From contig JASJXX010000012.1 in the NCBI GenBank assembly GCA_030123765.1, positions 1-41,392 of the forward strand: a stretch of DNA of 41,392 bases, given 5' to 3'. The notes under the pieces are model-generated. The model made no database searches. It was not told the origin of the DNA and saw only the letters and a list, made by a program, of their open reading frames with translations. Shown here one piece after another: positions 1 to 41,392 of the stretch; positions within the stretch are counted from its first letter, which is position 1; the number at the start of each line of letters is the position of its first letter. The translations under genes and the position numbers were made by a program. The DNA comes from Actinomycetota bacterium. GTDB taxonomy: Bacteria; Actinomycetota; Acidimicrobiia; Spongiisociales; UBA5794.

Positions 1-47
1 GCGGGTGGCGACGCGGACGCGGTCGGGGCTGTGACGCTCGAACTGGC

Positions 48-611
48 TCAGAAGTCGTCGAGCCAACCTTCTGCTTCTTCGACCATGTACATGCTCACGG
101 CGTGCACACGATCGAGCACGTCACAGAGCGTGTCCTGTTGGAAGATGATGTCCGGAAGCGACTGTTTGGCGGCACCCACGACAGAGAGGCGGCGGTCTTT
201 CGTATCAGAGAGCGCAGCCATCGACTCGACGGCGGAGACCTCGATGGGCAGGTCGATGCCCCCGATCCCGGCAAGCTCTGCCGAGAGCACGAGGATGTCC
301 GGCGGGTGCTGGAGCGGGGGGAGCGACCAGTTGAAGAAGAAGGTGACCTCGTACTCCCCGTCCTCGTCCTCAGGCACGCCATCTGACGCATTCAACGCGT
401 CCTCGAACCGCAGCAGCAACCGCGGTTCGACGTCCAGGGCGATGTGGAGATCGAGAGGGCCGGCGCACGCTTCTGCAGGATGCAGGTCGATCTCCCATGA
501 CTGGCGCAAGGTGTACGTCTCGACGAAGTGGCGCTCGTCATGCACGTGGAAACCATGCTCCGTCGCGTGATCCTTGAGATAGGTGACAGCAGAAGCAATG
601 TCCACAGCCAT
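48..611 (-). CDS. hypothetical protein, 187 aa
   Basis: Intact ORF; its start overlaps the stop of the upstream minus-strand gene (TGATG); no family recognised. Confidence 0.7.
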   Translation of the reverse strand: MAVDIASAVTYLKDHATEHGFHVHDERHFVETYTLRQSWEIDLHPAEACAGPLDLHIALDVEPRLLLRFEDALNASDGVPEDEDGEYEVTFFFNWSLPPLQHPPDILVLSAELAGIGGIDLPIEVSAVESMAALSDTKDRRLSVVGAAKQSLPDIIFQQDTLCDVLDRVHAVSMYMVEEAEGWLDDF

Positions 612-1063
612 CAGGCAACCTCCTCCTCGTGGATCTCGACACCACCCAGAATGGCCAGGGCGTCCACAAGCAGCAGGGGTGCGCCATCGTCGGACCCGTC
701 GGGGTCGGTCAGATTCTCGACGCCCCCCATCACAGCCCGGCTCATGAGCTCGACGCGCCAGTGCGCCGGTACGACGACGTCGATCCCTCCCATGAACGCG
801 CGCAGAACGAGTGTGGCACCCGGTTCGAGGGTGACGTCGAGCAGATCGAGCTCGATTCCGCCCATGAACGCCACGGCACGACCCTCCCGCAGACTGCTTG
901 CCCTGCTCTCGAGCACCGCGCCATCGAGAGCTGCGACAACCGAGAAGGTGTCGTCGGTCTCGCCTCCGTACGAAGGCACCCGGTCGCGCACAACGACCGC
1001 AGCGACGACGCTCGAGGCGGTAAGAGCGAACAACCCGAAGGCGAGACGATTGAGGAACCTCAC
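611..1063 (-). CDS. LiaF/DUF2154-like membrane-anchored protein with repeated MGGIE-type motifs
   Basis: N-terminal TM segment; repeats FMGGIELDLLD, FMGGIDVVVP, VMGGVENLTD, ILGGVEIHEE; GTG start 6 nt after TAGGTT. Confidence 0.65.
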   Translation of the reverse strand: MRFLNRLAFGLFALTASSVVAAVVVRDRVPSYGGETDDTFSVVAALDGAVLESRASSLREGRAVAFMGGIELDLLDVTLEPGATLVLRAFMGGIDVVVPAHWRVELMSRAVMGGVENLTDPDGSDDGAPLLLVDALAILGGVEIHEEEVA

Positions 1064-1096
1064 GGAGTCAACCTACCAGCCGGACCTGCTTATCGG

Positions 1097-1987
1097 TCAG
1101 GGGATCGGCAACGCTGGCTGCGTATGCGCGAGCCCCCATCGTTGGACCGCTGCGACGGAGGCAACCACGACGGCGACACCTACCCACTGCACAGGGTCAA
1201 GCGCCTGGCTGAGGATTATGGAAGCCGTGAAGGCAGCGATCGCGGGTTCAACCGTTGCGATGACGCCCACAATCCCTGACGGTATGAGCCGCAGCGCTGC
1301 GAACTCAGCGATGAATGGGATTGCCGTCCCCATCACCCCGATGATCGCAAGATCGATCCACGCGCGCGCCCCAATTGACGTCGGGAAGGTCCATACGGGG
1401 AGAACAGTGATCCAGAACAGAGAGGCGAACACGAATCCCCACGTCGCGATCTGTACGGGTCGATAGGTCTTCCCGAGGTACTCGCCGTAGATGAGGTACA
1501 GAGCGAAGGCGGCCGCAGAGGCAAGCCCGGCTCCCACACCCAGGACATCCGAACCGTCAAGAGTCCACGCCTTCGTGACGAACCCGACGCCAACGACGGC
1601 AGTTCCAGCTGCAGCCCACACCATCGGATGTACCGCGAGCTTCCTGATCACAACCATCCACGCGAGCACGAGAATCGGCCCGAGAAACTGGATCGTCGCT
1701 CCCGGCCCGACACCGAGCGCGTCGAGCGACCAGTAGAAGGTCACGTTGACGAACGCGAGGTTCAGTCCGAGCAACGCGAATCTCCACAATCCGCTGCCGG
1801 GATGCAACGCACCCTTCCACGCCGCGTAAGGGACGAGGAGGGCGACAGCGATCAGCGACCGGGCCTCAGCGACCCTGGCAGGGGGGACAACATCGAAGAC
1901 GCCACCCGCGATGGCGCCGGAGATACCCCAGAGAGTTGCGGCAAAGAGGGTGAGGAGAGCACCTCGGGTGGCACGGTCGTCGGTCAT
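1097..1987 (-). CDS. EamA/DMT family transporter
   Basis: About 10 TM segments, two EamA-like halves; ATG 6 nt after TAGGCT. Confidence 0.85.
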   Translation of the reverse strand: MTDDRATRGALLTLFAATLWGISGAIAGGVFDVVPPARVAEARSLIAVALLVPYAAWKGALHPGSGLWRFALLGLNLAFVNVTFYWSLDALGVGPGATIQFLGPILVLAWMVVIRKLAVHPMVWAAAGTAVVGVGFVTKAWTLDGSDVLGVGAGLASAAAFALYLIYGEYLGKTYRPVQIATWGFVFASLFWITVLPVWTFPTSIGARAWIDLAIIGVMGTAIPFIAEFAALRLIPSGIVGVIATVEPAIAAFTASIILSQALDPVQWVGVAVVVASVAAVQRWGLAHTQPALPIP

Positions 1988-2046
1988 TGGGCGAGCCTAG
2001 AGATGTGCCGGATCTTGTAGTATCACCGAGCCCTGAGAGAGGAATC

Positions 2047-2247
2047 ATGCAGCCGCAGGTTCTCTTCGTCTGCGTTCACAATGCCGGTCGATCCCAGATC
2101 GCGGCCGCGTTATTGGAGCACTACGCGATGGGCAGGATCCAAGTGCGCTTGGTGAGAGAGAATCGACCGGTTCATGCGGATGCTTCTGTGAGAGTCCGTC
2201 AATTGATTGCAACGGATCAGGTGCTCAGTGGGTTCTATTGGATATGA
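2047..2247 (+). pseudogene. Truncated low-molecular-weight phosphatase/arsenate reductase (ArsC-like) fragment
   Basis: MQPQVLFVCVHNAGRSQIAAALLEHYAMGRIQVR matches the N-terminal P-loop of the LMW-PTP/ArsC family; the next ~30 codons are unrecognisable and the rest of the fold is missing. Confidence 0.6.
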
Positions 2248-2789
2248 GAGAACGTGACGTGAGCGAAGATGTCGAGATCCAACGTGCCCTGATCAAGGAC
2301 CGCGACGCAGGATTCACCATGTTGGTGCACACGTTTCAGCCAGGGATCTACTCGGGCGTACGTCGCATGACGAACGGACACGCGGATGCAGAGGAGATCG
2401 CCCAGGACACGTTCCTTCGCGCATACCGCGCCCTCGCGGGATACGAGAAGGAGAGAATCCGCACACTTCAGCTGCGGGCATGGCTGTGGACGATCGCCCT
2501 CAATCTGTGCCGGAACCGGGCAAGTCGTAGCGCACCCGAATCCCCGAAACCCTCCATCACGGCGGAGAGCACCCACGATGAGATACCGCTTGATGCCGCC
2601 GCGTGGAACAGGCGCCTGGACCGGCTGTCACCTCACCAGAGAGCCGCCGTCGTCCTGCGACACATCGTCGACCTCCCCATCGCCGACATCGCTGCGATCT
2701 CAGGGAGACCGGAGGGAACCGTGAAAGCTGATATCTCGCGTGGGCTCAACAGACTACGAGACTCGATGGAGGCGGAGGCAGTGCGATGA
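2244..2789 (+). CDS. RNA polymerase ECF-type sigma-70 factor
   Basis: Region 2 (ADAEEIAQDTFLRAYRAL...LRAWLWTIALNLCRN) and region 4 (LSPHQRAAVVLRHIVDLPIADIAAISGRPEGTVKADISRGLNRLR). Confidence 0.9.
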   Translation: MRERDVSEDVEIQRALIKDRDAGFTMLVHTFQPGIYSGVRRMTNGHADAEEIAQDTFLRAYRALAGYEKERIRTLQLRAWLWTIALNLCRNRASRSAPESPKPSITAESTHDEIPLDAAAWNRRLDRLSPHQRAAVVLRHIVDLPIADIAAISGRPEGTVKADISRGLNRLRDSMEAEAVR

Positions 2790-3379
2790 ACGATATAGAA
2801 CGGATGCTCGCCGACCTCAATGAGGTGCCGCCACTCGAACTGGAGGGCAGAACGATCTTCGAAGCGGGGGCAGCCGATCTCGTCGCCCGCATTGACAGTC
2901 CGTTCGGGCTGCTCTGGATCGCCTGGTCGAAGCGCGGCATCACCGCGCTCACCCCGACATTCGCGTCTCGTACGATCGGTGAGTTCGCTGAGCACCACAG
3001 GCGCATCTCGTACAGAGCTCAAGCAATCCCGAGACTCATGGCAGCCGAGATAGAAGATGCACTCGAGACCGGAGACTCCTCAGCGCTCGCATTCGACCTT
3101 ACGGGCCTCACCGGGTTCCAACGCTCCGTACTCGAGGTGTGCGCGACCATCCGTCCAGGTACGGTTCGCCCGTATGGATGGATCGCCCAGGAGGTCCGCC
3201 GGAGCGGGGCAGCGAGAGCCGTCGGCACGGCCCTCGCGAGAAACCCTATCCCGCTGCTCATCCCCTGCCACAGGGTCGTCCGATCCGACGGATCGGTCGG
3301 CAGCTACGCCTTCGGGTCGGCGATGAAACGCGAGCTCCTCGAACGCGAGAACGCGCCACTTCCTCTGTCCCAGAGCTAG
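2786..3379 (+). CDS. ogt: Methylated-DNA--protein-cysteine S-methyltransferase (Ogt/MGMT family)
   Basis: Active-site motif IPCHRVVRSDGSVGSYAFG preceded by the FQRSVLEVCATIRPGTVRPYGWIAQEV wHTH-like region; ATGA overlap with the sigma factor gene. Confidence 0.88.
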   Translation: MNDIERMLADLNEVPPLELEGRTIFEAGAADLVARIDSPFGLLWIAWSKRGITALTPTFASRTIGEFAEHHRRISYRAQAIPRLMAAEIEDALETGDSSALAFDLTGLTGFQRSVLEVCATIRPGTVRPYGWIAQEVRRSGAARAVGTALARNPIPLLIPCHRVVRSDGSVGSYAFGSAMKRELLERENAPLPLSQS

Positions 3380-3417
3380 CGCTCTTGGACAGAAAAAGAC
3401 CCGTCTAGTCTCCGCTC

Positions 3418-5094
3418 ATGGATTTAGTCGAGATGGTGCGGACCTCGGTCATCGGTGCGGACAATGTGGTGCCCGGCCCATTCGGGCCACGCAAGATGAC
3501 CTACGCCGACTACGCGGCGTCGGGGAGGTCGTTGAGCTTCATCGAGGACTACATCAGAGACGTCGTCCTCCCCCTCTACGCCAATACGCACACGGAGGCG
3601 TCCGGCACCGGCGTCCAGACCTCCCGATTCAGGGAGGATGCACGCGAGATGATCCGTCGGTGCGTGAACGCGTCTGATGACTACGCCATCATCTTCGTCG
3701 GCAGTGGGAGCACGGGTGCCATCGATCGCATGCTCAGAGTTCTGGGCCTTCTCATACCGGACGTCCTCGAATCGGAGTACCACATCACGGATGCGATCCC
3801 TTCCGAGGAGCGACCTGTCGTCTTCATCGGTCCGTTCGAGCATCACTCGAACGAGCTGCCGTGGCGAGAGTCGATCGCCGATGTCGTCAAGATCGGTGAG
3901 GACGCCGACGGACACATTGACCAGGTTCAACTGGAGAAGGAACTCAAACGCTACCTGCATCGACCGCTCCGTATCGGGTCGTTCTCCGCTGCATCGAACG
4001 TAACGGGAATCCTCTCCGACACCAGAGGAATCACGGCACTTCTGCACACCTACGGAGCCCTGTCGTTCTGGGATTTCGCTGCTGCCGCCCCGTACGTCTC
4101 GATCGACATGCAACCTGCTGAGACACCGGAGGCTTACAAGGACGCGATCTTCATCTCGGTACACAAGATGATCGGGGGGCCGGGAACACCCGGACTTCTC
4201 ATCGCTCGGAAAGAACTCTTCAAGAATGCCGTGCCCTCGGTACCAGGTGGCGGGACGGTCGCGTTCGTCAGGCCAGACAGCCACGAGTACGTCACCGACA
4301 TCGAGCAGAGGGAGGAGGGCGGCACTCCTGCAATAGTGGAGTCGATCCGCGCCGGACTCGTGTTCCAGCTCAAGGACGCGGTCGGATCGAAGCGCATCCG
4401 CGGGCTCGAGGAGCGGTTCATCACCAAAGCCATCGCATCGTGGTCCGGCAACCCGCATCTTGAGATTCTCGGCAATCCTGATGCAGAGCGGCTCTCGATC
4501 GTGTCGTTCGTTGTGCGACACGCAGGCAAGTATCTCCACCACAATTTCGTAGTCGCCGTGCTCAACGACCTCTTCGGGATTCAGTCGCGAGGCGGGTGCT
4601 CCTGTGCCGGCCCCTATGGCCACACGCTGCTCGGCATCGACGACGAACACTCAGACGAGATCAGCCACGAGGTATTACTTGGCTGCGAAGGCATCAAACC
4701 AGGCTGGGTTCGCATCAGCTTCAACTATTTCATCTCTGACACCGTGTTCGACTTCATCATCGACGCGGTGCACATCATCGCGACGCACGGCTGGAAGTTG
4801 CTCCCCTGGTACCGATTCGATCCCACCACCGCGGCGTGGGTTCACGTCGACGGCCGGGGCGAACCACCCTTCTCCTTGTTCGACATCGACTACGGCGAGG
4901 GGGCCATGCAGTACGACACACGGCCAGCGCACGCGCCAGACACGGTTCTGGCCCTCTATCTGGAAGAGGCACGCGCACGCTTCGACTCGATCGTACCCAG
5001 CCAAGCTCCCGTCCAGTCTCCCGTCGAAGCGTCAGCATCATTCGAGAATCTGCGTTGGTTCCTTCTCCCCGAGGAGATACGCTCCCGTGGGTAG
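3418..5094 (+). CDS. Aminotransferase class V-fold PLP-dependent enzyme (cysteine desulfurase-like)
   Basis: SVHKMIGGPGTPGLL PLP-lysine region and RGGCSCAGPYGH Cys motif; start 6 nt after TAGTCT. Confidence 0.85.
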   Translation: MDLVEMVRTSVIGADNVVPGPFGPRKMTYADYAASGRSLSFIEDYIRDVVLPLYANTHTEASGTGVQTSRFREDAREMIRRCVNASDDYAIIFVGSGSTGAIDRMLRVLGLLIPDVLESEYHITDAIPSEERPVVFIGPFEHHSNELPWRESIADVVKIGEDADGHIDQVQLEKELKRYLHRPLRIGSFSAASNVTGILSDTRGITALLHTYGALSFWDFAAAAPYVSIDMQPAETPEAYKDAIFISVHKMIGGPGTPGLLIARKELFKNAVPSVPGGGTVAFVRPDSHEYVTDIEQREEGGTPAIVESIRAGLVFQLKDAVGSKRIRGLEERFITKAIASWSGNPHLEILGNPDAERLSIVSFVVRHAGKYLHHNFVVAVLNDLFGIQSRGGCSCAGPYGHTLLGIDDEHSDEISHEVLLGCEGIKPGWVRISFNYFISDTVFDFIIDAVHIIATHGWKLLPWYRFDPTTAAWVHVDGRGEPPFSLFDIDYGEGAMQYDTRPAHAPDTVLALYLEEARARFDSIVPSQAPVQSPVEASASFENLRWFLLPEEIRSRG

Positions 5095-5974
5095 TGCTGC
5101 ACCGTCCTGGTTCGACGCCGCCGTGGCAGCCGAACCGACCGAACGCGACATCCAGGTCGCGGGAACCCGTATCCGGTACCTGTCATGGGGCGATGCCGAG
5201 AAGCCGGGGCTGGTCTTCGTCCATGGAGGTGCAGCCCACGCACATTGGTGGTCGTTCATCGCCCCCCTCTTCACGAGCCAGTGGCACGCAGTCGCGATCC
5301 ATCTCTCCGGCCACGGCGACTCGGGGAGACGAGACACGTACACCCACGAGCTGTGGGCAGAAGAGGTCATGGCTGTCGCCGACGATGCTGGCTTCCCCGG
5401 TCCTCCCGTGATCGTAGGACACAGCCTCGGCGGGATGGTGACCATCCAGACCGCAGCCTCCTACGGGAACGATCTCGCAGGGGCCGTGATCATCGACGCC
5501 CCGGTCCGGAGGCCGGTACCGGAGTCAGAGGAGAGCCGCTCGGGCCGGGCCTTTCGAGCACCCGGCACCTATCGGACTCTTGATGAGGCTGTGAGCCACT
5601 TCAGGCTCATCCCCCCCCAACCGTGCGACAACGAGTACATCGTCGACTACATCGCACGGATGTCTCTGCGCGCGACCGACGCCGGCTGGGCATGGAAGTT
5701 CGATCCGAAGATCTTCGCCGGCACTCTGGTCGCTCTCAGGGATCAGCTCACGTCCGTGAATTGCAGGGTCGCGCTGTTCACCGGGGAGCGGTCCGTTGTC
5801 GTCCCCCCCGACACGGCAGCGTACATGTACGAACTCATGGGGCGCGTCTCGCCCGTGATCGAGATTCCCGAGGCATACCACCACGTGACCCTCGACCAGC
5901 CACTCGCCTTCGTGGCAGCCCTGAGAACGCTTCTCGCCGACTGGCACCACTCGGTTGCATTCCGGCGAACCTGA
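5087..5974 (+). CDS. Alpha/beta hydrolase
   Basis: VFVHGGAAHAHWW oxyanion region, VGHSLGGMV nucleophile elbow, late AYHHVTLDQP His; GTG start inferred, 8-nt overlap with upstream gene. Confidence 0.85.
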   Translation: MGSAAPSWFDAAVAAEPTERDIQVAGTRIRYLSWGDAEKPGLVFVHGGAAHAHWWSFIAPLFTSQWHAVAIHLSGHGDSGRRDTYTHELWAEEVMAVADDAGFPGPPVIVGHSLGGMVTIQTAASYGNDLAGAVIIDAPVRRPVPESEESRSGRAFRAPGTYRTLDEAVSHFRLIPPQPCDNEYIVDYIARMSLRATDAGWAWKFDPKIFAGTLVALRDQLTSVNCRVALFTGERSVVVPPDTAAYMYELMGRVSPVIEIPEAYHHVTLDQPLAFVAALRTLLADWHHSVAFRRT

Positions 5975-6001
5975 CCCCTTCCGGTAGGATGCCTTCTAAT
6001 A

Positions 6002-6661
6002 ATGGCGCACTCACGAGATGATCAGCTCACGCTCGACCAGGCGTATCAGGCGGCGTATCTTTGGCTTGACTATGTCGGCGAGCCGCCGATCGAGATCTCG
6101 GAGCCGTCGCACGGTGCCGTCGAACTGGTCACACAGACTGCGTTCGTGAGGATCAGATCGAGCGATGGACCGGTCGAGCAGTCGTCCGTGCTCGCTCTGC
6201 TTCGTGCTGCAGATCGGGGAAAGAGACTCATGTTGTTCTCACCCTCAGGGTTCTCCCCTGGAGCTCTCTCGATCGCCGAGACCCAGGGAATCGCGCTATT
6301 CAGCCTTGACAAACACGGCCGCACGACCCCAGAGACCACACATGCCCGATCGATCGCACCACATACGGAACCAGATCCACCTTTCGCTCCACCACCCGAG
6401 GACAGTGACGACGACGACTTCCGGTCCTACACACCACTACCCACCACTACCGATGACGGGCCGCTAGGGCAGCAGGACGTCGAGGGCATCGATGCAGCCC
6501 ACACCGACTGGTCAGACTGCCCATCCTGCGGAACGACCCATTACCGAAACGCACATTTCTGCAAGAGCTGTGGAACGAGGCTTCGCACGGCGTCGGGTGG
6601 GGAGCAAGCGCAGATGCGGTGCCGCAGCTGCGGGAGCCGCGACATCGACCCGGCCGGATAG
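6002..6661 (+). CDS. Zinc-ribbon protein with N-terminal Mrr/restriction-endonuclease-like domain
   Basis: CPSCGTTHYRNAHFCKSCGTRL and MRCRSCGS zinc ribbons; LMLFSPSGFSPGALSIAETQGIALFSLD resembles the C-terminal part of Mrr-like domains. Confidence 0.6.
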   Translation: MAHSRDDQLTLDQAYQAAYLWLDYVGEPPIEISEPSHGAVELVTQTAFVRIRSSDGPVEQSSVLALLRAADRGKRLMLFSPSGFSPGALSIAETQGIALFSLDKHGRTTPETTHARSIAPHTEPDPPFAPPPEDSDDDDFRSYTPLPTTTDDGPLGQQDVEGIDAAHTDWSDCPSCGTTHYRNAHFCKSCGTRLRTASGGEQAQMRCRSCGSRDIDPAG

Positions 6662-6676
6662 CCAGATCCTCAACGG

Positions 6677-7255
6677 TTAGTTGGAGATCTTTCGCCTCAT
6701 AGCACGATGTTTGCGTTCCGCTGCATCCGAGCCCTCGACGGACAGGGATGCTCCCGCGAGCTCCATGCGCCGTTCGAGAGCGCTTCGGAACTTCCGCGGA
6801 CACGCCCCGAACCCCGAGAGGGGGACAACCTCGCCCCGAGCAAATCGTGCTCGTTCTTCGCCATCCACCGGGACAGGAGGAAGAACACCGAAAGGCTGGC
6901 CCGGAATCGTGCCCTGCTCAAGACGAGTGATCGCTCCCTCTCCTTCAGGCGAGATCGACATCTCGACGTACCAGGGGAGGAACTCGGACCTCTCGTCGTA
7001 CACGAGGCTGATGTCGCTGAACGCCTCGTAAGGAATCCGGTACGCGTGATCCGACGGATCGTCCCCGACGACATAGAACAACGCCCTATCCGAGAGCAAC
7101 CAGAACAACACAGCCCGCTCCGAATCGCGCCTGTCAAGGCCGGCAGCGGAACGGTCGAGAGTCTCGTCACCGACGGCGAGCGGACGCGCCTTCGTCTTGG
7201 CCTCGCCTCGTCCGAGGTCGAGCACCGTCTGTTTGAAAGAGTGCAAGATGGGCAT
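6677..7255 (-). CDS. hypothetical protein, ~192 aa
   Basis: Coding-like ORF; start chosen at MPILHSFKQTVL, 6 nt after TACCCT. Confidence 0.65.
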   Translation of the reverse strand: MPILHSFKQTVLDLGRGEAKTKARPLAVGDETLDRSAAGLDRRDSERAVLFWLLSDRALFYVVGDDPSDHAYRIPYEAFSDISLVYDERSEFLPWYVEMSISPEGEGAITRLEQGTIPGQPFGVLPPVPVDGEERARFARGEVVPLSGFGACPRKFRSALERRMELAGASLSVEGSDAAERKHRAMRRKISN

Positions 7256-7396
7256 CTCCCAAGGGTAGGCGATCGGCAGGCGACTCTGGCCTCTCTTCCT
7301 GGAGCGGAGGGCGGAGCGGCACCGTTCTCGTCGCTCACCGGCGACCCTCCTCCCGATCCCGGGAGGAGCCCCTCCGTACCCGCTACCTTCACCCAC

Positions 7397-8209
7397 ATGG
7401 CAAGAGATCTCAGGGCGACGGGACACGAGCAGGCGTGGTCGTGGCCCCTTGCTGACTGGGATCGGATGTGGAAACCCTCCCGGTGGCTGAAGAGGCCGCC
7501 ACGACCTCACAAAGCGCACCTATTCCACCTCGTCGCGATCCTCGTTCTCGCTTCGTACGCCAACATCGTTGCCAACAAGCTGCTCGACGATGCATGGCAC
7601 ATCCCGTTCAATCTCGGCGTTCTCGCCGCAGCGCTTCTGATCGCGCGACGGGCCGGAACGACGTGGACCTCCATGGGCCTCCGCAAGGACCAGGGGAGGC
7701 GAAGCATCGAGGTGGGCACCGTCGTCATCGCCGTCATCGCCGCCGCGGTGGCCCTCGGCGTCGCACTCCCCGCGACGCGCGCGCTGTTCAATGACGATCG
7801 GATCGTTTCAAACTCAGTCGGATGGGTCCTCTTCCAGGCAGTCGTACGCGTCCCCCTCGCGACAGCACTCTACGAGGAAGTTCTCTTCCGCGGGATCGTC
7901 TTCGGCATGCTCATCCGGCGCTATTCGCCTCTCGTCGCAGCTCTCATCTCCTCGACACTCTTCGGCCTCTGGCACACTCTCCCGACAATGGACACCCTCC
8001 ACATGAATCCTGCGGGGACCGTGTTTACGGAGATGATCGGGCTCGGGGGCGCCATCGCGGGTGCCATCGCAGGCACCTTCGTCGCCGGACTCGGGTTCCT
8101 GTGGATACGCCTCTACGCGAACAGCACCTTCGCTGCTGTACTCGCCCACATCGGGACGAATTCGGTCGCGATGCTCGGGTCGCTCGTCGTCGTGCACCTG
8201 CTCTCGTAG
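7397..8209 (+). CDS. CPBP family intramembrane metalloprotease
   Basis: EEVLFRGIVFGML and FGLWH motifs, multiple TM segments; ATG 7 nt after TACCTT. Confidence 0.88.
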   Translation: MARDLRATGHEQAWSWPLADWDRMWKPSRWLKRPPRPHKAHLFHLVAILVLASYANIVANKLLDDAWHIPFNLGVLAAALLIARRAGTTWTSMGLRKDQGRRSIEVGTVVIAVIAAAVALGVALPATRALFNDDRIVSNSVGWVLFQAVVRVPLATALYEEVLFRGIVFGMLIRRYSPLVAALISSTLFGLWHTLPTMDTLHMNPAGTVFTEMIGLGGAIAGAIAGTFVAGLGFLWIRLYANSTFAAVLAHIGTNSVAMLGSLVVVHLLS

Positions 8210-8210
8210 C

Positions 8211-8239
8211 TTGACATCCGCCGAAACGTCCGCGAGCAT
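8211..8239 (+). promoter_or_regulatory. Putative promoter of the ABC exporter operon
   Basis: TTGACA (8211-8216), 17-nt spacer, GAGCAT (8234-8239). Confidence 0.4.
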
Positions 8240-8286
8240 GGTCCGGTCTGGTCCCTGGGGACCGGGTTCGCTGCTGAGGAGGGTCG

Positions 8287-8349
8287 ATGATCAGGCTGAA
8301 CACGCCGAATCTGTCATCAGCGACTCTCGCGCGCGCCCGGATGCGGTAG
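8287..8349 (+). CDS. Putative 20-aa leader peptide MIRLNTPNLSSATLARARMR
   Basis: GAGGAGGG Shine-Dalgarno at 8276-8283 and ATG at 8287 in the 236-nt ABC operon leader. Confidence 0.4.
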   Translation: MIRLNTPNLSSATLARARMR

Positions 8350-8445
8350 CTACAGCCCCTCCCCCGCTCTCGAGACCCGCCCTCATGTGACGGCTCCGCT
8401 GTTCATGAACCCTGTCTCACCTCTCCGATCCTTCAAGGACTACCC

Positions 8446-10197
8446 ATGATCCCCGTACGCGCATACTTCAGGCTCTTCTCCGGATACCTCCGGCCGCATC
8501 GTCCCAAGGCGATGTTGCTCGGTGTGATTCTCTCCGTCTCGATCGCGTTGCAGCTCGTGAACCCACAGCTGATCAAACGCTTCATCGATCAGGCGATGGC
8601 GGGATCTGCTGCATCGAGCCTGACACCGATCGCGATCATGTTCATGGTCGTTGCCGTGAGTCACCAGCTTCTGGCGGTGTGGTCGACGTATCTCGCCGAG
8701 CAGGTCGGATGGTCGGCAACCAACCAGCTCAGAGCTGACCTCACCGATCACGTCCTCTACCTCGACATGGGCTTCCACAAGAGCACGAGTCCTGGAGAGC
8801 TGATCGAGCGGATCGACGGCGATGTCACTGCGCTCTCGAACTTCTTCTCTTCGATGATCATCAAGGTGCTCGGAAACGCGGCCCTGATCGCCGGAGTGCT
8901 GATCATGCTCTGGCGGGAGTCATGGATGGTCGGGCTCACAATCACCGTGCTCACCGCCGGTACCTTCGCAGGCCTGTTCCGTCTCCACGGTGTCACGGTT
9001 CCGTGGCAGAAGGCGATCCGGGCGACAAGCGCTGAGATGTACGGGTTCATCGGCGAGCAGATCGACGGCACTGAAGACATCAAAGCGAGCGGAGCGATCC
9101 AATTCATGCTGTCACGATTCGATTCCATCCAACGCAAGTGGCTGCCTCAGGTCATTCGTGGATGGACGGGTTGGGCGATGATGTGGAGCGCGTCGATGGC
9201 CCTCTACTTCGCGTCGCTCGCTGCTGCGTTCGTGTTCGGATACTGGCTGTTCGGCATCGGCGCCCTCACACTCGGATCCGTGTTTCTCGTCTTCCGATAC
9301 GTCGAGATGGCACACCACCCGATCGAGCAGATCAGGGAACAGCTCATTGACCTTCAGAAGGCCGGGGCGTCGATCGAGCGGGTTGAACGGCTTCTCGCAA
9401 GGGAGTCTGCTCTCATCCAGGGCGGCGACCAACTCCTGCCCGATGGCCCGCTGCATCTGCGGTTTGAGAACGTGACATTCCGATACGATGACGAAGCGGG
9501 AGACAACGTCGTACTCGAAGCCGTCTCGTTCGATATCCAACCCGGCCGGGTAGTCGGGCTGCTGGGGCGCACGGGCTCAGGCAAGTCGACGATCGCCCGC
9601 CTCGTCACCCGCATGTACGAGCCTCAGGAGGGGGCCGTTCAGATCGGTGGCGTCGAGACGCGGAAGATCGAGATCACCGAACTGCGTCGCCGCGTCGCGA
9701 TGGTCACCCAGGACGTACAGCTATTCCGTGCCACGGTACGCGACAATCTCACCTTCTTCGACGAATCGATCAGCGACGACAGCCTGCTCGGCGTCATCCA
9801 CCAGCTTGAACTCGACGAGTGGCTGGCGTCGCTGCCCGCCGGTCTCGACTCCATGCTCGCCTCGGGAAGCGGAGGCCTCTCCGCCGGGCAAGCCCAACTG
9901 CTCGCCTTCACGAGGGTGTTTCTCAGGAACCCCGGCGTCGTCGTTCTCGATGAAGCATCATCACGCCTTGACCCGGCGACGGAGGTCCTCCTCGAACGTG
10001 CAGTGGGGAACTTGCTTGAGAACCGAACCGCGATCCTCATCGCCCACAGGCTCGAAACCGTGGCACGAGCTGATGACATCGTCATCCTCGAGAACGGTCG
10101 CGTCGTCGAACAGGGGGAGCGCGAGCTGCTGCAAGCCGATCCGAAATCGCTCTTCTCGCGTCTGCTCGCGACAGGGATGGAGGAGGCCCTCGTATGA
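8446..10197 (+). CDS. ABC transporter ATP-binding/permease protein (exporter half 1)
   Basis: TM domain; Walker A GRTGSGKST; Walker B VVVLDEASS; signature LSAGQ; H-loop AHR. Confidence 0.93.
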   Translation: MIPVRAYFRLFSGYLRPHRPKAMLLGVILSVSIALQLVNPQLIKRFIDQAMAGSAASSLTPIAIMFMVVAVSHQLLAVWSTYLAEQVGWSATNQLRADLTDHVLYLDMGFHKSTSPGELIERIDGDVTALSNFFSSMIIKVLGNAALIAGVLIMLWRESWMVGLTITVLTAGTFAGLFRLHGVTVPWQKAIRATSAEMYGFIGEQIDGTEDIKASGAIQFMLSRFDSIQRKWLPQVIRGWTGWAMMWSASMALYFASLAAAFVFGYWLFGIGALTLGSVFLVFRYVEMAHHPIEQIREQLIDLQKAGASIERVERLLARESALIQGGDQLLPDGPLHLRFENVTFRYDDEAGDNVVLEAVSFDIQPGRVVGLLGRTGSGKSTIARLVTRMYEPQEGAVQIGGVETRKIEITELRRRVAMVTQDVQLFRATVRDNLTFFDESISDDSLLGVIHQLELDEWLASLPAGLDSMLASGSGGLSAGQAQLLAFTRVFLRNPGVVVLDEASSRLDPATEVLLERAVGNLLENRTAILIAHRLETVARADDIVILENGRVVEQGERELLQADPKSLFSRLLATGMEEALV

Positions 10198-11990
10198 GCC
10201 GCCAACCCACACCCGCATTCACCCGCGTTCTCTTCAGGATGATCCGCCAACAGCCGATCCGATACGCCTTCGCTCTCTTCCTCTGGGTGACCATCTGGAC
10301 CATGCCGATCCTCATCGGACTCATCTCAGCGAGATACTTCGACGCGCTCGTCGACGGAATGGAGGTCACGACCCTGACCCTCCTCATCACGGCAGTGCTC
10401 GCCTACGCGTTCATCCGATCAGCCTTCATCTTCCTTGGAATGCGGAACCACGCGTCGCTGCTCTTTCGCACGGCCGCAACGATGCGACGGAACCTCCTTG
10501 TCCGCATCTTCGAACTCCCCGGCGCTGCAGGTCTTGAGGCGACCCCCGGCGAAGCGGTGAGCAGGTTCCGCGACGACGTCGAGCATGTGATCGAACCGTT
10601 CGACCTGTTCGTCGACTTCATCGGGGCTCTCGTCTCCGGGCTCATCGCATTCGGGATCCTCTGGACGATCGACCCCGTCATCACCGCCGTGATCGCCCTT
10701 CCGGTGACGATCGTCGCGATCGTCTCGAACCGCACAGGCGGGCTCCTGCGAAGGTACCGGCGCCAGGCGCGCGACGCGACCGAGGCGATCACAGGCTTCC
10801 TCGGAGAGACGTTCTCCGCTACGCAGTCGGTCAAGGTTGCCGGCGCCGAACCGCACATGCTCCGTCGCCTCACGCAGCTCAACGAGGTACGCAGGACAAT
10901 GATGGTGCGGGACCGGACACTCACCGCAGTGCTCGAGGCTGTCTTTCGCAATACGGTGAACATCGGCACCGGCCTGATTCTGCTGCTCGCAGCCGGGCGG
11001 CTCACGGCGACGGGTGACGCGGGAATCTCACTCGGCGAGTTCGCTCTCTTCGTGTTCCTCCTCACCCAGGTCACCGATTCCGCCTACTTCTACGGCCTCT
11101 ACATGGCCCGAGCCAAGCAGGGCAGCGTGAGCGTTGAACGCCTTGCTGCCACGCTGTCGGGTGAACCGTGGCAGCGGCTGATGGAGGACACCAAACTCGG
11201 ACTCGACGACGATGTGTCGGAGAGCGCCATGACGTCTGCTGCACCGGATCCGTTCGTGTCTCTCTCGGTGCGCGATCTGACGTATCGCTACCGCGATTCG
11301 ACCAACGGCATCGACGGTGTAGACCTCGACATAGCCCGCGGGGAGTTCGTTGTCATCACCGGCCGCATCGGATCGGGGAAGACGACGCTCCTGCGCACGA
11401 TCCTCGGGCTCCTCCCCGCCGAGAGAGGCACCGTGCTCTGGAACGGCGAAATCGTCGAAGATCCCTCGACGTATCTCACCCCTCCCCGGGCGGCATACAC
11501 AGCTCAGGTGCCCCGCCTGTTCTCCATGTCGCTTGAAGAGAATCTCGTTCTCGGTGCTGTACTCGAGAGTGGTCGGCTCGACGAGTCGATCCACATCGCC
11601 ACGATGCGTCACGACATCGACATGATGCCTGAGGGACTTCAGACCCGGATCGGCCCTCGGGGGGTGCGTCTCTCCGGCGGCCAGGTGCAGCGCTCCGCTG
11701 CAGCCCGGATGTTCGCGAGGTCGCCGCAGCTCATCGTCCTGGACGACGTGTCCTCCGCCCTGGACGTCGAGACCGAGCAGATGCTCTGGGAGCGCCTCTT
11801 CGAGGCCCGCAGGGACGTCGCCGTCCTCGTCGTCTCGCACCGCCACGCCGCGCTCGCGCAAGCAGACCGCGTGATCGTGATGGATGCGGGACGCGTGGTC
11901 GCCGTAGGAGCGGCGAGTGAACTCAACGAGTCGTCAGAGGCGTTCCGGGCGATCTGGGATGGATCGCCTGGTGCTCCTAACCCCTCGTGA
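10194..11990 (+). CDS. ABC transporter ATP-binding/permease protein (exporter half 2)
   Basis: TM domain; Walker A GRIGSGKTT; Walker B LIVLDDVSS; signature LSGGQ; ATGA overlap with half 1. Confidence 0.93.
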   Translation: MSRQPTPAFTRVLFRMIRQQPIRYAFALFLWVTIWTMPILIGLISARYFDALVDGMEVTTLTLLITAVLAYAFIRSAFIFLGMRNHASLLFRTAATMRRNLLVRIFELPGAAGLEATPGEAVSRFRDDVEHVIEPFDLFVDFIGALVSGLIAFGILWTIDPVITAVIALPVTIVAIVSNRTGGLLRRYRRQARDATEAITGFLGETFSATQSVKVAGAEPHMLRRLTQLNEVRRTMMVRDRTLTAVLEAVFRNTVNIGTGLILLLAAGRLTATGDAGISLGEFALFVFLLTQVTDSAYFYGLYMARAKQGSVSVERLAATLSGEPWQRLMEDTKLGLDDDVSESAMTSAAPDPFVSLSVRDLTYRYRDSTNGIDGVDLDIARGEFVVITGRIGSGKTTLLRTILGLLPAERGTVLWNGEIVEDPSTYLTPPRAAYTAQVPRLFSMSLEENLVLGAVLESGRLDESIHIATMRHDIDMMPEGLQTRIGPRGVRLSGGQVQRSAAARMFARSPQLIVLDDVSSALDVETEQMLWERLFEARRDVAVLVVSHRHAALAQADRVIVMDAGRVVAVGAASELNESSEAFRAIWDGSPGAPNPS

Positions 11991-12549
11991 TCGCGAGGAT
12001 CTCGATCTCGAAAGTGAGCGCCTCTCCGGCGAGCAAGTGATTGGTGTCGAGGGTGACCGTGGCTTCGGTCACCTTGAGCACGACGGCTGACTGCCCGCTC
12101 GTGAGAAAGACGGTCTCGCCGACCTCGACATCACCCTGCTCAGGATTGAAAGGAACCTCGACGACGTTCGCTTCGCTCCACTCTCCGTATGCGTTCGCCG
12201 GTTCGATGCGCACCGTTCGCACGTCTCCAACCTTCCCTCCGCGAACACCCTCGTCGAATCCCGAGATCACCTGTCCGGTGCCAACCGTGAAGGAGAACGG
12301 GATGTCGCGTTCGCGTGACGAATCGAACTGGGATCCGTCGTCGAGTGTGCCCACGTAATGAACTTCGACGACATCGCCGTCCTGGACGATGAAGCCTTCG
12401 TCCGGCACGGCAGGTGTCGGTCCTTCAGTCGTCTCAGTAACCCCGGCGCTCGTCGTCGTTGTGCTAGCCGCCGTCTCCTCATCCGCGCTGGTGGCGCACG
12501 AGGAGACAACGATTGCGATCGAGAGGGCGACGAGAAGGCGAGGACGCAT
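11977..12549 (-). CDS. FKBP-type peptidyl-prolyl isomerase lipoprotein, SlyD-like
   Basis: Lipobox VSSC; VHYVGTLDDGSQFDSS; TLDTNHLLAGEALTFEIEI resembles SlyD C-terminal motif. Confidence 0.82.
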   Translation of the reverse strand: MRPRLLVALSIAIVVSSCATSADEETAASTTTTSAGVTETTEGPTPAVPDEGFIVQDGDVVEVHYVGTLDDGSQFDSSRERDIPFSFTVGTGQVISGFDEGVRGGKVGDVRTVRIEPANAYGEWSEANVVEVPFNPEQGDVEVGETVFLTSGQSAVVLKVTEATVTLDTNHLLAGEALTFEIEILAITRG

Positions 12550-12660
12550 GGGGTGACTCCGTGGCTGGGGCGGACCCGTGTGAGGGTACAGGAACGAGTG
12601 TGTACTCCCCGCACCGCGTTCCGCCGACTCTCGCCTTCATCCAACAGGTACCCTGGCCTG

Positions 12661-14433
12661 ATGGCGAACTACACACCCCCTGTACGAGACATCATGTTCA
12701 CGCTCAACACCGTCGCGGACGTCGATTCGATTCTCGCCCTGCCCGACTTCGCTCACGTCGACCCGGGCACGATCGAGGACGTCCTCGATGAAGCCGCACG
12801 CTTCTTCTCCGAGGTCTTCGCTCCCACGAACGAGGTCGGAGACCAGAAGGGCGCGTTGCTCGAAGACGGCAACGTCATCACACCCGATGAGTTCAAGCCG
12901 GTGTGGAAGAAGCTCGTCGAGGCGGGCTGGACCGCGGTCACGGGCTCAACGGAGTACGGGGGCCACGGGTTCCCCAAGACGATCGGTCTCACAGTCTCAG
13001 AGATGATGACCTCGGCGAACCTGGCGTTCTCCCTGAACCCGATGCTCACTGGAAGCGGTATCACGCTTCTGGATCGTCACGGGAGCGATGAATTGCGCGA
13101 TCAGTATCTGGCAAAACTCATCTCGTGTGAGTGGACAGGCACCATGGTGCTCACCGAGACAGAGGCCGGCTCAGACGTGGGAGCAGTACGCACAAAAGCA
13201 GTGCGCAACCCCGACGGGTCCTACGCGATCAGTGGTACAAAGATCTTCATCACGTGGGGGGACCACGACCTCACCGACAACATCATCCACCTCGTCCTTG
13301 CCCGCACACCCGACGCCCCGGCAGGCACCAGAGGCATCTCCCTGTTCATAGTCCCTAAGTTCCTCCTGCAGGACGATGGCACCCCCGGAGAGCGCAACAG
13401 CGTGGAGACAGTCTCGCTCGAACACAAGCTCGGCATCCACGCGAGCCCGACCTGCGTGATGGCGTTCAACAACGCTACGGGATACATCGTCGGTGACGAG
13501 AACCAGGGCATGCGTTACATGTTCACGATGATGAACCAGGCCCGTCTCGAGGTCGGCCTTGAAGGCCTCTCTATCGCGGAGCGGTCCTACCAGCACGCCG
13601 CTGAGTACGCGAAGGGCCGCATCCAGGGCAGAGCTGTCGGATCAACCGAGCTCTCGCCCATCATCGACCACATCGATGTACGGCGGATGCTGATGACGAT
13701 GAAAGCGCTCACAGAAGCGATGCGCGGACTCATCTACGACGCGGCGGCTGCTGAAGATCGCCTCGAGCACGGTGAGGACGAGAGTACGAGAAGCGCAGGT
13801 GGCGAGCGCCTCGCCCTGCTCACACCCGTGGCGAAGGCCTGGTGCACCGATCGCGGCGTTGAGATCGCATCGATAGGAGTGCAGGTGCTTGGCGGCATGG
13901 GGTTCATCGAAGAGGCAGGTGCCGCACAGTTCTACCGCGATGCCAGAATCGCTCCCATCTATGAAGGCACGAACGGGATTCAGGCACTTGATCTCGTCAT
14001 GCGAAAACTCCGACTCTCCGATGGTGCTGTCGTTGACCGGTATCTGGATGAGATCGAGGCACTCGATGCACAGCTCTCCGGGGCTGGAGCCGACCTGAGC
14101 GACGTGCGCCATCAACTTGTCCTCGCGGTCGCCTCCGTGCGCGAGGCGACCGCGTGGCTGAACGAATCCGAGGATGTGCGTGCAAGAATGGCTGGCGCAA
14201 CACCGTATCTCGAGATGTTCGGCACCCTCGCGGGGGGCTACTACCTCGCCAGGCAGGCTCTCGCCGCACTCCCCGACGCGGATGCCGACTCGTGGATGGC
14301 AGCGAAGGTCGCTACCTCGCGTTTCTACGCGATCAACCTGCTGCCCAAGGTGCATGGCCTTCTGCCAAGCGTTGTCGGTGGCCCCCAGCTCCTGACCGCG
14401 GTCCCCGACGTACACCTCGGAGCGTCTCGGTGA
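12661..14433 (+). CDS. Acyl-CoA dehydrogenase
   Basis: TMVLTETEAGSDVGAVRTKA, GVQVLGGMGFIEEAGAAQFYRDARIAPIYEGTNGIQALDL; ATG 6 nt after TACCCT. Confidence 0.92.
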   Translation: MANYTPPVRDIMFTLNTVADVDSILALPDFAHVDPGTIEDVLDEAARFFSEVFAPTNEVGDQKGALLEDGNVITPDEFKPVWKKLVEAGWTAVTGSTEYGGHGFPKTIGLTVSEMMTSANLAFSLNPMLTGSGITLLDRHGSDELRDQYLAKLISCEWTGTMVLTETEAGSDVGAVRTKAVRNPDGSYAISGTKIFITWGDHDLTDNIIHLVLARTPDAPAGTRGISLFIVPKFLLQDDGTPGERNSVETVSLEHKLGIHASPTCVMAFNNATGYIVGDENQGMRYMFTMMNQARLEVGLEGLSIAERSYQHAAEYAKGRIQGRAVGSTELSPIIDHIDVRRMLMTMKALTEAMRGLIYDAAAAEDRLEHGEDESTRSAGGERLALLTPVAKAWCTDRGVEIASIGVQVLGGMGFIEEAGAAQFYRDARIAPIYEGTNGIQALDLVMRKLRLSDGAVVDRYLDEIEALDAQLSGAGADLSDVRHQLVLAVASVREATAWLNESEDVRARMAGATPYLEMFGTLAGGYYLARQALAALPDADADSWMAAKVATSRFYAINLLPKVHGLLPSVVGGPQLLTAVPDVHLGASR

Positions 14434-14592
14434 CCGGCTGCACGACTTCTCTGATCGGGAGCGCCGAGTCGCAGTGGCCCCTACGGTCGGCAACGCTGCC
14501 GGCGGCGCAGCGCGCAAGTCCTGCAGTAAGTACCCCCTCGTCACGGCTACCGTTCAGGGTGAGGGCACACCTCTCCTACCTCGCCCTCAAGT

Positions 14593-15828
14593 ATGACTAC
14601 TGAAACAACCACAGAGACCGTGACGACGTTCGCGAGTCTCGGCGTTCCCGAAGACCTCGTCGAGTTGCTCGCCAGTCAGGGAATCACGTCGCCATTCCCC
14701 ATTCAGGCGTTGACGATAACTGACGCCCTCAGCGGCAAAGACATCACAGGAAGAGCTGAGACGGGCTCGGGCAAGACCCTGGCATTCGGCATCCCGATGA
14801 TCATCCAGGTCGTCAAGTCGAGGCCCAGGCGACCGCAAGGACTCGTGCTCGTTCCCACGAGGGAGCTCGCTCTCCAGGTGGCACGCGCCCTCGCTCCTCT
14901 CCTTCATCTGCGGGGTCTGACAGCCGTCGCGATATACGGCGGTGCGCCGATGAGTGACCAGATGGATGCGCTCAAGAACGGCGCGTCGATCGCCATCGCT
15001 ACCCCGGGACGTCTCATCGATCTCCTCGAGCGCAGAGCTTTCGACCCGCAGGACGTCAGCATCGTCGTGATCGACGAGGCTGACCAGATGGCGGACATGG
15101 GGTTCATGCCCCAGGTGCGGAAGATCATGGCTCAGATCCCCGACAACCGCCAGACTCTCCTCTTCTCAGCGACCCTCGATCACCAGGTCCAAGAGTTGAT
15201 CGACCGATACATGCATGACCCCGTAAACCACGACGTTGTGTCTTCGTCGGAGAACATCGTGGGGATGGAGCACCGGTTCCTCAAGGTGCACTACATGGAC
15301 AAGGCCAAGGTAGTGGCTGAGATCTCCCGACACAACAGCCGCATCCTCGCCTTTACACGAATGAAGTCTGGAGCAGACCGCCTCTCGACGGAGCTCCGTT
15401 CTCTCGGTGTCTCCGCAGCTCCGATCCACGGAGACCTACCCCAACGTAAGCGAGAACAGTCGCTGGACCGCTTCGCGCGGGGCGAGATCGGCGTCCTTGT
15501 CGCGACGAACGTCGCAGCACGCGGACTTCACATAGACGGAGTCGACGTGGTGATCCACTTCGACCCACCGGACGATCCGAAAACGTATCTGCACCGCAGC
15601 GGCCGCACCGCTCGTGCCGGGGAGGACGGACTCGTCGTGACCCTCGTTGAGTGGGATCAGGTCAATGAGGTCCTCGGCATCCAGCGAAGAGCGAGTCTGA
15701 ACATTCCGATCGTAAAGATGTTCTCGAACGACGAACGGCTCGCTGATCTTGTAGGTTGGGTACCTCCGCCCGAAGAAGCACCGTTCACAGCAAAGTCGAT
15801 CAAGAAACGCAAACGACGCGGCTTCTAG
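14593..15828 (+). CDS. DEAD/DEAH box RNA helicase
   Basis: AETGSGKT, PTRELALQV, DEADQMADMGF, SAT, HRSGRTARAG motifs; basic tail KSIKKRKRRGF. Confidence 0.95.
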   Translation: MTTETTTETVTTFASLGVPEDLVELLASQGITSPFPIQALTITDALSGKDITGRAETGSGKTLAFGIPMIIQVVKSRPRRPQGLVLVPTRELALQVARALAPLLHLRGLTAVAIYGGAPMSDQMDALKNGASIAIATPGRLIDLLERRAFDPQDVSIVVIDEADQMADMGFMPQVRKIMAQIPDNRQTLLFSATLDHQVQELIDRYMHDPVNHDVVSSSENIVGMEHRFLKVHYMDKAKVVAEISRHNSRILAFTRMKSGADRLSTELRSLGVSAAPIHGDLPQRKREQSLDRFARGEIGVLVATNVAARGLHIDGVDVVIHFDPPDDPKTYLHRSGRTARAGEDGLVVTLVEWDQVNEVLGIQRRASLNIPIVKMFSNDERLADLVGWVPPPEEAPFTAKSIKKRKRRGF

Positions 15829-15861
15829 CAGCGCACGCCTGACCTTGCGCAAGGAGTGACG

Positions 15862-16371
15862 ATGACCAACGAGTACGACGCCGCACCCGACCTGACGATT
15901 GACCTCGCCAAGAGCCACAAGGCTGTTCTGCACACGAGCGAAGGCGATATCACGATCGATTTCTACGCCGTCGACGCTCCCCAGACCGTGAACAACTTCC
16001 TCTTCCTCGCGAACGACGGCTTCTACGACGGAGTGATCTTCCATCGCGTGATCCCGGGATTCATGGTGCAGGGTGGTGACCCGACAGGCACAGGCAGTGG
16101 CGGCCCCGGCTACAAGTTCCGCGACGAGACCCACTCCAAGACGAGCTACAAGCGAGGCACCCTCGCGATGGCGAACTCGGGTCCGAACACGAACGGCAGC
16201 CAGTTCTTCATCATGCACGCCGATTACGGCCTTCCGAACCAGTACACGATCTTCGGAGAGGTATCCGACGGTATTGAAGTTGTCGACGCCATCGCGGGCA
16301 AGCCGACCGGCGCCCAGGACAAGCCGCACGATCCCGTCACGATCAACTCCGTGACGGTCACCGAAGCCTAG
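15862..16371 (+). CDS. Cyclophilin-type peptidyl-prolyl isomerase
   Basis: FHRVIPGFMVQGGDPTGTGSGGPGYKF, MANSGPNTNGSQFFI; AAGGAG SD upstream of ATG 15862. Confidence 0.93.
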   Translation: MTNEYDAAPDLTIDLAKSHKAVLHTSEGDITIDFYAVDAPQTVNNFLFLANDGFYDGVIFHRVIPGFMVQGGDPTGTGSGGPGYKFRDETHSKTSYKRGTLAMANSGPNTNGSQFFIMHADYGLPNQYTIFGEVSDGIEVVDAIAGKPTGAQDKPHDPVTINSVTVTEA

Positions 16372-16408
16372 GCGGCGCGGCATCTTCGCACGGCCGCGCT
16401 AGCGTGGG

Positions 16409-17278
16409 GTGAAGATGGAATGGCTTCTTGAACCTTTTGCTCTCGGCTTCCAGCAGCGCGCTCTGCTCGCTGGTTCCCTCGCTGCGATCGTCTTCTCCGT
16501 CGTCGGAACGTGGGTGGTCATCCGGGGAATGACCTTCCTCGGCGACGCGCTCGTGCACGGCGTGATCCCGGGCATCGCTCTCGGGGTGCTCTTCGGCTTC
16601 AATCCGCTGATCGGGGCGGCTGCAGCCGCTCTCGTGATGCTCGGAGGCATCCACCTTGTGCACAGACAGACCACGTTCTCCGAAGACACGGGGATCGGCC
16701 TTCTCTTCGCCGGGATGCTCGCTCTCGGTGTCATCCTCATCTCCAGAACACCGGACCCTGATGGCGCGCTAACCACCATCCTGTTCGGTGACACGCTGGG
16801 TGTCACCCAGTTCGACATCGCCGTCATCGCCGTCGTCGCAGTTCTCACCGTCGGCGGAACGGTGCTCCTCTACCGGCGACTCCTCGTACTCGCGTTCAAC
16901 GAGCAGAAGGCTGCCCTGCTCGGCCTTCGGCCACGTGTGACACACGCCATCCTGCTCGGGCTCATCACTCTCGCGATCGTGGGGTCCTTCCAGACGGTCG
17001 GCACGTTACTCGTGTTCGGCCTGCTGGTCGGACCGCCCGCGACGGCAGCGCTCCTCGTGCGCCGGGTTCCCGCGATGATGCTCACCGCTGGTGCGATCGG
17101 CCTCTTCGCGGTGGCCGGAGGGCTCTTCATCAGTTTTCACGCCGACACTTCAGGATCCGCGACGATGGCACTCATCCCGATCGTGCTGTTCTTCGTCGTC
17201 CTTGCGGTGAAGTCTCTGATACGCAGGACACCGACGACGACGGACGAGGGCTCACGAGCCGGCATGACTACGACCTGA
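16409..17278 (+). CDS. Metal (Zn/Mn) ABC transporter permease
   Basis: ABC-3 family TM protein (GDALVHGVIPGIALG, GLLVGPPATAALLV). Confidence 0.88.
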   Translation: MKMEWLLEPFALGFQQRALLAGSLAAIVFSVVGTWVVIRGMTFLGDALVHGVIPGIALGVLFGFNPLIGAAAAALVMLGGIHLVHRQTTFSEDTGIGLLFAGMLALGVILISRTPDPDGALTTILFGDTLGVTQFDIAVIAVVAVLTVGGTVLLYRRLLVLAFNEQKAALLGLRPRVTHAILLGLITLAIVGSFQTVGTLLVFGLLVGPPATAALLVRRVPAMMLTAGAIGLFAVAGGLFISFHADTSGSATMALIPIVLFFVVLAVKSLIRRTPTTTDEGSRAGMTTT

Positions 17279-17419
17279 GGTCGTCCCGAGGCCCCGGCGC
17301 GAAAGTTGTGCAGTCTTGTGATCGGTACACTGACCCGACGCGCCGCAGAGTCGATGGTTCGGAGCAGGGCCTTTCAACGCCAGCGGTGTCGGGAACGATG
17401 GCGAGAGGAGAACCCCAAG

Positions 17420-17488
17420 ATGGCGCGAGCAGTATCGAACGCCCGGGTCCGCGCCACTCACGGTCGTCACCCTGACGTCTGCGCATGA
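17420..17488 (+). CDS. Putative 22-aa short ORF MARAVSNARVRATHGRHPDVCA coupled to mrpA
   Basis: AGAGGAG SD at 17404-17410; stop overlaps mrpA start (ATGA). Confidence 0.4.
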   Translation: MARAVSNARVRATHGRHPDVCA

Positions 17489-19779
17489 TTGCAGTCCTCC
17501 TCCTCCACGGGGTCGTCGCGGGTGTCGCTGCCGCCTCGGGAAGGCGGCTCGGCCGATTCGTATTCCTGCTGACGGCGATAGCGCCGGCAGCGACCTTCGT
17601 CTGGGCGCTGTCGCGTGCACGAGAGATCCTCGCAGGGAATCCGGTGTGGGTCTCCTGGCCCTGGGTCGAGAGTCTCGGCCTGGAAATCTCTCTCCTCGTC
17701 GACCCCTTCTCCCTGATGTTCGTGCTGCTCGTGTCGGGGATAGGCGTCTTGATCATGCTCTACGCCACGTGGTACTTCGGCGACACCCCGGGGTTAGGTG
17801 GCTTCTCAGCGATTCTGGTGCTGTTCGCGGGCTCGATGCTGGGTCTAGTCACCGCCGACAACCTCCTGCTGTTGTTCGTGTTCTGGGAACTGACTGCGAT
17901 CACTTCCTACCTGTTGATCGGGTTCGAGGACAAGAGAGCCGAGGCTCGCTCGGCCGCCCTGAAGGCACTGCTCGTCACAGGCTTCGGCGGACTGGTGATG
18001 CTGACCGGGATCATCATCCTCGGCGCCGAAGCAGGCAGCTACTCCATGTCCGAGATCCTCTCCTCGCCGCCGAGCTCGACGGTGACGGGAGTGGCACTGG
18101 TACTGGTGCTGGTGGGAGCGTTCACCAAGTCCGCCCAGGTCCCCTTCCACTTCTGGCTTCCGGGAGCGATGGCAGCTCCGACTCCGGTCAGTGCCTACCT
18201 GCACTCCGCAACCATGGTGAAGGCCGGCATCTATCTGATCGCCCGGTTCTCCCCGGCCTTCGCCCCGCTCTTCGCATACTGGCAGCCACTGGTGATAGGT
18301 GTTGGCTTGGCGACAATGCTCGTCGGCGGCTATCAGGCCCTTCGCCAGCATGACGCGAAACTCATTCTCGCCTATGGGACCGTGTCACAGCTCGGACTCA
18401 TGACGGCCGTCGTCGGAGCGGGCCTCCCCAAACTCGCATTCGCCGGCGCCGCGCTGATCCTCGCGCACGCACTCTACAAGGCAACCCTGTTCATGGTCAT
18501 AGGCGTCGTGGATCATCAGGCGCACAGCCGGGACATCCGGCTCCTCTCCGGATTGGGGAGAGCGATGCCCCTCACCTTCTGGGTAGCGGTACTTGCGATG
18601 GCCTCCTATGTGGGGCTACCACCGCTCTTCGGGTTCATCGCAAAGGAGGCCGCTCTGGAAGGGATGCGCCTCGCTCCCATAGGCGTGGACTCCGTGGCGT
18701 TCTTCGCCGTGGTCCTCGGATCGGTGCTGACTACCGCGTATGGAGCCCGGTTCCTGTGGGGGGTGTTCGGCACTAAACCACCGTCCCCCGCACACCTGGG
18801 TGGTCAGATCGAGCGCCCCCACCCGATGCTTCTCGCTCCTGCGGTACTTCTGGTTCTTCTCACGGTGTCGTTCGGTCTGGTGCCACGATGGATCGACTCG
18901 CTCATCGGAGCGGCCGGGGCGAGCCTCGCCATGCCTGACACATCCTTCCACCTGGCGCTGTGGCACGGATTCGTGCCCTCCCTCGCGTGGTCCGCGATTG
19001 CAGTCGGATTCGGTCTCGTGCTGTTCTGGCAGCGTGAATCGGTCGAGAGGCTCCAGTCGGTCACCGATGCGATTCCAGGATCCGAACGGGCGTACGCTCT
19101 CGGCCTCACCGCGCTGGACCGCGGGGCTCGCTGGATGACGGGACGCCTCCAGGTCGGGTCTCTGCCGACCTACAGCGGTGTCATCCTGGCGACCGTCGCC
19201 GTCGTCGGAGGCGCGATGCTGGTCCGCGCGTGGCCTCAGGACATGACGGTGGGCTTCGCCGACTCTCCGCTGCAGATCGCGGTCGCTCTCTTCATCGTCG
19301 TGGCAGCGATCGCCACCGCTGTGCAGAAGCGTCGCATCGCGGCCGTGCTCCTCCTGGGAGCGGTCGGATACGGTGTCGCCGTTCTCTTCGTCATGTACGG
19401 CGCTCCCGATTTAGCGCTCACGCAAGTCCTGTTCGAGACTCTCGCCCTTGTACTTTTTATACTGGTAGTGCGCCACCTACCCGATCGGTTCCGCGAGCCG
19501 CGCCAGCCCTTCGGTCGGACGAGCCGACTCGTCGTCTCGATCGGCCTCGGCACTTTCGTGGGCGTCTTCGCCCTGGTCGCGTCCAACGCCAGAACGGTCG
19601 AGTCCATCGGCTTCGAGATGGCCGCCCGGGCGCTGCCCGAAGCGGGTGGCCGCAACGTCGTCAATGTCATTCTCACCGACTTTCGGGCTCTTGACACGAT
19701 GGGCGAGATCACCGTGCTAGTCGTGGCAGCGATCGGGATCGCGGCCCTAGTAGGGCAGGGACGGAGAGATCACGGATGA
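17485..19779 (+). CDS. mrpA: Na+/H+ antiporter subunit A (MrpA/MnhA)
   Basis: Proton-translocating NADH-quinone oxidoreductase-like core (SAQVPFHFWLPGAMAAPTPVSAYLHSATMVKAG) plus C-terminal DUF4040 region (YGAPDLALTQVLFETLALVLF). Confidence 0.95.
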   Translation: MIAVLLLHGVVAGVAAASGRRLGRFVFLLTAIAPAATFVWALSRAREILAGNPVWVSWPWVESLGLEISLLVDPFSLMFVLLVSGIGVLIMLYATWYFGDTPGLGGFSAILVLFAGSMLGLVTADNLLLLFVFWELTAITSYLLIGFEDKRAEARSAALKALLVTGFGGLVMLTGIIILGAEAGSYSMSEILSSPPSSTVTGVALVLVLVGAFTKSAQVPFHFWLPGAMAAPTPVSAYLHSATMVKAGIYLIARFSPAFAPLFAYWQPLVIGVGLATMLVGGYQALRQHDAKLILAYGTVSQLGLMTAVVGAGLPKLAFAGAALILAHALYKATLFMVIGVVDHQAHSRDIRLLSGLGRAMPLTFWVAVLAMASYVGLPPLFGFIAKEAALEGMRLAPIGVDSVAFFAVVLGSVLTTAYGARFLWGVFGTKPPSPAHLGGQIERPHPMLLAPAVLLVLLTVSFGLVPRWIDSLIGAAGASLAMPDTSFHLALWHGFVPSLAWSAIAVGFGLVLFWQRESVERLQSVTDAIPGSERAYALGLTALDRGARWMTGRLQVGSLPTYSGVILATVAVVGGAMLVRAWPQDMTVGFADSPLQIAVALFIVVAAIATAVQKRRIAAVLLLGAVGYGVAVLFVMYGAPDLALTQVLFETLALVLFILVVRHLPDRFREPRQPFGRTSRLVVSIGLGTFVGVFALVASNARTVESIGFEMAARALPEAGGRNVVNVILTDFRALDTMGEITVLVVAAIGIAALVGQGRRDHG

Positions 19780-20204
19780 TGAGGCGCTCTCTGATCTTCG
19801 ACGTTTCGATCGACACCGTCTTTCGCATGTCCCTGGTCTTCTCGATCTTCATGTTCTTCGCCGGCCACAACGCGCCGGGCGGTGGATTCATCGGCGGCCT
19901 CGTAGCAGGAGCTGCACTGGTACTGCGATACCTCGCCGGCGGTTCCGATGGGTCACAACAGGTAGGTGCCCGCTTCGCACACGTGATGCTCGGCACAGGC
20001 CTGATGATCGCCGTCGCAACCGGATTCGGAGGCTGGGTGTGGGGTACGGAATTCCTTGAGAACACCGGCGTGGGAGCCGAGCTGCCTCTGCTTGGCACGG
20101 TCAAGGCAACGACATCGCTTCTCTTCGACGCAGGCGTCTATCTCGTTGTCGTGGGGTTGGTGATGGAGGCTCTGGGATCGCTCGGCCATGAGGTGGAGCG
20201 ATGA
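19776..20204 (+). CDS. mrpB: Na+/H+ antiporter subunit B (MrpB)
   Basis: GHNAPGGGFIGGLVAGAALVLRYLAGG; ATGA overlap with mrpA. Confidence 0.93.
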   Translation: MMRRSLIFDVSIDTVFRMSLVFSIFMFFAGHNAPGGGFIGGLVAGAALVLRYLAGGSDGSQQVGARFAHVMLGTGLMIAVATGFGGWVWGTEFLENTGVGAELPLLGTVKATTSLLFDAGVYLVVVGLVMEALGSLGHEVER

Positions 20205-20566
20205 CGTTCGTCCTCATCACCACCGTGGCCCTCCTGTACGGGGTGGGTGCCTACCTCATAATGGCGCGAAATCTTCTCCACATCGTGATCGGCTTGGGGC
20301 TCATCGCTCACGGCGCCAACTTGTTGCTCTTGCTTGCCGGCGGTGCGCCGGGCAGTCCACCCCTCGTCGGTGCCGAAGCGGCCCGTATAGCGGACCCTCT
20401 CCCCCAGGCGATGGCGCTGACTGCCATCGTCATCACCTTCGGCATCACCGCATTCCTGCTGGCGATGGCGTACAGGAGCTGGATCCTCCATGGTGACGAT
20501 GTGGTGGAGGACGATATCGATGATCGCCGGATCGCCCGCCAGGCACCCTCCAAGGACGACTCGTGA
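20201..20566 (+). CDS. mrpC: Na+/H+ antiporter subunit C (MrpC, NuoK-like)
   Basis: NuoK-like TM protein, GLGLIAHGANLLLL, DPLPQAMALTAIVITFG. Confidence 0.93.
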   Translation: MTFVLITTVALLYGVGAYLIMARNLLHIVIGLGLIAHGANLLLLLAGGAPGSPPLVGAEAARIADPLPQAMALTAIVITFGITAFLLAMAYRSWILHGDDVVEDDIDDRRIARQAPSKDDS

Positions 20567-22056
20567 ACGCTCTTGTGGTCCTCCCCGTCGCGCTGCCGCT
20601 TGGCGCTGCCGGTCTCTCCTACGCTCTCAACCGATATCCGCGATTTCAGCGCGTCCTGGGAGTTGCCACGTTGACAACGGTCCTTGGCCTGGCGATAGCG
20701 CTGCTGGTGAACGTCCAGGCCAACGGTGTGCTTGTCAAGGCTATCGGCAACTGGACCGGGCCCATCGGCATCACCCTGGCCGCAGACCTCTTCAGCGTCA
20801 TAATCCTCGTCGTTTCGATGGTCGTTCTGCTGGCAGTGCTCGTGTACGCCATCGGCAGCCCGCGAACCAGTAGCGAGGCCCGGTTCTTCTACCCCACCTA
20901 CCTGATCCTGACCGCCGGCATCGCTCTCTCCCTACTCACCGCCGACCTCTTCAACCTGTTTGTGGCGTTTGAGATCATGCTCAGCGCCAGCTACGTGCTG
21001 ATCACTCTCGGTGGATCGCGCGATCAGATTCGACATGGGACCACCTACGTCATCATCAACCTTCTGGCATCCATGCTGTTCATCACCGCGATCGGCATCA
21101 CCTATGCGGCAGCCGGGACCGTGAACATGGCGGACCTCGCGGTCAAGCTCGGAGACATCTCCCCCGCCATTCGCGACGCGTTGGGTGCCCTGTTCCTCCT
21201 CGTCTTCGGCATAAAAGCGGCCATCTTCCCTCTCTTCTTCTGGCTTCCCGACTCCTACCCCACAGCCCCGGCGCCGGTGACCGCTATCTTCGCCGGGCTG
21301 CTCACCAAGGTCGGCGTCTACGCGATCATCCGCACCCAGACCTTGCTCTTCCCGTCGGACGGCCCATCAACCCTGATCCTGGTGTTGGCCGGGCTAACCA
21401 TGGTGGTCGGCGTTCTGGGTGCCATCGCGCAGAACGACATCAAGCGGATCCTCAGTTTCCACATCATCAGCCAGATCGGCTACATGATCATGGGCCTGGG
21501 CCTGTTCACCATCGCGGCCCTAGCGGGGGCGATCTTCTACATCGTCCATCACATATTGGTAAAGACAGCGCTATTCCTCGTCGGGGGACTCGTTGAGCAC
21601 ACGATGGGGACGAGCCGGCTTCGGCGGCTGGGAGGCATGGTGCATCGGGCACCCTTCATCGCTGCACTGTTCCTGATTCCGGCGCTGAGCCTGGCGGGCA
21701 TCCCGCCTCTCTCCGGGTTCCTCGCCAAGCTGACCTTGGTTCAGGCCGGGCTCGAAATCAACCAGTTCCTGATCGTGGGCGTATCGCTTGCGGTGAGCTT
21801 GCTCACCTTGTTCTCAATGATCAAGGTCTGGTCCGGCGTCTTCTGGGGCACGCCCGACCCAGCGGCGCCGCCCGGCGAGGATGTCGGCACGGGGCGGTTG
21901 GTGTTTCCGAGGCTCATGGTTCTGCCAACCGCCGCGCTCGTTCTCCTGACGCTCGTCTTCGTCGTAGCAGCCGAGCCGCTCTACCGGATCAGCGAGCACG
22001 CAGCCATCACGCTGCTTGATCCCACCCTGTACATCGAGGCGGTGTTGGGCCGATGA
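20563..22056 (+). CDS. mrpD: Na+/H+ antiporter subunit D (MrpD)
   Basis: FPLFFWLPDSYPTAPAPVTAIFAGLLTKVGVYAI, NuoN/L-like. Confidence 0.94.
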   Translation: MNALVVLPVALPLGAAGLSYALNRYPRFQRVLGVATLTTVLGLAIALLVNVQANGVLVKAIGNWTGPIGITLAADLFSVIILVVSMVVLLAVLVYAIGSPRTSSEARFFYPTYLILTAGIALSLLTADLFNLFVAFEIMLSASYVLITLGGSRDQIRHGTTYVIINLLASMLFITAIGITYAAAGTVNMADLAVKLGDISPAIRDALGALFLLVFGIKAAIFPLFFWLPDSYPTAPAPVTAIFAGLLTKVGVYAIIRTQTLLFPSDGPSTLILVLAGLTMVVGVLGAIAQNDIKRILSFHIISQIGYMIMGLGLFTIAALAGAIFYIVHHILVKTALFLVGGLVEHTMGTSRLRRLGGMVHRAPFIAALFLIPALSLAGIPPLSGFLAKLTLVQAGLEINQFLIVGVSLAVSLLTLFSMIKVWSGVFWGTPDPAAPPGEDVGTGRLVFPRLMVLPTAALVLLTLVFVVAAEPLYRISEHAAITLLDPTLYIEAVLGR

Positions 22057-22541
22057 GCCAACGGTTGCTGTCGCTGACATGGATGACCCTGGTGTGGATG
22101 GCGCTGTGGGGTGACATCTCCGTGGCGAACGCGCTCGGGGGAATCGTGGTCGGGTCAGCCATCCTGCTAATCGTCCCACCACGCGGCCTGTCTTCAGGCC
22201 TCACGCTACGGCCGTTCTCGGCACTCCGCCTCGGCGCCTACTTCTCGTGGCAATTGGTCGAAGCGAGCGCGATCGTAGCGTGGGAGGTCATCACCCCCGT
22301 CAGCCGCCTCAACCAGGCAATCGTCGCGGTCCCTCTCCGCACCCGGTCGCGGGTGCTCGCCGCGCTGGTGGGCAACATGGTGTCGTTGACGCCGGGTACC
22401 CTGACACTCGACGTGCTCGGAGACCCGCCCGTGCTCTACGTACATGTGCTCCACCTCCGCGACGGTAAGCAGATACTTGCCAGCATTCACACGCTCGAAG
22501 CGCTCGCTCTCCGCGCATTCAGCACCGAGGAGCACCAGTGA
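22053..22541 (+). CDS. mrpE: Na+/H+ antiporter subunit E (MrpE)
   Basis: VGNMVSLTPGTLTLDV motif, position in operon. Confidence 0.92.
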   Translation: MSQRLLSLTWMTLVWMALWGDISVANALGGIVVGSAILLIVPPRGLSSGLTLRPFSALRLGAYFSWQLVEASAIVAWEVITPVSRLNQAIVAVPLRTRSRVLAALVGNMVSLTPGTLTLDVLGDPPVLYVHVLHLRDGKQILASIHTLEALALRAFSTEEHQ

Positions 22542-22598
22542 GCCGGCACGGTCGAACAACCGAAGTCCCCCACACGGCGCGTGAAAGGAGATGACACT

Positions 22599-22859
22599 AT
22601 GACAGTTGTCACAACCGTGGCCCTCGGCATCCTCGCGATCGCAGGCGGCCTCTGTCTGGTCAGGCTCGTTCGAAAGGGTTCCGTTGCTGATCGGATCGTC
22701 GCCCTCGACACTCTCCTGGTGATCGTCGTCAGCGGGATCGCGGTCTTCTCCGTGCGACGCGGTGACGGTGTCTATCTCGACGTGCTTGTGGTGACGGCAC
22801 TTCTCGGCTTTGTTGGAACTGCGACCGTCGCCCGGTTCATCGACAGGCGGGGGGCCTGA
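22599..22859 (+). CDS. mrpF: Na+/H+ antiporter subunit F (MrpF)
   Basis: Small TM protein, VADRIVALDTLLV; GAAAGGAG SD 8 nt upstream. Confidence 0.9.
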   Translation: MTVVTTVALGILAIAGGLCLVRLVRKGSVADRIVALDTLLVIVVSGIAVFSVRRGDGVYLDVLVVTALLGFVGTATVARFIDRRGA

Positions 22860-23224
22860 TGACGGACTTCATCGCGGCGTCGCTGCTGCTCGCCGGCGTG
22901 GCGCTCGCGCTGGTTGCGAGCATCGGGCTTCACCGACTCCCCGACCTGTTCTCCCGCATGCACGCCGCCACCAAGCCGGCAACTCTCGGACTCGTCCTGA
23001 CCCTGACCGGAGTTGTGATCGGACTGGGAGATCTCTCGGCTGGCGTGAAACTGGGAGTCGTGATCATCGCCCAGTTCATCACTGCCCCCATCGGAGCTCA
23101 CCTGATCGGACGTTCCGCCTACGCAGCCGGAACCGAGCTGAGCCCCGACACCCTCGTCGACAAAGCGGTGAGTGATGCTCTCGGCGGAACGACAGCGGCC
23201 CCCGGGAGTGAATCTGGCAATTGA
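22859..23224 (+). CDS. mrpG: Na+/H+ antiporter subunit G (MrpG)
   Basis: GLHRLPDLFSRMHAATKPATLG motif. Confidence 0.93.
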   Translation: MTDFIAASLLLAGVALALVASIGLHRLPDLFSRMHAATKPATLGLVLTLTGVVIGLGDLSAGVKLGVVIIAQFITAPIGAHLIGRSAYAAGTELSPDTLVDKAVSDALGGTTAAPGSESGN

Positions 23225-23421
23225 CGACGATCTAGCATGGATCTGGTGAACGCATGGTCCTGCTCACTGTTCTGGCCCCTTGTGGCCGAGCGCTTCCCCC
23301 AGCTCCCGCTTGCCGCGGGGACTGGTGCGCGTTAACCAAGAGAACGACCGTCACACCTATCGGCCGACGGCCCCGTCGCCTGGATATCGATGAGTTCAGC
23401 GTACGGGGCGGCGGGTCCGGG

Positions 23422-23613
23422 TCAGGTGCCTCTGCGCGGGCGGTTGGCCTCTGTCAGCAGAGTTAACGCGCTCTTCGAGATGATGCTCGTGTGGTCATCA
23501 TCCCACCGGACTTCGACACAGTGTCGATCCCGAATCTCGATGACCGTGCCCGTCGCAGCGACTTGCCCGACCTTCTTCGTGAGTCGCACGACACGGGTTC
23601 CCTTACGAAGCAT
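23422..23613 (-). CDS. DUF1918-like small protein, 63 aa
   Basis: GTRVVRLTKKVGQVAATGTVIEIRDRHCVEVRWDDDHTS; AGGAGGT SD. Confidence 0.6.
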   Translation of the reverse strand: MLRKGTRVVRLTKKVGQVAATGTVIEIRDRHCVEVRWDDDHTSIISKSALTLLTEANRPRRGT

Positions 23614-23697
23614 GCTCTACCTCCTGTACTGCTGGCAGTATCATCTCACCAGCAGCAAGAGACCGCAACACGCGACCCGCACACATCGGGTCTGATC

Positions 23698-23994
23698 TCA
23701 GGATGCCTTGCGGCGTGCCCGATCTCGCAACCTGCGGCGCATCCGGCGACGTTCGCCCGCGTCGAGGCCCCCCCATACGCCTGCCGACTGATTGGTCGCC
23801 AACGCATACTGCAGACACGTCTCGCGTACCGGGCACGCGACGCAGATCTCCTTGGCCAATCTCGCCGCGGCATCGTCTTCGGACACCGGGAAGAACACGT
23901 CGCTATCGGTGCCACTGCATGCCGCAGCTTCCCTCCAGCTAGTGTCCGGGTCCCATGTCAGGTCGAGCAAAGTAAGCAATATGCGATCCCTCAT
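23698..23994 (-). CDS. WhiB family transcriptional regulator
   Basis: Four Cys with CVACPVRETCLQYAL and GVWGGLDAGERRRMRRR. Confidence 0.93.
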   Translation of the reverse strand: MRDRILLTLLDLTWDPDTSWREAAACSGTDSDVFFPVSEDDAAARLAKEICVACPVRETCLQYALATNQSAGVWGGLDAGERRRMRRRLRDRARRKAS

Positions 23995-24121
23995 CTCTGA
24001 GAACCATATAACGACTACGGCCGTGTGTGTATTCCTGCTTTCTCATGCCGCGCCTCACCAAGCGGCTCAGAGAGCGTAGGACCGGAAGATGGATCGCGGG
24101 AGCGGAGTGAGGAATCCGCTT

Positions 24122-24799
24122 TTACAGTGCTCCGGGGCCCATTCCGGGTTTCGTGTCGTCGTGCGTCCAGGTCAGAGACGACTCCACCCCAACGACGCCC
24201 TCGACGCGTCGAGCAAGTTCGGCGAAGAGCTCGCCCTCGGAACGAGAGACGATCTCCCCTGTGAGAGTGACAACCCCGTCCTTGACAGAGACCGTCACAT
24301 CGTCGAGCGAGAGCTGCATCACTCCCATCGCGATGACGTCAACGATCTCGGTCCTCAGGTCACGGTCGGGTCTTGCGAACACACCCATCACGTCTGCGCG
24401 CGTGATAAGCCCTTCGAGCGTGCCGTCCGGAAACACCACGGGGAGCCGTTTGACACGGAGGTCGGTCATCCTCCGCGCGGCTTCTGTCACAGTCGATCCG
24501 CTGTCAATGGTGTGCGGATCCGCGGTCATGACATCAGCAACAATCTTCGCGTGCTGTAGCGTCGCCTTACCCAGAAAACTCGTGAGCAGGCGTCTCCGTC
24601 GCCGCCCCCATGAGCGCTCCGCCTCCGCTGTCACAAAGTCAGCCTCGCTGATGATCCCGATGACCTTGCGATCGTCGTCTACAACAGGGAGGCCACTCAC
24701 CCCCGCCTTGATCATTATCGTCGCAGCATCTTTCAAGGGCGCCCCCGCGTCGATAGTCATGACCTCAGTACTCATCACGTCGCCGACCTTCATCGACAC
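24122..24799 (-). CDS. CBS-CBS-BON domain protein
   Basis: Two CBS motifs (VMSTEVMTIDAGAPLKDAA; VMTADPHTIDSGSTVTEAA) and C-terminal BON-like VKDGVVTLTGEI; real start may be ATG 24793. Confidence 0.9.
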   Translation of the reverse strand: MSMKVGDVMSTEVMTIDAGAPLKDAATIMIKAGVSGLPVVDDDRKVIGIISEADFVTAEAERSWGRRRRRLLTSFLGKATLQHAKIVADVMTADPHTIDSGSTVTEAARRMTDLRVKRLPVVFPDGTLEGLITRADVMGVFARPDRDLRTEIVDVIAMGVMQLSLDDVTVSVKDGVVTLTGEIVSRSEGELFAELARRVEGVVGVESSLTWTHDDTKPGMGPGAL

Positions 24800-25049
24800 G
24801 CCTCCTCCTTAGCTCCTTGTCTCCACAGGCTAGCGCCCGGCGACCCACGTTCGCGCTCGTGGCTGCCAACGGAGGACGATGCGGGCAGATGCGAGGCATC
24901 AGGCGTGAGAGTCCGACGGCCTCCGACGCCTCCTCCACTCTCCTCGCGGGCAAGATTCACCGTCAAATGTTCGTCGCGAGCCCACTATGTGCCGAATCGA
25001 CGCGATCCCTCCAGAGAGTTCGTGCCAATGGCACATGTGCAGTACGCTC

Positions 25050-25664
25050 ATGGGACTTGTACCGAACTCATCAGGGAACGACGTGCCACTCAACATCATC
25101 TACCAGGGAACCGAGACGACCGTCGAGGAGGGTGCTACCGCTCTCATCGGGTCCGACGCGACCGCAGCGGTCCGCATCGTTCGGCCGGGCATCTCACGCA
25201 GACACGCCGTTGCTTCCTTCGATGGAACTACGTGGAAGGTCGAAGACGCCGGAAGCCGCAACGGGACCTTTGCTGAGGGCCAACGGGTGCAGACAACGGT
25301 GATCACCGGCCCGACAACGCTGTATCTCGGACATCCGTCCGATGGCGAAGCGATCTCCTTCGTGCCGCTAGCACCCGTGAAAGCAACGGCGGAGGGCTCG
25401 ATTCAGGAAGAGATCAACGAGTTCGTGATCGCGGAAGAACCGGCCCGCCCCAGACCTGATCCGCGACCCATCGCGGTCACGTCCACGCGAAACCCTGAGG
25501 CACCTGCCGTGAACTCAACTGACGCAGAATTCGCGGCGCTCACGGCTGCGTTGAGGGATCAGATCAGCTCGGTGAAGGGGTTGACGTGGTCTGTCTGGGC
25601 CATGATTGCCGTCACTGCGGTTCTCGCGGTGATGACTCTCTTCGTCGGCATCCTCGGGAGCTAG
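25050..25664 (+). CDS. FHA domain protein with C-terminal TM segment
   Basis: GSDATAAVRIVRPGISRRHAVASFDGTTWKVEDAGSRNGTFAEGQRV; WSVWAMIAVTAVLAVMTLFVGILGS tail; start uncertain (25083 GTG is an alternative). Confidence 0.82.
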   Translation: MGLVPNSSGNDVPLNIIYQGTETTVEEGATALIGSDATAAVRIVRPGISRRHAVASFDGTTWKVEDAGSRNGTFAEGQRVQTTVITGPTTLYLGHPSDGEAISFVPLAPVKATAEGSIQEEINEFVIAEEPARPRPDPRPIAVTSTRNPEAPAVNSTDAEFAALTAALRDQISSVKGLTWSVWAMIAVTAVLAVMTLFVGILGS

Positions 25665-25699
25665 ATTCTTCGGCATTGGGCAGGCCGGAGACGCCAGGC

Positions 25700-26554
25700 T
25701 CAGAGTTCCTCAGAGTCCGGGTTCTGAAGGTATCTGAGAACTTCTTCGGCCAATTCGTCGGCTGTCGGTAGATTGTCCGGGACCTTCGTCGTTCTCCCGA
25801 CGCTCTCTCCCAGCCCTTCGATGAATTCTGCCGCTTCCGATCGTTGGCTGATGATCTCGTCGAGGCGCTCGAGTTGCTCTGTAGCGTCGGCAAGGATCAA
25901 GGACAGATCGAACTCGACGTCGAGCTGGGCTGCGACCTTGGAGAGCAGGAGAGCCACAGCAGAGTGGTATGGCCTCCCGATGTACTGCGGCACCTGCGCC
26001 CAGTAGCCGATAGCCGGAACGCCAACGTCCTCGATCGCGGAGCGGAACACCGTTCCTGCCGAAGCAGGGACAACGACCTTCTCCATGAGCATCTCGTCGC
26101 CAGGGAGGAGGAGACGCGGATCCGAAGCGGTGCAGAGTATGGCAGGGTCGATTGCGTGCCGTACAGGTGCGGGTACCGATCCGAGAGTCACGACGTGCGC
26201 AACGTCAAGATGCTGCACCAGATCTCCTATCGCGGCAGAGATCTTCACCCACCCGTAATCGGGTTCGTTGCCGATCATCACGAGAACGTCCCTCCCCGAC
26301 GGACGCACATGGACGATCTCCATTCGCGGCCACGTGAGCGACCGCGTCTCACCCGCGCTGAACCTGAGAATCGGACGATTTGACCGATAGTCGAAGATCG
26401 CGTCCGGATCGAACGTGACGATCGGCTGGCCGTCCTCAGCTAGCCAGTCCGCGGCGTCGCTCGCTGCGGATGCCGCATCTCCCCATCCGGCGAGACCAAG
26501 AACCAGCACAGGTCGCTCCATCGGAGGCGGCGAGTTGAGCGTGTAGAGAGCCAC
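25700..26554 (-). CDS. PAC2 family protein
   Basis: PVLVLGLAGWGDAASAASDAADWL, VTLGSVPAPVRH, VGYWAQVPQYI-like, LPTADELAEEVLRYL; GGAGG SD before GTG. Confidence 0.88.
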   Translation of the reverse strand: MALYTLNSPPPMERPVLVLGLAGWGDAASAASDAADWLAEDGQPIVTFDPDAIFDYRSNRPILRFSAGETRSLTWPRMEIVHVRPSGRDVLVMIGNEPDYGWVKISAAIGDLVQHLDVAHVVTLGSVPAPVRHAIDPAILCTASDPRLLLPGDEMLMEKVVVPASAGTVFRSAIEDVGVPAIGYWAQVPQYIGRPYHSAVALLLSKVAAQLDVEFDLSLILADATEQLERLDEIISQRSEAAEFIEGLGESVGRTTKVPDNLPTADELAEEVLRYLQNPDSEEL

Positions 26555-26583
26555 GAGTTCAGGCCTCCGGTCGGAGTTCGCGT

Positions 26584-27072
26584 CTAAAGATACAGCCCAT
26601 TCCCGCGTTCCTCATCCGCTCCAGCTTCGAGCGCCTTCTGACGTTGCATCCGTTCGACTTGTGCCGAAGCTACCATCTGCTGGGAGATGAGAGAGGCCTG
26701 GATGCCGTGAAAGAGGCCCTCCAGCCAGCCAACCAATTGAGCCTGCGCGATGCGGAGCTCGGCTTCTGACGGCACTTCGGTGATCGGGATGAAGACCGCG
26801 TCAAGTTCCTCGACGAGGTCATCTGAAAGCACCTCGCGCAACACGTCGATGGACTGGTCGTAGATAGCTACGAGTCGCTGCCTCCCCGCCTCATCGAGGG
26901 GGGCCTCCCTCACTTCTTCGAGCATCGCCCGCGTCATCGACGCGATGCGGATCAGCTTCGACGGCTCTGAAACGTGTGGCCTCTGGTCTTCTTTTTCTTC
27001 GCTCTCACGCGGTTCCGCCATTATCTCAGGCGTGACGGCTTCCGACGTAGCGTGTGTGCTCTTATCGTTCAT
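26584..27072 (-). CDS. bpa: Bacterial proteasome activator (Bpa/PafE, DUF2587 family)
   Basis: PSEAELRIAQAQLVGWLEGLFHGIQASLISQQMVASAQVERM; C-terminal ...GLYL; start ATG 6 nt after TATGCT. Confidence 0.9.
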   Translation of the reverse strand: MNDKSTHATSEAVTPEIMAEPRESEEKEDQRPHVSEPSKLIRIASMTRAMLEEVREAPLDEAGRQRLVAIYDQSIDVLREVLSDDLVEELDAVFIPITEVPSEAELRIAQAQLVGWLEGLFHGIQASLISQQMVASAQVERMQRQKALEAGADEERGNGLYL

Positions 27073-27124
27073 CTGCAAAGCATACGACGACACGGGCACA
27101 CCCTGACGAGTACCCTGCCACACC

Positions 27125-29692
27125 GTGAGCGAAACCTGCACAGCCGCCGACAGCGACGAGAAGTCCAAGAAGAGGAATTTCTTGAAGCGGCTCCTGTGGA
27201 TAGCCACCGGGATGATCTTCACCTTCGCAGTGTTCGGGGTCGCATTCGGCCAGTACTCCATACACCGCGCTTCTCCCCGCATCGACGGAACCGTTCAGTT
27301 GGAGGGTCTCTCGGCTTCGGTCGAAGTGATCCGCGACTCGATGGGGGTCCCTCACATCTACGCAGACACTCCCGAGGACCTGATGATGGCCCAGGGGTAC
27401 GTCCACGCCCAGGACCGCTTCTACCAGATGGACTTCTGGCGTCACATCTCCGCCGGCACCCTCGCGGAGATGTTCGGTGAGAGCCAGGTCGAGACCGACG
27501 CGTTCCTCAGGACGATGGGCTGGGGCGGCCTCGCTGAGATGCAGTACGAGGCTGCGTCCCCTGAGATCAGATCCCTCCTCGAGGCGTACGCGGCGGGTGT
27601 GAACGCGTACCTCGCTACCCGGTCGCCGGCGGAACTGTCGTTCGAGTACACGGTCATCAGACTCACGAACCGCTCCTACACCCCGGAGCCGTGGACACCC
27701 GTCCACTCCCTTGCGTGGGGGAAGGTCATGTCATGGGACCTCGGAGCGAACCACGAGGCCGAGATCGCCAGGGCACTCGCGCTCGGAGCGGTCTCGCAAG
27801 AACGCATGGAGCAGCTCTACCCGCCATTCCCCGGCGACCGCCACCCCTACATCGTCGGGTCCGGGGACTCAGACGCGACCGCGCTCGAGGCCATGAACTT
27901 CACCTCGAAGACGCTTCAAGCATCACTCCGTTCCGCCGCGCATACGATCAGGGCGATCAACCGGGTCACCGGCGGAGGCATGGAGACCGGCATCGGATCG
28001 AACTCGTGGGCCGTTTCAGGCCAGCACACCGCGACAGGCAACGCGATGCTCATGAACGATCCACACCTCACAGCCCAGATGCCTTCGATCTGGTATCAGG
28101 TCGGCCTGTACTGCAACACCGTCTCCGACGCCTGTCCGTACGAAGTGGCCGGGTTCTCCTTCGCTGGAGTACCGGGCGTCATCATCGGCCACAATGCAGA
28201 CATCGCGTGGGCCTTCACGAACGTCGGTCCAGACGTGCAGGATCTCTACATCGAGAAGATCAATCCGGAGAACCCGAACCAGTACGAGTACAAGGGTGAA
28301 TGGCTCGATATGGAGATCCGCCTCGAGACGATCAAGGTTGCAGGTGGCGAAGACGTCCTGCTCGACGTGCGCTCGACGATCCACGGACCGATCATCTCGA
28401 ACGTCTACGGATTGCTCGAGAACTTCGATGAGACCGGCGTCGAGCTTCCCGAGACTTACGCGGTTGCAATGCGCTGGACCGGGCTGGACGACGTTCCGTC
28501 AGTGTCCGGACCGATCTTCGGCATCAACGTGGCTTCCAACTTCGAGGAGTTCCGCGAGGCAGCCCTGCTCTTTCACGTCCCGGCCCAGAACATGCTCTAT
28601 GCGGACACTGCGGGCAACATCGGCTACCAGATGCCGGGGAATATCCCGATCCGATCCAGGGGAGATGGCACCCTGCCCGTCCCCGGCTGGACCGGCGAAT
28701 ACGAGTGGACCGGATTCATCCCCCATGACGAGCTGCCGATGAGCTTCAACCCTGCGTCGGGCTACATCGTGACCGCGAACAACGCTGTCATCGACAGCAG
28801 CTACCCGCACCTCATCACCAGGGACTGGGCGTACGGCTACAGGGCACGCAGAGTCGTCGATCTCGTCACGTCGACCTTCGGCGCCAGCCTCGACGAGCAC
28901 GCGACCATCCAGCTCGATACCTACGACCTCAACGCTGCACGGATCCTTCCGTTCCTCGTGGACGCCATGGAGAGCGACACCGACGCTGACCGTGGCGACG
29001 TTGCGAGCGCGGCGATCAGCGAACTCCTCGCGTGGGATCGTCAGAACTCCGCCGGGAGCGCCGGCGCCGCCGTGTGGAACGCAACGTGGCGCAACCTGCT
29101 GGCCTTGACGTTCCACGATGAACTGCCACAGGACATCCATCCCGTTGGAGGATCCCGGTGGTTCGAGGTCGTGTACCACCTCCTGGACGATCCCACCGAC
29201 CGGTACTGGGACGATGTCACGACACCAGAGGTCGAGACACGTGACGACATCCTTGTCGCAGCCCTCGACGCTGCCATCGACGAGTTGGCAGAGAGGCTCG
29301 GATCAGATGTGTCGCGCTGGACGTGGGGCGAGCTCCACCGCATGATCTTCATCAACCAGTCCCTCGGCAAGTCGGGGATCGGTGTCATCGAGAACCGCTT
29401 CAACCGCGGCCCCTACCCGGCGAGCGGCAGCAAATCGGTCGTCAACGCGATCGGCTGGGATGCCACTCTGGGCTATGACGTTGATTGGCTACCTTCGATG
29501 CGGATGCTCATCGACCTCGGTGATCTCGCACAGTCGCGGGCGATCCACACGACAGGTCAGTCCGGGCACATAGGGAACGAGCACTACGACGACATGATTC
29601 CGCTCTGGCTCGCGGGAGAGACGACCCCCATGCTGTGGAACCGTCTCGACATCGAAGCAGACGCCCAAGCAACCCTGATTCTCACGCCGTAG
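27125..29692 (+). CDS. Penicillin acylase family protein (N-terminal nucleophile hydrolase)
   Basis: GIGSNSWAVSGQHTATGNAMLMNDPHL with predicted nucleophile Ser292; N-terminal TM; GTG 8 nt after TACCCT. Confidence 0.93.
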   Translation: MSETCTAADSDEKSKKRNFLKRLLWIATGMIFTFAVFGVAFGQYSIHRASPRIDGTVQLEGLSASVEVIRDSMGVPHIYADTPEDLMMAQGYVHAQDRFYQMDFWRHISAGTLAEMFGESQVETDAFLRTMGWGGLAEMQYEAASPEIRSLLEAYAAGVNAYLATRSPAELSFEYTVIRLTNRSYTPEPWTPVHSLAWGKVMSWDLGANHEAEIARALALGAVSQERMEQLYPPFPGDRHPYIVGSGDSDATALEAMNFTSKTLQASLRSAAHTIRAINRVTGGGMETGIGSNSWAVSGQHTATGNAMLMNDPHLTAQMPSIWYQVGLYCNTVSDACPYEVAGFSFAGVPGVIIGHNADIAWAFTNVGPDVQDLYIEKINPENPNQYEYKGEWLDMEIRLETIKVAGGEDVLLDVRSTIHGPIISNVYGLLENFDETGVELPETYAVAMRWTGLDDVPSVSGPIFGINVASNFEEFREAALLFHVPAQNMLYADTAGNIGYQMPGNIPIRSRGDGTLPVPGWTGEYEWTGFIPHDELPMSFNPASGYIVTANNAVIDSSYPHLITRDWAYGYRARRVVDLVTSTFGASLDEHATIQLDTYDLNAARILPFLVDAMESDTDADRGDVASAAISELLAWDRQNSAGSAGAAVWNATWRNLLALTFHDELPQDIHPVGGSRWFEVVYHLLDDPTDRYWDDVTTPEVETRDDILVAALDAAIDELAERLGSDVSRWTWGELHRMIFINQSLGKSGIGVIENRFNRGPYPASGSKSVVNAIGWDATLGYDVDWLPSMRMLIDLGDLAQSRAIHTTGQSGHIGNEHYDDMIPLWLAGETTPMLWNRLDIEADAQATLILTP

Positions 29693-29720
29693 TAACTCTG
29701 TCAACACTCAGTGTCAACAT

Positions 29721-31289
29721 TCAGGTAGTGAGCGCAACCTTGAAGTGGACGCGGTGGTACCCCTCGGCGCCGTCTGGCCTCGGTGGCACCGGTCGCTCAG
29801 ACTGCGTTGCGCCTGTCGCGTCCGTCGCCCGGACACGTAACGTATGTGAGCCCTCAGCAACCTCGGCCTCAAACCCCCACTGAACCCAACTGTTCACCGA
29901 GAGGGGAACCGTCAGTTCAGCGATCTCCCAGGGCCCGTCATCGATCTGCACCTCAACCTTCTCGATCCCCACGTTGGGTGCCCAAGCCACACCGGCGAAG
30001 GTGTAGGGGCCCACATCGATCTTCGACCGATTCTTCGGACGGTCGATGCGGGACTGCGTCTTGATCGGACCCTCCTTCGACCACCCTCTCGGAATCCAGT
30101 AGCCATCGAATGCATCCCAAGTCGTCAACTCGATCTCGCTGAGCCACTTCGTCGCCGACACGTATCCGTAGAGGCCCGGTACTACGAGCCGGGCAGGGAA
30201 CCCATGGTCTGCCGGGAGTACCTCGCGGTTCATGCCCACCGCTACGAGGGAGTCTCTTCCATCGAACGCAATCTCTGTCGGAAACCCTGCTGTCCAACCG
30301 TCAACAGACCGTCCGACGATCTGATCCGCCCCCTCGCGTACCCCGGCGAGGTTCAGGATGTCGCTCAGTGGAACACCCGTCCAGAGTGCGTTTCCGATGA
30401 GTCGATCCCCCACCTCGTTCGATACGCACGCGAGCGTCGCGTATCTCTCGACAAGAGGCATCGAGAGAATCTCGTCGTAGGAGAGAACAACTTCCCTGTC
30501 GACCATGCCCTTGATGGTCAACGTCCACTCCTGTGGGTCGACTCTGGGCACAACCAGCGCAGTGTCGATCCGATAGAAAGTTGCGTTCGATACCACAATC
30601 GGTGCAACACCGCGGAGGCCAAAGTCGTGCTCCGCGGTCGGGTCCGCAGCGGACACCGCGGGAGTGGGGAGGTCGAGCGACAAGCGTTCTGCCTCAGCAC
30701 GCGTCCTGATCCTTGCCCGTCCGACGTTGAGTGTCATGACAGAGACCGTGGCCGCAGCACCTACGGCCAGCAGTAGTCGCCGCCGCTCGATACTCGGCAC
30801 ATCGTTGTCGGTGACGGGTCGTTCCCGGGGCGCTGTCCACGCCCTGATCCCGGACCACACGAGGAGGCCGATACCGCTGGCAGCCACTGTTGCGGGAACG
30901 ACTGCTCCGGCGGCTGCTCCGACCTCGGCAAGCTGGGATGCGATTCCGAGCGCCCCGAATCCGACGAATCCAACGATGATCGGGAGGAGAGTCCGCACCG
31001 ACGCCCTGCCGAGGAACCAGCCGATGATGAGCGCGGTTGCAATGATGCCGAGTCCGAGAACCGCCTTGTCTGCTGTCCCGAAGGCCGCGATGGCGAACGA
31101 TTCGAGCCATGGGGGGGTGATGTCGACAACAACCGCGCCGATGGAAGAGATCGCGGACGGGATCGAGACAGACAGACCTGAGAAGAATTCGGTTGCCCCG
31201 AGTGCGACAGCTACGCCGGATAGACCTGCCCATGCAGATCGGCGGCGCGCTGCGGTCTCGACGTTGTCCTTCCCCATCGTGAGGTACAA
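29721..31289 (-). CDS. Membrane-anchored molybdopterin-dependent oxidoreductase (sulfite oxidase-like)
   Basis: LACVSNEVGDRLIGNALWTGVPLSDIL; N-terminal TM helices; C-terminal Ig-like dimerisation region. Confidence 0.9.
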   Translation of the reverse strand: MYLTMGKDNVETAARRRSAWAGLSGVAVALGATEFFSGLSVSIPSAISSIGAVVVDITPPWLESFAIAAFGTADKAVLGLGIIATALIIGWFLGRASVRTLLPIIVGFVGFGALGIASQLAEVGAAAGAVVPATVAASGIGLLVWSGIRAWTAPRERPVTDNDVPSIERRRLLLAVGAAATVSVMTLNVGRARIRTRAEAERLSLDLPTPAVSAADPTAEHDFGLRGVAPIVVSNATFYRIDTALVVPRVDPQEWTLTIKGMVDREVVLSYDEILSMPLVERYATLACVSNEVGDRLIGNALWTGVPLSDILNLAGVREGADQIVGRSVDGWTAGFPTEIAFDGRDSLVAVGMNREVLPADHGFPARLVVPGLYGYVSATKWLSEIELTTWDAFDGYWIPRGWSKEGPIKTQSRIDRPKNRSKIDVGPYTFAGVAWAPNVGIEKVEVQIDDGPWEIAELTVPLSVNSWVQWGFEAEVAEGSHTLRVRATDATGATQSERPVPPRPDGAEGYHRVHFKVALTT

Positions 31290-31373
31290 CGCACCTCAGG
31301 GACTGCGCGTTCCACCCATCTGCAACCCGGATGAGAAATTCGGAGAGCGCGCAAGCGGCCCGGTCGAGCGGAG

Positions 31374-32309
31374 TCAGATCGAGAGCGCTACATACCCGCT
31401 GAACAGCGCGATCAGAATCACTCCTTCAACACGGTTGATGCGCTGAGAGGTGTAGGCGAACACACCTGCGAGGACGGCCGACAACACCATGAGACTGACA
31501 AGGATCGGGGGCACACCCGAGATCTCGCCCGGTCCGATGATCGCTGCAAGCCCCGCGACGCCGAGCGAGTTGAAGATGTTGGATCCCAACACGTTGCCGA
31601 GCACCAGATCCGTCGCTCTCCGCCTCACCGCAGCAAGCGCCGCGGAGAGCTCGGGGAGGCTCGTTCCAACACCCGTGACCAGCCCCATGAACACCACGGA
31701 CAACCCCAGATCATCCCCGATCGACACGACACCCTTAAGGAGCTGTGCGCCAGCGAGGACGGTTGCAACCAGGGCGAGGAGTCCGTAGAAGATCTCACGC
31801 GAGATCTTGTCGGGATCAGCAACGATGTCTCCCAGATCGTCAGCAGATGTGCCATCTTCTTCCTTCGACCACAGGACAAGAAGCCAGATCGCTGCGACCA
31901 TTCCCAGGACCAGAGAGATGCCTTCGATGCGCGAGACCTGGCCGTCGAGGAGCACGACGGCGAAGACTCCGACAGATCCGAGCATCAGGAGACCTTCACG
32001 CTTGATGACGGTCTGTTTGGTCGCGAGTGCGACGAAGAGAGCGGACGCCCCGAGGACGAGCGTGAGATTCGCGGTGTTCGAGGCGACAACATTGCTCATC
32101 GCAAGCCCCGTCTGGCCATCGGATGCAGCGAGTGCCGACACGACGAACTCCGGGATGGAGGTGCCGAACCCGACGATCACCGCGCCGATGATCACGACAG
32201 AGACGTTGAAGACCTTGGCTATGCGGACCGCGGACAGGACGAGACGGTCGGCAGCGACGATGAGCACAACGAGGCCCGCGATGACCCTTACGATGTCTAC
32301 AGCCTCCAC
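31374..32309 (-). CDS. Calcium/sodium antiporter (CaCA family)
   Basis: VGFGTSIPEFVVSALAA and GVGTSLPELSAALAAVRR alpha repeats; GTG 32309 preceded by GGAGG. Confidence 0.9.
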   Translation of the reverse strand: MEAVDIVRVIAGLVVLIVAADRLVLSAVRIAKVFNVSVVIIGAVIVGFGTSIPEFVVSALAASDGQTGLAMSNVVASNTANLTLVLGASALFVALATKQTVIKREGLLMLGSVGVFAVVLLDGQVSRIEGISLVLGMVAAIWLLVLWSKEEDGTSADDLGDIVADPDKISREIFYGLLALVATVLAGAQLLKGVVSIGDDLGLSVVFMGLVTGVGTSLPELSAALAAVRRRATDLVLGNVLGSNIFNSLGVAGLAAIIGPGEISGVPPILVSLMVLSAVLAGVFAYTSQRINRVEGVILIALFSGYVALSI

Positions 32310-32485
32310 AGGGGCACCTCCGATAGGCGGCGATGGTACCCGGCTCGCGCACACCATCGGCGCCGGGGCGCCGTCCCCGCACTCGCGATCCGGCCCACGA
32401 GAGATGATATCTGGAACATCCGCCTCACCGACGGAGTTCCCACTCCGTGGGAAACGGACCGAACCCTCTCATCGCAGCGAGGAAC

Positions 32486-33226
32486 ATGCTTGCAGCGCGC
32501 CGGCTCCGGACCCCCCGCCCGCAGGGAGACGACACTGTCGACCACACGTCGCTCGCGAACGTGCTGTCTCTGCTCAAGGGAGAAGGCGTGCGCTCCCTCC
32601 CGGACGCAGCATCCGACCTCGCTTCTTACCGCGACGAACTCGCGACGATCGATCCCGACGGTCTCTCGCGGTCGGAGGCGCTCGCCTACTGGATCAATCT
32701 GTACAACGCTGGCGCGCTGCATCGGGCGGGAGAGGCTTACTCGTCCAACTATGACTCCGTCCTGCGCGTGCCAGGGGCGCTCGCACATCCTTGGATCGCC
32801 GTTGCAGGGGAGACGCTCTCCCTTGATGACATCGAGCACGGCAAGATCCGCAGGTTTCGTGATCCCCGCATCCACGGAGCACTCGTATGCGGGTCTGTCT
32901 CGTGTCCGACCCTTCGAGGCGAGCCGTTCGGTGGCCAACAGCTCGGAGACCATCTCGATGACCAGATGCGCTTCTTCCTCGCGAGTGGTGGCGCAAGGAT
33001 CGACCGATCGACGAACACTCTCCACCTGACGAGAGTACTGAAGTGGTATGGCGGCGACTTCGTACGGCCGAACCGGATGCCAACGCTGATTCCGACGACG
33101 AGGCGCCGCGTCGCCTCAGCAATCAGCTCCTGGCTCGAGCCCGATGACGCGGACTTCATCGCCGGGCGTCGACCAAAGGTCGTCTTCGCTCCCTACGACT
33201 GGGGACTTGGCTGCTCGGTCGTGTGA
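32486..33226 (+). CDS. DUF547 domain-containing protein
   Basis: LAYWINLYNAGALHRAGE, HGALVCGSVSCPTLRGEPF; start chosen at ATG after GCGAGGAAC (ORF extends to 32447). Confidence 0.85.
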   Translation: MLAARRLRTPRPQGDDTVDHTSLANVLSLLKGEGVRSLPDAASDLASYRDELATIDPDGLSRSEALAYWINLYNAGALHRAGEAYSSNYDSVLRVPGALAHPWIAVAGETLSLDDIEHGKIRRFRDPRIHGALVCGSVSCPTLRGEPFGGQQLGDHLDDQMRFFLASGGARIDRSTNTLHLTRVLKWYGGDFVRPNRMPTLIPTTRRRVASAISSWLEPDDADFIAGRRPKVVFAPYDWGLGCSVV

Positions 33227-33834
33227 GCCGCCGCCCTCACACCGAGTAGGAACACCACCACGGCGACCACCGTGGCCGCCACGTCGTACGGGATCACGAG
33301 CCGCATCAGCTCAGATCCTGACACGATCCACTCTCCGCTCGGTCCGAAGCCAACCGTTTCGAGGTAATTCCAAATCGACCAGATGCAGACGACGCCGACC
33401 ATCACACCGCCCACCACCGCTGGCACGCGGCCCCATGCACGATAGGCGCCGACCGTGACCGCAGCGGCCACCCAGGCAATGTCAAGAGCTGAGAGCAGTT
33501 GGAGGAATTGGATCGACGGGTCGAAACGCAGGGCGGCAGATGAGGCCAGGGTCACGAGTCCGACGGTACCGGTGACGAGCACAACCGATCCGAGGCCGCT
33601 GGCCAGCAGCTTGACCGGCGCCGACCACGGCGCGCCGGCGAACCAGTCCGCGGTACCGAGAGGAGCCAGCAGATTTGCGAGAACGAGGCTGAGACCGACA
33701 AGCACCGAGAGGTGAAGCGTGAACGCGACGAGCGGGTCCGCAGTGACGTTGACGAGGAGGAGTGGCAGAGAGACGATGAGGGCGCCGACGAGCCACGGAA
33801 TGGTGCGGAGGAGGGCGCGCTCGATCGGAACCAT
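33193..33834 (-). CDS. Multi-TM hypothetical membrane protein
   Basis: 6-7 hydrophobic segments; ORF from ATG 33834, adjacent to methyltransferase stop. Confidence 0.65.
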   Translation of the reverse strand: MVPIERALLRTIPWLVGALIVSLPLLLVNVTADPLVAFTLHLSVLVGLSLVLANLLAPLGTADWFAGAPWSAPVKLLASGLGSVVLVTGTVGLVTLASSAALRFDPSIQFLQLLSALDIAWVAAAVTVGAYRAWGRVPAVVGGVMVGVVCIWSIWNYLETVGFGPSGEWIVSGSELMRLVIPYDVAATVVAVVVFLLGVRAAAHTTEQPSPQS

Positions 33835-33835
33835 C

Positions 33836-34714
33836 TCAGACGTGCACCGAGCGTGTCCCGGTTCGCCCTTCGCGAATTCGCCGTTCAGCGATCTCGAGAT
33901 ACGCCGGGTCGAGTTCGTAGCCGACGTAGTTCCTGCCGGTCTCGACTGCTGCAACGGCAGTGGATCCTGAGCCGAGGAATGGGTCAAGAACGAGATCGTT
34001 CTCAAAGGTGTACAACTGGATCAAGCGACGCGGCAGCATGACAGGGAACGGCGCCGGGTGCCCGACACGGCGAGCTGACTCGGGGAGGATGTTCCAGATC
34101 GACACGGTCGCGTCAAGAAACTCCTCCTTCGTGATCGTGTCTTCACCCCGTCTCACACGCGCGTAGGAACCCTTCGAGGCGACGATTACGTACTCGTGGA
34201 TATCTCGCAGCGTCGGGTTCTTCGCCGACTTCCACGAACCCCACGCGCAGGAGCCCCCCGCGGACTTCGCTTTCTGCCAGATGATCTCGCCTCGCAAGTC
34301 AAATCCGATCCCCGTGAGTAGCCCCGCAACGTACTGGTTGAGGGGGATGTACGGCTTGCGGCCAAGATTCGCCACGTTCACCGCGACGCGCCCGCCGGGC
34401 TCGAGCACGCGATGTGTCTCGGTGAAGACGCTCTCGAGCAACCCGAGATACTCATCGATGTCGAGGTCGTCGTCGTACTCCTTCCCCACGTTGTACGGCG
34501 GAGATGTCACCATCAACGCGACGCAGTTGTCCGGGATCTGATGCATCGATTCAGAGGACTGGTTGAAGAGCTTGTCCACCACCGACGCCGGCGGATTGAG
34601 GAGTTCGCCTACATCGCTCTCGACACGGCGTACTTGCATGCGCCGGGCGTAGAAGCCCGAGGCGTCATGCCCTTCACGCTTGGATGTGCCGAAGCTCGCG
34701 GTGCTCGTAGCCAC
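33836..34714 (-). CDS. Site-specific DNA methyltransferase (beta-class, TSPPY; N4-cytosine or N6-adenine)
   Basis: Motif IV VTSPPYNVGKEY precedes motif I LDPFLGSGSTAVAA; GGAGG SD before GTG. Confidence 0.92.
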   Translation of the reverse strand: MATSTASFGTSKREGHDASGFYARRMQVRRVESDVGELLNPPASVVDKLFNQSSESMHQIPDNCVALMVTSPPYNVGKEYDDDLDIDEYLGLLESVFTETHRVLEPGGRVAVNVANLGRKPYIPLNQYVAGLLTGIGFDLRGEIIWQKAKSAGGSCAWGSWKSAKNPTLRDIHEYVIVASKGSYARVRRGEDTITKEEFLDATVSIWNILPESARRVGHPAPFPVMLPRRLIQLYTFENDLVLDPFLGSGSTAVAAVETGRNYVGYELDPAYLEIAERRIREGRTGTRSVHV

Positions 34715-34767
34715 AATGCCTCCTGATCCGCAACCGTAGTACTCGACATCGAGCGAACACGGGACTC

Positions 34768-35592
34768 TCAGGACACCACGGCTTTGTAAGAACCGAGGTT
34801 CAGCACTTCTGCAGCGTTAGCTGGAGGTGGGTCGAGGATCCGGCTAAGCCCTTCGGGGCCGGGAGCGTGGACAAGGTCGATGAAGAAGCGGTACTTCCAC
34901 GCGACCCCGGCGGGCCTCGACTCGATACGGGTGAGGTTTGCGCCGCGCAGTCCGAGTTCGGTGAGCACGAGAGCGAGCGATCCAGGCGTGTGTGATCCGG
35001 TCACTACGATCGTCGTCTTGTCGTCATCGTCGTTGACCTCAGGCTCGCCGACGTGAAGCACGACGAACCTGGTCGTGTTGTGCGCTTTGTCGAGTACGTC
35101 CGCGAGGAGGACCTCGAGTCCGTGGGCGGCGCCTGCGCGCGGTGGGGCGAGGGCTGCAATCGTAGGGTCCCCTGCCTCGGCGACCTGACGAACCGCGCCG
35201 GCAGTGTCGTACGCGGGAACCGCTTCGACGCCGAGGCGCAGCAGAGCGTGCTCGGCCTGTGCCAACGCTTCAGGATGGGACCGTACCTCCCTGATCTGAT
35301 CGAGGCTCGTACCGGGGATTCCGTGGAGAGCGTGACGGATCTCGACGAGGTGCTCAGCAAGGATTGAGAACCGTACGTGGCCCCCGTTGCCGGGGAGCCG
35401 ATCGAGGACGGGGAGAACCGAACCTGTGGTGGAGTTCTCCACCGGTACCACGAGCCGATCGACTGCGCCCTCTTCAAGGGCGCCGAATGCCAGGGCGAAG
35501 CCTCGATAGCCGACGTATTCGCCCTCGGGGAACAGCTCGGTCGCTGCGCGGTAGCTGTAACTGTGCGGCTCTCCCTGGTATCCGATCTTCAT
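34768..35592 (-). CDS. pheA: Prephenate dehydratase (with ACT domain)
   Basis: MKIGYQGEPHSYSYRAA, VPVENSTTGSV, HNTTRFVVL, ACT domain GSLALVLTELGLRGANLTRIESRP; ATG 8 nt after TAGGGT. Confidence 0.93.
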   Translation of the reverse strand: MKIGYQGEPHSYSYRAATELFPEGEYVGYRGFALAFGALEEGAVDRLVVPVENSTTGSVLPVLDRLPGNGGHVRFSILAEHLVEIRHALHGIPGTSLDQIREVRSHPEALAQAEHALLRLGVEAVPAYDTAGAVRQVAEAGDPTIAALAPPRAGAAHGLEVLLADVLDKAHNTTRFVVLHVGEPEVNDDDDKTTIVVTGSHTPGSLALVLTELGLRGANLTRIESRPAGVAWKYRFFIDLVHAPGPEGLSRILDPPPANAAEVLNLGSYKAVVS

Positions 35593-35644
35593 GCCCGGTG
35601 ACCCTAGCGTCGGCAACGGTTCTCCAATCACCCCGATACGTCCC

Positions 35645-37804
35645 CTAAACGGTGCGCTTGTCGAGCAGCATCGCGATGTCCTGGACGATGACCTGGTCCC
35701 CCGATCCAAGCTCCTTGACGCCGTCGTCGAGCATCACGTAGCAGAAGGGGCATGCTGTGGCGATGATGTCCGCCTTGGTAGCGAGCGCCTCCTCGGTTCG
35801 TTCGATGTTCACCCTCTTGCCGGTCTCCTCCTCGAACCAGAACTTGCCCCCACCAGCACCGCAGCAGAACGCGTTCGTGCCGCTACGAGGCATCTCCACC
35901 CGGGTGCCTGAGGCGTCCACAATCGTGCGTGGTGCGAGGAACGTGTCGTTGTGCCTGCCGAGGTAACACGGGTCGTGGAAAACGATCGACTCGCCCGTTG
36001 AGGTCGGCACGAGGCGACCCTCCTCGACCAGGCGACTCAGCAGCTCCGAGTGGTGCATCACCGAGTAGTCGCCACCGAACTGCGGGTACTCGTTCCCGAG
36101 GGTGTTGAAGCAGTGTGGGCACTGGGCGATAATCTTGTCGACGCCGAGGTCGTTGAGCGTCTCGATGTTCTGAAGCGCGAGGCCCTGGAAGACGTACTCG
36201 TTCCCCGTGCGCCTGGCCGGGTCGCCGGTGCAGAGCTCCTTAGACCCGAGAATGGCGAAGTCGATGCCTGCTTTGTGTAATAGGCGGGCCGTTGCCACGG
36301 TCACGTTGCGATTGCGGTCGTCGTAGCTCCCTGCACATCCGACCCACATGAGGTACTCCGCCGTGACACCGGGTTCCCCGAGGCGCTTCACCTCGAAGTC
36401 GAGCTGGTCAGTCCAGTCTCCCCTCGTGTTCTGATCCATGCCGTAGGGATTCGACGAGTTCTCCATCGACACATAGGCTTTGCCGAGCTCTGAGGGGAAG
36501 TCGGCCTCCATCAGGGAGAGATACCGCCGCATGTCGAGGATCTTGTCGACGATCTCGATCCCGACGGGACAAGCCTCGTCACACGCCCGACACGTGGTGC
36601 ACGCCCACAACTCCTCAGATGTGATGAGCTCGAACACGTTGTCGGACGTGACGGTAAGGACAGCGTCGACGGCGACGGGAGGCGAGATCGGCGGCGTCGC
36701 CGTCGCAGCAGCGACCGTCCCGAGCTTCAGCACGATCTCGCGGGGGTCGAGCAGCTTCCCTGTCAGGTTGGCCGGACACACCGCAGTGCATCGTCCACAG
36801 ATCGTGCAAGCATCCGTGTCGAGAAGCTGTTTCCAGGTGAACTCGCCAACCCTGGACGCGCCGACCGTCTCGATGTCAGTCGCCTCCATGAGGTTCGGCA
36901 TCTCGCGCATCGCTCCCTTCGGTCGCTCGCGGGGTGAGAGAGCGAGGTTGACCGGTGAGGTCACCATGTGGCGTAGCTTCGTGGTCGGCAACATGACCAG
37001 GAACGCCAGGAACGTGGCTACGTGTGCGATCCACATGATCTGGTGAAAACCGCTCACCGACGACATCGGAACCAGGTACGAGAGAGGATAACTAACGAAG
37101 GACCACTGCTCGAACGCTGGCCTGCCAACGACGGCGATGCGGGCTGCCTCGGTCAGGAATCCGGTGACCGCAATAGCTGCGAGCAGCATCAGGATCCATG
37201 CGTCCTCGGGTCTCGTCTTCGAAGCGATCCGAGACGGCTTGGTCCCGTATCGGCGAATCGCTGCCCAGACCAAGCCAACAAGGAACAGTATCCCGGCAAC
37301 GTCGAGAATGAGTGTGAACGACTGGTAGACCACGCCATGGAGAAATTTGAAGGCCAGGGGCAGGAGATTGTCGATCTCAAGGGTCACGGTTCCAAGGAAC
37401 AGGACGACGAACCCGTAGTAGATGAGAGCATGCATGACCCCGGCTGCGGGATCCTCCATGACTGTCTTCATCGAGACGCCCTCACGGAATCGGTGCAGGC
37501 GCCTCTTGAGTTGACCGCTCCGCCTCTCCCAGCTGCCGCGTTCCCAGTTCCGCGCCCGCATGGCGAAGAGACCGATGGATACAGCGAGAAAGACAGCGAC
37601 CGTACCGTAGAAGATCGCGACGACCAGAGGCGGGATGTTGCCGAAGACCTCGCGCCCCACCGCGTGACCAGGCTTTGGAGTGAGCGTCGAGACCCACCAC
37701 ATCCCCAGGGTGCCGACAACGGAGAGCCCGGCAAGGACACCAAGGATCGTTGACGCTGTAACCGTGCGGTTCGCGGTCTCGTTCTTCGTTTCCGTCACCG
37801 TCAC
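35645..37804 (-). CDS. (Fe-S)-binding HdrD/GlpC-like protein with N-terminal membrane domain
   Basis: CTICGRCTAVCP and CTTCRACDEACPVGI 4Fe-4S motifs; CCG domains (CPHCFNTLGNEYP, FCCGAGGGKFWFEE); N-terminal NarI-like TM region. Confidence 0.9.
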   Translation of the reverse strand: MTVTETKNETANRTVTASTILGVLAGLSVVGTLGMWWVSTLTPKPGHAVGREVFGNIPPLVVAIFYGTVAVFLAVSIGLFAMRARNWERGSWERRSGQLKRRLHRFREGVSMKTVMEDPAAGVMHALIYYGFVVLFLGTVTLEIDNLLPLAFKFLHGVVYQSFTLILDVAGILFLVGLVWAAIRRYGTKPSRIASKTRPEDAWILMLLAAIAVTGFLTEAARIAVVGRPAFEQWSFVSYPLSYLVPMSSVSGFHQIMWIAHVATFLAFLVMLPTTKLRHMVTSPVNLALSPRERPKGAMREMPNLMEATDIETVGASRVGEFTWKQLLDTDACTICGRCTAVCPANLTGKLLDPREIVLKLGTVAAATATPPISPPVAVDAVLTVTSDNVFELITSEELWACTTCRACDEACPVGIEIVDKILDMRRYLSLMEADFPSELGKAYVSMENSSNPYGMDQNTRGDWTDQLDFEVKRLGEPGVTAEYLMWVGCAGSYDDRNRNVTVATARLLHKAGIDFAILGSKELCTGDPARRTGNEYVFQGLALQNIETLNDLGVDKIIAQCPHCFNTLGNEYPQFGGDYSVMHHSELLSRLVEEGRLVPTSTGESIVFHDPCYLGRHNDTFLAPRTIVDASGTRVEMPRSGTNAFCCGAGGGKFWFEEETGKRVNIERTEEALATKADIIATACPFCYVMLDDGVKELGSGDQVIVQDIAMLLDKRTV

Positions 37805-37873
37805 ATGGTTCTCCTCTGCCGATCTCCAACGATTGTAAACAGCGCCGGGTGTGCCGCTGCGTTGAGCCGGTCG

Positions 37874-38779
37874 TCAACCGCCGACGAGCGCCCGAACGAA
37901 GAAGAGCAGGTTCGCTGGTCGCTCTGCGAGGCGGCGTGTGAGATACGGGTACCACGCTTCGCCGTACGGGAGGTAGACGCGCACGTCGTATCCCGCCGCC
38001 GCAAGCTCGGCCTGTCGGTCCCTGCGCACCCCGTAGAGCATCTGGAACTCCCACGGTCCGGTCCGGTGCTCCGCTGCCTCGATCACCCGAGTGAGGCGAG
38101 CGTCGTCGTGGCTCGCGATCGCAGGCGTCACGCCGGGGGACTCCATGAGCAGGACGCCGAGCCTGTCGAACGAGTCGGCGATCTCGTCGCTGGACTGGAA
38201 CGCCACGTCGTGAGGCTCGGCGTAGGCGCCCTTGCAGAGACGGACATGGCCACCGAGGGGGATGATCCGGTCCAGGTCCTCCGCGGTGCGGTGCAGGTAC
38301 GACTGGACAGCGATGCCGAGGTTGCCGTACTTCGTCTGAGCTGCGGCGTAGAGGTCGATCGTTGTCCGGGTGTACTCCGACTCCTCCATATCAACCGTCA
38401 CGGTCGTCCCGGCATCGAGAGCTGCTTCAGCGATCTCATTGAGGTGCTGCGACGCCGCGTCGTCGTCGAGACCCATACCGAGCTGTGTGAGCTTGATCGA
38501 GATGTTTGCGTCGAGCTCGTTCGCGGCGATCTCCTCCAGGCACGCAAGGTAGGCGTCGCGTGCCTCGGTTGCTTCCTCGATGGCCGCTACGTGCTCGCCG
38601 AGATGGTCGAGAGAGACCTTGAGGCCCTGCCGATTGAGGTCCCCGGTGACCTCGATTGCTGATGCCAGCGTATCTCCGGCGACGAAGCGCCTCGCGACGG
38701 CGCGGCCTACGGGGGTGTCGGTTACGAGCATCTTCGTGACGGATCGTTCGGTGACCGCAAGCAGAACCGAGCGCATCAT
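37874..38779 (-). CDS. Proline dehydrogenase
   Basis: VRLCKGAYAEPHDVAFQ, EFQMLYGVRRDRQ, VRVYLPYGEAWYPYLTRRLAERPANLLFF. Confidence 0.93.
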   Translation of the reverse strand: MMRSVLLAVTERSVTKMLVTDTPVGRAVARRFVAGDTLASAIEVTGDLNRQGLKVSLDHLGEHVAAIEEATEARDAYLACLEEIAANELDANISIKLTQLGMGLDDDAASQHLNEIAEAALDAGTTVTVDMEESEYTRTTIDLYAAAQTKYGNLGIAVQSYLHRTAEDLDRIIPLGGHVRLCKGAYAEPHDVAFQSSDEIADSFDRLGVLLMESPGVTPAIASHDDARLTRVIEAAEHRTGPWEFQMLYGVRRDRQAELAAAGYDVRVYLPYGEAWYPYLTRRLAERPANLLFFVRALVGG

Positions 38780-39594
38780 CGCTCAGACGCCCTCTTGCCG
38801 AGCTCCCTCGATCTCTCCGCCGCGGCCCTTACCGCATCCTCCACGAGTGAGCGGAATCCACCGTTGTCAAGGACGTGCATCGCGGCCGCTGTGGTACCCC
38901 CGGGTGAGGTGACCTCTCCTCGGAGCCTGAAAGCTGACTTCTCCGATGCAGCGAGGAGTTCCCCTGCTCCTCGGACGGTCTCGTGCACGAGCTTCTCCGC
39001 AGCGTGATGCGGGAGACCCTCGCGGATCGCGGCTTCGATGAGGGCCTCCGCGAGCAGGAAGACGTAGGCGGGGCCTGTGCCGGACACGGCAGTCACTGTG
39101 TCCAGGAGATCCTCTGCAAGCTCCAGTGTGGCGCCCACTGCGCCAAGTACGGCCTCAGCCTTCTCTGTGTGACTCGCACCCGCGGCGGACCCCACGGTGT
39201 ATGCCGTCATTCCGAGATCAACCGCCGAAGGTGTGTTCGGCATGGCTCGCACGACCGGGACACCCGGGAGTGCGGCCTCGAATACCGCCACGGGGACACC
39301 CGCGGCGAGAGAGACCACTACCTGGTCCGTCGTGACGACGTCTCTGATCTCGGCGAGAACGGTGGGCACATCTTTCGGCTTCACCGCGATGACGAGTACC
39401 TCTCTGCCCTGTACAGCGTCAACGAGCGAGCGTGTCACCTTCGCCCCTGTGGTGAATTCGAGTTCCCTGACGCGCTCGGGCCTGCGTACCGCGAGAGAGA
39501 GATCTTCGGGGTCCCACCCGGCCCGCAGGAGCCCGTGGGCGAAGATCTCGCCCATCGAACCTGCACCGAGGATTGCAACGGTCGGTCGTTTCAT
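38776..39594 (-). CDS. proC: Pyrroline-5-carboxylate reductase
   Basis: ILGAGSMGEIFAHGL, VRAMPNTPSAVDLGMTAY, AVSGTGPAYVFLLAEAL, VTSPGGTTAAAMHVL; ATG 7 nt after TATCCT. Confidence 0.94.
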   Translation of the reverse strand: MKRPTVAILGAGSMGEIFAHGLLRAGWDPEDLSLAVRRPERVRELEFTTGAKVTRSLVDAVQGREVLVIAVKPKDVPTVLAEIRDVVTTDQVVVSLAAGVPVAVFEAALPGVPVVRAMPNTPSAVDLGMTAYTVGSAAGASHTEKAEAVLGAVGATLELAEDLLDTVTAVSGTGPAYVFLLAEALIEAAIREGLPHHAAEKLVHETVRGAGELLAASEKSAFRLRGEVTSPGGTTAAAMHVLDNGGFRSLVEDAVRAAAERSRELGKRASER

Positions 39595-39640
39595 ACAGGC
39601 CAGGATATCGCTCCGGCGGCGCCGTATCACTCGAACCCGC

Positions 39641-40951
39641 TCAACCTGACTCGATCATCGAGGTGAGAGCTGTGGCAAACCGCGCCGTCATGGCAGAGTC
39701 GTATCCGACAAGGCGCACCGAGCGGAGCGGGTTCTCCTCTGTGGCGAGAAACTCTGCCGCTGACTCGGCGATGACGGTCGTGGCTTCGTCGGGCGGATAC
39801 CCGTATATGCCCGCGGAGATAGCGGGCATCGCCACGGACGCTACCGCGATCTCGGTCGCCGCATCGAGTGCGCCGAACACGGCTGCGGCGAGCAGCTCCT
39901 CGTTCTCTTGGCCCTCTCTGTAGATCGGCCCGGCGACGTGGATGACGTACGACGAAGGCATGTCGCCAGCCGAGGTGAGCGCGGCAACGCCATGCTGAAG
40001 AGGACCGTGCGCGGCAATCCACGCGACAGATTCCCTGTCGATCGTTCCACCGCCGGCTCGGGCGATGGCGAGAGCGATCCCGCCACCGTGCACAAGTTCG
40101 CTGTTCGCTGCGTTCACGACCGCGCCGACCGCCATGCTCGTGATGTCACCCTCTGACGAGCTGAGCGTAGAGCTGCCGACCCTGATCGCGGCAGACGCCA
40201 GGATCGGGATGTCAATCGACTCCCAGAATCGGCCGTCTCGACGGTCCGGGTCAAGGCCGGTCGTCCACCACGTCGTCGACGCCGTCCCCTTCAAGTCGAG
40301 ACCACGGTCGTGCGCGACGCTGATCACCTGCCTCGCTACAGCCTCGGAAGGGTCGACGACAACCGTCCCTTCAGGTAGCCGCGCCTCGATCTCGTCTCGG
40401 ATAAGTGGATAATGCGTACACCCGAGTACAACGACGTCTGCGCCGGCGCTCACCACAGGAGCAAGGTACTCGTCGAGTAGCGGGCCGACGGGTCTGCCCT
40501 GTTCGACCGCTGCCGCGAGTCCCGGACAGGCCTGTTCGAAAACCTCCACCGCACCGCCGTGGCGACCGACGAGACTGCGGAACAGCTCACCCTGGAAGGT
40601 TGCGCCCGTGGCGAGCACTGCAATGGTGCCACTCGTAGTCAATTCGGTGGCGGGCTTGACTGCGGGTTCCATCCCGACGAACACGATCTCAGGCAGCGCC
40701 TCTCGCAGATGATTGAGCGCAGCGGCCGACGCCGAGTTGCACGCGATGACAATCTCCGCAACGCCAGCAGAGGCGAGGTACCTTGCGAGAAGCTCGGTAC
40801 GCTCCCGAACCTCGCCGAGCGTCCGCTCCCCATAGGGCCCGAAAACGTGATCGGCAACGTAGATGAGATCTGCCCAGGGCGCGCGCTCGCGCACGCGGTC
40901 AAGAATCGTCGTACCTCCGATTCCAGAGTCGAACACCGCTATCTGTGCCAT
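39641..40951 (-). CDS. murI: Glutamate racemase-macro domain fusion protein
   Basis: Residues ~1-255 MurI (FDSGIGG, ACNSAS, LGCTHYPL); residues ~256-436 macro domain (EGDITSMAVGAVVNAANSELVHGGGIALAIARAGG, YVIHVAGPIY, VAMPAISAGIYGYP). Confidence 0.93.
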   Translation of the reverse strand: MAQIAVFDSGIGGTTILDRVRERAPWADLIYVADHVFGPYGERTLGEVRERTELLARYLASAGVAEIVIACNSASAAALNHLREALPEIVFVGMEPAVKPATELTTSGTIAVLATGATFQGELFRSLVGRHGGAVEVFEQACPGLAAAVEQGRPVGPLLDEYLAPVVSAGADVVVLGCTHYPLIRDEIEARLPEGTVVVDPSEAVARQVISVAHDRGLDLKGTASTTWWTTGLDPDRRDGRFWESIDIPILASAAIRVGSSTLSSSEGDITSMAVGAVVNAANSELVHGGGIALAIARAGGGTIDRESVAWIAAHGPLQHGVAALTSAGDMPSSYVIHVAGPIYREGQENEELLAAAVFGALDAATEIAVASVAMPAISAGIYGYPPDEATTVIAESAAEFLATEENPLRSVRLVGYDSAMTARFATALTSMIESG

Positions 40952-40990
40952 GGTGAGAACGCTAACCGGTGCCGGTGCAGTCCCCTGCTC

Positions 40991-41392
40991 TCAGTAGGAA
41001 TTCCGATGCACAAGATCTCCGAGTGGCTTGCGGCCACCGAACTTCGCCGGTCCTGAGCCCGATGCCGGGTACCCGACCGCGATGGCGTACCGGCATCTCC
41101 GCCCGTCGGGGAGCCCGAGCACCTTGGCGGCCACGTCATCACGATGCAGCGTGATCGGACAGCTTGCCAGCCCGATGGCGTCAGCTGCGAGCATGATGTT
41201 CTGAGCGAGGCGACCGATGTCGAACTCGTATCCGTCTGGCTCCTGGATGAGGCAGATCACCGCAGGCGCATTCCGGATCGGGTCTGTGAAGTCACCTGCT
41301 TCACAGAGCCGGTCCTTCTGCTCGGGATCGTCAACGACTAGGAACGACCAGTCCTGCCGGTTCTTCGACGAGCCCGTCCATCGTGCAGCTTC
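40991..41392 (-). CDS. Nitroreductase family protein (5' end beyond window)
   Basis: Reading through the reported start to the window edge gives RWTGSSKNRQDWSFLVVDDPEQKDRLCEAGDFTDPIRNAPAVICLIQEPDGYEFDIGRLAQNIMLAADAIGLASCPI. Confidence 0.85.
   Translation of the reverse strand, partial: EAARWTGSSKNRQDWSFLVVDDPEQKDRLCEAGDFTDPIRNAPAVICLIQEPDGYEFDIGRLAQNIMLAADAIGLASCPITLHRDDVAAKVLGLPDGRRCRYAIAVGYPASGSGPAKFGGRKPLGDLVHRNSY

Follow-up and report, generated by a model that had tools for sequence, protein, structure and literature searches.

A short upstream ORF as the probable attenuator of a drug-type heterodimeric ABC exporter in Acidimicrobiia

We analyzed a 41,392-nucleotide stretch of DNA from an uncultured Actinomycetota bacterium of the class Acidimicrobiia (hereafter the window), together with the sequences upstream of orthologous exporter starts, and conclude that the leader of a drug-type ABC exporter in this window is very likely an unannotated attenuator, a known kind of switch, operated by a short upstream open reading frame (uORF). 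We place the probability that the region is a uORF attenuator at about 0.85. An earlier note on this DNA had proposed that translation of a leader ORF attenuates the exporter in cis, and the comparison among relatives supports this: the ORF and its Shine-Dalgarno sequence (SD) are kept in most orthologous leaders, the ORF stops at a homologous place within the window's clade, and terminators are found in sister clades and in other phyla. In the direction and mechanism set out below, in which brisk translation of the uORF would switch the exporter off, our confidence is more moderate, though we still consider them probable.

The two exporter genes lie on the forward strand. Subunit 1 (8446-10197) carries ABC_membrane (PF00664) and ABC_tran (PF00005) domains with the catalytic Walker B glutamate present (VVVLDEASS), while subunit 2 (10194-11990) carries ABC_membrane and ABC_tran domains with a degenerate Walker B in which D replaces E (IVLDDVSS). 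By these sequence signatures the pair is classed as a heterodimeric, drug-type ABC exporter with one degenerate ATP site, and the two subunits are probably translated together, because their genes overlap by 4 bases. Among solved single subunits, the best relative of subunit 1 is TM_0288, from the TM287/288 heterodimer, and not BmrCD. Directly upstream, on the same strand, is a gene for a CPBP/Rce1-type membrane protease (PF02517; 7400-8209), which also adjoins the exporter in the closest clades; downstream of the exporter, an ORF on the reverse strand (11977-12549) encodes what by eye is a lipoprotein-like protein with an FKBP-type peptidyl-prolyl isomerase domain.

All elements of the leader are on the forward strand, and the coordinates that the earlier note had given for the promoter, hairpin, SD, ORF, pairing segments, palindrome and exporter SD proved correct throughout. 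The probable promoter, TTGACA-N17-GAGCAT (8211-8239; TTGACA at 8211-8216, a 17-nt spacer, GAGCAT at 8234-8239), gives a predicted, probable transcript start at ~8247. As a promoter this element stands only in part: TTGACA-N17-xxxxAT is repeated at the homologous place in most close relatives, but a promoter scan of the leader passed no consensus promoter, because the -10 hexamer is poor. A 5' hairpin, P1 (GGTCC-CTGG-GGACC, 8250-8263), is followed by the uORF SD GAGGAGGG (8276-8283), which also serves as segment 1, able to pair with segment A, and by the uORF itself, MIRLNTPNLSSATLARARMR (8287-8349), with 20 codons, a TAG stop and an Arg codon AGG at codon 3 (8293-8295). Segment A, the proposed antiterminator strand, spans uORF codons 12-18 (GCGACTCTCGCGCGCGCCC, 8320-8338).

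The stop of the uORF and the exporter ATG (8446) are 96 nt apart, and most of this interval is a C-rich, G-poor tract (8350-8434; 40 C, 14 G) resembling a Rho-loading segment. Within it lie segment B (CCGCTCTCGAGACC, 8364-8377), a potential partner of A or of C; the segment GACCCGCCCTCA (8374-8385); a central hairpin, TCATG.GACGGC-TCC-GCTGTT.CATGA (8383-8408), present in the minimum-energy structure, variable in sequence among relatives and overlapping the palindrome GTTCATGAAC (8401-8410); and segment C, GTCTC (8414-8418), which could pair instead with GAGAC (8372-8376) of B. The exporter SD, AAGGA (8435-8439), is contained in TCCTTCAAGGA (8429-8439). The folding stability of the whole leader is not above chance (z = -0.11), and overall thermodynamic stability was accordingly rejected as evidence. 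Scans against Rfam 15 gave no match above the gathering score, either in the window or in 16 related loci.

Comparison with relatives supports the uORF as a genuine, conserved feature. Searching with the DNA recovered the leader from congeners and from further genera, and at the protein level the exporter was present in 43 of the 50 genomes of the family and 73 of the 138 genomes of the order. Ahead of the orthologous exporter gene, most relatives examined carry a uORF of 7-21 codons with its own SD, that is, the conserved short uORF that characterizes whiB7/wblC-type leaders. Such ORFs with an SD energy of -9 kcal/mol or lower occur in 34 of 60 orthologous leaders, compared with a mean of 0.7 and a maximum of 3 in dinucleotide shuffles; the SD of the window's uORF reaches -12.0 kcal/mol, and this uORF with its SD was equalled in none of 100 dinucleotide shuffles of its leader. 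All ten leaders of the window's clade have a uORF of 20-21 codons, with three different stops (TAG, TAA or TGA) used at the homologous place. Alignment across relatives, which the earlier note had suggested as a check, thus finds both the ORF and its stop kept within this clade. A congener (L004) has lost the leader and kept the exporter, and no such uORF with SD was seen in two loci of family f4 or in L062.

RNAalifold found little in whole-leader alignments of the window's clade and of family f8 because the 3' parts of the leaders are unalignable, so we instead compared duplex energies of segments from the same species (native) with those of segments combined across species, placing the segments at fixed offsets from the uORF start, the uORF stop and the exporter start. 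Segments A and B (uORF nucleotide 31 to the stop, against 45 nt past the stop) gave -24.1 in native versus -20.4 in cross-species combinations (p = 5e-5), and their sub-segments were likewise separated (p = 0.0024). Native pairing also stood out for B with C (non-overlapping intervals of +10 to +30 past the stop and -40 to -15 before the exporter; p < 5e-5) and for the uORF SD region (-20 to 0) with uORF nucleotides 31-51 (p = 0.0018), while most other segment combinations, used as controls, showed nothing. Across relatives, native pairing is favored for A:B, B:C and SD:A, with A:B and B:C covarying, but conservation is not supported for the pairing of GACCCGCCCTCA with the uORF SD that the earlier note had singled out: between the SD region and the post-stop segment, native and cross-species combinations did not differ (p = 0.32).

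The A:B helix has the consensus UCUCG.G.GCG / CGC.C.CGAGA, with 11 pairs and 82% of cells paired. Changes on both sides affect two pairs, both in L009 and in a register chosen by the analyst; the covariation score, on ten sequences, was reached by 7 of 500 shuffles, with slid registers giving similar scores. Folding models of an early-stalled ribosome predict A:B pairing for only some of the species. From these patterns, with clade-level tests resting on about ten sequences, we have moderate confidence that the segments form the classical 1:2 / 2:3 / 3:4 layout, and an equally moderate confidence, given the few sequences, that it includes a mutually exclusive antiterminator helix in which the uORF takes part. 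Covariation of the P1 hairpin is suggestive only, because the strong result, both-side changes in 6 of 7 pairs, is limited to arms picked by eye (a biased choice), and unbiased tests were weak (cross-species p about 0.3; mean z about -1).

What such a helix might control is clearest in sister clades. In the sister genus g6 (L012, L024-L029), and in g19 (L030), a U-run terminator, GCCGCCCACCGGGCGGC-TTTTT or a near variant of it, stands between the uORF and the exporter. By inspection, the 5' arm of this terminator (GCGAGacGGCCGCC) has a possible pairing partner in uORF codons 11-16 of g6 (GGCGGCCCUCGC in L012), with a C-G pair in L012 that is U-A in L024. When the position of the ribosome was modelled by masking its footprint during folding, a ribosome at initiation raised the predicted antiterminator pairing in g6 from 2.4 to 8.0 pairs and lowered terminator pairing from 8.9 to 5.0, and with a ribosome at codon 17 the predicted antiterminator pairing was zero and the terminator formed. 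By homology to g6, A:B of the window may be taken as the antitermination state, in which case a ribosome sitting on the R-X-R codons would turn the exporter off, and an absent, slow or early-stalled ribosome would turn it on.

A different arrangement is seen in genus f1g10 (L041, L043, L045-L047, L049), where the 3' half of the uORF is itself a hairpin (GCCGCGAG..CTCGCGGC and variants), a second strong hairpin lies past the stop (mean z -1.95), and the leaders are unusually stable (mean z -2.9). We make no claim of covariation for the post-stop hairpin because it shows no both-side changes in the MAFFT register, though most sequences form a strong hairpin.

The C-terminus of the window's peptide, R-A-R-M-R, had been interpreted in the earlier note as a macrolide-dependent arrest sequence. 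Under this interpretation a macrolide- or ketolide-bound ribosome would stall at the C-terminal motif and thereby turn the exporter on, in keeping with R-X-R being an established arrest motif in ErmDL (PMC8298421) and with the recurrence of LARAR in genera g1, g4, g6, g8 and g13 and of FARAR in g19. The block is conserved, however, at the level of nucleotides and not of amino acids: in a column-shuffle test of the aligned uORFs (17 sequences), the N-terminal codons carry an amino-acid signature (p = 0.0015), the C-terminal LARAR block shows no amino-acid-level conservation (p = 0.43), and its third codon positions are nearly invariant. The 13-mer CTCGCGCGCGCCC within segment A is found nowhere else in the 2.2-Mb genome. 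Any +X+ motif is present in only 23 of 57 uORFs and in none from 16 of 28 genera, and the close relatives L003, L006 and L010 retain the uORF without a C-terminal R-X-R. Because the block is conserved as nucleotides and +X+ is missing in most genera, the R-X-R of the window's uORF is best read as a by-product of the RNA sequence, one strand of the covarying A:B helix. The geometry of the switch also argues against arrest there, since a ribosome at codons 16-20 (the ErmDL stall comes earlier, at codon 7) masks A, reduces the predicted A:B pairing to zero and, in g6, lets the terminator form, so that a stall at this place would favor termination. On these two grounds, level of conservation and switch geometry, macrolide arrest at R-A-R-M-R was rejected as the mechanism, and we regard it as improbable.

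The most recurrent peptide residue is instead Arg at position 3, found in 17 of 28 genera (genus-weighted 51%, compared with 0-18% at neighboring positions; 57 uORFs). Of 33 such codons, 31 are AGG or CGG and none is CGC or CGT, while the other Arg codons of the same peptides are mostly CGC, CGT or CGG. An amino-acid attenuator sensing arginine through codons 3, 16, 18 and 20 would fit the frequency of Arg and the AGG or CGG at codon 3 of many leaders, but no amino-acid gene lies downstream, some leaders are without any Arg (MIFNPAGH, MMKLPKA), and the RNA block accounts for the Arg codons at the C-terminus, making this reading very unlikely. Least credible of all is the alternative, raised in the earlier note as a small exported peptide, that the pump's cargo is a secreted or signalling peptide encoded by the uORF: the small ORF does adjoin both the exporter and the CPBP protease, but the peptides are short and unrelated between clades, their C-termini are dictated by RNA pairing, and in g6, Chloroflexota and Truepera a terminator separates the uORF from the exporter.

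In L039 and L040 (genus f1g15) the uORF has eight codons (MIFNPAGH), and CTCGCGCGCGACC, which resembles the window's conserved block in sequence, sits 3' of the stop in a hairpin loop. In family f8 (L053-L065) the uORFs are only 9-11 codons long and nearly all end in Arg-stop (MFRNPTTAR, MFRTPITAR, MLMVQSRNR).

In the window itself no U-run terminator lies between uORF and exporter (none in 8150-8500). Of all 85-nt segments of the window, on either strand, 8350-8434 has the greatest excess of C over G (0.03% of segments of this size, all overlapping it); the C-over-G trend is weaker yet present in most of the window's clade and missing in clades with intrinsic terminators, and Rho is encoded in the genome. 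Because an extreme C-over-G tract takes the place of a U-run terminator, the likeliest output in the window would be Rho-dependent termination, from which the A:B helix would shield some of the C-rich RNA. A simpler scheme, in which termination is purely Rho-based and the uORF merely sets how much ribosome-free C-rich RNA is seen by Rho, with the helices minor, draws on the same tract, which most of the clade has and the intrinsic-terminator clades do not, and on the same Rho gene; we think it unlikely, as it leaves unexplained the covariation of A:B and B:C and the nearly invariant third positions of LARAR.

Control could alternatively be exerted on translation, with alternative folds masking or freeing the exporter SD and start codon. 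Family f7 of the same order looks built in this way: its nine-codon uORFs (MTRPALTTA, MTRSAPNPA, MRELRAATA and others; L066, L068-L070, L072) are followed by two competing helices, in which CACGAG..GGUUCC pairs with the exporter SD and GUG start (GGAACC..CUCGUG) in competition with a post-stop hairpin; among 120 combinations in the cross-species test, either helix takes rank 2. The f7 output thus looks translational, and sequestration of SD and start may explain the retained GTG start. In the window's clade, by contrast, the predicted accessibility of the exporter SD stays at 0.33-0.37 at every ribosome position tested on the uORF, and with no accessibility change predicted, sequestration of the exporter SD was rejected for this clade; translational attenuation of the window's exporter is accordingly doubtful.

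We therefore favor conditional termination governed by A:B, starting from what can be read directly in the sequences, namely a conserved uORF with its SD, covariation of A:B and B:C, and the arrangement of antiterminator and terminator in the sister clade. RNA polymerase would make a leader of about 200 nt, and a ribosome would load at 8276-8283 and read the 20-codon uORF. Under brisk translation, ribosomes nearing the stop would cover codons 12-18 (segment A), leaving B free of A and the C-rich RNA past the stop exposed, and transcription, presumably through Rho, would end before the exporter. If ribosomes are blocked or slow, or stall within the first part of the uORF, A would be bare and could pair with B, and A:B would hide part of the C-rich tract, preventing termination and allowing the pump to be made. 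On this scheme the pump would respond to inhibition of translation generally, perhaps with some tuning by the N-terminal M-x-R, rather than to a stall at the C-terminal R-X-R.

The same exporter is found with a uORF well beyond the order. Leaders with uORFs of roughly 20-34 codons occur in Nitriliruptorales (L115), in the cultured relative Salsipaludibacter albus AS10 (L116; uORF MKTRRPIAAPVFGARPRAVV) in Truepera (L120, L143, L145), in a Candidatus Acetothermia assembly (L138) and in many Anaerolineales or other Chloroflexota (L123, L133, L142, L144, L150, L152-L154, L157-L161). The peptides of Anaerolineales often end in RSAPVDR, a C-terminus that most of these Chloroflexota leaders have in this or a variant form, and those of Truepera often end in RSAC or RSAL. 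Both Chloroflexota and Truepera (Deinococcota) have a U-run terminator past the uORF, ahead of the exporter; an example from Chloroflexota, AGCCACGGUGCAC..GUGCACCGUGGCU-UUUUU, lies directly 3' of the leader ORF. The cross-species test for an antiterminator in Chloroflexota was weak (p = 0.04 with 13 sequences and 0.10 with Truepera added, the terminator being mislocated in three loci). Some Chloroflexota leaders may be better bench models.

We tentatively suggest, as a possibility rather than an expectation, that the TM287/288-like exporter lineage is under uORF control in at least three phyla (Actinomycetota, Chloroflexota, Deinococcota), with the 3' half of the uORF serving as the switch strand and the output device swapped among an intrinsic terminator (g6, Chloroflexota, Truepera), SD and start sequestration (f7) and a C-rich, Rho-type tract (the window's clade). 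Together these leaders suggest that, throughout an exporter lineage of environmental phyla that have received little study, uORF control is the norm. Paper searches found no description of such leaders for these lineages, and none of leader peptides in Acidimicrobiia; the leaders probably escaped notice because ORFs this short are not annotated and Rfam has no family for them. If one sensor has naturally been joined to different output devices, the evolution of attenuators can be tested directly. The case of LARAR cautions that what looks like an Arg-rich 'arrest motif' in a short leader ORF can arise as a side effect of RNA pairing.

Several known systems share parts of this design. The whiB7/wblC leaders are likewise actinobacterial and place a short uORF ahead of a resistance determinant, and there complete translation of the uORF favors termination while inhibition of translation favors the antiterminator (PMC11550727). 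They differ in that their target is a transcription factor and their terminator intrinsic, whereas here the exporter itself is the target and the peptides and RNA are others; the window's clade is without a U-run terminator, such terminators being present in g6, g19, Chloroflexota and Truepera. In ermDL and ermCL, a short uORF with Arg-X-Arg also precedes a resistance gene, and the R-X-R arrest motif of ErmDL, through an early stall at codon 7, frees expression of the downstream gene (PMC8298421). In the window, R-X-R instead lies near the stop, is not conserved as peptide and falls on an RNA strand that would need to stay bare; unmasking of the downstream SD by a stalled ribosome, as in those leaders, is not predicted (predicted accessibility 0.33-0.37).

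Closest in its target is bmrB-bmrCD of Bacillus subtilis, reported as the first case of leader-peptide control of a multidrug ABC exporter, in which translation of the leader is required, a terminator/antiterminator switch operates, and lincomycin, erythromycin and chloramphenicol act as inducers (PMC4191407). There, as here, a leader peptide precedes a heterodimeric exporter of multidrug type with one degenerate ATP site. The bmrB terminator lies inside the leader ORF, whereas the window's switch lies part inside and part behind the 20-codon ORF, and no intrinsic terminator of the bmrB type, within the leader coding region, was found in 8150-8500. Finally, the toiL uORF of Escherichia coli topAI-yjhQP senses several classes of ribosome inhibitors, with Rho-dependent termination as part of its output (PMC12121999). 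Its primary effect is to unmask the downstream ribosome-binding site, which is not predicted in the window's clade, but its combination of sensing through one uORF with Rho-dependent output resembles what we propose for the window.
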